NCBI GenBank assembly: GCA_030550555.1 | Contig: JAUQPD010000056.1 | Span: 1 to 56,954, forward strand | Length of the DNA: 56,954 nucleotides | Origin: Thermodesulfobacteriota bacterium | Lineage (GTDB): Bacteria > Desulfobacterota > Thermodesulfobacteria > Thermodesulfobacteriales > Thermodesulfobacteriaceae | Reading direction: 5' to 3' | In this document: positions 1 to 56,954 of the stretch, piece by piece | Layout of the letters: every line of letters starts with the position of its first letter | Numbering within the stretch: position 1 is the first letter of the stretch | Program-made: the position numbers and the translations under genes | The notes under the pieces: model-generated | Seen by the model: the letters and a program-made list of their open reading frames with translations, nothing else | What the model was told of the DNA's origin: nothing | Databases searched by the model: none

Positions 1-700
1 TTTTTAAAGGAGAAAAATACAGACTATCCAATATTGCAGAAACAAAATTATCGTTTTTGTGTTTATCAAGAACCACATCTATGATGACATCAAGACTACT
101 ATCTGAAAATTTTAATAAGACTTCAGTTAAGCATATAGTAATTGTTCTCATATTTATATACCCACTGTTAAACAGGGACTCCAAAAGTGTGATAAATGGC
201 TTTAAATCCTCAACTCTAATAAGTTTGGACAAACACAACAACCCCACAAAAATTAACTCTGGATTTTTTTCTTCTTTGACAGCTTCGTAGACTATTTGAT
301 AATTTTCTGGTGTACCCAGGTAAGCAAGGATCTTATAGGCCTCACCTCTATCCAATGATCTCTTAGATTTGAGTTTGTTAAGATAGTAATTCTTTAAACC
401 TGTTCGTTCCGCTAAGTAATGAATTTCTTCTTTCTCAAGACCTTGCGTCTTCAACAGGGCCTCAAGAAAAGCCTCCCTTTCTATCCTTCCAATAGGTAGC
501 TTGCGAAAAAGGTCCTCAACCAACTCCCAATTTTTGTTTCTAACAAAGTTGTTCAGTATCTCTATGTATTTCTCCTTAAGTCTATCTTTTTTATGGTAAT
601 AAGCCTTGTTTCTAATTCTCCTTAAGGCATCAAACAACAACAAAAGAAAGGAGACAGAAAAAATCGCATAAATTGAGATGAGAAGAATGTAAATTAACAC
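1..700 (-). CDS. Truncated membrane-anchored helical-repeat (HEAT-like) protein, 3' end outside window
   Basis: Read on the minus strand from a GTG at 698-700, the frame stays open for 233 codons to the window edge, so the C-terminus is missing. Residues 1-23 form one hydrophobic segment (LIYILLISIYAIFSVSFLLL), followed by Arg/Lys-rich residues, which suggests an N-terminal membrane anchor with the rest in the cytoplasm. The remainder is a series of amphipathic helices of about 30-40 residues (for example GEAYKILAYLGTPENYQ and ELIFVGLLCLSKLIRVEDLK), the pattern of HEAT-type repeats. The only upstream in-frame options before a TAA are non-start codons, which fixes the GTG. The ribosome site (GGGAT) is weak. 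I do not recognise a specific family; a scaffold or interaction role would be inference from the fold alone. Confidence 0.6.
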   Translation of the reverse strand, partial: MLIYILLISIYAIFSVSFLLLLFDALRRIRNKAYYHKKDRLKEKYIEILNNFVRNKNWELVEDLFRKLPIGRIEREAFLEALLKTQGLEKEEIHYLAERTGLKNYYLNKLKSKRSLDRGEAYKILAYLGTPENYQIVYEAVKEEKNPELIFVGLLCLSKLIRVEDLKPFITLLESLFNSGYINMRTITICLTEVLLKFSDSSLDVIIDVVLDKHKNDNFVSAILDSLYFSPLK

Positions 701-823
701 ATTTAGATCCCGATCAAAATTTATAAAATTTTATCGGTTAAATTTTTCTCTAATTTAAAGTCAAAATCAAGTCACCACCCTTTCGCCACCTGTCTATCTG
801 CAGTAATGAGATACCTCTAATTC

Positions 824-2152
824 CTATTTCTTAAAGACCCGGGCAAAAATTGAATCGACTTTAGAGAGATAGTTTTTCAGGTTCAGAAGATCTTCTATTT
901 CATCAGGACTCAAGCTCTTCCTTATCCTCTCATCATTTAATAAGAGGTCTTTGAAATGCACAGTTTCGTTGCTCCAGACTCGCATGGCAAGGTCTTGAAC
1001 TATGGCGTAGGCTTTTTCTCGGGTTAGACCCTTTTCCACAAGGGCAAGTAAAACCTGTTGTGAAAATATTAATCCTCTTAAAAGCTCAAGATTTTTCAGC
1101 ATCCTCTCTGGATAGACCTGGAGGTTTTTAAGGACGTAATTTAGACGATGTAGGGCAAAATCAGCAAGGGTGGTTGCAGAAGGGACGATCATGCGTTCAA
1201 CAGAGGAATGGCTTATATCTCTTTCGTGCCAAAGAACCATGTTCTCTAAGGCAGGTATAACATATGCCCTTATAGTACGGGCAAGGCCACAGAGATTTTC
1301 GGTCAAGATGGGATTTCTTTTATGTGGCATAGCAGAGGAACCTTTCTGACCAACTGTAAAGGGCTCTTCTGCCTCAAGGACCTCTGTCCTCTGAAGATGG
1401 CGGATCTCCGTTGAAATTTTCTCAATTGATGAGGCAAGAATTGCAAGGGAACATATGTATTCCGCATAACGGTCTCTTTGGACGATCTGATTAGATATTG
1501 GTTCGGGCTTTAGACCTAATTTCTCACATACATAGGCCTCAATTTCCATTGGTAAGTGGGCAAAGGTCCCTACTGCTCCAGAGATCTTTCCATAGGCTAT
1601 GTTTTCTTTTGCCCGCATAAGTCTCTCAAGATTCCTCTCCATCTCAGCATAAAAGAGTGCAAGTTTTAGTCCAAAAGTAATTGGCTCTGCATGAATGCCA
1701 TGGGTGCGTCCAATCATCGGAGTGTCCTTGTATTCATAGGCCTTCTCTTTAAGTGTCTCAAGAAGACCCTTGACGTCTTCAATGATGATCTCCATTGCTC
1801 TCTTCATACGCCAGGCCATAGCGGTATCTAACATATCTGAAGAGGTCATCCCAAGATGAAGAAACCTTGCAGAGGGACCAGCAATCTCTGCAAGATGGGT
1901 AAGAAAAGCAATGACATCGTGTTTTGTCTCCTTTTCTATCTCTTCAACCCGTTTGACATTTTCTTCGGTAAAACCTCCCTCTTCCATATAGGGTGAAAGT
2001 TTCTCCTTTAGTATCCTGTAATCCCCTTCTGGCACCTTTCCAAGCCTATACCAAGCTTCCATAGCGTAGAATTCTACAAGTAGCCAACTTCTAAATTTCT
2101 CCTCTTCACTCCAAAGTCTTCTCATCACCTCTCTTGTATAGCGCGGTATCAT
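824..2152 (-). CDS. purB: Adenylosuccinate lyase
   Basis: PurB cleaves SAICAR to AICAR and adenylosuccinate to AMP, both with release of fumarate, in purine synthesis in the cytoplasm. The 442-residue protein shows the superfamily signature GSSAMPHKRNP near residue 272, the TSSDMLDT motif near 103-110 and the RTHGIHAEP motif near 149-157 that carries a catalytic His. Length is normal. A longer frame opens at a TTG (2167), but the ATG at 2152 has a strong GGGGGGAGA ribosome site just upstream, lying inside the extension, so I use 2152. It stands alone, divergent from mdh. Fumarate produced here can feed malate metabolism, but the pairing with mdh may be chance. Confidence 0.95.
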   Translation of the reverse strand: MIPRYTREVMRRLWSEEEKFRSWLLVEFYAMEAWYRLGKVPEGDYRILKEKLSPYMEEGGFTEENVKRVEEIEKETKHDVIAFLTHLAEIAGPSARFLHLGMTSSDMLDTAMAWRMKRAMEIIIEDVKGLLETLKEKAYEYKDTPMIGRTHGIHAEPITFGLKLALFYAEMERNLERLMRAKENIAYGKISGAVGTFAHLPMEIEAYVCEKLGLKPEPISNQIVQRDRYAEYICSLAILASSIEKISTEIRHLQRTEVLEAEEPFTVGQKGSSAMPHKRNPILTENLCGLARTIRAYVIPALENMVLWHERDISHSSVERMIVPSATTLADFALHRLNYVLKNLQVYPERMLKNLELLRGLIFSQQVLLALVEKGLTREKAYAIVQDLAMRVWSNETVHFKDLLLNDERIRKSLSPDEIEDLLNLKNYLSKVDSIFARVFKK

Positions 2153-2280
2153 CCTATCTCCCCCCAAAAAGAATTGGCAAAACGCTCAAAAAGCATCTCC
2201 ATTTTATCACAGATTTAAATTATTTCTGCATAATACTTAATAATTTTGACTAAAAAATTTAGACAACGAGGGATGAGGAG

Positions 2281-2308
2281 TTGCATTTGTAGAATTTGCC
2301 TATATACT
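2281..2308 (+). promoter_or_regulatory. Possible promoter for mdh
   Basis: TTGCAT, a 16-base spacer and TATACT lie about 70 bases upstream of the mdh start. The -10 matches 5 of 6 consensus positions but the -35 only 3 of 6, so this is tentative. Confidence 0.3.
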
Positions 2309-2377
2309 TTCAAGAATCAAAGGACTAAAATTGAATTCTCTTACTGGTAGATTCCACAAGGACCTTGGGAGGACAAG

Positions 2378-3304
2378 ATGAAGCTTTCTATAATTGGAGC
2401 TGGTGCGGTAGGCACAAGTTGTGCACACTGGGCCATAGTGAGAAAGGTTGCAGAGGAGATTTATCTTTTTGACATTGTCCCAGGCCTTGCTCAGGGGAAA
2501 GCCCTCGACCTTGCTCAAAGCTCTCCCCTTTATGGATTTTCAGGAAAAATCTTCGGAACAGAAGATTTTTCGCATCTCAAGGGAAGCGATGTGGTAATCA
2601 TAACGGCAGGAAAACCTAGAACACCAGGAATGACCAGAGAGGACCTTCTGAAAGTAAATGCAGAGATAGTTAAATCCTGTGCTGAAAAGATAAAAACCTA
2701 CGCACCAGAAAGCATTGTTATTGTAGTTTCTAATCCCCTTGATGCCATGGTCTACGTTGCTTATAAAGTTACAGGTTTTCCTCGAGAGAGAGTAATTGGT
2801 ATGGCAGGAGTCCTTGATTCTGCAAGGTATCGCTACTTTATTGCAGAGGCCCTTGGAGTCTCTCCAAAAGATGTGCAAGCTCTTGTCATGGGAGTCCACG
2901 GAGATCTGATGATTCCTCTTGTAAGGCTTGCCAATGTCAGTGGTATCCCTCTCAGAGAACTTCTCCCAGAAGATAAGATTCAGATGATTGTTGAGAGAAC
3001 AAAATACGGTGGTGGCGAAATTGTAAATCTTCTAAAAACTGGCTCTGCCTTTACTACACCAGGCCTATCAACGATTGAGATGGCAGAAAGCATATTGAGG
3101 GACGAAAAGAGAATTCTCAGTTGTTCAGTCCTACTCAAAGGAGAATACGGTGTTAGTGATGTCTTTCTTGGGGTTCCAGTAATTCTCGGTAGAAACGGAG
3201 TAGAAAGGATTATAGAAATAGAACTCACCGAAGAAGAAAAAGAGCTTTTCTACAAATGTGCAAGGGCCTGCAAGGAATTAATTGAAGCCCTTCCTCCACT
3301 ATAA
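2378..3304 (+). CDS. mdh: NAD-dependent malate dehydrogenase (LDH-like)
   Basis: Interconverts malate and oxaloacetate with NAD(H) in the TCA cycle or its reductive branch. The 308-residue chain has the Rossmann loop GAGAVG at residues 7-12 and the mobile-loop sequence GKPRTPGMTR, in which Arg81 marks malate rather than lactate specificity. It also has the NAD/substrate motif SNPLDAM near 118 and the catalytic pair Asp147 (LDSAR) and His174 (MGVHGD). It belongs to the tetrameric LDH-like MDH group common in thermophiles. The ATG is preceded by GGGAGGAC. Its 3' end overlaps the convergent arsC-like gene by 6 bases. Lactate dehydrogenase is the alternative but is disfavoured by Arg81. Confidence 0.95.
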   Translation: MKLSIIGAGAVGTSCAHWAIVRKVAEEIYLFDIVPGLAQGKALDLAQSSPLYGFSGKIFGTEDFSHLKGSDVVIITAGKPRTPGMTREDLLKVNAEIVKSCAEKIKTYAPESIVIVVSNPLDAMVYVAYKVTGFPRERVIGMAGVLDSARYRYFIAEALGVSPKDVQALVMGVHGDLMIPLVRLANVSGIPLRELLPEDKIQMIVERTKYGGGEIVNLLKTGSAFTTPGLSTIEMAESILRDEKRILSCSVLLKGEYGVSDVFLGVPVILGRNGVERIIEIELTEEEKELFYKCARACKELIEALPPL

Positions 3305-3715
3305 CTCAGAAATAAGTTTTTTAACCCTTCTCTCAATCTCATCTCTTATAGTTCTAAAAACTCTTAAGGTTTCCTCCTCATCTCCAATAAAACTTGCTGG
3401 ATCAGGAAGTCCCCAATGTTCAATTCTTGCCCCTGGCACATAGGGGCAGGTCTCCTTTGCTGAATCGCAGAGAGTTATTATAAGATCCATTTCTTTAAGA
3501 GGGATTTCTTCAAGTCCCTTAGGTCTTGCAAAACTCATATCAACCCCGATTTCCTCCATCACTCTTATTGCAAATTGATTTACTCTTGTTTCAGGTCTTG
3601 CCCCTGCGGAATATACCTCAAGCTCTTTCCCAAGGAGCCTTGCATAATAGCGGGCAAAACCTTCAGCAATCTGAGATCTTGCTGTGTTCCCAGTGCAGAT
3701 AAAAGCTATTTTCAT
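3299..3715 (-). CDS. arsC: Arsenate reductase, thioredoxin-coupled ArsC type (LMW phosphatase fold)
   Basis: Predicted to reduce arsenate to arsenite by a three-cysteine relay. The P-loop C-X5-R is Cys7-Arg13 (CTGNTAR). The two further cysteines of the ArsC relay are Cys83 and Cys90 (LCDSAKETC), followed by HWGLPDPA with the general acid Asp105. The S. aureus-type enzyme has the same spacing (Cys10/82/89), which separates it from true tyrosine phosphatases that lack the second and third cysteine. Length (138) is normal. GGGGAGG precedes the ATG and a TATAAT lies further upstream. No arsR, arsB or acr3 neighbour is present, so this is an isolated detoxification gene. A phosphatase role cannot be excluded. 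Confidence 0.85.
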   Translation of the reverse strand: MKIAFICTGNTARSQIAEGFARYYARLLGKELEVYSAGARPETRVNQFAIRVMEEIGVDMSFARPKGLEEIPLKEMDLIITLCDSAKETCPYVPGARIEHWGLPDPASFIGDEEETLRVFRTIRDEIERRVKKLISEL

Positions 3716-3820
3716 AAAAAAGCCTCCCCTCTTTTAGAGAAAACATTATAATTTAAGTATTTAATAAACCACTTTGATGTTAAAACTATTTTAAACGATC
3801 TCCTCTAAAGAGGTAGCAAA

Positions 3821-4666
3821 TTGTTACAAAGTGCGCAAGGCATACTCTATGTGGTAGCCCTTCCCATTGGGAACCTAAAGGATATTACCTTAAGAGCTCT
3901 TGAAGTTTTAAACTCGGTAGATCTTATTCTTTCTGAAGATACGCGGGCCTTTCTTCGACTTAAGAAAGCCTATAATCTCAAACCCGTTAGGGTTGAAAGT
4001 TTTTACAAAGAAGTAGAAAGGGAAAAGGAGGAGAAGATCATCTCCTACTTAAGAGAGGGACTTAAGGTAGCCCTTTGTAGTGAGGCAGGAACTCCTTTAC
4101 TTTCAGATCCTGGAGCCAGCCTTGTAAAGAGAGCTCTTATCGAGGGAATAAAGGTAGTCCCCATCCCTGGGCCATCAGCCCTGACTACCGCTCTATCAGT
4201 CTGTGGCTTTGATCTCACTCAGGGCTTTATCTTTGTTGGTTTTCTACCAAAGAAAGAGAAAGAGATACAACAGAAATTATCAGGAATTCCCTCAACACTT
4301 CCTCTTGTGACTTTCATCCCGCCCCACCGATTTTCTTCAACTCTAAGGGTGCTCTATGAGATCTTTGGAGATAGAGAGGTCTGCCTTGCAAAGGAACTCA
4401 CAAAGGTCCATGAAGAGATCTGTAGAACAACTCTTGGCGACCTCATAAAAAGGACTGAAAATGAAGAAATAAAAGGCGAAATCACTCTAATCATTGAGGG
4501 AAAGAGAGAAGTCCAGAAGAGAAATGAGATTTCCACTGATGAAATCACTAAGCTCTACGAAGAATTGAGAAAAAGTGGTATCAAGAAAAAGGAAATAGCC
4601 CAAGCAATTGCTAAGAGACTGGGAACAAAGCCAAAGGAAATTTATGAGATACTGAAAAAATTCTGA
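3821..4666 (+). CDS. rsmI: 16S rRNA 2'-O-methyltransferase (C1402)
   Basis: RsmI methylates the ribose of C1402 in the decoding centre of 16S rRNA with S-adenosylmethionine. Residues 6-230 are a tetrapyrrole-methylase fold with the family motifs LYVVALPIGNLKDITLRA, SEDTRAF, SEAGTPLLSDPG and PIPGPSALTTALS. The C-terminal ~50 residues are the small helical extension found in full-length RsmI (281 residues here). The start is a TTG after AGAGGT; no better ATG lies in frame. It is divergent from arsC and convergent with ispG. Confidence 0.93.
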   Translation: MLQSAQGILYVVALPIGNLKDITLRALEVLNSVDLILSEDTRAFLRLKKAYNLKPVRVESFYKEVEREKEEKIISYLREGLKVALCSEAGTPLLSDPGASLVKRALIEGIKVVPIPGPSALTTALSVCGFDLTQGFIFVGFLPKKEKEIQQKLSGIPSTLPLVTFIPPHRFSSTLRVLYEIFGDREVCLAKELTKVHEEICRTTLGDLIKRTENEEIKGEITLIIEGKREVQKRNEISTDEITKLYEELRKSGIKKKEIAQAIAKRLGTKPKEIYEILKKF

Positions 4667-4675
4667 AGAAGGTTC

Positions 4676-5776
4676 CTACTGATTCATTCTCTCTGGATGT
4701 TCTTTTAAAAACCTTTCCACTTCCTCAAAAAAAGCAGAAAGAAGCTCTTCCTCCCGAACTTTTTTGACTATTTTTCCTTCTTTAAAGATGAGGCCTACTC
4801 CTTTACCGCCAGCAATACCAAGATCTGCCTCTCTTGCCTCACCTGGACCGTTGACAACACAGCCCATGACTGCCAATTTGAGATTAGCTCTTATTCCCCG
4901 AGCCCATTCTTCAACCTTTTTATAAAGCCCCATAAGATCTATCTCGCACCTACCACAGGTTGGGCAAGCAATAATGTCTGGATATAGACTACGGAGACCA
5001 AGATTTTTAAGTATCTCATAGGCCACATATACCTCTTCAACGGGATCAGCAGTAAGAGAGATTCTAACTGTATCTCCAATGCCCTTCAAGAGAAGATAGC
5101 TTACTGCCATGGTGTTTTTAACTGTTCCAGTAATAAGCCCCCCTGCCTCTGTTACTCCTATATGAAGCGGAAAATCTGAAATGCGAGAAAACTCTTCATA
5201 GGCCTTCACTGTATGCCACCAGTTTGAGGATTTAAGTGAAACTTTGAGATTGTAGTAGTCAAATTTCTCAACGATATAGTTTATCCATTTGAGTGCACTT
5301 TCAACCATAGCCTTGGGAGTTGGTGTTTTGTATCTCTTTAATATCTCGCTCTCAAGAGACCCAGCATTAATTCCAATCCTGATACATACCTGTCTCTCCT
5401 TACAGACCATTACAAGTTCATCTAAACGTTTTTTATTCTTGAAGGTTCCGGGGTTTATTCTGATTCCTGAAACTCCCGCTTCAACCGCCTTTACTCCTAA
5501 GGAGGTATCAAAATGAAGATCAGCAACAATGGGAAGAGGACTTTCACGAACAATGTCCTTTAAAGCAGAAACCGCCCTTTCATCAGGGACAGCGACCCTA
5601 ACAATTTCACACCCTGCAGATCGAAGGCGTTCAATCTGATTGAGAGTTGACTTTACATCACGAGTATCAGTGTTAGTCATGCTCTGAACCCTTATAGGGT
5701 TTGCCCCACCAATACCTACAGGGCCTAACCAAATTTCTCTTGTTTTTTTCCGTTTAATCCTCGGATACTGGCTCAT
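4676..5776 (-). CDS. ispG: 4-hydroxy-3-methylbut-2-enyl diphosphate synthase
   Basis: IspG (GcpE) performs the penultimate step of the MEP isoprenoid pathway, reductively opening MEcPP with a [4Fe-4S] cluster and reduced ferredoxin or flavodoxin. The 366-residue protein has a TIM-barrel N-domain (RVQSMTNTDTRDV near residue 28). The C-terminal iron-sulfur domain supplies cysteines in ACPTCGRC and MGCVVNGPGEAREAD. It starts inside the 3' end of obg (23-base overlap), which implies translational coupling. Isoprenoids made here would supply the prenyl donor for the UbiA enzyme at 29946-30800. Confidence 0.97.
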   Translation of the reverse strand: MSQYPRIKRKKTREIWLGPVGIGGANPIRVQSMTNTDTRDVKSTLNQIERLRSAGCEIVRVAVPDERAVSALKDIVRESPLPIVADLHFDTSLGVKAVEAGVSGIRINPGTFKNKKRLDELVMVCKERQVCIRIGINAGSLESEILKRYKTPTPKAMVESALKWINYIVEKFDYYNLKVSLKSSNWWHTVKAYEEFSRISDFPLHIGVTEAGGLITGTVKNTMAVSYLLLKGIGDTVRISLTADPVEEVYVAYEILKNLGLRSLYPDIIACPTCGRCEIDLMGLYKKVEEWARGIRANLKLAVMGCVVNGPGEAREADLGIAGGKGVGLIFKEGKIVKKVREEELLSAFFEEVERFLKEHPERMNQ

Positions 5777-6812
5777 TGTGGGTATTGTAGTTCTCTTCCT
5801 TTCTTGCCTCTTTGATTAACTCTGCAAGAGCATAGAGAAGAGGTCGTATTCCCTCTCCAGTAACTGCAGAGATAGGATAAATCTTTAACCTCAGTTCTTC
5901 TGGAAACAGGGCTCGCAATTCCTCAACTTCTGTTAACCTCTTGCCCTCAGGCAAAAGATCAATTTTGTTTAAAGCAATGAGAAAAGGTTTTTCTAAGAGA
6001 CTTGGATTGTAGAGTCTCAACTCTTCTCTTAGGAGTTCGAAATCTCTTACAATCTCCCTATCTCTTGATATGTCAAGAATGAAGAGGAGAACCCTTGTTC
6101 TCTCAATATGTCTGAGAAAGTCATGCCCCAGTCCCACACCCCGATGGGCTCCCTCAATAAGACCTGGAATATCAGCCACTACGAAGGTCTCCCCATCTGG
6201 GAGATATACTACACCAAGATTAGGTTCAAGGGTAGTAAAGGGGTAATCTGCGATCTTTGGCCTTGCTGAGGTAACTACAGAAAGAAAGGTAGATTTTCCT
6301 GCGTTAGGCAAACCCACAAGCCCTACATCTGCAATGAGCTTTAACTCGAGGATTAACCAACGTCTTTCTCCAGGAGTGCCTGGCTCGGCAAATCTGGGAG
6401 CCTGCCTTGTAGGTGTAGCAAAATGGGCATTTCCTCTTCCACCCTTACCACCTTTGGCTACAAGTAACCTCTGCCCAGGTTTAACTAAATCCCCAAGAAT
6501 CTCTCCAGTCTCCGCATCCTTCACTACCGTTCCAACAGGGACTCTAAGAATAAGATCCTCTCCATCCTTTCCTTTCATCTTTTTTCCACGGCCTGGTCTA
6601 CCATTCTCAGCTTTAAAATGAACTTGATGATGAAAATCATAGAGTGTATGCACCTGGGGATCTGCAATTAAAATCACATCTCCCCCATCTCCTCCATCTC
6701 CACCATCTGGACCCCCTCTGGGCACATACTTTTCTCGCCTAAAACTAACACAGCCAGCCCCTCCATTTCCTGCTTCTACATATATCTTTACCTGATCTAC
6801 AAATCGAGCCAT
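5754..6812 (-). CDS. obg: Obg-family GTPase, ribosome assembly
   Basis: Essential GTPase that acts in late 50S assembly and growth control. Residues 1-158 form the glycine-rich Obg fold (GGPDGGDGGDGGDVIL). The G domain follows with G1 GLPNAGKST, G2 DYPFTT, G3 DIPGLIEGAHRGVGLGHDFL, G4 NKID and a G5-like SAVTGEG. Length 352 is that of the short Obg form, without the OCT extension. The usual partners rplU and rpmA are not adjacent; it is linked instead to ispG downstream and follows a DHH phosphoesterase that reads the same way with a 28-base gap downstream of that gene's neighbour boundary. Confidence 0.97.
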   Translation of the reverse strand: MARFVDQVKIYVEAGNGGAGCVSFRREKYVPRGGPDGGDGGDGGDVILIADPQVHTLYDFHHQVHFKAENGRPGRGKKMKGKDGEDLILRVPVGTVVKDAETGEILGDLVKPGQRLLVAKGGKGGRGNAHFATPTRQAPRFAEPGTPGERRWLILELKLIADVGLVGLPNAGKSTFLSVVTSARPKIADYPFTTLEPNLGVVYLPDGETFVVADIPGLIEGAHRGVGLGHDFLRHIERTRVLLFILDISRDREIVRDFELLREELRLYNPSLLEKPFLIALNKIDLLPEGKRLTEVEELRALFPEELRLKIYPISAVTGEGIRPLLYALAELIKEARKEENYNTHNEPVSED

Positions 6813-6840
6813 TTTTAAATAAATCCCCCCTTCTGAGTGC

Positions 6841-7881
6841 CTATAGCGGAGGCCCTGTTTCTGATTGAGTCTTCTCCGCTTTGACCTTTAAGTATTTTTT
6901 GAAAAGCTTAATAAGACTCGTTGTGTTGAATTCCTCTGGATCTATTTGTATTTTCTCAAAGGGAATTTCTGCCCTTGCCTTTTCCCTGTGTCCACCAGCC
7001 TTCCCCATGTTTTTGAAAAGATTTCCTACAAGTTTTCCTGCATCCTTACGATACCCATCACATCTTACAATCAAAATTAAATTTTTCTTATACTCTCCTC
7101 CTACGAAGACCCAGGCAGTTTCATATACTTTATTTAAGAAATCTGCAACAAGAACTAAGACATCTGGATTACTGACCCTTCCTAAATAAGTAAAGGCTCT
7201 ATTGCCTCTGTATTTTAAATTACTTAAAGCAATCTTAAAATATTTGAGCTCTGAACGCCTCAGATCCGAAGACTCAATCTTATTAAGTAAATGTTTGTTC
7301 ATTCTTTTAAATAGCGCTTGGAAAGCAAGAACATCCTGTAATTGGGCACTTTTTCTAAAATTATCTGTATCTGTCTTAATACCATAAATTAAGGCTGTAG
7401 CAAGATATACATTTGGTTTCAATTTAAGTGCTTTTAAATACTCATAAAGGATCGTTGAAGTAGATCCATAATTAGGTCTTATATCAACATATGAAGCCTT
7501 CCATCCTGATGTTTGAGGATGATGGTCAATTACGGCTGTAAATGAAATATCCTTAAAATCATCTCTATGACTGGGCTGAGAATCAACAAGAATAAACTTT
7601 GTATAATCAACCAATAAATTTGGATTAAATGAAGTTATTGGAATTTTTAAAATTTCTACCATTACTATATTATTAAGTCGTCTGATTTCGTTCACATGAG
7701 ATAGAGTAATTTTAGAGACTCTATTTTGAAGAATCTTCTTTATTGCATAGGCACTTGCAAGGGCATCAGGATCTGCCCAGAAAAGCACAAGAACTCTATC
7801 CTTCTTTTCGAACAGTTTGAGAAAATGTTGAACTCTTTCTCTGTTAGAACGAAATTTTTTCTCTGAAGATTCCTTTGTCAT
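6841..7881 (-). CDS. DHH-family phosphoesterase
   Basis: 346 residues with the DHH/DHHA1 layout. The first metal motif is FWADPDALASAYAIKK near residue 54, followed by a LVDSQPSHRDD segment and the DHH motif itself in AVIDHHPQ. The DHHA1 substrate loop near the C-terminus reads GKAGGHREKARAE (the family's GGH). Relatives include NrnA-type nano-RNases/pAp phosphatases and pGpG or c-di-AMP hydrolases; the exact substrate cannot be told from sequence. The first ~30 residues are basic and variable. It lies upstream of obg-ispG on the same strand. Given the several c-di-GMP-type genes in the window, pGpG turnover is one possibility, but this is speculation. Confidence 0.85.
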   Translation of the reverse strand: MTKESSEKKFRSNRERVQHFLKLFEKKDRVLVLFWADPDALASAYAIKKILQNRVSKITLSHVNEIRRLNNIVMVEILKIPITSFNPNLLVDYTKFILVDSQPSHRDDFKDISFTAVIDHHPQTSGWKASYVDIRPNYGSTSTILYEYLKALKLKPNVYLATALIYGIKTDTDNFRKSAQLQDVLAFQALFKRMNKHLLNKIESSDLRRSELKYFKIALSNLKYRGNRAFTYLGRVSNPDVLVLVADFLNKVYETAWVFVGGEYKKNLILIVRCDGYRKDAGKLVGNLFKNMGKAGGHREKARAEIPFEKIQIDPEEFNTTSLIKLFKKYLKVKAEKTQSETGPPL

Positions 7882-7951
7882 AGAAAGCCAACAGGAAAGA
7901 ATATACTACAGAAAGATAAACAAGACAAGGAGTATAGATACTGGTTCTCCT

Positions 7952-9154
7952 TTAACCATTTTGATGAGGTGAACTGTAAAGTCTGATCTCTGCAGTTTCT
8001 CGAAGATACTCCTCTATTCCTTCAGAGAGTTCTCTTTCTAATTCTAAGTGAGAAAGTCTATCAAACTTCTCAAGGAGAGATTTTTTACCAACAAGGATCT
8101 CAATAGGTTTTTTCACTGTTTCAAATTCATAGGGCTGTTGGGGAAATTCAAAATCCTTGTAGAGGTCTTTAATAATTTGAAGGAGCCTTAGGGCAAAAAG
8201 CACAGGCCTAAATCTTTCATAGTTGAAGAGATGGATTTGAAAGCCAAAGCATCTTACCCCCATCCATTTATCGAAGGTTGGCTCAAAGGCAAGGGGCCTA
8301 AATTTAATCCCCCATTCTTCAAATGGGAATTCTTCATAAAGGGCCTCACTTAGGACTTTGATATCAATATATGGGGCACCAAAAATTAGAAAAGGAAGAG
8401 TTGTTCCTCTCCCCTCAGAAAGGTTAGTTCCCTCAAGGAGAACCATACCAGGATAGACAAAGGCACACTCAAAGATAGGGAGATTGGGAGATGGCATAAT
8501 CCAAGGCCTTCCATAGGCAGGAAATAGTCTATCAGAAAAGTAGTTTTCCATTTTTACTATCTGCAGATCTAAATCAGGAAAGTGTCTTCTCTGAAAGAGG
8601 AGAGCAATTTCTCCAATGGTAAGTCCATGACGCATCGGTAATTTATCAAGCCCGATAAAGCTATAATACTCCCTCTCCAAAAGAGGTCCCTCTACCTTCT
8701 CTCCAAGAGGATTAGGCCTATCGAGAATGACAACCTCTTTGCCAAGCTCATGACATACCTTAAGGACAAGATATAAGGACCATATATAGGTATAGACCCT
8801 GCATCCCACATCTACAAGATCCACAAAGAGAACATCAATCTTTTTCAAAAGTTCTGGATCTGGTGCAAGTCTCGGCCCGTAGAGGCTATAAACTGAAAGA
8901 CCAAAAAAAGGCTCCCTCTCATCAGGAGAGGGAATCATATTTGCCTGTTTCTCAGAAAAAAGCCCATGTTGAGGTGAAAGTAAAAAAAGTAACCGATTCC
9001 CAAAAAGGTTGTAAAAATGGGCAAAACTTAGAGTCAAATTTCTGTCAACTGCTGGCTGATGTGTAAAGAGGCAAACCTTAGCCTTTGAATATTTCTGGTA
9101 AATCTCTTTCTCAAGAAATACTTCAATACCGATCTTAAGAGAAGGGTCTACCAC
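7952..9154 (-). CDS. DUF1343 protein, NamZ-like exo-beta-N-acetylmuramidase
   Basis: 400 residues matching the DUF1343 (GH171) family: SPQHGLFSEKQANM, FGLSVYSLYGPR, DVLFVDLVDVGCRVYTYIWS, VVILDRPNPLGEKVEGPLL and MRHGLTIGEIA appear in the usual order. NamZ of this family removes N-acetylmuramic acid from peptidoglycan fragments. No signal peptide is visible, so this copy probably acts in the cytoplasm on imported muropeptides. The GTG start overlaps the upstream amidase gene by 20 bases and has AGGAG 9 bases upstream, so the two are translationally coupled. That coupling supports a shared role in cell-wall turnover. The enzymatic assignment rests on family membership; catalytic residues were not checked against a structure. 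Confidence 0.85.
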   Translation of the reverse strand: MVDPSLKIGIEVFLEKEIYQKYSKAKVCLFTHQPAVDRNLTLSFAHFYNLFGNRLLFLLSPQHGLFSEKQANMIPSPDEREPFFGLSVYSLYGPRLAPDPELLKKIDVLFVDLVDVGCRVYTYIWSLYLVLKVCHELGKEVVILDRPNPLGEKVEGPLLEREYYSFIGLDKLPMRHGLTIGEIALLFQRRHFPDLDLQIVKMENYFSDRLFPAYGRPWIMPSPNLPIFECAFVYPGMVLLEGTNLSEGRGTTLPFLIFGAPYIDIKVLSEALYEEFPFEEWGIKFRPLAFEPTFDKWMGVRCFGFQIHLFNYERFRPVLFALRLLQIIKDLYKDFEFPQQPYEFETVKKPIEILVGKKSLLEKFDRLSHLELERELSEGIEEYLRETAEIRLYSSPHQNG

Positions 9155-11474
9155 CCAGATGATCTCCTGAGAGTTTTAGAGTTTGTACATAGCTCTCTAT
9201 GCCTCTTGCAATGCCCTCTGCTATTAGCTCAAGGTATTCCTCTCTTGTGAGTCTTTCAGCACAAGTTGGGTTACTGATGAAACTTGCCTCAACAAGAATT
9301 GCTGGCATTCTTGTTCCAACAAGCACTAAAAAGGGGGCATACTTAACTCCTCTATCAATTATGTCTGGATAACGGGAGGAAAGTGTGCGAACAAGTTCTC
9401 TCTGGACCTTCTCTGCAAGAAGACGAGACTCATTAAGCTTAGTGTTAGCAAGTATCGCCTTTACAAGGTCTTGAAGATCCGCAAGGCCCCGATCATTTAC
9501 TCTGTTCTCCATAGCAGCAACCCTCATAGCCTCTGGATCTGTCGTAAAGTTGAGATAATAAGTCTCAATACCTCTTGCATTGGGATCAGGAGAAGCGTTT
9601 AAGTGGATAGATACAAAGAGGTCTGCCTTTTTGGAGTTAGCAAGAGCTGGCCTTTTTACGAGAGGAACGAAAACATCAGTTGTTCGAGTATAGATGACCT
9701 CAACCCCAAGTCTATTTTCCAGCTTTCTCCCAACTAACTTAGATATCTTGAGGACAACATCCTTTTCTCTTAGACCATTGGGACCCACTGCTCCAGGATC
9801 CTCTCCTCCATGACCAGGATCAATAACAATTCGTCTTACCCCTAAACCAAACTGTCTTGCCAGATTGATATAGCCTTCACCTTTTTCTGCTCTAGCCCGC
9901 TCTCCCTTCCCAGTTTCTTCCCGCTTTGTCCTCTCTCTTTGCTGGGCAACTGCCCTTGGAGTCCACTCAGAGCGAGCTTCCTTCGTTACCTGTTTCTTTT
10001 CCTTTCCATGAATGTCAATCACGAGTTGACTTGGTTCGCGTATTCTGAAAACTTTAAAGTCTCTTAAGCTCTTTAAATCAAGAACAACTCGAACAGTTTG
10101 ACGATCAAACTGTCCTACCCTCACGCGCTCAAGATGGAAATTCTGAAGGTCTATGGTTTTCTGAACCTTTTCATCAAGTATTGCAGGATAGATATCTACA
10201 TAGATGCGAGGTGGGGTCTCCTTACCTCCAGGAAGTACATTAGCTTTATATTCAAAATTGCCTGTGACATCGATTATAATCCTCGTATAATCAGTCCCTG
10301 TTATAGGTTCAATCTTCACCACCTTTTTTAGATCAGCAAGAATAGCCTTTTCCGATTGTGTTCTATTCCCAGATCTGTCTTGACGTCTATCCTCCCTTGG
10401 GACTTCAGATTTCATCAGATCCCTAATTCTTGAGAATCTTGGCCCCCATTCTCTTTCTAGATTTTTGAGTTTTTCCTCGTCCTTGAGTTCTCTATAGATC
10501 TGAAGAAGTCTAAGATAGCTGTTTTCAGCTTTTTCGTGATTTGGATAGTTCTTCAAAAATAACTCAAACCTCTTTGCAGACTCCAAAAGATCACTTTTTT
10601 TGAGTGATTTTAGATAGATCTCTCGATAAAGCTCTGCAGTCTTAAAAAGGGCAAGAGGGGCCACTTCTGAAGCAGGATAGAGAAGATAGATCCGCCGATA
10701 CTCAGAAATTAACCTGAGATAATCTTGTCTTGTTGGACTTCCACGTCGGATTCGCTCCTCTTCTCTCTGAATGTTGTTAAACTCCTCCCACACTGAATCA
10801 AAGGTTTTCGGAGCTTGTTTAGTAACGTCTGTTTTATTCTCTGCTTTCGTTTGTGAGGGAATTCTGATTAAGAGTCTTTGGCCAGCCTTAAGTTCTCTAC
10901 TTTTAAGATTGTTTGTAGAGATAATATCTTCTTCTGATACTCCAAAGAGTTTAGCTATATCACTTAGGGTTTCACCAGCCTTTACTTTGTAGATAATCTC
11001 TCTTTCTCGTTTTGCCCTGCCAGAGCTATCCCTTTCCTTGCCCCCTGTCCTATTTCGTTCGGTCTCATTAAGAGTTTCTTGGGCCCTTTTGGGTCTGATA
11101 ACTAACTTCTGGCCAGGACTGAGTGTCTGAGTCTTTAACCGATTCCATTCTATCAAATCCTTTGTAGTCACCCCATATTTTTCTGCAATCTTAGCTAGAG
11201 TCTCTCCCTTTTTAACAATATGCACAATCTCTCTTGAAGTATCTCCTGTAGACCTCTCCTTTTTCTTTCTAATAACTAACTTTTGTCCTACCAAAATTTT
11301 GGTTGACCGTAGATTGTTCCATTCCATTAGCTCCTTTTCAGTAACCCCATACTGTTTCGCAATCTTTGCAAGGCTTTCTCCTTTCCTTACTACATGGACG
11401 ATCTCTTCTGCCAGAAGTTGGGTTGAGAAGATCAGACAGAAAACAACAAAAAGAAGTAAAACCTTAAGAGACAT
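9135..11474 (-). CDS. N-acetylmuramoyl-L-alanine amidase with three LysM and an AMIN domain
   Basis: Periplasmic amidase that cuts the peptide from the glycan of peptidoglycan, in the AmiC/AmiB manner. The order is: signal peptide 1-22 (LKVLLLFVVFCLIFSTQLLA), three LysM repeats at about 24-69, 82-127 and 159-204 (each of the form VxKGExLxxIAxxYGV), and a charged helical region with TPR-like segments to about 365. An AMIN domain at about 385-480 and Amidase_3 at about 550-765 follow. Amidase_3 shows the zinc ligands and catalytic residues in IVIDPGHGGEDPGA, SIHLNAS and ILVEASFISNP. At 779 residues it is much longer than enteric AmiC. LysM plus AMIN suggests targeting to septal or poly-strand regions. 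It is coupled to the NamZ-like gene and sits 11 bases after mutS. Confidence 0.95.
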   Translation of the reverse strand: MSLKVLLLFVVFCLIFSTQLLAEEIVHVVRKGESLAKIAKQYGVTEKELMEWNNLRSTKILVGQKLVIRKKKERSTGDTSREIVHIVKKGETLAKIAEKYGVTTKDLIEWNRLKTQTLSPGQKLVIRPKRAQETLNETERNRTGGKERDSSGRAKREREIIYKVKAGETLSDIAKLFGVSEEDIISTNNLKSRELKAGQRLLIRIPSQTKAENKTDVTKQAPKTFDSVWEEFNNIQREEERIRRGSPTRQDYLRLISEYRRIYLLYPASEVAPLALFKTAELYREIYLKSLKKSDLLESAKRFELFLKNYPNHEKAENSYLRLLQIYRELKDEEKLKNLEREWGPRFSRIRDLMKSEVPREDRRQDRSGNRTQSEKAILADLKKVVKIEPITGTDYTRIIIDVTGNFEYKANVLPGGKETPPRIYVDIYPAILDEKVQKTIDLQNFHLERVRVGQFDRQTVRVVLDLKSLRDFKVFRIREPSQLVIDIHGKEKKQVTKEARSEWTPRAVAQQRERTKREETGKGERARAEKGEGYINLARQFGLGVRRIVIDPGHGGEDPGAVGPNGLREKDVVLKISKLVGRKLENRLGVEVIYTRTTDVFVPLVKRPALANSKKADLFVSIHLNASPDPNARGIETYYLNFTTDPEAMRVAAMENRVNDRGLADLQDLVKAILANTKLNESRLLAEKVQRELVRTLSSRYPDIIDRGVKYAPFLVLVGTRMPAILVEASFISNPTCAERLTREEYLELIAEGIARGIESYVQTLKLSGDHLGGRPFS

Positions 11475-11485
11475 TTTATTTTGCC

Positions 11486-14044
11486 TCAGGATCTTTTCTT
11501 ATTTTCGAGACTCCTTTTTAATTCATAGAGAAACTTTAGAGCCTCTATGGGGCTCATTTCATCAGGATTTATATTTCTTATTCTATCAATAAGAAAGGTT
11601 TTGTCATCCTCGCTAAAGAGGGTGAGTTGAGTTCTTTTCAGTTTTGGTTTTTTCTGTTCCAGCTGATTGAGTATTTCCCTTGCCCTTAGCCAGACCTCCT
11701 CAGGGACCCCTGCAAGTCTTGCAACCTCAATCCCATAAGATTGATTGGCTGATCCTGGTAATACCTTATAGAGAAAAATCACCTGATCTTGCCATTCCCG
11801 CACCTCTACATGATAGTTCCTTATCCCTGGATAGACACTTCCGAGTTCTGTTAGTTCGAAATAATGGGTAGCAAGAAGAGTAAAGACCCTTTTTTTGTAG
11901 AGATACTCCGCTATTGCCCACGCAAGAGCCATACCATCAAAAGTGCTTGTTCCTCTCCCTACCTCATCAAGTATGACCAGACTTTGGTAAGTTGCCTCCC
12001 TAAGGATCCTTGCACACTCACTCATCTCCACCATGAAAGTACTCTTACCTCTAATAAGTTCATCTCCTGCCCCTATTCTTGTGAAAATTCTATCAAAAAG
12101 CGGTATGATTGCCCTCTTTGCAGGCACAAAACTTCCCATCTGGGCCATAATAGCAATCAAAGCGGTCTGACGAAGATAGGTGGATTTACCTCCCATATTC
12201 GGACCTGTAATTATTAAAAGCTCTGCCTCTCCCTCCTTCATCAAAAGTGAATTGGGAATAAACTGTTCTTGTCCTTGAGTCCTTTCAAGGACAGGATGTC
12301 TTCCCTCTTCTATTAGTAGGAGACGTTCCTCAGTGATCTCCGGACAGGTATAGTTATTTTCCTCTGCAACTTGGGAGAGAGCTATAAGCACATCAAGTTC
12401 TGCAATGGCTTTTGCTGTCTCTTTTAGGGCCTCACTATGGCCTTGCACTCTGTCCCTTAACTCAACAAAGAGCTGATACTCAAGCTCCTTTAATCTGTCC
12501 TCTGCAGTCAAAATCTTTGCCTCAAGCTCCTTGAGTTCAGGAATAACATATCTCTCTACCCCAGAGAGGGTCTGCTTCCTCTCAAAATAGGAGGGTACAA
12601 GCCTCAAATAACTCTTAGAGACCTCAATGTAATAACCTGTGACCCTGTTGTACCCTAACTTAAGAGTAGGAATTCCCGTTTTAAGCCGAAGCTCTGCCTC
12701 TAACTTTGCAAGAAAGGTGAGACTATTTTCCTTTAGAGCCCTGAGCTCATCAACCTCTGGACTATACCCCTCTCTGATTATTCCACCCTCTTTTGCAGAA
12801 ACCGGAGGATCCTCAACAAGCCCCTTTTCAAGTAGATCAAGGACCTCTTTAAAAGTGCCAATTCTTCCCAAAAGCTCCTCAAGATAGGAAGGATAGCCAA
12901 GGCCTTTGGAGCTTTCCAAAATTTTCTTTATCCTTGGTAGATATCTTAAACCAACTCGAAGGAGAGCAAGCTCCTTAGGGTTTGCTAAACGAAGACCAAG
13001 CCTTCCTGCAAGCCTTTCAAGATCAGGAAGCTCCCGAAGTAAGGCCTGAAGACTCGCTCTTACATCTTTTCTTTCAAGAAAAAAATCTATAACTTGCTGT
13101 CTTAGAAGGATTTTTCTTCTATCCCTCAATGGATAGAGAATCCACTCCTTGAGAAGCCTTGAACCCATGGGAGTCTGAGTCCTGTTCAAAACCCAAAAAA
13201 GGCTATACTTGTGCGAATTGTCCCAGAGATTCCTTATGAGCTCGAGACTTCGTTTTGCATTTTCATCAAGATAGAGATATTCTTCAGGATAATAAAAAAT
13301 AGGTTTTAGTGGGCGTTCAGCAAGGCTAGGCTGATAAAGGAACAGATAGTCCTTTATTGCAGAAAGAGCACAGAGCCCTTCCTCAAAAGAGGCCAAAGGG
13401 AGGTCAAAGTCAACTGCCTTTTTAAAATGGGAAGATTCTAAAAAGGTAAGATGTAGCTGAGGAAGGCTTTGCCTTATCTCTCCGATAAGAGGTGATTCCT
13501 TCAAGCGCTCCTCAAGAAGAAGCTCCTTTGGCTCCTTTTTTAGAATCTCTCCAATTGCCTTTTCAATAGGAAGTTCAGTAAAAATAAGCTCCTCACAAGA
13601 TAACTCTAAAAAGGCAAGCCCAGCTTTTTTCCCAACATAAAGACTTGCAAGATAGGTCTTTTCTCCCTCTTTTAGAAACTGCCACTCAGTAAAAAGTCCA
13701 GGAGTATAGACCTTTACAACCTCCCTCTTAACAAGCCCTTTCGCAAGAGCAGGATCCTCAACCTGTTCACAAATCGCAACCTTAAATCCATGGTCAAGAA
13801 GTTTCTGCACGTAGAAATCGCTCTTCTCAACAGGGATCCCACACATCGGCGCGGTAAGATCCTTTCCTGCCTCTCTTTTTGTTAAAACAAGACCCAGAAG
13901 AGGAGCAACTATCTGGGCATCCTCAAAAAACATCTCATAAAAATCACCCAGTCTAAAAAAGAGTATACAATCTGAGTATCTACTCTTTATTTCAAAATAT
14001 TGACGAAACATTGGTGTTAATTCCTGTTTAGGAGTAGCTCTCAT
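11486..14044 (-). CDS. mutS: DNA mismatch repair protein MutS
   Basis: Recognises mismatches and starts repair with MutL, which is encoded at 26438-28117. The 852-residue chain has the mismatch-binding N-domain (LTPMFRQYFEIK; FRLGDFYEMFFEDA, with the Phe-X-Glu type segment further on), connector, lever and clamp regions. The ATPase core is GPNMGGKSTYLRQ (Walker A), followed by VILDEVGRGTSTFDG (Walker B and D-loop) and ATHYFELTEL. It is a MutS1, not a MutS2, since there is no Smr domain. The start overlaps the nadD stop by 4 bases (ATGA). Confidence 0.97.
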   Translation of the reverse strand: MRATPKQELTPMFRQYFEIKSRYSDCILFFRLGDFYEMFFEDAQIVAPLLGLVLTKREAGKDLTAPMCGIPVEKSDFYVQKLLDHGFKVAICEQVEDPALAKGLVKREVVKVYTPGLFTEWQFLKEGEKTYLASLYVGKKAGLAFLELSCEELIFTELPIEKAIGEILKKEPKELLLEERLKESPLIGEIRQSLPQLHLTFLESSHFKKAVDFDLPLASFEEGLCALSAIKDYLFLYQPSLAERPLKPIFYYPEEYLYLDENAKRSLELIRNLWDNSHKYSLFWVLNRTQTPMGSRLLKEWILYPLRDRRKILLRQQVIDFFLERKDVRASLQALLRELPDLERLAGRLGLRLANPKELALLRVGLRYLPRIKKILESSKGLGYPSYLEELLGRIGTFKEVLDLLEKGLVEDPPVSAKEGGIIREGYSPEVDELRALKENSLTFLAKLEAELRLKTGIPTLKLGYNRVTGYYIEVSKSYLRLVPSYFERKQTLSGVERYVIPELKELEAKILTAEDRLKELEYQLFVELRDRVQGHSEALKETAKAIAELDVLIALSQVAEENNYTCPEITEERLLLIEEGRHPVLERTQGQEQFIPNSLLMKEGEAELLIITGPNMGGKSTYLRQTALIAIMAQMGSFVPAKRAIIPLFDRIFTRIGAGDELIRGKSTFMVEMSECARILREATYQSLVILDEVGRGTSTFDGMALAWAIAEYLYKKRVFTLLATHYFELTELGSVYPGIRNYHVEVREWQDQVIFLYKVLPGSANQSYGIEVARLAGVPEEVWLRAREILNQLEQKKPKLKRTQLTLFSEDDKTFLIDRIRNINPDEMSPIEALKFLYELKRSLENKKRS

Positions 14045-14694
14045 ACGTTAGTTGAGTGTATATTTTTTCCTTGAATATAGTTTTCTTGAATATAGAAATA
14101 AACCTCTTCAGGCACTAAATATCTAATAGTTTTTCCTTCTCTAAGGAGTGCTCTTATTTGGGTACTTGAGATCTCAAAAGGTGAGACCTCAAGAAAGTGG
14201 ACTCTTTTGAGAACCTCTTCTCCCCAAATAGTGTAGACCCTTTCTTTTGCCTCTAAAAAAAGGCCTTGCCAAGAGTCTTTTCCCCGAGATAATACTACAA
14301 TTTCCGTATAACTGGGTATTTCCTGATAATGATACCATGTATCAATTTCCAAGAAGGCATCCCAACCAAGCAAAAGGTAAAATTGGATTTGAGGATACTT
14401 TTCCTTAAGAATTTTTAGGGTGCTTAGAGTGTAAGAGGGCTTAAGGTCTCGCTCAATATCGAGGACCTTGAAATAAGGGTTAGTCTTTGTGGAAAGCTTA
14501 AGCATTGTAAAGCGATCTTCAAAAGGAAAGCTTGTTTTCTTCTTGTGGGGAGGATTCCCTGCAGGAATAAACCAGATCTCATCAAGCTCTAATGCCTCTC
14601 TTACCTCCTCAGCAACCCTTAAGTGTGCTATGTGGGGTGGATCAAAGGACCCTCCAAAAATACCTACTTTATGTTCTAATCTGTCCATCTCCAA
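14041..14694 (-). CDS. nadD: Nicotinate-nucleotide adenylyltransferase
   Basis: Transfers AMP from ATP to nicotinate mononucleotide in NAD synthesis. Motifs: GIFGGSFDPPHIAHL with the (H/T)xxH-type signature near residue 11, and ISSTQIRALLREG near 177. Length 217 is normal. The start is uncertain: a TTG at 14694 or the ATG at 14688 (MDRLEHK), neither with a well-spaced ribosome site, consistent with coupling to proA, which it overlaps by 26 bases. Gene order proA-nadD is common in bacteria; the usual rsfS is absent and mutS follows instead. Confidence 0.95.
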   Translation of the reverse strand: MEMDRLEHKVGIFGGSFDPPHIAHLRVAEEVREALELDEIWFIPAGNPPHKKKTSFPFEDRFTMLKLSTKTNPYFKVLDIERDLKPSYTLSTLKILKEKYPQIQFYLLLGWDAFLEIDTWYHYQEIPSYTEIVVLSRGKDSWQGLFLEAKERVYTIWGEEVLKRVHFLEVSPFEISSTQIRALLREGKTIRYLVPEEVYFYIQENYIQGKNIHSTNV

Positions 14695-15931
14695 ATGCTA
14701 TAAATTTTGTGGTTGTCAGCTCTTCAAGCCCCATTGGTCCATAGGCATGAAGTTTTGTTGTGGAGATCCCAATCTCTGCCCCAAGCCCAAGCTCTCCTCC
14801 GTCATTAAATCTCGTTGATGCATTAACTAAGACAAGGCTTGCATCAACCTCCATAAGAAACTTTAGTGCCTTTGTATAATTTTCCGTAACTATTGCTTCA
14901 GTATGATTACTACCATAGCGGGCAATGTGATCCATTGCCTCTTCAAGTGAGTTTACCACCTTTACAGCCAAAATTAGGTCCAAAAACTCATAGCCATAAT
15001 CACTTTCCTGAGCAGGCTTTGCCCAAGGTATGTATTTCAGAGTTTCTGAACAACCTCTAATTTCCACTCCATATTTTTTGTATTCCTCTGCGATCAAGGG
15101 GAGAAATTTTGGAGCTATTTCTCTATGCACAAGTAGGGTCTCCATAGCGTTACATACACCTGGTCTTTGACACTTAGCATTTACACAGATTTTTACTGCC
15201 TTCTCTAAGTCTGCCTCCTCATCAACATAGACATGGCAAACCCCTTTGTAGTGCTTGATTACAGGCATGCGAGCCCTTTCGGTAACGAATCTTATAAGAC
15301 CCTCTCCTCCACGGGGTATCACCAGATCCACATAGTCCTCCATCTCCAATAGATACTCCATGGCCTTTCTATCAGGAGTAGGAATTACCTGTACCGCATC
15401 TTTTGGAACTCCATACTCCTCAAGGGTTTCTCTAAAGATCTCAGCAAGGGCGAGGTTAGATCTTAGAGCCTCTTTTCCTCCTCTTAGGATGATGGCGTTA
15501 CCACTTTTAAAACAAAGGCCTGCAGAATCTATTGTGACATTTGGTCTACTCTCATATATAAGAGCAATGACTCCAAGGGGAATACGCACTCTCCCAACAA
15601 GAAGACCATTAGGTCGCCTCCACATCTTAACTACTTCACCAACTGGATCTGGAAGTTTTGCCACATCCTCAAGTCCCTTGGCCATAGCTTCAACTACTTT
15701 ATCAGTAATTGTGAGGCGATCTATGAAAGCCTTAGTATGTCCTAAGGTGGTTGCCTCCTTCACGTCCTCCTCATTTATTTTCTTTATCCAATCCCTTTTT
15801 TCACGTAGTTTTTTAGCAACAGAGAGAAGCACTTCATCCTTTATTTTGCTAGGCAGTTTTGCAAGAATTCTTGCGGTATCTTTTGCTCTTTTTGCTATTC
15901 TCTCAACTTCTTCTCTTAGAGGATCAGGCAT
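14669..15931 (-). CDS. proA: Gamma-glutamyl phosphate reductase
   Basis: Reduces gamma-glutamyl phosphate to the semialdehyde with NADPH in proline synthesis. The 420-residue aldehyde-dehydrogenase-fold protein shows LGVIALIYESRPNVT, AIILRGGKEA, VIPRGGEGLI and the catalytic cysteine in KCQRPGVCNAMETLL near residue 258. The C-terminal segment LGAEIGISTTKLHAYGPMG is typical. AGGAGGG lies 7 bases before the ATG. It heads the minus-strand unit proA-nadD-mutS-amidase-NamZ. No proB is in the window. Confidence 0.97.
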   Translation of the reverse strand: MPDPLREEVERIAKRAKDTARILAKLPSKIKDEVLLSVAKKLREKRDWIKKINEEDVKEATTLGHTKAFIDRLTITDKVVEAMAKGLEDVAKLPDPVGEVVKMWRRPNGLLVGRVRIPLGVIALIYESRPNVTIDSAGLCFKSGNAIILRGGKEALRSNLALAEIFRETLEEYGVPKDAVQVIPTPDRKAMEYLLEMEDYVDLVIPRGGEGLIRFVTERARMPVIKHYKGVCHVYVDEEADLEKAVKICVNAKCQRPGVCNAMETLLVHREIAPKFLPLIAEEYKKYGVEIRGCSETLKYIPWAKPAQESDYGYEFLDLILAVKVVNSLEEAMDHIARYGSNHTEAIVTENYTKALKFLMEVDASLVLVNASTRFNDGGELGLGAEIGISTTKLHAYGPMGLEELTTTKFIAFGDGQIRT

Positions 15932-16021
15932 TGTAATTCCCTCCTAAAATGTTCTATCTTGCAAAGTGTTGGAAATCTAGTAACATTTGTTAAATTATAG
16001 CACCAAAAGAGCATCAAGCCA

Positions 16022-17584
16022 ATGCTCTCGAAAGAGGATATAACCCGAATTACTAAAGGAGAGCTTCTTCCTCTTCCTGAGCTTGCACAAAAAATTCTAA
16101 CAACCTTCCTGACAAAGAGCGAGAGAGAGATACAAGAATTCCTCACAGAAGAGGAAGAAGTGAGATCCTTTCTCATAGAAACTGCAAATTTGCCTCGATT
16201 TAGAAAGGCGGAGGAGCCTGTAAATAATGCAAGATCCGCTCTGTTGATTCTTGGAGATACAACTGCCAAAATTCTTGCATTAAGCCTTGTCGGGAAAAAA
16301 CTTACGCGTCCTACTTTTAATGAATTTAGCTATGAAAAGTTTTGGGCTCGAGCCCTATCTCAACTTATTGCTGGTTTCCTCTTCGCAGATATTGTTGAAA
16401 ACTTTCCACCTCACCTACCTATTTCCGCATACCTCCAGGACTTTGGGATTCTCCTTCTCTATCAATTTGCTCCAGAAAAGTACCTAACTCTACTTAGAAA
16501 ACGCGAAGGAGAGAGAGCCTTAGTTGAACTTGAGAGAGAGTTGTTTGGAATCACACACCCAGAGATTGGAGCTCTTTATTTTGAAGCTTATAATTTTCCG
16601 AGGAGATTCATATTGAATGTCCGTTATCATCATGAACAACCAAAGGAGGCTCTACCTTTAACCGTAGAAGAAGACTTGAAGTATCTCGCAATTATCGATG
16701 TTCTCTGTGGTAGCTTTTTTGGCTATGCCCGTGAGGAGAGATGGCAGAGGTTTAGAGAACTTGCAAAGCCTTTATTAAGCGTTGCAGAAATTGAGGAATT
16801 AGCCGAATCCTTTCCAAAAATCGTCAACACCTATTTTCAAATCTTGGGTTATGAAAGATACCGTCTAAAGACCTTGAAAGAATGGGAAGAAGAGAAACAG
16901 AAAGAGCTTGCAGAATTGATAAACAATGAAAAGAACGAAACTCAAGCCTTAGAACTTACCATTGAAAAACTCTCAGCAAAAATTTTGGCTCTAAAAAGAG
17001 AAAAAGAAAACCTTGAGTGGAGCCTCAAAGAATTGGAAAATGAGTTCAGACAAAGAACCTATCTTGACCCCGAAACAGAGGTCTACACCTATAGCTATAT
17101 GCTGAGAAGGCTCAAGGAGGAGCTACTTAGGGCAAATCGCTATGGGAGTCTCTTCAGTATTTTACTTATCGATCTTGCAGAACTTGATGAGGTTACAAAG
17201 AAAGGAGGCTTAAGTATAAAAGGTGAATTCCTGAGGGACCTTTTTGGAGAACTCAAAAGATCACTTAGGAGGACTGACCTTCTTGGTCTTACTGATACTG
17301 AAAATCAGTTTCTCTTAATCCTTCCTGAGACCGGCTCATCTGGTGCCAGAGTGGTTGCAAGAAAACTCCTAAACAAGATAGAGGAGAAGTTTTATAGGAC
17401 CTTTGAAATAAGGGATCCTGCCTTTATATGTGTAATTTCCTATGAACCTAAGTCAGCTAATATTAAGCAAAATCCTAATGAAGGTGCTATGTTGCTTCTT
17501 GCCAAACAGGGAATTAACGCCATGAAGCGAGTCCCCCGAAATAGGATAGTGCTTCTTAGACTTGAAGGTGAACTTAAAGGGTAG
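16022..17584 (+). CDS. HDOD domain protein with degenerate GGDEF domain
   Basis: 520 residues. Residues ~10-240 form an HDOD domain (PLPELAQKILTTF; ALLILGDTTAKILALSL; YLQDFGILLLYQFAPEKYL; GITHPEIGALYFEAYNFP; VRYHHEQP). A coiled coil of about 60 residues follows (280-345, rich in Glu/Lys), then a C-terminal domain that begins like GGDEF (YLDPETEVYTYSYMLRRLKEE). The active-site motif is lost (TENQF in place of GGDEF), but an RxxD that resembles the c-di-GMP inhibitory site is kept just before it (RRTDLL). It therefore probably does not make c-di-GMP and may bind it. It is divergent from proA, and tlyA starts inside its 3' end. Target unknown. Confidence 0.8.
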   Translation: MLSKEDITRITKGELLPLPELAQKILTTFLTKSEREIQEFLTEEEEVRSFLIETANLPRFRKAEEPVNNARSALLILGDTTAKILALSLVGKKLTRPTFNEFSYEKFWARALSQLIAGFLFADIVENFPPHLPISAYLQDFGILLLYQFAPEKYLTLLRKREGERALVELERELFGITHPEIGALYFEAYNFPRRFILNVRYHHEQPKEALPLTVEEDLKYLAIIDVLCGSFFGYAREERWQRFRELAKPLLSVAEIEELAESFPKIVNTYFQILGYERYRLKTLKEWEEEKQKELAELINNEKNETQALELTIEKLSAKILALKREKENLEWSLKELENEFRQRTYLDPETEVYTYSYMLRRLKEELLRANRYGSLFSILLIDLAELDEVTKKGGLSIKGEFLRDLFGELKRSLRRTDLLGLTDTENQFLLILPETGSSGARVVARKLLNKIEEKFYRTFEIRDPAFICVISYEPKSANIKQNPNEGAMLLLAKQGINAMKRVPRNRIVLLRLEGELKG

Positions 17585-18332
17585 AAAGGTTAGAGCAGAC
17601 AAACTGCTTGTAGAAAAAGGCCTTGTTGAGTCTCGAGAAAAGGCTCAAGCCTTAATCCTTGCAGGAAAGGTCAAATATTCAATTGATAACGAGATCTTTT
17701 ATCCTATAAAAAAGTCAAGTGAAGCTATCCCTGAGGAGGCAGATATAATAATTGAAGAAGAGATACCCTATGTGTCCAGAGGAGGACTCAAACTTGAAGG
17801 AGCTCTAAAGGTATTTGGTATCGACCCTACAGGCTTTGTCTGCCTTGATATAGGGGCATCAACTGGAGGGTTCACTCATTGTCTCCTTCTCCATGGTGCT
17901 AGAAAAGTTTATGCCCTTGATGTGGGTAAGGGACAGCTACATTATAAGCTTAGAAGTGATCCTCGGGTGGTCCACATGGAGGGAATAAATGCGCGCTATA
18001 TAAGCCCAGAGCTTTTTTCAGAAAAATTTGATCTCATTACTGTTGATGTGTCCTTTATTTCCTTAAAAAAAATTTTACCTGGGCTACCATCCTTACTAAA
18101 AGAGGCAGGCCTAATTCTTGCTCTAATAAAGCCCCAGTTTGAACTCTCACCAAGAGAAGTAAAAAAGGGAATTGTGAAAGATAGGTCCTTGCATAACAAG
18201 GTAATTATTGATATTTGGACCTTTGCAGAAACACTTGGTCTTACTCCTCTCGGAGTTGCCGAAAGTCCTATTCCTGGAGCAAAGGGGAACCGAGAATTTT
18301 TTATTTGCCTAATGAAAAAAGATATGTTATAA
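17562..18332 (+). CDS. tlyA: TlyA-family rRNA (cytidine-2'-O)-methyltransferase
   Basis: S4 RNA-binding domain at the N-terminus (RADKLLVEKGLVESREKAQALILAGKV) followed by an FtsJ-type SAM methyltransferase domain from about residue 65 (YVSRGGLKLEGAL; CLDIGASTGGFTHCLL; VDVSFISLKKILP; LIKPQFE). The K-D-K-E type catalytic set of FtsJ enzymes appears present. TlyA methylates 16S and 23S rRNA riboses in some bacteria. The frame opens at TTG 17562 with a GTG two codons later. No clear ribosome site is seen, so initiation is probably coupled to the overlapping upstream gene. The start remains uncertain by a few codons. Confidence 0.9.
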   Translation: MKVNLKGRKVRADKLLVEKGLVESREKAQALILAGKVKYSIDNEIFYPIKKSSEAIPEEADIIIEEEIPYVSRGGLKLEGALKVFGIDPTGFVCLDIGASTGGFTHCLLLHGARKVYALDVGKGQLHYKLRSDPRVVHMEGINARYISPELFSEKFDLITVDVSFISLKKILPGLPSLLKEAGLILALIKPQFELSPREVKKGIVKDRSLHNKVIIDIWTFAETLGLTPLGVAESPIPGAKGNREFFICLMKKDML

Positions 18333-18333
18333 T
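18305..18333 (+). promoter_or_regulatory. Sigma-70-type promoter for the universal stress protein gene
   Basis: TTGCCT, a 17-base spacer and a perfect TATAAT lie at the very end of tlyA, about 33 bases before the uspA start. The -10 overlaps the tlyA stop codon. This gives uspA-ccsA-hemA its own transcription start. Confidence 0.65.
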
Positions 18334-18365
18334 ACTAATATTAAAGTTCTTAGGAGGAGGCCTCC

Positions 18366-18782
18366 ATGAAGATCTTGGTAGCCTATGATGGATCTGAAGA
18401 TGCTAAGGAGGGTCTTAGAATTGCTCAAAAATTTGGACAAGATGAAAGTGGTGAAATTTATGTGATAACTGTCATAGGAAAGCGGGATGATATGACTAAG
18501 GAAGAAATTGAAAAACTTCGTAATCGTGGAGAAGAGCTATTGAATGAAGCCCGTTCTCTTGTTAAAGACTTTCCAATAAAGACTATGTTGATTGAAGACT
18601 ATTCAGTTGCTGAAGCTATTCTCAAAACTGCCGAGAAATTAGATGTAGACCTTCTTATTATGGGTGCAAGAGGTACACGACCTGACATCCTGCGCTTCAC
18701 CCTTGGTAGCACTGCAAGCAAAGTAGTAGCCTTCGCTCCCTGTTCTGCTTTTATTGTGAGGAAAAAAGTGAGAGAAGAATAA
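18366..18782 (+). CDS. Universal stress protein, single UspA domain
   Basis: 138 residues, one UspA domain: MKILVAYDGSEDAKEGLR at the N-terminus and the ATP-loop signature GARGTRPDILRFTLGST near residues 98-114, ending in PCSAFIVRKK. Such proteins bind ATP and are induced by stress; the target is unknown. It has a strong AGGAGG site and its own promoter overlapping the end of tlyA. The next gene, ccsA, starts 13 bases downstream. A second, double-domain Usp protein lies at 44853-45713. Confidence 0.92.
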   Translation: MKILVAYDGSEDAKEGLRIAQKFGQDESGEIYVITVIGKRDDMTKEEIEKLRNRGEELLNEARSLVKDFPIKTMLIEDYSVAEAILKTAEKLDVDLLIMGARGTRPDILRFTLGSTASKVVAFAPCSAFIVRKKVREE

Positions 18783-18795
18783 CCAACTCAGCTTA

Positions 18796-19623
18796 ATGAA
18801 GTTCTTTTTTCTTGAACTTGCTCTCTTTGTCTACTTTATCTCCTGGGTTGGATTTATTTTCTACTTTAAAAGCCTTGAGAAAAGGGCCTATCAAGTAGCC
18901 CTCCTTGTCCTCTCAATCGGGGCAGGTTTTCACTCCCTTAGTCTCATTTTTCTCTTAAGAACCCTCTATACAGAGGGAGAGTATAATTTTAGTGATGCCC
19001 TAAATATACTTTCCTTCTTACTTGTCGCAACTTTTATTTACTTTAACCTTGCTCGAGAGAGGGCCTATGCCTTAGGAACCTTTCTTCTACCCTTACCCAT
19101 AGGACTTGGTCTCCTTTCCCTTCTTTTCTTTAAGAATACTCAGAGCCCCTTTCCGCCTGTCCTCTTTAAATCAGTGTGGTTTCCAATCCATGTCTTTACT
19201 TCTCTTCTCTCTCATGCCTTTTTACTAAACGGACTAATGAGCTCTTTTTTATATCTCCTGCAAGAAAGGGAGCTTAAGAGAAAAAGATTTGGTCTCCTCT
19301 TTAGAAAGCTTCCTCCTCTTTATGTCCTTGAGAAAATTTCTGAAAAGGCCCTTTATCATGGCTTTTTCTTTTTGACCCTGGGAATTTTGAGTGGTGCTAT
19401 TTGGAGTGAGCTTGTCTTCGGAGATTACTGGAGATGGTCTGCAAAGGAGGTGATTTCTCTTTCGCTTTGGCTGATATATGCAGGAATGCTCCATCAGAGA
19501 ATACTTATAGGATGGCGCGGAAAGAGACTTGCTTACACCTTCATCTTGGGGAGTTTCCTCTGGTTTTTGACCTTCTTTGTTGTAAATTTTTACATAAGGG
19601 GCTTTCATACCTATGGCTTCTGA
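18796..19623 (+). CDS. CcsA/HemX-like cytochrome c assembly membrane protein
   Basis: 275 residues with about eight hydrophobic segments. The C-terminal half matches the CcsA/CcmC/HemX family: GDYWRWSAKEVISLSLWLIY corresponds to the haem-handling WWD-type segment (usual GxxWxWDxKE), with Ser in place of the Asp. HQRILIGWRGKR and a final VNFYIRGFHTYGF follow. Likely ligand histidines are in HVFTSLLSH. The gene is fused by an 11-base overlap to hemA, the usual HemX position, so it acts in haem supply or in cytochrome c maturation. The second role fits the large multihaem cytochrome encoded at 23143-24825. No ResB/Ccs1 gene is nearby. Confidence 0.8.
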   Translation: MKFFFLELALFVYFISWVGFIFYFKSLEKRAYQVALLVLSIGAGFHSLSLIFLLRTLYTEGEYNFSDALNILSFLLVATFIYFNLARERAYALGTFLLPLPIGLGLLSLLFFKNTQSPFPPVLFKSVWFPIHVFTSLLSHAFLLNGLMSSFLYLLQERELKRKRFGLLFRKLPPLYVLEKISEKALYHGFFFLTLGILSGAIWSELVFGDYWRWSAKEVISLSLWLIYAGMLHQRILIGWRGKRLAYTFILGSFLWFLTFFVVNFYIRGFHTYGF

Positions 19624-21001
19624 CTTTACCATACTCCTAATTGGCATTAATCATAGGACCGCACCTGTTGAAATACGAGAAAGACTATCCTTTAACAATT
19701 CTCCTATTCATCCTCTTGAACTTATCAAGCAGATCGAGCTTCCAATAAAGGAGGCCTTTTTCTTATCAACCTGTAACAGAGTAGAGTTTATTTTTGTTTC
19801 AGACAAAGACAAGAGGGAAGACCTTTTAAATAAACTTGAAGAAATTCTTTCAAGTATAAGTGCCATTCCTCATAATTTGCTTCTAAATTACCTTTACTTT
19901 TATGAGAACAAGGAGGCCATCAGACACCTCTTTGAAGTTGCCTGTGGTTTAGACTCAATGGTTCTCGGGGAGCCCCAAATTCTTGGCCAGCTTAAGGATG
20001 CCTATCGCAAGGCTCTTGAGCTCAGAACTTGTGGTCTGGTGCTGAATAAAGTTCTTCATAGAGCCTTTTTTGTTGCAAAGAGAGTGAGGACAGAGACAGG
20101 TATCGGAGGAGGAGCGGTTTCGGTCAGTTTTGCTGCGGTTCAACTTGCTAAAAAAGTCCTCGGATCGCTAAAGGACAAAAAGGTCCTACTTATTGGAGCA
20201 GGGGAAATGGCTGAACTTGCCTGCCAGCATCTCATATCAAATGGTGCTAAGGAGATCCTAATTGCTAACAGAACACTAAGCAGGGCTGTAGAGCTGGCAG
20301 AGAAATTCAAAGGAAAAGCCTTTTCTCTTGAGGAACTTCCTGAGATACTAATAGAAGCAGATATTGTAATCTCCTCAACAGGTGCTCCAGGGTTTGTAAT
20401 TAACAAATCTACAATTGCTCCGCTTTTGAGAGTGAGAAAATTCAGACCTCTTTTCATTATTGACATTGCAGTTCCAAGGGATGTAGATCCTGAAGTCAAT
20501 CAACTTGAGAATGTCTATCTTTTTGACATCGATGATCTTAAGGAGGTTGTTGAAGAAAATCTCAAAAATCGCAAAAAGGAAGCTCTCAGGGCAAAGGCTA
20601 TCATCGAAGAAGAAGTGCTAAAAATGGAAAAATGGCTTGCTGAGCTCTCCATTTATCCTACTATAAGAAGACTTGCTCAATGGGCTGAAGGTATTCGGCA
20701 AAAAGAACTGGAAAAGACCTTAAGAAAGCTCAAAAATATCTCTGACGAAGAAAAAAAGGCCCTTGAGGTCTTAACTATTTCCCTTGTTCAGAAACTCTTA
20801 CAACCACCCATCCTTTTTCTTAAAAATGGTTATCATGAAGAAGGAAAATATGCGGTCAGTCTCATAAGAGAAGTCTATCGCTTAGACGAAACTCAAGATG
20901 CTATTTTAGAACCAGACCAAGAATTCTCCGAAGAATCATTAAGTTGTGACCTTGTGAAAGGACTCCCTGAAATGAAGGAGAGAAAAAAATTACTTCAATG
21001 A
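19613..21001 (+). CDS. hemA: Glutamyl-tRNA reductase
   Basis: First enzyme of the C5 haem pathway; reduces Glu-tRNA to glutamate-1-semialdehyde with NADPH. The 462-residue chain begins with GINHRTAPVEIRERL. It carries the catalytic cysteine in FLSTCNRVEF near residue 54, the SMVLGEPQILGQLKDAY motif near 117, the NADPH loop LLIGAGEMAELA near 195 and a C-terminal dimerisation helix. It overlaps the ccsA-like gene by 11 bases. No other hem genes follow; the 3' end faces ssb at a 25-base distance. Confidence 0.97.
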   Translation: MASDFTILLIGINHRTAPVEIRERLSFNNSPIHPLELIKQIELPIKEAFFLSTCNRVEFIFVSDKDKREDLLNKLEEILSSISAIPHNLLLNYLYFYENKEAIRHLFEVACGLDSMVLGEPQILGQLKDAYRKALELRTCGLVLNKVLHRAFFVAKRVRTETGIGGGAVSVSFAAVQLAKKVLGSLKDKKVLLIGAGEMAELACQHLISNGAKEILIANRTLSRAVELAEKFKGKAFSLEELPEILIEADIVISSTGAPGFVINKSTIAPLLRVRKFRPLFIIDIAVPRDVDPEVNQLENVYLFDIDDLKEVVEENLKNRKKEALRAKAIIEEEVLKMEKWLAELSIYPTIRRLAQWAEGIRQKELEKTLRKLKNISDEEKKALEVLTISLVQKLLQPPILFLKNGYHEEGKYAVSLIREVYRLDETQDAILEPDQEFSEESLSCDLVKGLPEMKERKKLLQ

Positions 21002-21026
21002 CCTTGATGACCTTGAGGCAGTCCCG

Positions 21027-21464
21027 TTAAAAGGGAATATCGTCATCTTCCAGAGGTGGTATCTCATCAGGTAGATCCAAAAGGTCTTCCTTGGGAGGGA
21101 GGGGTTTTTTAAATTCGGCAGGAGATTCATCGTGCTTTCTATCTCTGTCAAGGATTTGCAGATTCTGAACCCAGACCTCGGTTATAAATCTGGTTTGACC
21201 ATTTCTGTCTTCGAATTTCCTTGTGCGAAGTTTACCCTCTACATAAACACGAGATCCTTTGCTGAGATACTCCCCACAAATCTCTGCAAGGCGACCAAAG
21301 GCGACTAATCTATGCCATTCGGTAATTGTCTCCTTTTCTCCATTCTTGACAAAAACTTCATTTGTAGCAATTCGGAATACCGCAACAGGCTTTCCATCGA
21401 GAGTATATCTGATCTCTGGGTCTGCTCCTAATCTTCCAAGAAGAATAACCTTGTTGACACTCAT
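21027..21464 (-). CDS. ssb: Single-stranded DNA-binding protein
   Basis: 145 residues with an OB fold (VNKVILLGRLGADPEIRYT; ATNEVFVKNGEKETITEWHR; GSRVYVEGKLRTR) and the acidic C-terminal tip EDDDIPF through which SSB recruits repair and replication proteins. The open frame extends 56 codons further upstream to 21632, but that extension lies inside the radical SAM gene and has no SSB homology. I place the start at ATG 21464; a GAGGA lies 14 bases upstream, which is longer than ideal. Confidence 0.95.
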   Translation of the reverse strand: MSVNKVILLGRLGADPEIRYTLDGKPVAVFRIATNEVFVKNGEKETITEWHRLVAFGRLAEICGEYLSKGSRVYVEGKLRTRKFEDRNGQTRFITEVWVQNLQILDRDRKHDESPAEFKKPLPPKEDLLDLPDEIPPLEDDDIPF

Positions 21465-21495
21465 ATTTTTGAATATAGTCCTCGGAGGAAAATTT

Positions 21496-23064
21496 TCAAC
21501 TTGACGCCAAAATATTGTCCTTACAAGCTCCACAGGCTTTACAATAATTTGGCTCACAAAACCTTGTAAGTTCTCCCTTCCTAGCCTGCTCCCACTCTCT
21601 AATGAGAAAGCTTTTAGATACACCTGTAGCAATTATCTCCCAGGGAAGTTTCCTATTAAAATCCCTTGAAGGTTTTAGAAACTCTTGGACACTTGGATGT
21701 AATCTTAGAACCTCCTTTGTAGACTTACCCTCTGCAAGGGCAATCAAAAAATCTTTCAACTCTTCTGAACCCCTTGCAAGGATTGCCTGAAGTAATGCCT
21801 CTTTGTGGGACTCAAAGCGCAATTCAACTACTCTCCTAAGCTCTTTCTCTAAAAAAGATCTTTTCTCCTCAAGGAGGTCTAAACAAAAACCCTCCCACTG
21901 AAAGGGGGTGTGTGGTTTTGGCACAAAGGGCGTAAAAGAAGCCCTAACAGAAAAGGGAAGTTTAAGTTTTTTGACACTTTTTAGAAACTCAACATTTTCT
22001 CGGAGATCCTCCTCAGTCTCAAAAGGAAGGCCATAGATAAAGTAAAGTTTAACCTTTTTAATACCTACATTAGCTACCTTCTTTAAGGTCTCCATAATCA
22101 AGGAATTGTCTATTGGTTTGTTTATCACTCTTTTTAGTCTCTCTGATGCAGTCTCTGGAGCAAGAGCTATACTCTTAGTTTTTGAAAGGAGAGCAAGAAA
22201 CTCATCACTTAAGCCTTCAACTCTCAGAGATGAAAAGGTTAAAATTGCCTCCTTCTCAATAAGCCTTTTCCCAAGCTCCAGGATCTCCTCTTTTTCAAGA
22301 AATTCTAAACCGATTAGGCCTATTTTTGCCCCCTTGGGAATACGTTCAACAACCTTTAAAAGGGCATCTTTATTGTATCGCCTTGGAGGTCTATAGATAA
22401 AACCTGCAAGGCAAAATCTGCAAGCTCTTCCACAGCCCCTTGAAACCTCAAGTAAGTAACTCTCCCTAAATTGGGCATCTTGAGATAGGACATCTGAAAA
22501 GGGAGGCTCTAGAAGCTCCTTTTTCTTTCTTATTTGATATAGCTCTTTTTTCTTTTTAGGATTAATAAAAAAGTCCCAAGAAGTGAGAGTGGATAGAAGG
22601 GCCTCCTTTTTCCCCTGAGTCTCAATCAGAGCAGAAATAAAGTCCTCTTCAATTGCCTCCCACTCTCCAAGCAAGAAACCATCAAGAAAGGGAAATAAGG
22701 GAAGAGGATTTGCCCAAACTGCAACCCCGCCTGCTATAATGAGCTGATTTTCTCTATCATCAGGGCTAAGGCCAACTCCTCCTGCAAGGAGAATCCGCAC
22801 TACATTAACATAGTCTCCTTCAAAGGGAATTGAAAATATAACCACAGGAAAATCCCTTAAGGGGCGATTGCTCTCAAGAGAGCGAGGATCCTTTTCGTTC
22901 CAGAAGATCCTTTCACAGACGATTTCATCAAAGAGATTGAGTCTTTTATAGAGGGTTAGAAAACCTAAATTTGACATTCCAAGAGAGTAGTTATTTGGAA
23001 AAACAAGAGCAACAGGGATTCGGCCTCGCCAGCGTTTTTTAATAATGTTTTTTTCTCTCTCCAT
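21496..23064 (-). CDS. Radical SAM protein (TIGR03960-like) with C-terminal cysteine cluster
   Basis: 522 residues. The N-terminal ~190 residues resemble the B12-binding-type domain of the TIGR03960 group (VALVFPNNYSLGMSNLGFLT; IFSIPFEGDYVNVVRILLAGG). The radical SAM core has the cluster motif CGRACRFC (CX3CX2C) near residue 210, followed by FRPPRRY-type residues and EFLEKEEILE. A short tail near the stop holds four cysteines (CEPNYCKACGAC), a possible second iron-sulfur or metal site. This group is widespread in anaerobes but has no proven reaction that I know of; relatives fused to DUF2344 have been linked to tRNA or rRNA modification. It reads into ssb 31 bases downstream. Confidence 0.85.
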   Translation of the reverse strand: MEREKNIIKKRWRGRIPVALVFPNNYSLGMSNLGFLTLYKRLNLFDEIVCERIFWNEKDPRSLESNRPLRDFPVVIFSIPFEGDYVNVVRILLAGGVGLSPDDRENQLIIAGGVAVWANPLPLFPFLDGFLLGEWEAIEEDFISALIETQGKKEALLSTLTSWDFFINPKKKKELYQIRKKKELLEPPFSDVLSQDAQFRESYLLEVSRGCGRACRFCLAGFIYRPPRRYNKDALLKVVERIPKGAKIGLIGLEFLEKEEILELGKRLIEKEAILTFSSLRVEGLSDEFLALLSKTKSIALAPETASERLKRVINKPIDNSLIMETLKKVANVGIKKVKLYFIYGLPFETEEDLRENVEFLKSVKKLKLPFSVRASFTPFVPKPHTPFQWEGFCLDLLEEKRSFLEKELRRVVELRFESHKEALLQAILARGSEELKDFLIALAEGKSTKEVLRLHPSVQEFLKPSRDFNRKLPWEIIATGVSKSFLIREWEQARKGELTRFCEPNYCKACGACKDNILASS

Positions 23065-23142
23065 TTGGTGCCTATCTCTACCTAAGCCAAGCCCTCACGA
23101 AAAGGTCTAAACTTAAAAGATTTATGAGGTATATTAATCACG

Positions 23143-24825
23143 ATGTCAACCTATTTCAAAGGTCTGTCATTTTTTATAGCTGGTCTATCCCTTGCAATCA
23201 TTTTCTCCTATCTAACAGAAAAGCCAAAAGGTAAGGGAGAGATTCCCATATTAACCACAGGAAGGCCAGAACTGTGTCTTCTCTGCCACAAGGAACGTCT
23301 ACAGGAGAAGGCCCATGCGGTTGAGATGCTTGGCTGTTCAAGTTGCCACTTGGGAAATCCTTTCACTCCCAACAAAGCTCTTGCCCACAGAGGAATGATT
23401 AGGAACCCTTCTGACCTGAGATACATTGAACGCACCTGTGGACAGCCAAATTGCCATCCTGGAGATGTAAAAAAAGTAAGAAACTCTCTAATGGCTACGA
23501 ATCATGGAATAATTGTAAGGCTCCTTAAGGTCTTTGGGGAGGAGGAAGTCCTAAGGAAATACCCAAACATAAAAGTTTCTGATCTCTACAAGAGCGAAAA
23601 GTTACTCAGGGAGAGTTTTGCTCTTGACTATTTTAGAAAACTCTGTGGATCCTGTCACCTCTATCTTGAAAAGGAGAAAATGCCTGATTTCCTTGCAGAA
23701 AAGGGAGGAGGATGCTCTGCCTGTCACCTTGAAGAGGGAGGTAGAGAACTTCTTGCAAAGGGCATTCATCCTCGCTTGAGTAAGAAAGTACCTCTTGAGA
23801 GATGCGTTCGCTGTCATAATAGAAGCGGGAGAATTGGGTTTACCTATCAGGGGCTATATGAGACAAGCCAAGGTGGTATATATGACATGAAGTGGGTTGA
23901 TGGAAGAGAACTTGTTAAGATCAAACCTGATGTTCATTTCAAGGCAGGGCTTCACTGTAGTGACTGTCATACGCGAGATGAAGTCATGGGGGATGGGAAC
24001 TTCTACCGCAATATTGCCCTGGCCCTTGAAGTAAGGTGCGAAACCTGTCATCACTGGAATTTGACAACAGAGAAGGGAAAAAGATTGGAAAATCTGGAAG
24101 TGCGAAATGGAAAGGTCTTTTTAAGGGGAAAATTTAGTGGAAAACTCCATGAAGTAAAGAGGCCCTCTGAGAGGTGTCAGGATAGATATCACAGGAGACT
24201 TACCTGTTCTGCCTGTCATTCTCATTATATGCCTCAATGTATGGGCTGTCATGTAAGATTTGATCCACGGGACAGACACTTTGACAAAATTTGGGCAAGA
24301 GAGAGGAAAGGACTTTGGGAAGAATATGAGTCCTATAGAGAGATAGAAAAACCTGTGCTTGCTGTAAAGGGAGACAAGATAGTTCCAGTTACACCAGGGT
24401 GACAGGACTTGATCACCCTTCTTGATAGAAGGGGGAGGGCCTTTAGACAGTTTCATAGTTTCACTTGGGCCCACATTGAGCCCCACTCAACTCAGCGGGA
24501 ATCTCGTTCCTGTAAAGATTGTCATCAGGATCCAAAGGTCCTTGGTCTTGGTTTTGGTCATATAACCATTAAAAATAGTACCCTTCATTTTGAACCAGTT
24601 GAAAAACCTTTTGCTCAAGTAAATGCAACTCTCTCTCAGGTAGGCACCTTTGAAGGAAAGGCGCTTGTTAAGTTCAATAGAGAAGGGATGCGACCCTTTA
24701 CGCAGGAAGAACTTGAGAGGATCTTAAAGGTTGGACTTTGTCTCAATTGTCACCCTGAAAAGGACAAGATCTTCAGGACCTGGCGCAAAAACATTAAGTG
24801 TCCTCGTTTGGGATCATTTAAGTGA
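23143..24825 (+). CDS. Twelve-haem cytochrome c, probable selenoprotein read through TGA 24400-24402
   Basis: Reading 561 codons with one in-frame TGA (codon 420) gives a 560-residue exported protein. The N-terminus (residues 6-24, hydrophobic) is a signal anchor or signal peptide. Ten c-type haem sites precede the TGA: CLLCH, CSSCH, CGQPNCH (a CX4CH), CGSCH, CSACH, CVRCH, CSDCH, CETCH, CSACH, CMGCH. Two follow it: CKDCH and CLNCH. The downstream part (24409-24825 as an isolated frame) has no signal sequence, no usable ribosome site and is in the same frame. It could not be haem-loaded alone, because haem attachment is periplasmic. The TGA context is GGG-TGA-CAG and a SECIS-like hairpin follows. 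Role: electron transfer, substrate unknown. The alternatives are a nonsense mutation or a base error. Confidence 0.8.
24413..24436 (+). promoter_or_regulatory. Candidate bacterial SECIS hairpin after TGA 24400-24402
   Basis: CCCTTCT (24416-24422), loop TGAT (24423-24426) and AGAAGGG (24427-24433) form a perfect 7-bp stem. Two further pairs (T24413-A24436, C24414-G24435) sit below one A-G mismatch. Twenty bases separate the TGA from the loop and a G is the second loop base. Both fit the published bacterial SECIS pattern as I remember it (loop 16-37 bases away, G in the first two loop positions). Confidence 0.6.
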
Positions 24826-24843
24826 TTTCAAAAGACATATCCT

Positions 24844-24871
24844 TTGGAATTTTTAGATGCGGTGGTATATT
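24844..24871 (+). promoter_or_regulatory. Possible promoter for carD
   Basis: TTGGAA, a 16-base spacer and TATATT end 17 bases before the carD start. Matches are 4 of 6 and 5 of 6. Confidence 0.35.
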
Positions 24872-24888
24872 TAAATAGGTGTTAGGCG

Positions 24889-25371
24889 ATGTTTAAGATT
24901 GGGGATCTTGTGGTTTACCCAGGCTGTGGCGTAGGTAAAATCTTAGCAATTGAGGAACAGATTATTGAGGGAAGATCAATTAAGACCTACATCTTCAAAC
25001 CACTAGACAATGAAACCCAATTCTATATACCTGTAGAATCTGCTAAAAAAATTGGACTAAGGGCAATAATACAGAGATCAGAGGCACTCAAGGTCTATGA
25101 CATACTTGCCAAACAAGAAGTAAATATTCCCAACGGGAATTGGAACAAGCGATATAGAGAATATACTGAACGACTAAAAAGCGGTGAGCTTACAGTTATA
25201 GCTTCCCTTGTTAGAGAACTTTACGAAATTTCCAAGAGGAAACCTCTTTCCTACGGAGAGAGGAGAATCTTTGAAAAGGCCAGGGAACTCCTTATCACTG
25301 AGCTCTCTATCTGTGAGAATTGTTCGATTGAGGAGATGGAGAGGAAAATAAAAACTCTTCTTGAAGGCTAA
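24889..25371 (+). CDS. carD: CarD/CdnL-family RNA polymerase-binding regulator
   Basis: 160 residues: an N-terminal Tudor-like RNA-polymerase interaction domain (FKIGDLVVYPGCGVGKILAI, TYIFKPLDNETQFYIPVESA) and a C-terminal helical DNA-binding part (SYGERRIFEKARELLITELS). CarD proteins bind the beta subunit and stabilise open promoter complexes, often at rRNA promoters. It is followed 12 bases later by the PIN-TRAM gene, a pairing seen in many bacteria (with ispD often next, absent here). Confidence 0.93.
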   Translation: MFKIGDLVVYPGCGVGKILAIEEQIIEGRSIKTYIFKPLDNETQFYIPVESAKKIGLRAIIQRSEALKVYDILAKQEVNIPNGNWNKRYREYTERLKSGELTVIASLVRELYEISKRKPLSYGERRIFEKARELLITELSICENCSIEEMERKIKTLLEG

Positions 25372-25383
25372 GGTGTTTTTGCA

Positions 25384-26445
25384 GTGAAAAAGTATACTTT
25401 TCAAATAATACTTCTTGTTATCAGTTTTGTTCTTGGCTCATCAATATTTTATTATTTCTATTATAGCAGTAAAGGTATAAGCTGGGTAATTGGGGGAGGT
25501 ATTCTTGGTGTTGGGCTTGCCCTAATTACCATATATCTTGAAAATAAGATTAGACAACTTCCTCTGCTAAAGGTATTAGGAGGTGTACTTGGTCTTATCT
25601 TAGGGTTGGGTTTAGCTAAACTAATATCATCTATTTTTGAAATATTTACGACACGAGTATGGCAAGTCTTTTTGTATGTTATGAGTGCTTTGGGGCTAAG
25701 CTATCTCGGGATTATGCTATTCAGTAAAAAAATTGAAGAAATACGCTTTAGTGAATTTCTGGAAAGGATTGGAGAGCGATTTTTCTCCAAGCTTAGTTAT
25801 CCTGTAAATACCCTTTCGCGAAAATTTTCTCGAAAGGGAGTGCCAAAGGTCATTGATACTAGTGCAATTATAGATGGAAGGCTTGTTGATCTTGCAAGAA
25901 CAGGTTGGCTTGAAGGGCCGATCCTACTTCCAAGAATAATACTTGAGGAAATTCAACTTCTCGCAGATAGCACCGATCCTGTGAAAAGAAGTAGAGGCAG
26001 GAGAGCCCTTGAACTCCTAAATGAATTAAAGGAGGTCTTCAAAGGAGAATTTAGGATTGTTGAGCAGGACTATAAAAATCTTCAAACTGATGAAAAACTC
26101 ATAAAAATCTGCCAGGAATTCTCGGCAAAATTGATTACTACGGATTATAATTTAAACAAACTAAGTAAGCTCTATGGCATTGAAGTCTTAAATATTAATG
26201 AACTTTTTCTTGCCCTTAGACCAACTGTCAAACCTGGTGATTTGGTGAGAGTCCAGATTGTTAAGGAGGGAAAAGAGCGAGAGCAGGGTGTGGGATACCT
26301 GGAGGATGGCACTATGGTTGTTGTAGAAAACGCAAGACACCTTGTAGGCGAGACCTTAGAGGTAGTAGTCAGTCATCTCCTACATTCTCATTCAGGTAGG
26401 ATTGTCTTTGCCCAGTTAAAGGAAGTCAAATCTTTTAATGCCTAA
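25384..26445 (+). CDS. Membrane PIN-TRAM domain protein (YacL-like)
   Basis: 353 residues. Four hydrophobic segments occupy about residues 5-115, a PIN nuclease domain about 150-275 (VIDTSAIIDGRLVDLARTG with the first acidic residues; ILLPRIILEEIQLLADS; LITTDYNLNKL) and a TRAM domain about 290-350 (KPGDLVRVQIVKEG; VVENARHLVGETLEV). PIN domains are Mg-dependent RNases and TRAM binds RNA, so a membrane-tethered RNase is likely; substrate unknown. The start is a GTG 12 bases after carD. It overlaps mutL by 8 bases. Confidence 0.9.
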   Translation: MKKYTFQIILLVISFVLGSSIFYYFYYSSKGISWVIGGGILGVGLALITIYLENKIRQLPLLKVLGGVLGLILGLGLAKLISSIFEIFTTRVWQVFLYVMSALGLSYLGIMLFSKKIEEIRFSEFLERIGERFFSKLSYPVNTLSRKFSRKGVPKVIDTSAIIDGRLVDLARTGWLEGPILLPRIILEEIQLLADSTDPVKRSRGRRALELLNELKEVFKGEFRIVEQDYKNLQTDEKLIKICQEFSAKLITTDYNLNKLSKLYGIEVLNINELFLALRPTVKPGDLVRVQIVKEGKEREQGVGYLEDGTMVVVENARHLVGETLEVVVSHLLHSHSGRIVFAQLKEVKSFNA

Positions 26446-28117
26446 GATAAAGCTTCTTCCACCTGAAATCAGGGGAAAGATTGCCGCTGGAGAAGTTATT
26501 GAAAGACCTGCATCAGTTATAAAGGAACTTTTAGAGAATGCCTTTGATGCTGGAGCAACAAGAGTAAAGGTTGAGTTCACCAAGGGGGGACTTGAAAGGA
26601 TCGCTGTCTATGACAATGGCGAAGGAATGTCCCCAGAGGATCTCAAGGTCTGCTATTTGCCATTCGCTACAAGTAAGCTCACCTCACTCGAGGACCTTTT
26701 AAATCTCTCTTCATATGGATTTAGAGGGGAAGCCCTTCACAGTATCGCCCAGGTCTCAAACCTTAAAATAATTAGCAAGTCTAAGGATGAGCCCTCTGCT
26801 TTTGAGATAGAAATATCCTTTGGGAGTGAGAGAGCCTTTCGCCCAGCTAAACTCAAAGAAGGCACTTTAGTTATCGTAGAAAATCTTTTCAAAAATGTTC
26901 CAGCACGCCTTGCCTTTCTCAAAAATACTAAAACTGAAACTACAAAAAATCTTGAACTCATTCGCGCTATAATGCTTACTAATCCTCATCTTCGATTTGA
27001 AGTTATTGTTGATGAAAAGAAACACCTTTACTGGAAGGGGGGATCCCTCCCCGAGCTCTTATCATATATCTTTGAAATAGACCAAGCTCTCCTTCAAGAG
27101 TCTGAGTTTTTTCAACCTCCCTTAAAAATTCACCTTGTTCTCAGCAGTACCCAAAAGACTTTCCCTCACTCTCGATTTCTCTTCATCTTAGTAAACAAAA
27201 GACTCATCAAAGACGAAAAATTAAGTAAAGTTTTTCTTGGCCTTCTTAGGCACTATTATGGCCCTCTTGGATATCCCCTTGGAGTCCTCCACATTCAACT
27301 TCCTCCTCATCTTATTGACTTTAATGTGCACCCAGCAAAGTGGGAAGTTAGATTCAAAAAAGAAAGCGATGTCACAAGGGGAATTGAATCTGCAATAAAA
27401 GACCTTTTTAGCAGAAAAAAAGTCCTCTACAAAGGTGAGGAAAGGCATGAACTTCCTTTCAAGGTTGAAGAGGATTTACCCCTTGACTATTCCCCTGCAT
27501 CTAAGACCGTTTTTGATGCCAATATTTTACAGAGAACTATGCAGATTCCTATCTTCCAAGATGACTACAAAGGACGCCTTCTTGGTGTGTTTCAAGAAAT
27601 TTATGCCCTTTACGAAAAAGATAAAGAGCTCTATATCATTGATCTTCACGCCTTAACTGAAAGGATCATTTACGAAGAACTCAGAGAGAAAAGAGACCGT
27701 TTCGAGCCCCAGGTCCTTCTTATTCCAATGGTCATCAAACTAAGCTCTGAAATGTTGACAGATCTAGAGGAAAAATTGAAATTTCTTAAAGAATATGGCT
27801 TTGAAGTTGAGAGTTTTGGTCCTGATGGGCTTATTGTAAGAGCAGTTCCCTCAGATTTGAGGGACTACGCAAGGGAGATAATTGAGGAATTTCTCGTTCA
27901 TCCTTGGGTAAGTCCTGATAAGGCAAGGGACAATTTTAGAAGGGATCTTGCGTGTAAACTTGCTAAAAGACGAGGTGACTATTTTTCTCAGGAGGAGCGA
28001 TTAGCTCTAATCAAAAGATTTTTTCGAGAATCTCTTGAAACCTGTCCCCATGGAAGGCCAATTTTCTTTAAATTAAGCCTTGAAGAGATAGAGAAAAGGC
28101 TTAAGAGAAAGCTATGA
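26438..28117 (+). CDS. mutL: DNA mismatch repair protein MutL, endonuclease type
   Basis: 559 residues. The N-terminal GHKL ATPase has IAAGEVIERPASVIKELLEN, DNGEGM and SYGFRGEAL. The C-terminal dimerisation domain carries the metal-binding endonuclease motif in the form DLHALTERIIYEE (usual DQHAxxERxxYE, with Gln replaced by Leu), together with ACKLAKRRGD and CPHGRP. It should therefore nick DNA itself, as expected for bacteria without MutH. It is separated from mutS by 12 kb but tightly joined to PIN-TRAM (8-base overlap) and miaA (4-base overlap). Confidence 0.96.
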   Translation: MPKIKLLPPEIRGKIAAGEVIERPASVIKELLENAFDAGATRVKVEFTKGGLERIAVYDNGEGMSPEDLKVCYLPFATSKLTSLEDLLNLSSYGFRGEALHSIAQVSNLKIISKSKDEPSAFEIEISFGSERAFRPAKLKEGTLVIVENLFKNVPARLAFLKNTKTETTKNLELIRAIMLTNPHLRFEVIVDEKKHLYWKGGSLPELLSYIFEIDQALLQESEFFQPPLKIHLVLSSTQKTFPHSRFLFILVNKRLIKDEKLSKVFLGLLRHYYGPLGYPLGVLHIQLPPHLIDFNVHPAKWEVRFKKESDVTRGIESAIKDLFSRKKVLYKGEERHELPFKVEEDLPLDYSPASKTVFDANILQRTMQIPIFQDDYKGRLLGVFQEIYALYEKDKELYIIDLHALTERIIYEELREKRDRFEPQVLLIPMVIKLSSEMLTDLEEKLKFLKEYGFEVESFGPDGLIVRAVPSDLRDYAREIIEEFLVHPWVSPDKARDNFRRDLACKLAKRRGDYFSQEERLALIKRFFRESLETCPHGRPIFFKLSLEEIEKRLKRKL

Positions 28118-29046
28118 CTCAGGACAAGAACAAGGTGGTTGTTGTCTGTGGCCCTACTGCTTCTGGAAAAACAGAGGTTTCTCTCTTTCTTGCTAAACAC
28201 TGCTCCGGTGAAATAGTCAACTTTGACTCCCAACAATTTTACCGTGAATTAGTGACTGGAACAGCGAAACCTACCCCAAAGGAGCGTGAAAATATTCCTC
28301 ATCATCTCTTTGAGGCAATTAGCATCTTTGATGAAATGAATGCAGGGAAATTTGTTGAGCTTGCTGACAAAGTCGTCAGAGAGATCTTTGAGAGGGGAAA
28401 TCTTCCTATACTTGTCGGAGGCACCGGTCTTTACCTAAGGGCCTTTGAGTATGGCATATTTGAAGCCAAGATTGATCCTGAAGTGCGAAAAAAATTGAGG
28501 GCCCTTGCTCAAGAGAGATTAGACGAACTTTTCTCTGAACTCAAAAGACTTGATCCAGAGTATGCGAAAAAAATCCATCCCCATGACAGAGTGCGAATTA
28601 CAAGAGCTCTTGAAGTGATCTACAGCACTGGTAGGCCCTTTTCTCTCTTTCATCGGGAGAATCCTTTTTTCAGAAAAGAAAAACGTTACTCCACCTTTAA
28701 AATTGGTCTTATCCTTCCGAGAAAAGAACTCTACGAACGTATCAATACACGTGTAAAAAAAATGATAGCTTCAAACTGGCTTGAAGAAGTAAAAGATCTC
28801 TATAAAAAATATGGCGAAGAGGTCTTCGAAAGAATAAAGGCAATAGGATATCGAACCCTTCTTCAGGCCTATTTAGGAAAGATTAGCCTTGATGAGGCAA
28901 TTTCAATAATTCAACGAGATACACGACACTATGCCAAAAGACAAATCTCCTGGTTTAAAAAAGAAAAAGACATACATTGGTTTCATCCAAAAGATGTAGA
29001 AAAAATCAAAACTGCTGTTGAAAATTTCTTGTCAGGGGGCGAATGA
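28114..29046 (+). CDS. miaA: tRNA dimethylallyltransferase
   Basis: Adds a dimethylallyl group to A37 of tRNAs that read UNN codons. The 310-residue protein has the P-loop GPTASGKTEVS near residue 13, the DSQQFYRELVTGTAKPT substrate motif, the LVGGTGLYLRAFEYG motif near 105 and a C-terminal RDTRHYAKRQISWFKK segment. mutL-miaA is a common order. Overlaps of 4 bases on both sides show translational coupling. Confidence 0.97.
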   Translation: MTQDKNKVVVVCGPTASGKTEVSLFLAKHCSGEIVNFDSQQFYRELVTGTAKPTPKERENIPHHLFEAISIFDEMNAGKFVELADKVVREIFERGNLPILVGGTGLYLRAFEYGIFEAKIDPEVRKKLRALAQERLDELFSELKRLDPEYAKKIHPHDRVRITRALEVIYSTGRPFSLFHRENPFFRKEKRYSTFKIGLILPRKELYERINTRVKKMIASNWLEEVKDLYKKYGEEVFERIKAIGYRTLLQAYLGKISLDEAISIIQRDTRHYAKRQISWFKKEKDIHWFHPKDVEKIKTAVENFLSGGE

Positions 29047-29924
29047 TGGAGAGTATGACTGGTTTTGGAATGGGTGTCTCAATCCGTGAAAACTTTCAAG
29101 TAAGTTGTCATATAAAATCACTCAACCATAGATATCTTGAGATCAATATAAAAGTCCCTAAGCGATATGCTCTTCTTGAGGAGAGGATTAGGAAATTACT
29201 TACTGAAACCTTTCTAAGAGGGAAACTCGAACTCACCATAAAAATAACCGGACTTGTAAAGGAGAGGAGAGAGATTATCTTTGATCTTGAAATGGCAAGA
29301 GCCCTATACGAAAATTTAATTAAGACAAAGGAGGAACTTGGCATTTCCTCAGAGGTAACTTTAAGGGAACTTTTAGAATTCAGGGAATGGATCCTCTTCG
29401 AGGAAAAGGAAGAAGAGCTTGATAAACTCTGGGAGGAAATTAGAGAGGCAATTGAACTTGCTATCAAGGACTTAAGAAGGGCTCGAAGAGAAGAGGGAGA
29501 AAAACTTAAGGAGCGAATCACAGATTATCTAACTTTGCTAAAGGAAAGAATTGAACTCATTGAAACGAGGAAAGAAGCGGTGAGGTCTGAAAATGTTGAA
29601 AAAATGAAAAGAAAAATCTACGCACTGCTTGAGGAATTTGGTACAACTTTGGATTTAAGCAGGCTTTATCAAGAAATTGCTATTCTCTTAGATCGTTCTG
29701 ACTTTACAGAGGAGCTTGAGAGACTTAAGGTTCATTTGTCTCATATGGAAACCCTTCTTAAGGAAGAGGGATCTGGAAAGAAATTAGATTTCCTCTGCCA
29801 AGAACTTCACCGCGAGATAACAACGCTTTCAAATAAGGCCCAATCTCCACAGATCTCCGCAATAGCTGTAGAGATAAAGGACCTGATTGAAAAGATAAGA
29901 GAGCAAGTGCAAAATGTAGTTTGA
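29043..29924 (+). CDS. yicC: YicC-family endoribonuclease
   Basis: 293 residues starting with the family hallmark MESMTGFG and ending with the DUF1732-type C-terminus (LDFLCQELHREITTLSNKA). The middle is a long coiled helix region (KLKERITDYLTLLKERIELI). E. coli YicC is an endoribonuclease linked to small-RNA decay. In many genomes gmk follows; here ubiA does, after 21 bases. Confidence 0.92.
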   Translation: MMESMTGFGMGVSIRENFQVSCHIKSLNHRYLEINIKVPKRYALLEERIRKLLTETFLRGKLELTIKITGLVKERREIIFDLEMARALYENLIKTKEELGISSEVTLRELLEFREWILFEEKEEELDKLWEEIREAIELAIKDLRRARREEGEKLKERITDYLTLLKERIELIETRKEAVRSENVEKMKRKIYALLEEFGTTLDLSRLYQEIAILLDRSDFTEELERLKVHLSHMETLLKEEGSGKKLDFLCQELHREITTLSNKAQSPQISAIAVEIKDLIEKIREQVQNVV

Positions 29925-29945
29925 TTTTCCCTTAGAGGGGAGCGG

Positions 29946-30800
29946 ATGTTCAGAAAGCTTAAAGACTATGCAGAGCTCCTAAAACTTGAGCATACCATCT
30001 TTGCCCTTCCCTTTGGTCTTGCAAGTATGGTAATTTTAATGGAAACTCCTCCTCATGGAGAGAAGGTTTTATATGTTATTCTTGCTCTCATTTTTGCAAG
30101 GCTTGCTGGAATGGCCTTTAATAGATACCTTGACAAAGAGTTTGATATCCTAAATCCAAGAACTTCCTCATGGCCCCATGCACGAGGTGTAGTCAAAGAA
30201 TGGGAAATGAAACTCCTCATCCTACTCTTTTCTGGACTCTTCATTTTTAGCTGTGCCAAAATTAACAAGCTTACTCTCCTCCTCAGTCCAGTTGTCCTAC
30301 TCTTACTCTTCGTTTATCCCCTTGCTAAGAGATTTACCTTCTATCCCCATCTATTTCTTGGTGTTATCTATTTTCTTATACCAATTGCTGTAGACATTGC
30401 CATAAATGAAAAGGTTACAGTAATGTCCTTTCTCCTCGGATGTGCTATGGCAATGTGGGTGTCGGGTTTCGATATTTTGTATAGTCTCCAGGACTATGAG
30501 TTTGACAAAAGAATGGGTCTAAAGTCTATTCCAGTTCGCTTTGGCATTGGAGGTGCACTAAAGATTGCTCGAACCTTTCATCTCCTGACCTTTTTATCAC
30601 TATTTGCTCTTGGCCTAATATATCCATTTAATAAAATTGTCTATTTTCTTGGACTTTTTGCCCTTTCAGCCTTTCTTCTCTATGAGCATAGTCTCATTTC
30701 TGAGAAAGATCTCTCTAAGGTAAACAAAGCCTTTTTTACGGTAAATGGTTTCATTAGTATTATCTTTTTCTTTGTAGTCCTCGTAAGTAGAGCCCTTTAG
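29946..30800 (+). CDS. UbiA-family prenyltransferase, probably menaquinone (MqnP/UbiA type)
   Basis: 284 residues, about eight membrane helices. The two Asp-rich prenyl-diphosphate motifs are NRYLDKEFD near residue 58 and SLQDYEFDKRMGLKSIP near 182. LEHTIFALPFGLASMV and ARLAGMAFNR are typical of 4-hydroxybenzoate/futalosine-pathway enzymes. In anaerobes without ubiquinone this position is usually MqnP, which prenylates the 1,4-dihydroxy-6-naphthoate precursor. That is inference, as no mqn gene is in the window. The start has AGAGGGGAGC upstream. Confidence 0.85.
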   Translation: MFRKLKDYAELLKLEHTIFALPFGLASMVILMETPPHGEKVLYVILALIFARLAGMAFNRYLDKEFDILNPRTSSWPHARGVVKEWEMKLLILLFSGLFIFSCAKINKLTLLLSPVVLLLLFVYPLAKRFTFYPHLFLGVIYFLIPIAVDIAINEKVTVMSFLLGCAMAMWVSGFDILYSLQDYEFDKRMGLKSIPVRFGIGGALKIARTFHLLTFLSLFALGLIYPFNKIVYFLGLFALSAFLLYEHSLISEKDLSKVNKAFFTVNGFISIIFFFVVLVSRAL

Positions 30801-30809
30801 TTGAGTTCC

Positions 30810-31616
30810 ATGGGGGACCCTAAATTGAAGACCTTTGCCTTTATCAATCAAAAAGGTGGTGTTGGAAAAACGACCCTCTGTGTCAATCTTGCAAGAGCTC
30901 TGAGTCTCAAGGGACATAAAGTTTTAATAATAGACTTTGATCCTCAAGCAAATGCTGGAAGTGGATTAGGTATTAGAGTTGACAAAGAAAGAAGTGTTTA
31001 TCAGGCAATTGTTGAAGAAAATTGTGAACCCTTTATTAGAGAACCTTTTCCAGGATTGTTTCTACTTCCATCATCAATTGACCTAGTAGGTCTTGAGCTT
31101 GAACTTGCTGATTTAGAGAGACGAGAATTTGTCCTAAGAGATCTCTTAGAGAAGAGTTTGTTTCAAAATAAACCTCTTCTTGAAGCCTTTGATCTTGTCT
31201 TTATTGATTCTCCTCCCTCTTTAAGTTTAATTACAGTAAATATCCTTACTGCTTCACAGGGAGTGGTGATTCCCCTGCAATGTGAATATTACGCCCTTGA
31301 AGGCCTATCCTTGCTTGTGAGAACTGTTAGAAAAATCAAAGAGGTCTTTAATCCCGATCTTCGCCTTTTCGGAATGGTCCTAATGATGTATGATCCCAGA
31401 AACAAATTAACCCTTGAGGTTGCAGAGGAGGCTAAAAAACACTTTAAATGGATTCTTTTTAAGACAGTTATTCCAAGAAGTGTGCGAGTAAGTGAGGCCC
31501 AGAGTTTTGGGAAACCTATCTTGGACTATGAAGCAAATCATAAAGTAAGTGAGGCCTTCAGAGCTCTTGCTGAGGAATTTTTGAAAAGACTTGAGAGCCA
31601 CAGAAATTTTAAATAG
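30810..31616 (+). CDS. ParA/Soj-family ATPase, orphan
   Basis: 268 residues from ATG 30810 (a TTG three codons earlier is possible). The deviant Walker A KGGVGKTTL is near residue 16, with FDPQANAGSGLG, FIDSPPSLSL and a C-terminal PRSVRVSEAQSFGKPI that is typical of chromosomal ParA. ParA proteins position DNA or large complexes through ATP-dependent nucleoid binding. No parB or parS-like repeat is visible next to it, so it may move another cargo or pair with a distant ParB. Its 3' end overlaps the convergent histidine kinase gene by 8 bases. Confidence 0.9.
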   Translation: MGDPKLKTFAFINQKGGVGKTTLCVNLARALSLKGHKVLIIDFDPQANAGSGLGIRVDKERSVYQAIVEENCEPFIREPFPGLFLLPSSIDLVGLELELADLERREFVLRDLLEKSLFQNKPLLEAFDLVFIDSPPSLSLITVNILTASQGVVIPLQCEYYALEGLSLLVRTVRKIKEVFNPDLRLFGMVLMMYDPRNKLTLEVAEEAKKHFKWILFKTVIPRSVRVSEAQSFGKPILDYEANHKVSEAFRALAEEFLKRLESHRNFK

Positions 31617-32628
31617 GTAGAATGATTTGAACCTCCAGACCTCCACCTTGGGGGAGCGAGAAATTAATTGTTCCTCCATGGGCTTCTATGATTCTTTTAG
31701 TGATAAAAAGCCCAAGGCCAAGACCTTCATCATCTCTCAACTTAAAAAAGGGCATGGCAAGCGAACTCAGCTTATCTGAACTTACTCCTGGTCCAAAGTC
31801 TCTTATAGATAATACAATCTTTGATGCATCAAGGGGATAAGTTTTTATTACTACCTTCTTTCCAGGGGGAGAAGCCTTAACTGCATTTTCAATTACATTA
31901 AAAAGGGCCTGAATAAGAAGGTCTGGAGCACCTCGTACTCTCAAATTTTCGAGATCCTCGCTAAATTCTATTTCCACACTCTTTTCCTCTGCAAGAGGAC
32001 TTACCCAGAAAAGGGCTTCCTCAATGAGCTCACGCACTCTGATCTCTTCTCTCTTGATTCTTATGTCCTTTGCCAAATATTCGATGCTTGAAAGGAGCTT
32101 TCTCAAAAGTTTTTCCATACGCTGAAAGGCCTCTTTAGTCTTTATCAATAACTCCTCAGAAGGATTCCCCTTTTTGAAAGAATCTTCAAGTCTCTCCAAA
32201 TAGCCTGAGGCAATGGCAAAGGGAGTCTTCAGCTCATGGGAGAGATAACTTAGGGCCATCTGATAGGCAGATTTAAGACTTTCTCTCTCTGTCACATCTT
32301 GAAGTATAAGGAGACGATAGCTTTCTGAAAGACTCACCTCTAAGGCTTCAAACTTTCTGCCTCTCCTATTGACACCTGTCAAAAAATCTTCAATTTTAGG
32401 ATCAGCTCCCAAGGTTTCAAGAGCTCTTCTGTTCATCCTTACAATCTCCCTATCCTTAAGGAGAATAGCTTCAAAGGGGAGATTGTGAAAAATCTTCTCA
32501 AAGAGATCCCTTACCTCTTCTGCTTTCTTGCGTTGTTTTCTCTCTCTTATAAAGAAATAGAAAGAAAGGAAAAGAAGGAGGGAAAAAACAAGGATAACTG
32601 TAATAACTAATAAAAGTAAATCGTTCAT
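31609..32628 (-). CDS. phoR: Sensor histidine kinase, PhoR-like
   Basis: 339 residues: one N-terminal membrane helix (residues 4-27), a short PAS-like region, HisKA with the phospho-acceptor in LSYLSHELKTPF near residue 133, and HATPase_c with N box (NVIENAVKA), G1 (DFGPGVSS) and G2 (GLGLGLFITKR). There is no periplasmic sensor domain, as in PhoR, which reads phosphate through PstSCAB-PhoU. It follows phoB by 2 bases and ends the Pho operon. The symbol is assigned from context. Confidence 0.88.
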   Translation of the reverse strand: MNDLLLLVITVILVFSLLLFLSFYFFIRERKQRKKAEEVRDLFEKIFHNLPFEAILLKDREIVRMNRRALETLGADPKIEDFLTGVNRRGRKFEALEVSLSESYRLLILQDVTERESLKSAYQMALSYLSHELKTPFAIASGYLERLEDSFKKGNPSEELLIKTKEAFQRMEKLLRKLLSSIEYLAKDIRIKREEIRVRELIEEALFWVSPLAEEKSVEIEFSEDLENLRVRGAPDLLIQALFNVIENAVKASPPGKKVVIKTYPLDASKIVLSIRDFGPGVSSDKLSSLAMPFFKLRDDEGLGLGLFITKRIIEAHGGTINFSLPQGGGLEVQIILPI

Positions 32629-32630
32629 TC

Positions 32631-33326
32631 CTAAAGCTTGGTTACCAAGCGGTAGCCAAGACCTCTTACAGTCTGGAGAAGTTCTCCTGCTTTACCAAGT
32701 TTCCCTCTGATCCTGCAGATATAGGCATCAAGCACTCTTGAATAGTATTCTCTTTCGTTTGACCAGATGAGATCAAGAAGCTCTTCCCGTGAAAAGACCT
32801 TATGGGGATTTTCAATAAAGAGGCTTAGAATTTTAAACTCTGTTGCGGTGAGTTCAAGGAGTTTGCCATCTATGTAGATGGCCTTTTTCTCCTTATCAAG
32901 AATAAAGGGACCAACACTAATTAACTCAGAGGAACCCTCTTCTGCCTTCTGGAGAAGCTTTTTGATCCTCAAGATTACCTCTCTCAAACTAAAGGGCTTA
33001 ACAACATAGTCATCTGCACCAAGCTCAAGCCCAAGAACGCGATCAAGTTCCTGTCCTTTGGCAGATACAATAATAACGGGAAGGTTTTTATATCTATGAC
33101 TACTCCTGAGATACTTGAGAAGATCAAGCCCATTACCATCAGGTAGTATAAGATCTAAGACAACAAGATCAAAATTGAGGTTTAGAGAAAAGGCGGAAAA
33201 AGCCTGTGCAAGACTTCCTCTGATCTCAACGTCAAAACCTGCCTCATTAAGGGCTTGACTGAGAAGCTCTGCAATTTCTCGATTGTCCTCAATTATAAGA
33301 ATCTTTTTCTTTCTCATCTCCTTCAA
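32631..33326 (-). CDS. phoB: OmpR-family response regulator, PhoB-like
   Basis: 231 residues: receiver domain with the acidic pocket (IIEDN), phospho-acceptor Asp58 (VVLDLILPDGNG) and conserved Lys in DYVVKPFSL, then a winged-helix DNA-binding domain (LTATEFKILSLFIENPHKVFSR; VRGLGYRLV). The TTG at 33326 is the better start: GGGAGG lies 8 bases upstream, whereas the ATG three codons in directly abuts its GGAG. The in-operon position with pst genes supports PhoB, which would bind the repeats at 40347-40397. Confidence 0.9.
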   Translation of the reverse strand: MKEMRKKKILIIEDNREIAELLSQALNEAGFDVEIRGSLAQAFSAFSLNLNFDLVVLDLILPDGNGLDLLKYLRSSHRYKNLPVIIVSAKGQELDRVLGLELGADDYVVKPFSLREVILRIKKLLQKAEEGSSELISVGPFILDKEKKAIYIDGKLLELTATEFKILSLFIENPHKVFSREELLDLIWSNEREYYSRVLDAYICRIRGKLGKAGELLQTVRGLGYRLVTKL

Positions 33327-33349
33327 TTATAAGACCTCCCAGACAAGTT

Positions 33350-34420
33350 TTAAAGCATGCTCAGACTTTGCGGTCTTCTTCTATCTCTCATATAGAAGGA
33401 TCTCCTCTGTTCCTTAGAGATCCTCTTTACAAATTTCTTTAGTTCTGTTGCCCTTGATGAAAGCTCACCGTAAGAGTTAAAATTCTCTGAAGGAACAATT
33501 GCACAACTTAAAGAAAGAAGAGGGAATTTTTGAAGTTTACCCTGTCTATCAAGGGACTCATAGTAGCCCTTTTGAAAATCATCAGGAGAGTGAATTTCTG
33601 GAAGTCTTTTTTCAAACTTCTTGATTAGGGTTTCGCAAAAGGGCTCCCCCATACCAGAGCTAACTACAACAACAAAATCATCCCCTCCAATATGTCCAAG
33701 CCAAGCACAGGGGAAGTTCTCAGCAACTTTCATGAGGGTCTCTCCTACAATTTGAATGACCCTATCTCCTGCCTCAAACCCATAGTGGTCATTAAAGGGC
33801 TTAAAATCATTGAGGTCAATGTAAATTACTTCAAAAGATTCTCCCTGACTAAGTCTTTTCTCAACCTCTCCTCTAATAGACCAATTCCCAGGAAGCCCTG
33901 TCAATGGATTAGTTTCCTTCGCAAGACGAATTGTCTTTTGACTGAGAAAATAGAGAAGCGTCCTAATTGGTAAAATACCCCTGTAGGTATTTCGACGTGT
34001 GACTATGATGTCAATGTGATAACTCTCATCAAGTTGAGTGGAAACGATTGAACCTGCCTCTTCAAGAGTAAGGCTCCCCTCAATGGCAATAAAATCCTCC
34101 CTCATTACGTCTTTTGCTCGCTTTCTGTAGTTCAAACTAAATCCATAACCATATCTTCCAAGCATAACCCTCTCAAAAAACTCATACCTATAGAGCACAC
34201 CTATAGGCTCGCAGTTGTCAGAAACAACAGGTAGAGTAAGTAAATCCTCACATTGCATGAATATCTCAAATATATCCCTCACAAGGACCGAGTGATGGAC
34301 AGGCTCGACAGCCTTAGCAATTTTCTCAATCTCCCCTGATATCAGATCTCCCTCAAAAGTAGGGCCACACAGAGATATTCGTCCCAGATCTAATGGTTGA
34401 ATCTCTGTCTTCTCTCTCAT
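33350..34420 (-). CDS. CBS-pair and GGDEF protein, probable diguanylate cyclase
   Basis: 356 residues. Two CBS-like motifs occupy about residues 35-165 (VRDIFEIFMQCEDLLTLPVV; AKDVMREDFIAIEGSLTLEE). A GGDEF domain follows (LTGLPGNWSIRGEVEKRL; IYIDLNDFKPFNDHYGFEAGD; HIGGDDFVVVV). GGDDF is an active-type signature, and the substrate Asp/Asn/Asp residues are present. No RxxD inhibitory site precedes it. The start ATG lies 68 bases inside the 3' end of the upstream EAL gene in another frame, and the ribosome site is weak. Together the two genes equal one EAL-CBS-GGDEF protein, so a split gene or a frameshift is possible. Confidence 0.85.
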   Translation of the reverse strand: MREKTEIQPLDLGRISLCGPTFEGDLISGEIEKIAKAVEPVHHSVLVRDIFEIFMQCEDLLTLPVVSDNCEPIGVLYRYEFFERVMLGRYGYGFSLNYRKRAKDVMREDFIAIEGSLTLEEAGSIVSTQLDESYHIDIIVTRRNTYRGILPIRTLLYFLSQKTIRLAKETNPLTGLPGNWSIRGEVEKRLSQGESFEVIYIDLNDFKPFNDHYGFEAGDRVIQIVGETLMKVAENFPCAWLGHIGGDDFVVVVSSGMGEPFCETLIKKFEKRLPEIHSPDDFQKGYYESLDRQGKLQKFPLLSLSCAIVPSENFNSYGELSSRATELKKFVKRISKEQRRSFYMRDRRRPQSLSML

Positions 34421-35228
34421 ATCTAAAACTCTCTCTATTGAGATAGGGACTTGGCGGTGATAAATAATCTCCCTGAAAGGAAAATACTCCTGCTTTCAAA
34501 AATAGGCTCAGTGTGTCCTTACCTTCAACTCTTTTTGCAACAATCTCACAACTTATGTCTTCGCAGAGATCTCTGATGTACTCGATTGTTCTGAGCAAAA
34601 AACGATCTTCAAGAGAATGGCTCAAAAGTGAACTATCAAGCTTGACAAAATCAGGCCTCAATTCTTGAAGATTCCTATAGCCAACACACCCTGATTCGAA
34701 GTCGTCAAGACAAACTCTGAATCCCTGCTTAGAATAGTGAAAAACAGTTCTTAGATAGAGCTCTGGATCCTTTACTTGCTCAAAGCCTGTAATGTCCATC
34801 ACAACCTGAGAGGGCTTCAGCCCAAGAAGGGAAACAATTTTCAGGGTCACACCACGCGGATAGGACCTTTTCCCTAACACTTCAGGATGCACATTGAGAA
34901 ACAAAAGTTCCTCCTCCCTTATGCCCCTCTCAAGGGCAGACAAAAGGGCCTTTAATCTGCAGAAAAGATCAAATTCAGAAAGAAGACCTCTTATTTTAGA
35001 AAGACCCAAGAGTTCCGAGATATGTCGCTTTGTCCTTGGTCTACAAAAAGCTTCAAAGCCAATCACTTCAAAACTTGGAGACCTGTAGATTGGTTGAAAA
35101 ACTACATCTACGCTTCTTGATTCCCAGTCTAAGAACCTAAATATCGCCCTTTCGAGCTCATTGAATATGTCTCTCAGATCGAAAGATTCTATATTGTGGT
35201 CATCAGGTTTATAAGGTATCCACTCCAT
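34353..35228 (-). CDS. EAL-domain protein, partly degenerate
   Basis: 291 residues, nearly all an EAL domain. Catalytic-type residues kept include the Glu of GFEAFCRP (EAL position), Asn of LFLNVHPEVL, the Asp pair of CLDDFESG and Lys of DFVKLDSS. Residues that look lost are the Glu of the ITE motif (MDITGF here) and the Glu of the AEGVE motif (VAKRVEG here). Hydrolysis of c-di-GMP is doubtful; binding is possible. It sits 20 bases after phoU and overlaps the CBS-GGDEF gene by 68 bases. The last 22 residues are encoded within the overlap and look unlike a domain end. Confidence 0.8.
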   Translation of the reverse strand: MEWIPYKPDDHNIESFDLRDIFNELERAIFRFLDWESRSVDVVFQPIYRSPSFEVIGFEAFCRPRTKRHISELLGLSKIRGLLSEFDLFCRLKALLSALERGIREEELLFLNVHPEVLGKRSYPRGVTLKIVSLLGLKPSQVVMDITGFEQVKDPELYLRTVFHYSKQGFRVCLDDFESGCVGYRNLQELRPDFVKLDSSLLSHSLEDRFLLRTIEYIRDLCEDISCEIVAKRVEGKDTLSLFLKAGVFSFQGDYLSPPSPYLNRESFRYEREDRDSTIRSGTNISVWPYF

Positions 35229-35248
35229 GCCTCACTATTTCGCGGTCT

Positions 35249-36589
35249 TTATTTTGCTATCATGGCCCTAAGGAGATCGGCAGTGTTTTCTCCATGACAT
35301 GCTATCGCGAAAATGGCATTCACTATCTGGTGAAGATGATAGAAATCCTTTGGTTCCTTTATAGTTCCATATATTTTCTCTCTCAGTTTAAGAGCGAGTT
35401 CCTCGGTTAGGAACTGGGAGTGTCTAAAGAGTCGCACTAAGTTTTTTGCCCTCTCTCTTGCCTCTTCATCCCAGGATGTTAGATACTTTAGAGAATAGGC
35501 AACAAGATCTTCTAAATGCTGAGCTGGTTCAAGGGACTGCTCCAAAAGTCTTACTAGCTCCTGTTTAATCTCTTTTGGAACATCTACCTGATGAAGCATA
35601 AGGAGGTTAAGTAACTCCTCTCCAAAATCTGCCAGGGCATCCTGTTCCTTGAGATACATAAAAAGTTCAAACTTCTCAACAGGCAAAATAAGTCCTTTAG
35701 GAATATGCCCTCTTATGTTAGCCTTTACTTTGTCAGCCTCTTTTTCTATATCCCGAACATCTCTTGCAATCTCCGCAAGTCTCTCCTTGTCTCCCTCAAG
35801 GTAAGCTTCAAGTGATAAAGGTAGTCTTGCTAAGCACTCTACTATGAGCCTTGCATGTCTCTTAAGTAATTGAAATGTTAGGCTCTCTTCTAACCTCTCA
35901 ACAGGAGCAATCTTTGGTGCCTCTCTCTTTTCGGCCTTCAAAAATCTGCCCTCTACAACAAAGACCACAGTTTCGCTAATGTTGCATGCAAGATCAGCAA
36001 CCCTCTCAAGATTCTCAATCACAAGAAGGTAATCTAACCCACCCTTGAGAGCTTCAGGATGTTCTCTGAGACACTCCTCAATCTTCTTTTTGAGATCTAT
36101 CTTCATCTGATCAACTAATTCATCTTTTCTTATGACCTCTCTTGCAAGCACAACATCCTCTCTTACAAAGGCATTAATTGCCTGTTCAAGCATATTTAGG
36201 GCTTCCATCGCCATCGGTATAAGATCTATCTTACATATATCGCCAATACCATCTTTCTCTTCTGCAAGCTCAAGCACCATCTCTGCAATATTTACACTCT
36301 GATCAGCAAGCCTCTCTAAGTTCCGAGAAATATCTAAACCACTTACAACCATTCGTAAATCTTTAGCTACAGGTTGCTGTAATGCAAGAATTTCTAAAGC
36401 AGATACACTTATCATATGATCATAATAGTCAATCTGATCGTCAAATTCTATAACAGCTTTTGCTAAGTCTTTGTTTCTCTCTCTAAAGGCTCTAATAGCG
36501 GTTTTTGTCATTTCATCAACTGCTTTAGCCATATCAAGTAATAAATTATGTAGAAACTGCAATTCTCTCGTTAAAGCAATCCTCATCAT
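35249..36589 (-). CDS. phoU: PhoU fused to a DUF47 (TIGR00153-like) domain
   Basis: 446 residues, twice the usual PhoU length. Residues ~1-215 are PhoU with its two three-helix repeats (EFDDQIDYYDHMISVSALEI; LDISRNLERLADQSVNIAEM; LVIENLERVADLACNISE, the metal-binding E-x-x-x-D motifs). Residues ~228-446 form a second, DUF47-like helical bundle (DIEKEADKVKANIRGHIPKG; LKEQDALADFGEELLNLL; HGENTADLL). DUF47 proteins usually pair with Pit-type low-affinity phosphate transporters. PhoU links Pst transport to PhoR signalling. A double ATG start is used. The gene sits between pstB and the EAL gene. Confidence 0.9.
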   Translation of the reverse strand: MMRIALTRELQFLHNLLLDMAKAVDEMTKTAIRAFRERNKDLAKAVIEFDDQIDYYDHMISVSALEILALQQPVAKDLRMVVSGLDISRNLERLADQSVNIAEMVLELAEEKDGIGDICKIDLIPMAMEALNMLEQAINAFVREDVVLAREVIRKDELVDQMKIDLKKKIEECLREHPEALKGGLDYLLVIENLERVADLACNISETVVFVVEGRFLKAEKREAPKIAPVERLEESLTFQLLKRHARLIVECLARLPLSLEAYLEGDKERLAEIARDVRDIEKEADKVKANIRGHIPKGLILPVEKFELFMYLKEQDALADFGEELLNLLMLHQVDVPKEIKQELVRLLEQSLEPAQHLEDLVAYSLKYLTSWDEEARERAKNLVRLFRHSQFLTEELALKLREKIYGTIKEPKDFYHLHQIVNAIFAIACHGENTADLLRAMIAK

Positions 36590-36627
36590 ATTTTACCCCA
36601 TTCATACTTCTTCAGTAATTGAATTTA

Positions 36628-37395
36628 CTAACCAAATCTTCCAGTTATATAATCTTCAGTAAGCTTTTTATCGGGATTTGTAAAAATCTTTTCCGTGGGT
36701 CCAAACTCTATTAGTTCGCCAAGATACATAAAGGCAGTATAATCAGAAATTCTTGCTGCCTGTTGCATATTATGAGTCACAATCACAATGGTAACTTTGT
36801 CCTTCAACTCAACAATAAGATCTTCAATTCTGGCGGTAGATATGGGATCAAGGGCAGAGGTTGGCTCATCAAAAAGGAGCACCTCTGGTTCAACTGCAAT
36901 TGCCCTTGCAATACAGAGTCTCTGCTGTTGACCACCTGACAGAGAATAGGCATTTTCGTTGAGACGATCCTTAACTTCCTCCCACAAGGCTGCATCCTTT
37001 AGTGCCTTTTCCACTCTTTCAGCAAGCACCTTTGAGTTGTTTATACCCTTTATCCTCAGCCCATAGGCTACATTTTCAAAAATTGACTTTGGAAAGGGAT
37101 TAGGCTTTTGAAAAACCATACCAATTCTCATGCGGATATAGAGGGGATCTATGCCCTTTCCAACAATGTTTATTCCATCTGGGTAGAGATAAATGGCACC
37201 CTCGTAACGGGTTCCTGGATAGAGGTCATGCATCCTATTGAAACAGCGAAGTAGGGTGCTTTTGCCACATCCTGACGGTCCAATAACTGCAGTAACTTTT
37301 TTTTCATAAATTGGCATATTGATCTTCTTTAGCGCATGAAAACTCCCGTAGTAGAAATCCAGATTTTCGACCTTGAGTTTCAGATTTCCTTCCAT
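36628..37395 (-). CDS. pstB: Phosphate ABC transporter ATP-binding protein
   Basis: 255 residues from ATG 37395. Walker [20 protein letters not shown], signature [19 protein letters not shown], Walker [13 protein letters not shown] and H-loop [17 protein letters not shown] are all intact, and the [11 protein letters not shown] segment is specific to PstB. The frame opens 33 bases earlier at a GTG, but GAGGAGG 10 bases upstream of 37395 favours the ATG and removes the overlap with pstA. Confidence 0.97.
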
Positions 37396-37421
37396 GTCCG
37401 AAATTACCTCCTCTTCATAAG

Positions 37422-38294
37422 CTACCACTGATACTTCTTTCTAACCTTGTATCTAATGTAATAACTAAGTGAGTTTAAAAGGAGACACACCACAAGGAGC
37501 ACAAAACCACCTGCAGCTGCATTCTTATGGAAGGCCTCCTGTGGACGGGACACCCAGTTAAAGATCTGTATGGGAAGCACTGTAAAGGGTGATTTAAGCA
37601 TTCCGATTAGATCCTCCCAAGGGGGAGGAGGAAGAAAAGCTATAAAAGTAAGAGCTCCTATGGTTAAAAGAGGCGCTGTCTCACCTATTGCCCTTGAAAC
37701 CGCAATTATTACACCTGTGAGTATCCCTCCTATTGAATAGGGTAAGAGATGATGAAAAACAAGTTCATAATTTGTTGCTCCAAGGGCATAGGCTCCCTCT
37801 CTTATAGCCCTTGGAATCCTTCTCAGTGACTCCCTTGTGGCCACAACTATCACAGGGAGCATCAAAAGACCTAAGGTTAGCCCTGCAGTGAGGATACTCT
37901 CTCCAAACTTAAAACGATAGACAAAGATACCAAGAGCAAGAAGACCATAAATGATAGAAGGAACTGCTGAAAGATTGGTAATATTTGCTTCAATTATTCG
38001 GGCAACCTTTCCTTTCCCTCCAAACTCCTCAAGATAGATCCCTGCAGGAACTCCAAGAATGATTGACCAAAAAATTGCCCCAGCCATAACATAGAGAGTC
38101 CCCACAAGGGCAGACAATATTCCTGCCTTCTCGGGAAATCGAGAGGGATAAGATGTATAGAAACTTAAGTCAAAGATGCGATGTAGTCCATCTATGAACA
38201 GTTTCAGCGCAATAGAGAAAAGAAATATAAGGACGAAGACAAGTGCAATTATACTTGCCCACTCAAAAATACGCTCTTTTCTCTTGTAATCCAT
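37422..38294 (-). CDS. pstA: Phosphate ABC transporter permease PstA
   Basis: 290 residues, six predicted membrane helices. The EAA-type cytoplasmic loop reads [21 protein letters not shown] near residue 165, and [15 protein letters not shown] is the PstA-specific motif that contains the conserved Arg and Glu. Its start overlaps the pstC stop by one base (TAATG). Confidence 0.96.
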
Positions 38295-39211
38295 TAGTAT
38301 CTCTCCACCTTGGATTTGAAGTAAACCGCAAGAACATTAAAAAAGAGGGTTATTAAAAAGAGGGCAAAACCTGCAGCAAATATTGAGAGGTATTCAAAGG
38401 AGAGATAAGGCAAGTCTCCTAAAGCGACCTGCACTATGTAGCCAGTAATTGTCTGAACTGGCTCGAGGGGATTTAAAGTTAAATTTGGATACATTCCTGC
38501 AGCAATAGCAACAACCATTGTTTCCCCAACTGCTCTGGAAGTGCCAAGTAGATAGGCTGCAATGATTCCTGACCTTGCTGAAGGCACAACAACCGAGAAA
38601 GCGGTCCTAAGCTTACTTGCACCCAGACTGTAAGAAGCCTCTCTTAGATATTGAGGCACACCTCTTAGGGCATCTTCAACCATAGAGGCTGTAAAAGGGA
38701 GAATCATAATTCCAAGGACAATCCCTGGTGAGAGGGCATTCATCCCCTCAACGGTGACACCAAAATAACCAAATATTTTCTGAAGAATAGGAGTTACCGC
38801 AAGAAGTGCAAAATATCCATAGACGACCGTTGGCACTGCCTCAAGGAAGTCTAACCAAGGCTTTACCGACTCCCTTACACTATGAGGGGCAAATTCACTC
38901 AAATAGACAGCAATTAAAAGACCTAACGGGATAGAAATTGCCATAGCAATGAAGGCAATCAGAAAAGTTCCAGCAAGAAGAGGCCAAATACCTATCTTTT
39001 TAGTTTCAAAGGTAGGAGTCCAATGAACTTCAGTTAAAAATCTAATTACAGACTTAGGAAATCCTCCACTTTCAGGATGAGCAAAAAATCTGATTGCATC
39101 TTCAACAAGAACCCAAACAATCCCCACCGTGACCAGTATGGATATCAAACCAGTTGTCAGCAAAAAAGCCTTAAATAAAAAATCAATCCTTTTTTTGTGC
39201 TCAATCTTCAT
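38294..39211 (-). CDS. pstC: Phosphate ABC transporter permease PstC
   Basis: 305 residues, about six helices. The loop is LREASYSLGASKLRTAFSVV near residue 190 and the matching SRAVGETMVVAIAAG motif is present; GIWPLLAGTFLIAF is typical of PstC. It starts 71 bases after pstS, downstream of a strong hairpin that probably separates expression levels. Confidence 0.96.
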   Translation of the reverse strand: MKIEHKKRIDFLFKAFLLTTGLISILVTVGIVWVLVEDAIRFFAHPESGGFPKSVIRFLTEVHWTPTFETKKIGIWPLLAGTFLIAFIAMAISIPLGLLIAVYLSEFAPHSVRESVKPWLDFLEAVPTVVYGYFALLAVTPILQKIFGYFGVTVEGMNALSPGIVLGIMILPFTASMVEDALRGVPQYLREASYSLGASKLRTAFSVVVPSARSGIIAAYLLGTSRAVGETMVVAIAAGMYPNLTLNPLEPVQTITGYIVQVALGDLPYLSFEYLSIFAAGFALFLITLFFNVLAVYFKSKVERY

Positions 39212-39241
39212 CTTTCAGACCCTTATAATAGAGTTGTTTTG

Positions 39242-39262
39242 GGGGGAGGAGTTGCCTCCCCC
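39242..39262 (-). terminator. Intercistronic hairpin between pstS and pstC
   Basis: On the minus strand GGGGGAGG, loop CAACT and CCTCCCCC form a perfect 8-bp GC-rich stem 20 bases after the pstS stop. No U-run follows (CAAAAC comes next), so it is more likely a stability or partial-attenuation element than a full terminator. Such elements often allow more PstS than membrane components. Confidence 0.6.
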
Positions 39263-39282
39263 GTAATTATATCTAACTTTAC

Positions 39283-40299
39283 TTACTGACGGGCCTCTCT
39301 CTTTAGAAGCTCCTCAACAGTTAAACCAACCTGGAGCTCTCCACCGAAAACAGTGCCAACTACCCTTTTATCAAAACGCTGTTTTACGAGATCATAGGCC
39401 TTTGCGGGAAGAGGAATGTATCCGACCTGTCTTGCAATCTTACCAACATTCTTAATATAGAAATCAACAAACTCTCTCACCTCAGGTCTCTCAAGGGACT
39501 TTACACTTACATAGATAAATAGAGGTCTTGAGAGAGGCTGATACTCTCCCTTCATAACACTCTCGGTTGAAGGCATTACGCACTTTCCAGTCTGAGGATT
39601 CTTAATGGCAACAGCCTTTACTTTCCCCTTGTTTTCCTCCACATAAGCAAGCCCAAAGTAACAGAGGGCACCTCTTTCCTTGTTAGCAAAGTGGACAAGG
39701 ACATTGTCGTCTTCAGAAGCAAGATAATCTCCCCTTGAAGATTTTGCCTTTCCTACAACTGCCTCTGTAAAGTAATCAAAGGTTCCAGAGTCTGTTCCGG
39801 GACCACAAAGCTTGACCTCAACTTTGGGCCACTTGGGATCAAGATCAGACCAATTGAATTTCTTGCCCTGAGATTCGGGCTTCCAAACCTCCTTCAACTG
39901 CTCAACTGTCATACAAGTTGCCCAGTTATTCTTGGGATTGACCACCACCGCAAGACCATCGTAGGCTATGGGAAGCTCTATATACTGGATTCCAGCTTTT
40001 CTGCACTCCTCCATTTCTCTCTTCAAAATTGGCCTTGAGGCATTCTGAATATCAGTCTCCCCTCTGCAGAACTTCTTAAAACCTCCACCAGTTCCAGAAA
40101 TCCCAACAGTCACCTTTACCGCACCTTTCTTCATCTTCTGAAACTCCTCAGCAATTCCCTCTGTTATGGGATAAACAGTAGAAGACCCATCTACCTTGAT
40201 AATGGAACTTGCCTTGGCTGGAAGAACATTCCCAAGAATACCAAGCCCAACACCAAGACCAAGGGCTAAAAGCTTTTTACTAATTAACCTCTTTACCAT
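39283..40299 (-). CDS. pstS: Periplasmic phosphate-binding protein
   Basis: 338 residues with a signal peptide (residues 1-30, cleavage expected after AKA). No lipobox is present, so the protein is soluble and periplasmic. Binding-site motifs: [35 protein letters not shown] and [15 protein letters not shown]. It is of the PstS group common in cyanobacteria and thermophiles (with [16 protein letters not shown]). It is the first gene of the operon, with AGGAGGTG before the ATG. Confidence 0.97.
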
Positions 40300-40330
40300 A
40301 CTCTCACCTCCTAATTTTTTTTCGAATTTA

Positions 40331-40336
40331 ATGTTA
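40331..40336 (-). promoter_or_regulatory. Candidate -10 of the pstS promoter
   Basis: TAACAT on the minus strand lies 10 bases downstream of the last Pho-box unit, the expected place when PhoB replaces -35 contact. Match to TATAAT is 4 of 6. Confidence 0.4.
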
Positions 40337-40346
40337 AGGCCCTCTC

Positions 40347-40397
40347 TTTAAAGAACCTTTAAAGCTGTGTTAAAGAATTGTTAAAGGCGATTTTAAG
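40347..40397 (-). promoter_or_regulatory. Pho box: five direct repeats in 11-bp phase
   Basis: On the minus strand the 7-mers CTTAAAA, CTTTAAC, CTTTAAC, CTTTAAA and CTTTAAA occupy 40397-40391, 40386-40380, 40375-40369, 40364-40358 and 40353-40347, with 4-base spacers and a perfect 11-bp period. The classical PhoB site has the same layout (7-mer plus 4). Position upstream of pstS and a phoB gene in the operon support PhoB binding. Confidence 0.8.
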
Positions 40398-40445
40398 GCG
40401 CAAGAAAGTGAAGTCTCAGAGATTTGGTGATAAAATTAGGGACTA

Positions 40446-40853
40446 ATGAGTGTCACTACAGAAAGGCTCATCAGAGTAGTTGCTGGATTTTTAGAGAGAG
40501 ACGGAAAAGTCTTACTTGTTAAAAGGCCCTCACACAAGAAGAGAGGTGGTCTTTGGGAATTTCCCGGAGGAAAGATTGAAGAAGGAGAATCGCCTGAAGA
40601 GGCCTTAGCAAGGGAATTAAAGGAGGAGCTTGGAATTGAAATCATCCAGAGTACTCCCATAGCTCAACTCAGATATTCCTATCCTGATGAAGAGATAGAG
40701 CTCAATTTACTTAAGGGAGAATTCCTTGGTAAGCCAATCCCTAATGAAGCAGAGGAATTAGCCTGGATACCTATTGAGACCTTAGAAAATATCAATCTCT
40801 GCCAAGCAGATAAAGAACTAGTGAGGATTTTGAGGAAAAAATCACTGATTTGA
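40446..40853 (+). CDS. mutT: NUDIX hydrolase, MutT-like
   Basis: 135 residues with a complete NUDIX box (GGKIEEGESPEEALARELKE followed by ELG, near residues 40-62). WEFPGG before it and a C-terminal WIPIETLENINLC fit the 8-oxo-dGTP diphosphatase MutT group, which cleans the nucleotide pool. AGGGA lies 4 bases before the ATG. It is divergent from pstS, and the Pho box ends only 49 bases upstream. Confidence 0.88.
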   Translation: MSVTTERLIRVVAGFLERDGKVLLVKRPSHKKRGGLWEFPGGKIEEGESPEEALARELKEELGIEIIQSTPIAQLRYSYPDEEIELNLLKGEFLGKPIPNEAEELAWIPIETLENINLCQADKELVRILRKKSLI

Positions 40854-41015
40854 CCTGATCTTAAATTTAATTTGGACCTTTACAATCAGGCTTCTCTCAT
40901 GTGGTAGCAGAGCTCTTTCCTCTTGCAATCCTTATGGATGCAATCTGCATTCAACTTTGAACTCCTTTATCCTTGAGATTAGGAACCTTCAATTTCTTTG
41001 CTCTCAAAGTGCCAG

Positions 41016-41044
41016 TTGAAAAAAGAGACAAGTTAGATTAATAT
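41016..41044 (+). promoter_or_regulatory. Sigma-70-type promoter for tRNA-Val
   Basis: TTGAAA, 17-base spacer, TAATAT; the tRNA begins 26 bases after the -10. Matches are 4 to 5 of 6 at each element and spacing is ideal. Confidence 0.65.
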
Positions 41045-41069
41045 TATATCGAATACCGAGGTGAGAAAT

Positions 41070-41141
41070 GGGCGGTTAGCTCAGGGGTAGAGCGCCATCC
41101 TCACACGGTGGATGTCGGAGGTTCGAATCCTCCACCGCCCA
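41070..41141 (+). tRNA. tRNA-Val, anticodon CAC
   Basis: 72 bases fold as a complete cloverleaf: acceptor GGGCGGT/ACCGCCC, D arm GCTC/GAGC, anticodon stem CCATC/GGTGG (one T-G pair) with loop CTCACAC, and T arm GGAGG/CCTCC with loop TTCGAAT. The discriminator is A. The CCA end is not encoded (TAT follows). It reads GUG codons. No integrase or direct repeat lies beside it. Confidence 0.97.
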
Positions 41142-41184
41142 TATTTAATTTTTGCCCTATCAACCTTTCTAACTAAAAAACCTA

Positions 41185-41391
41185 TCACTCTTCATCCCTC
41201 TTTTTAGCACCTATCACACCAATCTTCCTCTCATAGTCCCTCTTCAAACTATTAACCTCCCTCAATAACTCTCTTATGACTACACTATGCTCTTCATGTC
41301 TTTTATACGCTCCTTCAAGTATTTGCTACGCTTCCAAAGACCTTCATTTTATTCCTCAAGTCTCTTTATTAGTCTCCTTTATACTTTCATT
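41185..41391 (-). pseudogene. Decayed coiled-coil coding fragment
   Basis: In one minus-strand frame the translation is amphipathic and highly charged. It includes LEGAYKRHEEHSVVIRELL, then REVNSLKRDYERKIGVIGA, ending KKRDEE and TGA at 41185-41187. Three stop codons interrupt its upstream half (…KET*GIK*RSLEA*QIL). The pattern recalls the coiled-coil part of DUF3782-type proteins (IGALGA-like ending), from memory only. It looks like a dead gene remnant. Confidence 0.35.
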
Positions 41392-41596
41392 TATTTAGTT
41401 TTTAGTTTTTCTTATCTGCCAAACGATCTGCAACAAGATTTACTAAATGCTTCTTTTACAAAGGCTCCTTTTCCAGCAATTGGAGTAGCTTTTCATGATA
41501 ATGTCCCTGAGAAAAGTGTCAGCTATTCTCCTTTTCTACAGGCAATCTGTAAAGAAAACCTATCTGGGTTCCTATGGTGTTTTATTAATCTCTCTC

Positions 41597-41624
41597 TTGA
41601 CTGAAACAAGAAGAGTGTTATTAT
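41597..41624 (+). promoter_or_regulatory. Sigma-70-type promoter for the rpsF operon
   Basis: TTGACT, 16-base spacer, TATTAT; both elements match 5 of 6. Transcription would start near 41631, leaving a leader of about 100 bases. Confidence 0.65.
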
Positions 41625-41639
41625 GTCAGTTGAGCTCTT

Positions 41640-41707
41640 GGTGTTAGCACTTTAACTTTGAGGTTACTAACACCTGGCTCTCCTTGCTCCCACATCCATT
41701 TGGGGGC
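41640..41707 (+). promoter_or_regulatory. Structured 5' leader of rpsF (candidate ribosomal-protein autoregulation site)
   Basis: Two hairpins: GGTGTTAG (41640-41647) with CTAACACC (41667-41674), a perfect 8-bp stem with a 19-base loop; and GCTCCC (41686-41691) with GGGGGC (41702-41707), 6 bp. The second ends 16 bases before the AGGAGG ribosome site. S6:S18 complexes are known to bind rpsF leaders in many bacteria; I could not match the exact consensus. Confidence 0.45.
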
Positions 41708-41732
41708 CATTAGACCAAAAGGAGGTGATTCT

Positions 41733-42080
41733 ATGTTTGAAATTCCAACTGTAAAATGTTATCGCAAATGGGAGAGTCTCTTTATTATCCATCCGGACAA
41801 AGTTGAGGAAAAGGGGGCAATTTTTGAGAAATTGAAACAGATTATCCAGAGTAAGGAGGGAGATTTTCTCAAACTCGAAGAATGGGGGATGAGAAAACTT
41901 GCCTATCCAATCCAAAAGAAAACCAGAGGCTACTATGTCCTAACTGAATTCTATGGGCTTGCAGATTTACCCCATGAACTTGAAAACTTTTTCAGAATTG
42001 ATGAAAGGATACTTAGATATATTATTATTAAATTAGATGATAAATTTCAGCCAGAAACTAAGCAAGAGGGAGGGAACTAA
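41733..42080 (+). CDS. rpsF: Ribosomal protein bS6
   Basis: 115 residues of the S6 family ([55 protein letters not shown]). S6 binds the 30S platform with S18. The frame opens 25 codons upstream at 41658, but AAGGAGGTG sits 6 bases before ATG 41733, and the extra residues overlap the leader hairpins and have no S6 similarity. It is first in rpsF-rpsR-rplI-dnaB. Confidence 0.97.
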
Positions 42081-42082
42081 CT

Positions 42083-42337
42083 ATGGAAAATAATGTAACT
42101 ATAAAGAAAAGAGTTTTTCCAAGAAAGAAAATCTGTAGATTTTGCGCAGACCCTAGCCTCACAATTGACTACAAAAATGTAGATCTACTTAAGGGTTTTA
42201 TCAATGAAAAGGGAATGATTCTCCACAGAAGGCAAACTGGTAACTGTGCATTCCATCAAAGGAGACTTACAACAGCCATAAAAAGGGCAAGAATAATGGC
42301 CCTCTTACCTTTCATTGCAGACGTTGAAATTGAGTAG
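42083..42337 (+). CDS. rpsR: Ribosomal protein bS18, zinc-binding form
   Basis: 84 residues ([38 protein letters not shown]). Cysteines in [10 protein letters not shown] together with [10 protein letters not shown] give a C-x2-C...C-x2-H set, so this is the zinc-ribbon (C+) version of S18. Its start is 2 bases after rpsF. Confidence 0.97.
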
Positions 42338-42348
42338 GAGGATGTTCT

Positions 42349-42798
42349 ATGATTGAGGTGATTCTCAGGAAGGATATACCAAAGCTTGGAAAAGCTGGCG
42401 ATATTGTAAGAGTAAAAGACGGTTATGCGCGTAACTATCTAATTCCGAAGGGATTAGCAATTCCTGCCAATCAAAGAACAATCCAGGCTCTTGAGAGCCA
42501 GAGAAAAATCATCCTTGCAAAGGCAGAAAGAGAAAGAAAAAAGGCTCAGTCTCTTGCAGAAAAACTGCAAGGTACTACCATAACCCTTTATAGGCGAGTT
42601 GTTGAAGAAGGAAGACTCTATGGATCTGTATCAGCAGTTGACATTGTAAAAGCTCTTGAAGAAAAAGGATTCAATATTGATAAGAAACAGGTTGAACTTG
42701 AAGACCCCATAAAAACTGTTGGTACATTTGAGGTAAATATCAGAATAGCTCCTGACATATCTGTTCCCATTAAAGTTGAAGTTATAGAAGAAAAATAG
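42349..42798 (+). CDS. rplI: Ribosomal protein bL9
   Basis: 149 residues: N-terminal domain with the L9 signature (VILRKDIPKLGKAGDIVRVK, GYARNYLIPKGLA), a long connecting helix (about 40-75) and the C-terminal domain (EEGRLYGSVSAVDIVKALEE). Length is normal. AGGAGGATG-type ribosome site. Confidence 0.97.
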   Translation: MIEVILRKDIPKLGKAGDIVRVKDGYARNYLIPKGLAIPANQRTIQALESQRKIILAKAERERKKAQSLAEKLQGTTITLYRRVVEEGRLYGSVSAVDIVKALEEKGFNIDKKQVELEDPIKTVGTFEVNIRIAPDISVPIKVEVIEEK

Positions 42799-42803
42799 CT
42801 TTT

Positions 42804-44192
42804 ATGGAAGAGCAAAAAGGTAGGGCTGTCAAACGGAGAAAAAAAAGTTTAGATGAGACAGTCCTACCAGAAGAGTTTTTACCTCCCCAAGATCTTCAAG
42901 CTGAGCGTTATACGCTTGCATCAATACTAATAGATCCAAGTTCCATTATAAAGGTTCTTGACTTCCTTAGACCAGAGGATTTTTATCTCACCTCTCATCG
43001 TCTAATTTACCAGGCCTTTATCCGACTTTTTGAGAGAGACGAGCCAATTGATATTGTTACTACTTATAATGAGCTTGAAAAAATGGGCGAGCTTGAAAGA
43101 GCTGGTGGAGCCTCCTATCTAACAGAGCTTGCAAGTCTTCTCCCCACTTCAGCTCATCTTGTGCACTATGCAAAGATAGTTAAAGAAAAAAGTATTCTCA
43201 GAGAAATCATTCGCATAAGTCAAGATCTTATTTATCGTTGTTATTATTCTACTGAAGATTCCCAGGAGCTTCTAAGTTATGCTGAAAAGGCTCTCTTTGA
43301 GCTTTCATATTACGGCAAGAAAGAGACTTTTGCTCCCATAAAAGACGTTATAAAGGACACAATAAAGCATCTGGAAATGCTCTATCAAAAGGGAGATCTC
43401 ATTACAGGCATACCCACTGGCTTCTACGAGTTAGACAGGCTCACTGCTGGGCTTCAAAGAGGAGATCTAATAATTCTTGCTGCAAGACCAGGAATGGGAA
43501 AAACTGCCCTTGCTCTAAATATCGTCTGTAATGCCTGTAAACAGACAAAGCTTGGTGCAGCTATCTTCTCCTTAGAGATGAGTAAGGAACAACTTGTCTC
43601 TCGTATGATCTGTGCAGAAGGAAAGGTCAATTTCCAGAAATTTAGAACTGGGCAACTTGATCCTCAGGATTGGCAAAAAGTCATCAACGGAGCGAGTATC
43701 CTCAGTGAACTTCCTATTTTCATAGACGATACTTCTGGGATAAACATCTTGGAAGTTAAAGCTAAAGCAAGAAAAATAATGAAAGAGATTCCACTTGGCC
43801 TTATCGTAGTCGATTATCTACAGTTGATGAGGAGTCTTGAGAAAAAAGAGAGGAGAGAACAGGAAATTTCTGAGATATCTGCAGGCCTTAAGGCCCTTGC
43901 CAAGGAATTAAATGTGCCTGTCCTTGCCCTCTCCCAGCTTAATCGTAAAGTAGAAGAAAGACCAGATAAAAGACCTCAACTTGCTGATCTGCGAGAGTCT
44001 GGTGCTCTTGAGCAGGATGCAGATGTCATCCTCTTTATTTATCGGGATGAAGTTTATAACAAAGAGAGCCCTGAAAAAGGGATTGCGGAAATTATCATTG
44101 GTAAACAGAGAAATGGTCCCTCAGGAGTGACGGTAAAGCTTGCCTATCTTTCCTCATTCACCTCTTTTGCCAATTTAGAGCCAGGATACTAG
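42804..44192 (+). CDS. dnaB: Replicative DNA helicase DnaB
   Basis: 462 residues. The N-terminal DnaG-interaction domain (LPPQDLQAERYTLASIL) is joined by a linker to a RecA-like motor with Walker A ARPGMGKTALALNI, Walker B LIVVDYLQLM and LRESGALEQDADVILFIYRD. There is no intein. It follows rplI by 5 bases, the widely conserved rplI-dnaB order. Confidence 0.97.
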   Translation: MEEQKGRAVKRRKKSLDETVLPEEFLPPQDLQAERYTLASILIDPSSIIKVLDFLRPEDFYLTSHRLIYQAFIRLFERDEPIDIVTTYNELEKMGELERAGGASYLTELASLLPTSAHLVHYAKIVKEKSILREIIRISQDLIYRCYYSTEDSQELLSYAEKALFELSYYGKKETFAPIKDVIKDTIKHLEMLYQKGDLITGIPTGFYELDRLTAGLQRGDLIILAARPGMGKTALALNIVCNACKQTKLGAAIFSLEMSKEQLVSRMICAEGKVNFQKFRTGQLDPQDWQKVINGASILSELPIFIDDTSGINILEVKAKARKIMKEIPLGLIVVDYLQLMRSLEKKERREQEISEISAGLKALAKELNVPVLALSQLNRKVEERPDKRPQLADLRESGALEQDADVILFIYRDEVYNKESPEKGIAEIIIGKQRNGPSGVTVKLAYLSSFTSFANLEPGY

Positions 44193-44203
44193 AGGAGGAT
44201 CTA

Positions 44204-44800
44204 ATGAGTGATAAAAGAAAAAGTACAATCAATGATCTGTCTGAGATCTTAGCAGAGGCAACTAAAGAGGTGCTTTCAACTAACACTGGCACTGTTATAA
44301 AAGTAGCTCCTACCCTTCAAAAGATAAATTTTGTGGCTTTAAGACCAGATATTGGTAGCTTTCTTGAATTTAATGGCGACTACAATGGGTTACTTTGTAT
44401 GAATTTTTCCAAAGAATCTGCCTTAGAACTATACCAAAGTGCTATGAAATATTTGGGATTCCCTGAGGAGGAAATTTCTTCGGATCCTCTTTCTGAAGAG
44501 GTAATTAACTTTATTGGGGAAATGGTCAACCAAATCATAGGCAATTTCCGCAAAAAAGTTGAAAAGAAATATGGTCTTTCAGCTCGTAATCAACAGCCAA
44601 GAGCTATCCCAATATCTCATACTATTATTATGTATATTGACAGCTTCTTCAACTCTTCACAAGCAAGAAAGATTTCCCTTCGCACAGCAAATGGACATCC
44701 CTTCTATGCAGAACTAAGCCTTGAACAGACTGAATTTATACCCTTAAAAACCCTTGAAGGAGAGGAAAGCGCAGAAGACCTACTTAGAGAGTTTTTTTAG
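44204..44800 (+). CDS. CheX-like (CheC/CheX phosphatase family) protein
   Basis: 198 residues. The central part (about 65-160) resembles CheX: a beta-strand segment LLCMNFSKESALELYQSAM, then the phosphatase-type helix GEMVNQIIGNFRKK with the Glu-x2-Asn...GN pattern. CheX removes phosphate from CheY-P. No chemotaxis gene is nearby, so the partner may be another receiver-domain protein. The start has AGAGGAGG. It is probably co-transcribed with dnaB (11-base gap). Confidence 0.7.
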   Translation: MSDKRKSTINDLSEILAEATKEVLSTNTGTVIKVAPTLQKINFVALRPDIGSFLEFNGDYNGLLCMNFSKESALELYQSAMKYLGFPEEEISSDPLSEEVINFIGEMVNQIIGNFRKKVEKKYGLSARNQQPRAIPISHTIIMYIDSFFNSSQARKISLRTANGHPFYAELSLEQTEFIPLKTLEGEESAEDLLREFF

Positions 44801-44852
44801 TTTTTTATCTTATTTTGCTCTCTTATTCTATATATTCTATATATAAAGGAGT

Positions 44853-45713
44853 CTATTTTACAACTAAAACTGGTTTATTACCCATTTTGATGACTCTTTC
44901 TGTCACGCTTCCCATAAGAAAACGTTTAATGCCTGTCTTCCCATGGGAGCCCATAACTATAAGATCGCATTCTTTTTCCTCACCTATTCTAAGGATTTCC
45001 TCTTCAATAATTCCCTCTACTACATAGGATTCTACTTCAAGGCCCTCTTCTTTAACTCTTCTTTTCAATTTTCTGACAATTTCTTCACCTGCAAGTTTAA
45101 GCGACTCCTTGACCTGAGCTATTTCTCCTGGGCCCTCAAATAGCTCAAGCGGAATCTCAATTACGTTTAATAAGTAGAGAGTTCCCTTTGCAATCTTTCC
45201 AAGTTCTATAGCTCTTAAAACTACCCTGTCAGCATACTCAGAACCATCAACAGGAACAAGAATCCTTTTTAGTTTTAGGCTCCTCTCCTTAGGAATAACA
45301 AGCACATCAACAGGACTTGATCCAATAGTTCGCACAGCAGTACTTCCTATTATGGCTTCTCCGAGGGCAGTCTTTCCTGTTTTCCCAAGTACGATTAGAT
45401 CCGCATTTATCACATAGGCTGTATCTACAATCTTTTGATAAGGTTCACCCTGCTCAAGATAGGTCTTAAGTCTAATGTCCTCTTCTTCTGCCAGATCCTC
45501 TGCTTGTTTGAGAATCTTTTCTGCCCCCTTGAGTAATGTGTCTTTTAAGCCTATAAAAACCGAAAGTGCGCTGCTCAACTCAGGTCCTACAGGGACAACA
45601 GATATTACAAAAACCTCTGCATCCAAAAGCTTTGCTAAAGATATCGCCCCTCTTAGAGCATTAAAGGACTCTTCTGATCCATCAATACAAACAAGAATCC
45701 TTTCATAACTCAT
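44853..45713 (-). CDS. Universal stress protein with two UspA domains
   Basis: 286 residues, two tandem UspA domains (1-143 and 145-286). Each has a start strand (ERILVCIDGSEESFNALR; KRILVPVDGSEYADRVVLR) and an ATP-loop signature (GKTGKTALGEAIIGST; GSHGKTGIKRFLMGS), so both probably bind ATP. It is last in the pyrR-led operon, 39 bases after the DUF4198 gene, and convergent with the CheX-like gene. Confidence 0.93.
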   Translation of the reverse strand: MSYERILVCIDGSEESFNALRGAISLAKLLDAEVFVISVVPVGPELSSALSVFIGLKDTLLKGAEKILKQAEDLAEEEDIRLKTYLEQGEPYQKIVDTAYVINADLIVLGKTGKTALGEAIIGSTAVRTIGSSPVDVLVIPKERSLKLKRILVPVDGSEYADRVVLRAIELGKIAKGTLYLLNVIEIPLELFEGPGEIAQVKESLKLAGEEIVRKLKRRVKEEGLEVESYVVEGIIEEEILRIGEEKECDLIVMGSHGKTGIKRFLMGSVTERVIKMGNKPVLVVK

Positions 45714-45752
45714 CTTGCCCTCCTAAAATTCTTATTCTTATCTATTTGACCT

Positions 45753-46568
45753 TTAAAATTTTCTCCGTTTTGGGGAGGAACTGGAGGGATCAAAGACATA
45801 TATCCAGAGACTTGTCTGCAATTCATAGTTAAATTGTTGATTTCCATAAGTTTTGACGCCTCTTGGGATACGGACACTAATTGACCACCAACCTTCTTCC
45901 TCAAAGTTGACAACAAAATAGCCTCTTTCATCTATTTTGGTTGTCTTTTTCATAAGAGGTATATTAATCTCCCCTGTTGAGTCCTTTGGGAGGGCAAAAG
46001 GATTAAGCTTTTTTCTTAGTCTCTCTACTTCAACCTCTGCTTCGCTTAGGGGCTCTCCATAGTATAGAACCTGTCCCCAAAACAGAGCACCTGCTCTCAA
46101 ACCATAGGGTCTGGTTAAGGGTTTTATCTCAAGCTCAAAGCCACAGAGTCTATCCCAAGCCCCAGATTCACCTACATGAAAAAATGCCTTTGCAGAGGGT
46201 TTTTGTAACGTGCCCCTTAAGGTCAAAATCTCATCTCCCTCAAAACAGAGTATATAGTCTCCATTTTCTCTTGGTGAAACTCTTGTTTCATAACCAATTC
46301 TTTTTTGATTGAACCAGGGATCAAAAAACTCTCTTCTGAGTAGAGGCAACCTCTCTTTTTCTCCCTTGGGAGTGAGGATGTAGAACTGAGTAGGTGCTTT
46401 TAAGTCTGAAAAGCTTCCAAAGGCAGGTTCTCCAAGAGCAATATACCATATTTTGGTCTCACCCTTTCTGCCATAGGAATCATTGTCTGTGTAGAGAATG
46501 AGCTTTGCTCCAAGTACTTGTGAAGCAATTATATGTAGAAAAAGAAGGGCACCCCAGAGATAGATCAA
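45753..46568 (-). CDS. Exported DUF4198-like protein
   Basis: 271 residues with a signal peptide (about 1-20, LWGALLFLHIIASQVLGA). Features resemble the DUF4198/NikM-like group: a beta-rich protein with AFFHVGESGAW, RAGALFWGQVLYYGEPLSEA and DERGYFVVNFEEEGWWSISV, where a second beta sandwich carries the GxPLxxAxV pattern. That group includes periplasmic parts of nickel or cobalt uptake systems. No transporter is adjacent, so metal binding is only a guess. It lies 22 bases after the unknown 161-residue gene. Confidence 0.7.
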   Translation of the reverse strand: MIYLWGALLFLHIIASQVLGAKLILYTDNDSYGRKGETKIWYIALGEPAFGSFSDLKAPTQFYILTPKGEKERLPLLRREFFDPWFNQKRIGYETRVSPRENGDYILCFEGDEILTLRGTLQKPSAKAFFHVGESGAWDRLCGFELEIKPLTRPYGLRAGALFWGQVLYYGEPLSEAEVEVERLRKKLNPFALPKDSTGEINIPLMKKTTKIDERGYFVVNFEEEGWWSISVRIPRGVKTYGNQQFNYELQTSLWIYVFDPSSSSPKRRKF

Positions 46569-46590
46569 GAAGATGCCCCCTGTGTGCTTA

Positions 46591-47076
46591 TTAGGTCCAC
46601 CTATTCATAATCCAGGAAATTATGGCACTCTTAAGTTGAAGTTCTTGCTCAGCAGTCAAGCTAGATAGCCAGTATTTTATCCATCTTTGAAGTCTGTTTA
46701 GATGAATCTTGGGGATCTTTTCTCCAAAAATCATCTCAAGGGATAGCATGTACCACGCAAATATTGCCTGAAGAGGCATGAAGCGGTATTCAAGCGTTAT
46801 TGGATAGAGACTCTCGTAGAAGGCTCTATTTGCGAATTTTTTGTCTTGTTCTTGAGTATATCTTCTAATGAAGAGTTTAGAAACCATCTCTTCAGATCTT
46901 GGTTGTTGTTCTAATTGTCTGAGATATTCAAGATTTTCTTGAAAAGCCCTTAGCTTATCTTGATTAAGCTTAACGATTTCCTCCTGAAGGGCAAGAAGAG
47001 CTAGAGGATTTTCTCTTTCACGGTAGTATTTGGCTATCTTTTGTTTTAAAACAGATTTTCTTGAGCGTCCCCCCAT
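46591..47076 (-). CDS. Conserved-looking hypothetical helical protein
   Basis: 161 residues, no family recognised. It is basic at the N-terminus (GGRSRKSVLKQKIAKYYRER), helical and Gln/Glu/Arg-rich through about 85, then more hydrophobic with many aromatics (EYRFMPLQAIFAWYMLSLEM; IPKIHLNRLQRWIKYWLSSL). No signal peptide or cysteines. It is co-directional with pyrR (26 bases upstream) and the DUF4198 gene (22 bases downstream). Codon use matches its neighbours, so it is a real gene. Confidence 0.75.
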   Translation of the reverse strand: MGGRSRKSVLKQKIAKYYRERENPLALLALQEEIVKLNQDKLRAFQENLEYLRQLEQQPRSEEMVSKLFIRRYTQEQDKKFANRAFYESLYPITLEYRFMPLQAIFAWYMLSLEMIFGEKIPKIHLNRLQRWIKYWLSSLTAEQELQLKSAIISWIMNRWT

Positions 47077-47102
47077 TGTTCTATCACCTCTTACTTGTTT
47101 TT

Positions 47103-47660
47103 TTATTTTCTTTCAAGGCATATTTGATCTCTACCGTGAAGTTCCTTGAAGTATACTGATACATAGTCGTAAGGAGCAATTCTCTTTATCCTTAAAGCAG
47201 AATAAGTCGGTTCAATTGGAAGCTCTCTCCCACCTCTGTCTACTAAAACCGCAAGTTCTATTTTTCTTGGTCTCCCCATATCCATCAGGGCATCCATGGC
47301 AGCCCTAACCGTTCTACCTGTATAAATAACATCGTCAACTAAGACAACATTCTTATCCTCAATGGAAAAGGGAATTTCAGTTCTTTTAACCTCCGGATAC
47401 TGACTTATTCTCGTCCAATCATCTCTATAAAGGGTTATATCTAAGTAACCAGTTGGAATATCAATATTTTTTTCCCTAAAGAAAATCTCTCTTATGCGAT
47501 TAGTTACAGGGACTCCTCCACAACGGATCCCAACAAGAACAACATCACTGAGCTCTGGATGAGCCTGAAGGATTTGCTTAGCTAGCTTCTCAATCAGTTT
47601 CTTGATTCTTGCTGGGCCTGCTATTAATTTTATCGGTTTATGCGTTAAAATATTTACCAT
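47103..47660 (-). CDS. pyrR: PyrR-type uracil phosphoribosyltransferase/regulator
   Basis: 185 residues of the PRTase fold with the PRPP-binding motif VVLVDDVIYTGRTVRAAMDA near residue 95. The PyrR segments LVGIRCGGVPVTNRIRE and TLYRDDWTRI are present. PyrR controls pyr operons by binding UMP and nascent RNA, or acts as a minor UPRTase. No pyr gene or attenuator is visible nearby, so the regulatory role here is not shown. It heads a four-gene minus-strand operon. Confidence 0.9.
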   Translation of the reverse strand: MVNILTHKPIKLIAGPARIKKLIEKLAKQILQAHPELSDVVLVGIRCGGVPVTNRIREIFFREKNIDIPTGYLDITLYRDDWTRISQYPEVKRTEIPFSIEDKNVVLVDDVIYTGRTVRAAMDALMDMGRPRKIELAVLVDRGGRELPIEPTYSALRIKRIAPYDYVSVYFKELHGRDQICLERK

Positions 47661-47706
47661 AGAAAAAAAGATAGCCCTATTTCAGAAATTAGCAAGAGGT
47701 TAAAGT

Positions 47707-48096
47707 ATGATAGCAGTAAACTATCGTGTAATTTATGGTGATACTGATTGTGGTGGTGTTATGTATTATGGAACTTACCTAAGACTCTTCGAAATTGGAA
47801 GAACCGAGTTCTTGAGAGCAAAGGGACTATCTTACAGGGAAATCGAAGAAAAAAGAGGAATTATTCTCCCAGTGGTTGAAGTCTGGGCAAAATACCGAGC
47901 ATCTGCCAAATATGATGACCTCCTCACAATAAAAACCTATCTCAAAGAAGCAAAATCCTACAAGATTACCTTTTTTTATGAAATATATAGAAGCGAAGAG
48001 CTCCTTGCCGAGGGAGAAACAAGCCATGTTGCCATCTCTAAGGAGGGAAAAATTTTGAGAATTCCAAAAGATATCCTTGACCTCCTGTCTCTATAG
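47707..48096 (+). CDS. YbgC/4HBT-family acyl-CoA thioesterase
   Basis: 129 residues, single hot-dog domain. The catalytic Asp is in YGDTDCGGVMYYGTYLRLFE near residue 13, followed by KYRASAKYDDLLTIKT. Such enzymes hydrolyse short acyl-CoA or 4-hydroxybenzoyl-CoA; YbgC works with the Tol-Pal system, but no tol genes are adjacent. It is divergent from pyrR, with AGAGG before the ATG. Confidence 0.9.
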   Translation: MIAVNYRVIYGDTDCGGVMYYGTYLRLFEIGRTEFLRAKGLSYREIEEKRGIILPVVEVWAKYRASAKYDDLLTIKTYLKEAKSYKITFFYEIYRSEELLAEGETSHVAISKEGKILRIPKDILDLLSL

Positions 48097-48195
48097 ACAA
48101 CCTGTATTTACGAACAAAATTTTTTGAATAGGAAAATTGATAGCCTTAAAATGGGCATTCACTGCTTCAAAGCGGGCATTTATCTCCTTTTACGG
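48094..48195 (-). pseudogene. Short remnant with heptad-like repeats
   Basis: Between a TAA and a TAG the minus strand reads KEINARFEAVNAHFKAINFP followed by about a dozen residues. NARFEAV/NAHFKAI is the 7-residue repeat of small coiled-coil proteins. It has no start codon or ribosome site and overlaps the thioesterase stop by a few bases, so it is most likely debris. Confidence 0.25.
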
Positions 48196-48599
48196 GGCCC
48201 CAAATCTTTTCTCAGAAAGCTCTAAGGTGATTTTATGTGCTTCCCTCGCCAAGAATAAGAACTATCTCTTTAAAGGGCAATCTCTTTGATTCCTGTGAGC
48301 ACTCCAATTTTTTTTCACAGAGCAGAGAATCACGTTTCATAAGAAACCTTCAAAATTTCTCAACTTAAGATATAAATTCTTGAATAGTGCCCGAATTAGA
48401 TTAGATTTTATCCAAGCGAAGGGAATGGAGTAATAACTCCTAAGATTTAACATCTTAAAGAGCTCAAGGCAAAGAAAACAAAGATGGCAAGTTGTTATAA
48501 GCTTTAACTGATTTTTGTTTAATGATTTTACGACTAAATATGCTTTAAACTTTAATGCGACCATAAGTATTTAAATTATAAATCTCAGGAGGGTCTACT
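48097..48599. other. Gene-poor stretch between thioesterase and ychF
   Basis: Only one short coding-like remnant can be read (48094-48195, minus). A 75-codon minus frame (48337-48564) is hydrophobic and low in charge, unlike neighbouring proteins. The last 120 bases are AT-rich and should hold the ychF promoter, but no element is clear enough to call. Confidence 0.55.
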
Positions 48600-49709
48600 T
48601 TGAATCTAAAAATTGGCCTTGTTGGGCTTCCAAATGTTGGGAAATCAACGATATTTAATGCTTTATTACAAAAGGCAAAAGCTGAGGTAGCAAATTATCC
48701 TTTTTGTACTATTGATCCCAATGTTGGACTTGTAGCAATCCCTGACGCAAGATTAGATCTTATTGGAAGGAGAGAAAAGAGTGCAAAAATCACTCCAGCA
48801 CTCATTGAGTTTGTAGATATTGCGGGTCTTGTTAAAGGTGCAAGTAAAGGAGCGGGTCTCGGAAATCAATTTCTCTCTTATATACGAACAGTCTCTGCTA
48901 TCGCTTATGTTCTTAGATGTTTTGAGGAGGAAAACATAATTCACGTGGAGGGTAGTGTTGATCCTGTTAGAGATCTTGAAATTCTTGAAATAGAGCTCAT
49001 CCTTGCTGATCTTCAGAGTGTTGAGAGAAGAGAGGAAAAGGTAAAAAAACAGGCTCGCTCTGACAAAGAGGCCAAAAAAGAAGTAGAAATTCTCGAAAAG
49101 GCAAAGAAAATATTGGAAGAACTAAGACCCCTGAGGATGCACAAAAATGAGTTTGGCCCTGAAGAGTGGTCCTACCTTGAGAAAACACTATTTTTACTCA
49201 CAGTAAAGCCAATTATGTATGTGGCCAATATCGACGAAAAATATCTCGACAATCCTCTATTGAGCTCTTACTATAAAGCTCTACATGAGAGGGCTATGGC
49301 AGAGGGGGTTCCAGTTGTGCCTCTCTGTGGAAAAATTGAAGCGGAATTAGCAAGTCTGCCAGAGGAAGAAAGAAAGGCCTTTATGGAACTGTATGACCTA
49401 AGGGAACCAGGACTATACGCTCTAATCAGAGAAGGTTTCAAACTTCTCGATTTAATCACTTTTTTTACTGGAGGACCTAAAGAAGCAAGGGCATGGCCTA
49501 TAAAGAGAGGAACCTCTGCAAAGTCAGCTGCAGGAGAAATACACTCTGATATGGAAAGAGGATTCATCTGTGCAGAAGTCATAAGCTTTGAAGACTATCT
49601 TTGTGCTGAAAATTGGCAAAAAGCAAAGGAATTAGGACTAGTTCGCCTCGAAGGGAGAGACTACATTGTTCAAGATGGAGATATTCTCTATATACGATTT
49701 AACGTATAA
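48600..49709 (+). CDS. ychF: YchF/OLA1-family ATPase
   Basis: 369 residues: G1 GLVGLPNVGKSTIFNALL, NYPFCTIDPNVGLV, G3 FVDIAGLVKGASKGAGLGNQFL, and NIDE in place of the NKxD motif, as in YchF proteins that prefer ATP. A coiled-coil hairpin and a C-terminal TGS domain (YALIREGFKLLDLITFFTGG; HSDMERGFICAEVISFEDY) complete it. It binds ribosomes and acts in stress responses. The start is a TTG after AGGAGGG. Confidence 0.96.
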   Translation: MNLKIGLVGLPNVGKSTIFNALLQKAKAEVANYPFCTIDPNVGLVAIPDARLDLIGRREKSAKITPALIEFVDIAGLVKGASKGAGLGNQFLSYIRTVSAIAYVLRCFEEENIIHVEGSVDPVRDLEILEIELILADLQSVERREEKVKKQARSDKEAKKEVEILEKAKKILEELRPLRMHKNEFGPEEWSYLEKTLFLLTVKPIMYVANIDEKYLDNPLLSSYYKALHERAMAEGVPVVPLCGKIEAELASLPEEERKAFMELYDLREPGLYALIREGFKLLDLITFFTGGPKEARAWPIKRGTSAKSAAGEIHSDMERGFICAEVISFEDYLCAENWQKAKELGLVRLEGRDYIVQDGDILYIRFNV

Positions 49710-49762
49710 CGATTATTAACCGCTTTTAACTCCATCTTAATAATTATAACTTATAATTCCCT

Positions 49763-49790
49763 CTTGAACTTCTCTACCAGTTTATTATAA
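49763..49790 (+). promoter_or_regulatory. Promoter of the glycogen operon
   Basis: TTGAAC, 16-base spacer, TATAAA. The expected start of transcription (about 49797) is only about 5 bases before the ATG, and no ribosome site is present, which suggests a leaderless or nearly leaderless mRNA. Confidence 0.55.
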
Positions 49791-49801
49791 ATAACTCTAA
49801 G

Positions 49802-51748
49802 ATGCTTAGTGATCTCTATTCTAAGTTTACTCCATATGAGTGGATCCTTTCAAACCGCCTGGGTGGATACGCATTAGGAACTGCCTTTCTCTCTAATGTA
49901 AGAAAGTATCATGGACTCTTAATTGCTGGCTACGATTATGGCAGACGTTATCACCTTGTTTCCTCTGTTGAAGAGCAAGTTATTTTCCCCTCTGGCCTAA
50001 GTTACCAATTAGATACTAATTTCTATAGAGATACAATATATCCAGAGGGATATAGATTAATTAAGGACTTTTTTTATAGGCCCTATCCTCGGTTTATTTT
50101 CTACTGTCCTGAAAGGGGAGATGCCTTTCTGGAGAAGACCCTTCGCTTTCATGCTGAAAAAAACATTCTTCTTCTGACTTATACAAACATTAGTACCTAC
50201 CCCTTCAAACTCACACTTCGGCCTAAATTGACCTTTAGAAATCATCATACTCTAAATAGCTCTTCATTTTGGCGTGAGTGTGAATTTGAAAGCTTTGGGG
50301 AATCAGCCTTTGTTGCAAAGGATGAACTTGCTTTGTTTATTTACTTGAACCGCGGGCAAATATATAGTGATCCCCTTTTCTATTATGCGGTATATTATCC
50401 CCTTGAAGAACTGAGAGGATATCCTGCCTATGAGGATCTCTTCTCCCCCTTTAAGATAGAAGTAGAGCTTGCTCCAAAGGAAAGCCTTAAAATTCTCTTT
50501 AGTGACCAGATAACTAAGAACATTGAGCAAACAATAGACCAGATCGAAAAGAGATATGCAAATTATCCTCAACTCAAAGTAGGAGAGAAAACCTTTTCTG
50601 AGGAACTGTTGGAGTCAATTCTTGAGCAAATGCTCAGAGATTTCCTTCTTGATGACGATGTAATTGCTGGCTATCCCTGGTTCTATTGTTGGGGACGTGA
50701 CACCTTTATTGGACTTCCCGCTATATTCCATTTGAAAGAAGGGAAAGATCTTGCTATGCGTGTTTTTTTAAATTATGGAAGTAAAATAAAAAATGGACTC
50801 ATTCCAAATGTGGTGGGCACACCGGATGAGACTAACTACAATTCTCTTGATGGAACCCTCTGGTTTCTTCTCAGAATATTTGAATATCTCAATTGTTTTA
50901 AAAGACGCATAAAGAGTGAGGATAAAAAACAACTTCTGCTGTTGATAGAGACTGTCCTTGAAGAATTTTTATCTGATCATGGACATCCCTTCATCATTGA
51001 CCAACAGGATGGACTTATAGAAATCCTTGAAAGTTCAAATCTTGCACTTACCTGGATGGATGTAGTAATTGATGGTAAACCTATCACTCCAAGATATGGA
51101 AAACCTATTGAAATCTCCGCCCTGTGGTTAAATATTCTTCAATTTTCTCTTCTCTACCTTAAAAAGAGTTTTCTCAAGAAATTTAAAATTGAGGAGCTTT
51201 TTGAAAAGGCAAAGCTAAGTTTTGGAAGATATTTTGGAAGTTCTGCGATTGCAGACAGACTCTCAAGGGGTGAGCCTATTTTTGAAATTAGACCCAATTT
51301 CGTTATTGCGCTCTCTCTACCATTTATTTTTGTAGAGAGAGAACACCTTGCTCTAGCTGAGAGGATTGTTAGGGAAGAGCTTCTTACTCCTTTTGGGCTT
51401 CGCTCTCTTTCTCCACGCCATCCTTCTTTCAAAAGGAAATACTTTGGAACCCAATATCAGAGAGATCTTGCCTATCACAATGGAACTGTTTGGGTCTGGC
51501 TTCTTTATCCCTATGCACAAATGTTAAAGAAGTTGCTCTCTAAGGAGGAGTATTTAATCACTTTAGAAAGGCTTCTTCACCCATTTAAAGCACTTGTACT
51601 TTCAGGTAGGGTTGGAAGTATCCCTGAAATTTATGATGGTGACAATCCCCATTATCCTAAGGGAGCTCCAGCTCAATTCTGGTCAGTTGCGGGGATTTTT
51701 CTTCTTGTCAAGGACCTTAAAAATCTCACAGAGGGAGACAGAAAATGA
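49802..51748 (+). CDS. Glycogen debranching enzyme (amylo-alpha-1,6-glucosidase type)
   Basis: 648 residues. The N-terminal domain starts with EWILSNRLGGYALGTAFLSN and RKYHGLLIA, the bacterial GDE_N signature. The C-terminal (alpha/alpha)6 glucosidase domain has AGYPWFYCWGRDTFIGLPA near residue 290, GTPDETNYNSLDGTLWFL near 340 and YQRDLAYHNGTVWVWLLYP near 560 (GH133-type). It hydrolyses alpha-1,6 branch stubs. It is first of four glycogen genes and overlaps the GT4 gene by 4 bases. No Shine-Dalgarno site is seen. Confidence 0.9.
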   Translation: MLSDLYSKFTPYEWILSNRLGGYALGTAFLSNVRKYHGLLIAGYDYGRRYHLVSSVEEQVIFPSGLSYQLDTNFYRDTIYPEGYRLIKDFFYRPYPRFIFYCPERGDAFLEKTLRFHAEKNILLLTYTNISTYPFKLTLRPKLTFRNHHTLNSSSFWRECEFESFGESAFVAKDELALFIYLNRGQIYSDPLFYYAVYYPLEELRGYPAYEDLFSPFKIEVELAPKESLKILFSDQITKNIEQTIDQIEKRYANYPQLKVGEKTFSEELLESILEQMLRDFLLDDDVIAGYPWFYCWGRDTFIGLPAIFHLKEGKDLAMRVFLNYGSKIKNGLIPNVVGTPDETNYNSLDGTLWFLLRIFEYLNCFKRRIKSEDKKQLLLLIETVLEEFLSDHGHPFIIDQQDGLIEILESSNLALTWMDVVIDGKPITPRYGKPIEISALWLNILQFSLLYLKKSFLKKFKIEELFEKAKLSFGRYFGSSAIADRLSRGEPIFEIRPNFVIALSLPFIFVEREHLALAERIVREELLTPFGLRSLSPRHPSFKRKYFGTQYQRDLAYHNGTVWVWLLYPYAQMLKKLLSKEEYLITLERLLHPFKALVLSGRVGSIPEIYDGDNPHYPKGAPAQFWSVAGIFLLVKDLKNLTEGDRK

Positions 51749-53037
51749 GGGTATTAATGCTAACCTGGGAGTATCCTCCTTTTATAATTGGTGGGCTAGG
51801 AATGGCCTGCTATGGTCTCTTTAGGGCTCTTTCTGAACTTGGTATTACTGTAAAAATGATTCTTCCTACAAAGGAAGAAGTTTATTTTGAAATCTCTAAG
51901 CCAGAAGATGCTGATTTTCCCCTTGCCAAGAGGGAAAATGGCGAACCTCTCAGAACCGAACCACTCAAATTTTATCCCTTTTTCTACAGCATGCCTGAGG
52001 AATCAGTCTATGGCAGTTTAAGTGAAATGCTTAGCTCTATTTCAATTTTTCAAAGAGTTGAAAGAACTCAATTAAAGGACATTCCAGATGGTGTCTTAGA
52101 GAGATTGAGATTAATTTTGACCCAGGAAGACACACTCATCCAAAAAGTTCGGAGCTACTCTAATAATGTTTTGAGGCTTGCTGAAAAGATCTCCTTTGAT
52201 ATTATCCATGCTCATGATTGGCTAACCTATCCAGCTGGTCTTATCTTAAGAAAAGCAACCAGAAAACCCCTTGTCTGTCATCTCCATGCAACGGAGTTTG
52301 ATAGAGCCCTTGGATTTGGCCATCCAGTAATTCACGAAATCGAATACCTGGGGCTTAATTTGGCAGACGTGGTAATTACAGTATCTAATTACACAAAAGG
52401 GCTTGTTTTAGAACATTATAAAGTTCCAGAAAATAAAATAAGAGTTGTTCACAATGCCTTTATTGCCAAGTCATTTTCACCTAAGAAAATTAAAAAATTC
52501 AAGGAACCTGTGGTCCTATTTCTTGGCAGACTTACTCCTCAAAAGGGACCACGTATATTCTTAGAAATTGCAAAGAAAGTGCTTGAGAAAGGAGTTAAAG
52601 TAAGATTTGTCATTGCTGGTGCTGGAGAAATGGAAAGAGAACTCATGCTTGAGGCAAGTTCTCTTGGCATAGGAACTCACATTATTTTTACCGGTTTTTT
52701 GAATAGAGATGAAGTTGAATTTGCTCTAAGTCTTGCAGATATTGTCGTCATGCCTTCAGTGTCTGAGCCTTTTGGTATTGTTGCCCTTGAGGCTATGCAT
52801 TTCGGGTGTGCCCTCATAGTTTCCAAACAGTCAGGAGTCTCAGAGGTCATTGAAAATGCTTATAAAGTAGATTTCTGGGATATTGACAAGATGGTAAGTT
52901 ATATCATAGAATTAGTAAAGAATCCTGAGCTCTTAAGAACATTGCAGGAGAGGGTAAGGGAGGAGGTAAAGCGTTTTTCCTGGAAAAAACCTGCAGAAGA
53001 GGTTAAGAAAATCTATCAGGAATTACTCCAATCTTAA
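51745..53037 (+). CDS. GT4-family glycosyltransferase, probable glycogen synthase
   Basis: 430 residues, GT-B fold. The N-terminus is MLTWEYPPFIIGGLGMACYG, the glycan-synthase-like loop with Gly-Gly-Leu. The C-terminal nucleotide-sugar domain has FLGRLTPQKGPRIFLEIAKK and the E-x7-E motif EPFGIVALEAMHFGC. Context between a debranching enzyme and a GH57 amylase points to alpha-glucan synthesis from ADP- or UDP-glucose. Donor unknown; another GT4 role is less likely. Confidence 0.85.
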   Translation: MRVLMLTWEYPPFIIGGLGMACYGLFRALSELGITVKMILPTKEEVYFEISKPEDADFPLAKRENGEPLRTEPLKFYPFFYSMPEESVYGSLSEMLSSISIFQRVERTQLKDIPDGVLERLRLILTQEDTLIQKVRSYSNNVLRLAEKISFDIIHAHDWLTYPAGLILRKATRKPLVCHLHATEFDRALGFGHPVIHEIEYLGLNLADVVITVSNYTKGLVLEHYKVPENKIRVVHNAFIAKSFSPKKIKKFKEPVVLFLGRLTPQKGPRIFLEIAKKVLEKGVKVRFVIAGAGEMERELMLEASSLGIGTHIIFTGFLNRDEVEFALSLADIVVMPSVSEPFGIVALEAMHFGCALIVSKQSGVSEVIENAYKVDFWDIDKMVSYIIELVKNPELLRTLQERVREEVKRFSWKKPAEEVKKIYQELLQS

Positions 53038-53039
53038 GA

Positions 53040-54239
53040 ATGATCTACATTATTTTCTACTTTCAGGTTCATCAACCATACAGGGTATCTCGCTACTCCT
53101 TCTTTGATATAGGCTCAACAAAGTCCTACTTTGATGAAGAATTAAATAGATACATTTTTAATAAGGTTTCTGAGCGATGTTATCTGCCAACAAATAATCT
53201 CTTTAGAGAATTAATACTTGCCTCAGATGGACGCTTCAAAATTTCTTACAGTATTACTGGAACTTTTCTTGAACAGGCAAGGACCTATAGACCTGAGGTC
53301 TTTGAGTCTTTTCAAGAGCTTATTAAAACTGGTGGAGTAGAGTTAATTGCAGAAACCTACTATCACTCCTTAGCAAGTATTTTTGACATTGAGGAGTTTC
53401 TTGAACAGGTCTCCGAACATATTTCTGCCATGGAGCAATACTTTGGTTACTCTCCTACAGTATTTAGAAATACAGAACTTATCTACTTTGATAAACTATC
53501 TGATGTGCTTCTCAATTTTCCCCAGATTAAGACTATTCTTATTGAAGGAGCAGATAGAATCTTGATGGGAGAGTCACCTCTTTATCCAAGATTCTCATAC
53601 AACCATGTCCATCTACTTCTCCTTAAGCACTATAAACTTTCAGACGATATTGCCTTTCGTTTTAGTGATAGAAGTTGGCCAGAATATCCTCTAACTGCGG
53701 AAAAGTACGTGAAATGGATCTGCGATCTTGGGTTGATGGAAAAGGAAGGCAGAAATCTCTATTTGGGACTTTTTATGGACTATGAAACTTTTGGAGAACA
53801 CCAGTGGAGAGAAAGTGGTATATTTGAGTTTATAAAAAAGGTAATAGAATTACTTTTGGAGGTTCCTTTTGTGAGATTTATTTTTCCCTCTGAGGCTTTG
53901 AGGACACTCAATTACACTCCGAAGGGGCTTTCAGTGCCTACCCCTACATCATGGGCAGATACAGAGAGAGATCTTTCTGCCTGGCTCTCAAATCCTCTTC
54001 AATGGAATGCTATGAAAACAACCTTTGAGTTACTTCAAAAGGCCAAAGAAAAAAATAGAACAGATCTAATCCCTATTATTAAAAAACTTACAACTTCTGA
54101 TCATTTTTACTATATGTGTATAAAATATTTTCAAGATGGTGATGTTCATAAATATTTTTCACCTTATGATTTACCAGAAAACGCTTATAAGTATTTTATG
54201 AACATACTCGCTGATATAGAAGAGAAATTGGAGGATTGA
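53040..54239 (+). CDS. GH57-family alpha-amylase-like glycoside hydrolase
   Basis: 399 residues. GH57 conserved regions are visible: HQPYR (region 1) near residue 13, the nucleophile Glu in FRNTELIYFD near 141, the acid/base Asp in GLFMDYETFGEHQW near 240, and TSWADTERDLSAW near 300. Its length fits alpha-amylase types, not the longer GH57 branching enzymes. No signal peptide, so it acts on intracellular glucan. It starts 2 bases after the GT4 gene. Confidence 0.9.
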   Translation: MIYIIFYFQVHQPYRVSRYSFFDIGSTKSYFDEELNRYIFNKVSERCYLPTNNLFRELILASDGRFKISYSITGTFLEQARTYRPEVFESFQELIKTGGVELIAETYYHSLASIFDIEEFLEQVSEHISAMEQYFGYSPTVFRNTELIYFDKLSDVLLNFPQIKTILIEGADRILMGESPLYPRFSYNHVHLLLLKHYKLSDDIAFRFSDRSWPEYPLTAEKYVKWICDLGLMEKEGRNLYLGLFMDYETFGEHQWRESGIFEFIKKVIELLLEVPFVRFIFPSEALRTLNYTPKGLSVPTPTSWADTERDLSAWLSNPLQWNAMKTTFELLQKAKEKNRTDLIPIIKKLTTSDHFYYMCIKYFQDGDVHKYFSPYDLPENAYKYFMNILADIEEKLED

Positions 54240-54244
54240 TTTCT

Positions 54245-56782
54245 ATGGAGTTTAAAAAATTTTTTGTTTATCCAAAATTTCCAGAAAGTCTTGAAAAATT
54301 AGTTACAATTTCATATAACTTATGGTTTACTTGGGATTTTGATGCTTTATCTCTATTTTATAAAATGGATGCAGAATTATTTCGCAAAGTGAAACACAAT
54401 CCTGTCAAATTTATACATCTATTGTCAAAAGATAAGATTCAAGCCCTTGCCCAAGATAAGAGATTTCTCTCGGATCTTCAAGAAATTTGGGAGCGTTTTG
54501 AGGACTATTTAAGGCATAAAAATACTTTATTAAGTGAGCTTGGGATTACACAGGCTGACGTTATTGCCTATTTTTGCACTGAGTTTGCCCTTCATGAAGC
54601 CCTACCTATTTATGCAGGAGGACTTGGAGTTCTTGCAGGAGATATGCTCATGGGAGCTTCTGATCTTGATATTCCGCTTATAGGTGTAAGTCTTCTTTAC
54701 AATAAAGGTTATTTTAGGCAAATCCTTGAGCAGGGAAAATTTCAAAGAGAAGAGCCAGAAAAGTTTGATAAATTTCTGAACATTCTGAGAGAAGTCAAAG
54801 GATTTGATGGGAATCCTCTTGTTATTGAGTTAAAGATTCTTGACGAAATAGTTAGAGCAAAGGTCTGGAAGGTTGATGTGGGGAAGAGGGTCTGTTTCTT
54901 TTTGGACACAGATGTGCCCGAGAATACTCCAGAAACAAGAGCTCTTCTTGATTATCTCTATCCTGCAGATCCTGAGAAAAGACTCAAACAGGAGATTCTT
55001 CTTGGCATGGGAGGCTATTTGGTCCTAAAAGGACTTGGAATTGAACCAAGACTATATCACCTCAATGAAGGACACTCGGCCTTTGTCATCCTTTCAAGAC
55101 TTAAGGATCTCATCCAAGAAAAGGGCCTTACTTACGAGGAGGCAAGACTATATATTCAAGAGACAACTATCTTTACTACCCACACTCCTCTAATAGCCGG
55201 AAATGAACACTTTGATGTTAAACTTGTTGAAAAATATCTTTCTCCAGAGCTAAATTCTCTCGGTTTAACGCTAGATGATCTTATGCGTTGTGGTTGTATA
55301 TCTGGAGACAGAACTACTTTTTGGCTTCCTGCTTATGCAATAAGAAATTCAAGATTTGTTAACGCGGTCTCAAAGATTCATCAAGACACCACGAAGAAGA
55401 TGTGGCAACCTCTTTTTCCAGATTGGATTGTGGAAGAGGTTCCTATAGACTATGTGACAAATGGTGTTCATTGGAGGTGGCTCAGCGAACCCTTTGACAG
55501 GCTTCTAAAAGAATATGTTGATCCAGACTATAGATTTCTAAACCCTGAAGATCCTGCTTGGGAGGAAATCCTTCAGATACCTGATGAAGAAATATGGGAA
55601 GCCCACAAGAAAAACAAACAAAAACTAATAAACCTCGTAAATAAACACTTAGAAGATGAGGCCTTAATAGGAGATCCTCAAAAAATATATCGCAAATGGA
55701 GTCTTCCTGTTAAGAGGTTCCATCTTATTGTGGGATGTGCGCGGAGAGTTACAGGTTATAAGCGAAATAACCTCATTTTATTTGATAGAGAACGCCTTCT
55801 CAAATTACTTCAAGATCCTGATAGACCTGTTCTCTTTGTCCTTGCAGGAAAGGCTCATCCCAAGGACGTAGAGGGGAAAAGAATGATCCAGGAGCTCCTG
55901 GAATTTCGCGAAAAATATCAGGTTGAAGACAAGTTGGTCTTCTTAGAAAATTACGACATACACCTTGCAAGATACATCCTTTGGGGATCTGATGTCTGGC
56001 TAAATGTTCCCTATAGACCCATGGAAGCAAGTGGAACCTCGGGAATGAAGGCAGGGATGAATGGAGTTTTACACCTGAGTGTCCTTGATGGTTGGTGGGC
56101 TGAGGGATACGATGGGATGAATGGTTGGGTAATCTATCCAAAGGAGGGGCTTCCACCATTTAACTTCTTTGAAGCAAATCAACTTTATACCCTTCTTGAA
56201 AAGGAGATAAGAGACCTCTACTACTCCAGAGATGAAGAAGGCATTCCAAGAGAGTGGGTAAAACGGATGAAAAGAGCGGTCTACATTGCCTGCAAAAGAT
56301 TTAGTATAAACCGAGTTTTAAGTGAATATCTACGGAAATTCTATCTACCCGCAATAACTCAACTCAGGAAATTAGAGGAAAATAATTATTCATATCTTAA
56401 AGAACTTATAAAACTAAAGAAAATTCTTGAAGAGCATTGGAAGAATGTGAAGATATTAAGTTTTAACACTAATCTCAAAAGCGAAGAAGTCTGGGAGGAC
56501 ACCGAGTTAGATATGAGTGCAGAGGTCAGTTTAGGTGGCCTAAGCCCATCTCATGTAGAGGTAGAGGTTGTCTGTTTAAGGGAGTTTGGTATTGAGGGAG
56601 AGGACGAGTCTAAAGAGGTCACCTTTTTCCCAATGAAACTCATTAAAGTAGAAGGTGATAGGGCCTTTTATGAGTTAAAATACAAACTCTATGGACATGG
56701 CCTAAGAAGAATCGGTATCAGAGTAGTGCCTGCCAATGAAACCATAAGAAGAGCCTATCCAGAGTTTATCAAATGGTATTAA
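54245..56782 (+). CDS. glgP: Alpha-glucan phosphorylase
   Basis: 845 residues from ATG 54245, of the shorter TIGR02094-type phosphorylase common in thermophiles. The N-terminal segment LEKLVTISYNLWFTWD, the substrate region ALPIYAGGLGVLAGD near residue 117, and the pyridoxal-phosphate lysine in EASGTSGMKAGMNG near 600 are present. It releases glucose-1-phosphate from glycogen. The open frame begins at TTG 54236, but GGAGG lies 10 bases before the ATG and only 2 before the TTG, so the ATG is preferred. The GH57 stop lies between them, so the two genes do not overlap. Confidence 0.95.
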   Translation: MEFKKFFVYPKFPESLEKLVTISYNLWFTWDFDALSLFYKMDAELFRKVKHNPVKFIHLLSKDKIQALAQDKRFLSDLQEIWERFEDYLRHKNTLLSELGITQADVIAYFCTEFALHEALPIYAGGLGVLAGDMLMGASDLDIPLIGVSLLYNKGYFRQILEQGKFQREEPEKFDKFLNILREVKGFDGNPLVIELKILDEIVRAKVWKVDVGKRVCFFLDTDVPENTPETRALLDYLYPADPEKRLKQEILLGMGGYLVLKGLGIEPRLYHLNEGHSAFVILSRLKDLIQEKGLTYEEARLYIQETTIFTTHTPLIAGNEHFDVKLVEKYLSPELNSLGLTLDDLMRCGCISGDRTTFWLPAYAIRNSRFVNAVSKIHQDTTKKMWQPLFPDWIVEEVPIDYVTNGVHWRWLSEPFDRLLKEYVDPDYRFLNPEDPAWEEILQIPDEEIWEAHKKNKQKLINLVNKHLEDEALIGDPQKIYRKWSLPVKRFHLIVGCARRVTGYKRNNLILFDRERLLKLLQDPDRPVLFVLAGKAHPKDVEGKRMIQELLEFREKYQVEDKLVFLENYDIHLARYILWGSDVWLNVPYRPMEASGTSGMKAGMNGVLHLSVLDGWWAEGYDGMNGWVIYPKEGLPPFNFFEANQLYTLLEKEIRDLYYSRDEEGIPREWVKRMKRAVYIACKRFSINRVLSEYLRKFYLPAITQLRKLEENNYSYLKELIKLKKILEEHWKNVKILSFNTNLKSEEVWEDTELDMSAEVSLGGLSPSHVEVEVVCLREFGIEGEDESKEVTFFPMKLIKVEGDRAFYELKYKLYGHGLRRIGIRVVPANETIRRAYPEFIKWY

Positions 56783-56784
56783 AA

Positions 56785-56802
56785 CCCTCATCGTTATGAG
56801 GG
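56785..56802. terminator. Bidirectional terminator hairpin
   Basis: CCCTCAT, loop CGTT, ATGAGGG: a perfect 7-bp stem right after glgP. On the minus strand four U residues follow, and the stop of the convergent transposase lies inside the hairpin. Confidence 0.55.
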
Positions 56803-56954
56803 TGTTCTATAATTATCTTTATGGAAGAAAGACCAAAAATGGCTTCCTATCGCTTGCTTAACTGTCCCAAAAAGACTCTCTACAAGATATCTATCTCTCC
56901 CATAAAGCTTGTAACCCTCCTTAGACTTCTTCCTCAGCTCATCCCTCACCCCCA
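56794..56954 (-). mobile_element. C-terminal end of a DDE transposase (IS fragment or truncated by window edge)
   Basis: On the minus strand 52 codons plus stop are open to the edge. The translation has RDRYLVESLFGTVKQAIGS, the (Y)-x-x-R-x-x-V-E-x-x-F-G-x-x-K pattern around the third catalytic Glu of IS4/IS5-type DDE transposases, and ends WSFFHKDNYRTPS. The 5' part lies outside the window. The stop codon falls within the glgP terminator. Terminal inverted repeats cannot be judged. Confidence 0.65.

Follow-up and report, generated by a model that had tools for sequence, protein, structure and literature searches.

In the window analysed here, a 56,954-nucleotide stretch of Thermodesulfobacteriota DNA, we identified a gene for a putatively membrane-anchored, ExtM-like cytochrome with twelve haem motifs, in which an in-frame UGA at codon 420 is almost certainly decoded as selenocysteine (Sec). 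We put the probability of this reading as a whole, with the steps set out below, at roughly 0.8. The gene forms one frame of 560 codons (23143-24825) whose sole internal TGA is codon 420 (24400-24402), and the pieces on either side of it, as claimed in a first-pass annotation of the same DNA, thus share a single frame. The proposal made there, that residue 420 is Sec, is borne out by the conservation of UGA or Cys at this position, by a hairpin detectable at the family level and by the presence of selA, selB, selC and selD in the genome.

Among 53 homologue rows extracted from the same phylum, across which many more homologues were found, codon 420 is UGA in 41 (the window included) and residue 420 is Cys in the other 12, within invariant flanks (PG[U/C]QD), so that the alignment advised by the first-pass annotation always places a Sec codon or Cys here. 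The TGA is kept down to about 40% identity, with its flanks conserved. At the level of the order, a near full-length homologue was present in 30 of 41 genomes surveyed, 29 of these homologues having an in-frame TGA at codon 420 and one, from a congener (L007), having Cys. In the ExtM-like outgroup the equivalent position is occupied by Cys in 15 of 16 rows, and bona fide ExtM proteins, scoring above the NCBIfam cut-off, read PGCQ in 8/8, the Cys context outside the family being either PGCQ or PCQ. A quickly built tree of the family, with SH-aLRT values as its only measure of support, needs three changes between Cys and Sec, and is explained most simply if Sec arose once from Cys and reverted to it twice, because both the outgroup and the first-branching clade have Cys. 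Loss of the Sec pathway was rejected as the origin of the Cys form, since Cys-form genomes keep SelB: it was above the cut-off in 27/27 Sec- and Cys-form genomes tested and also in the Cys-form congener (G017).

Table 1. Features of the predicted Sec cytochrome gene, in window coordinates
Feature	Position	Strand	Remark
Predicted Sec-containing ExtM-like dodecahaem c-type cytochrome, UGA read as Sec, 560 aa	23143..24825	+	
N-terminal hydrophobic signal anchor, residues 1-25	23143..23217	+	predicted from sequence MSTYFKGLSFFIAGLSLAIIFSYLT
Haem motif 1, CLLCH	23275..23289	+	
Haem motif 2, CSSCH	23335..23349	+	
Haem motif 3, CX4CH form (CGQPNCH)	23437..23457	+	
Haem motif 4, CGSCH	23644..23658	+	
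Haem motif 5, CSACH	23713..23727	+	
Haem motif 6, CVRCH	23803..23817	+	
Haem motif 7, CSDCH	23956..23970	+	
Haem motif 8, CETCH	24037..24051	+	
Cys345, non-haem Cys, candidate partner of Sec420	24175..24177	+	invariant 53/53 in Sec/Cys420 family
Haem motif 9, CSACH	24205..24219	+	
Haem motif 10, CMGCH	24238..24252	+	
UGA, predicted Sec codon, residue 420	24400..24402	+	centre of invariant PG[U/C]QD
SECIS-like hairpin in mRNA, CCCTTCT-TGAT-AGAAGGG	24416..24433	+	folding and synonymous recoding
Haem motif 11, CKDCH	24511..24525	+	past UGA
Haem motif 12, CLNCH	24739..24753	+	past UGA

The count of twelve haems given earlier holds for the full-length product and is made up of eleven CXXCH motifs and one CX4CH motif (residues 99-105); ten motifs lie ahead of the TGA and two (C457, C533) past it. 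Over the 53 homologues the haem motifs are 98-100% conserved, and the Cys and His positions of the CX4CH motif are kept in all 53. Pfam recognises cytochrome c7/c3-type repeats in the protein. Given its hydrophobic signal anchor, the haem domain would lie outside the cytoplasm, which suggests a membrane-anchored, extracytoplasmic cytochrome. The best match to a ribosome-binding site (GAGG) is found 13 bases ahead of ATG 23143 (23126-23143), which is rather far, and the true start of the gene may differ from this ATG. No PDB relative was found by sequence search and no plasmid homologue in a search for one; AlphaFold models of three sequences had a mean pLDDT of 33 and a pTM of 0.27.

Residue 420 is the one non-haem Cys/Sec position that the family shares with ExtM, and the universal conservation of Cys or Sec at this place favours a reactive role. 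Sec420 could, as a tentative assignment, be a redox or substrate-binding site beside a haem, acting on sulfur, selenium or a similar acceptor; Cys345, which is absent from the ExtM-like outgroup and invariant only in the Sec/Cys420 family, may be its partner. The best surviving alternative has Sec420 ligating a haem iron, or acting structurally as a selenolate, in a protein that is only a wire and has no catalytic or substrate site at this residue. This agrees with the number of invariant His residues outside the haem motifs, which is six (H58, H82, H209, H265, H350, H448) for twelve haems; because only these six are invariant, some haems may have other ligands. Nevertheless, we consider a ligand role unlikely, as Sec is costly and usually located at the reactive centre of known selenoproteins (PMC13188914 and general knowledge), and a purely structural ligand would have no obvious need for selenium.

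Conventional gene finding would yield two ORFs of 419 and 138 aa, as expected if TGA 24400 were a true stop that ends a ten-haem cytochrome and is followed by a small, separate two-haem gene. Such an arrangement is very improbable, since it would require the same codon to be the selected split point in 41 genes, whereas the 12 homologues with Cys at this position are uninterrupted single frames and haem motifs 11 and 12 are as strongly conserved as the family values above indicate (98-100%). Moreover, the downstream piece has, as noted in the first-pass annotation, neither a signal sequence nor a workable ribosome site, its only start being TTG 24409, one base past AGGA (24404-24407). A natural end at residue 419 occurs in none of the examined homologues, all of which continue through UGA or Cys, and we rejected a natural stop on account of the Cys homologues.

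Under the preferred reading, SelB and tRNA-Sec would read UGA 24400 as Sec by means of the hairpin just downstream. A search of the genome for the Sec genes, advised at the outset, recovered the complete set; the tRNA-Sec gene (selC) has the anticodon TCA, and the selD frame itself contains an in-frame TGA. The stem described before was found at 24416-24422 and 24427-24433 (CCCTTCT/AGAAGGG), with its TGAT loop beginning 20 bases past the TGA. Since the hairpin register shifts between lineages, we preferred synonymous recoding to fixed-column covariation. For each gene, the stretch at 13-45 nt, counted from the first base of the TGA, was folded and set against 1000 synonymous variants sampled according to the codon usage of that gene. 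The window's own hairpin is modest in this single-sequence comparison (z = -2.0, nominal p = 0.038), and the support for the hairpin therefore rests on the family. The mean z was -1.53 in Sec sequences (n=40 distinct sequences) versus -0.53 in Cys sequences (n=12), with a Mann-Whitney p of 0.0025 that overstates independence because the homologues are related, and is indicative only. When 22 positions of the folding window were scanned in the Sec set, the signal peaked at the SECIS offset (z -1.60). An overlapping window two codons further on gave -1.20, and no other position went beyond -0.64. Weak hairpins are present at the SECIS offset in several distant Sec homologues (L050, L055, L071, L072, L090), and hairpins at the same distance past the TGA occur in the genome's selD (z -2.5) and ExtKL (z -4.0) genes. 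The Cys congener (L007, genome G017) retains a stable hairpin where its SECIS would have been (z = -2.66), apparently a relic of a recent change from Sec to Cys. Rfam gave no meaningful match at the hairpin. Because 41 members keep the TGA, 12 have Cys and the hairpin excess is confined to one position, the combined pattern goes beyond chance.

The same observations bear on the possibility that UGA is translated, but as a residue other than Sec, such as Trp, through near-cognate decoding or a reassigned code. A code of this sort would keep the frame open, but where homologues encode a residue it is always Cys and never Trp or Arg, no gene of the Sec set is missing from the genome, UGA terminates the same frame at 24823 as well as other genes of the genome, and UGA 24400 is followed by the hairpin, all of which leaves this reading with very little probability. 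A sequencing error at 24400, which the first-pass annotation had named as a risk, or a pseudogene with a nonsense mutation is excluded for practical purposes, as the TGA recurs at this codon in 41 members of the family, with identities as low as some 40% and conserved flanks, and no point was found in favour of either.

In NCBIfam, the nearest family of the cytochrome is ExtM (NF040943; GSU2935 of Geobacter sulfurreducens), with 292.2 bits; as this is below the curated cut-off of 800 bits, we regard the protein as a homologue of ExtM and not as an equivalog. Both have twelve haem motifs, ExtM has PG-C-Q where the cytochrome would carry Sec, and Rieske and cytochrome b genes occur nearby in both groups. 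Conversely, the window cytochrome differs from ExtM in having predicted Sec instead of Cys, a CX4CH form of the third haem site and the additional invariant Cys345, and in the lack of a surrounding ext gene cluster. ExtKL (NF040886; GSU2937-2936) is likewise a multihaem c-type cytochrome with a UGA-encoded Sec, but it is a separate family with five haems, and its Sec belongs to an HRIPDG-U motif within a C-terminal domain that lacks haem motifs; the NF040886 model did not match the window cytochrome. The octahaem tetrathionate reductase family (TIGR04315), also multihaem and with an annotated Sec, has eight haems versus twelve, and gave no match to the cytochrome at E 0.01. Elsewhere in the genome there are two ExtKL paralogues (L104 7417-8655 and L103 6640-7905, both on the minus strand), one with UGA in HRIPDG-U and a strong hairpin (z -4.0), the other with Cys in HRIPDG-C. 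A second cytochrome, a lipoprotein-like protein of 420 aa with nine haems (L105 3538-4800, minus strand), is 34% identical to the predicted Sec cytochrome over residues 44-283 of the latter.

Within the window the cytochrome gene is solitary and belongs to no ext gene cluster; it is flanked by carD on one side and a divergent radical SAM gene on the other. The window neighbours comprise radical SAM, SSB, hemA, ccsB, CarD, PIN-TRAM, mutL and miaA. In four relatives that belong to different genera within the order (L080, L082, L083, L084), the cytochrome gene is immediately preceded by a Rieske and a cytochrome b gene, and G. sulfurreducens likewise encodes its ExtM alongside a Rieske protein and cytochrome b (PMC5877670). 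The window's genome has such a pair on another contig (L102 8306-9512, plus strand), not adjoining the cytochrome gene; this pair has no neighbouring cytochrome c gene. From these arrangements, the cytochrome may well exchange electrons with a quinol-oxidising Rieske/cytochrome b module, in which case an electron path from quinol to periplasm would run through it. A more specific scheme, which we regard as speculative and rather doubtful, has Sec420 and Cys345 forming a selenenylsulfide-type redox pair, or Sec420 touching a five-coordinate haem, with quinol oxidation by Rieske/cytochrome b then driving the reduction of acceptors of the sulfur or selenium type. Within this scheme, the homologous invariant Cys in ExtM would show where the ext selenite/tellurite system carries out its reaction. 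The literature consulted on sulfur disproportionation provided no link to that process.

Sec cytochromes as a kind are already known, as the first-pass annotation had suspected: a proposal of 2007 (PMC1914089), taken up in later papers (PMC5877670, PMC6148476), concerned GSU2937-2936, a pentahaem cytochrome with a UGA codon that is now called ExtKL. A 2026 review includes ExtKL and an octahaem cytochrome of the tetrathionate reductase family among its 119 Sec families, the latter (TIGR04315) being annotated in GenBank according to that review (PMC13188914). Neither a non-Sec homologue nor a SECIS was reported with the 2007 proposal, and the present genome supplies both the Cys-form ExtKL and the hairpin that were missing there (PMC1914089). 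The ExtM-like family is absent from the review's table of 119 families (PMC13188914) and therefore looks like a new selenoprotein family. The main text of the deep-Sep paper (PMC12013277) makes no mention of cytochromes, and a full-text search of main texts in the open-licence PMC library returned no Sec-containing ExtM. Wherever the UGA is taken as a stop, annotation probably splits Sec-form ExtM-like genes in two.

Together these results would add a Sec family, the ExtM-like dodecahaem cytochromes with 41 UGA-carrying members, to the 2026 list of 119. The exchange of Sec and Cys singles out one residue, common to ExtM, as the likely reactive centre of this cytochrome family, which makes a mutational test direct, and the conserved non-haem Cys/Sec thereby points to where a little-understood family of respiratory proteins probably has a reaction site.
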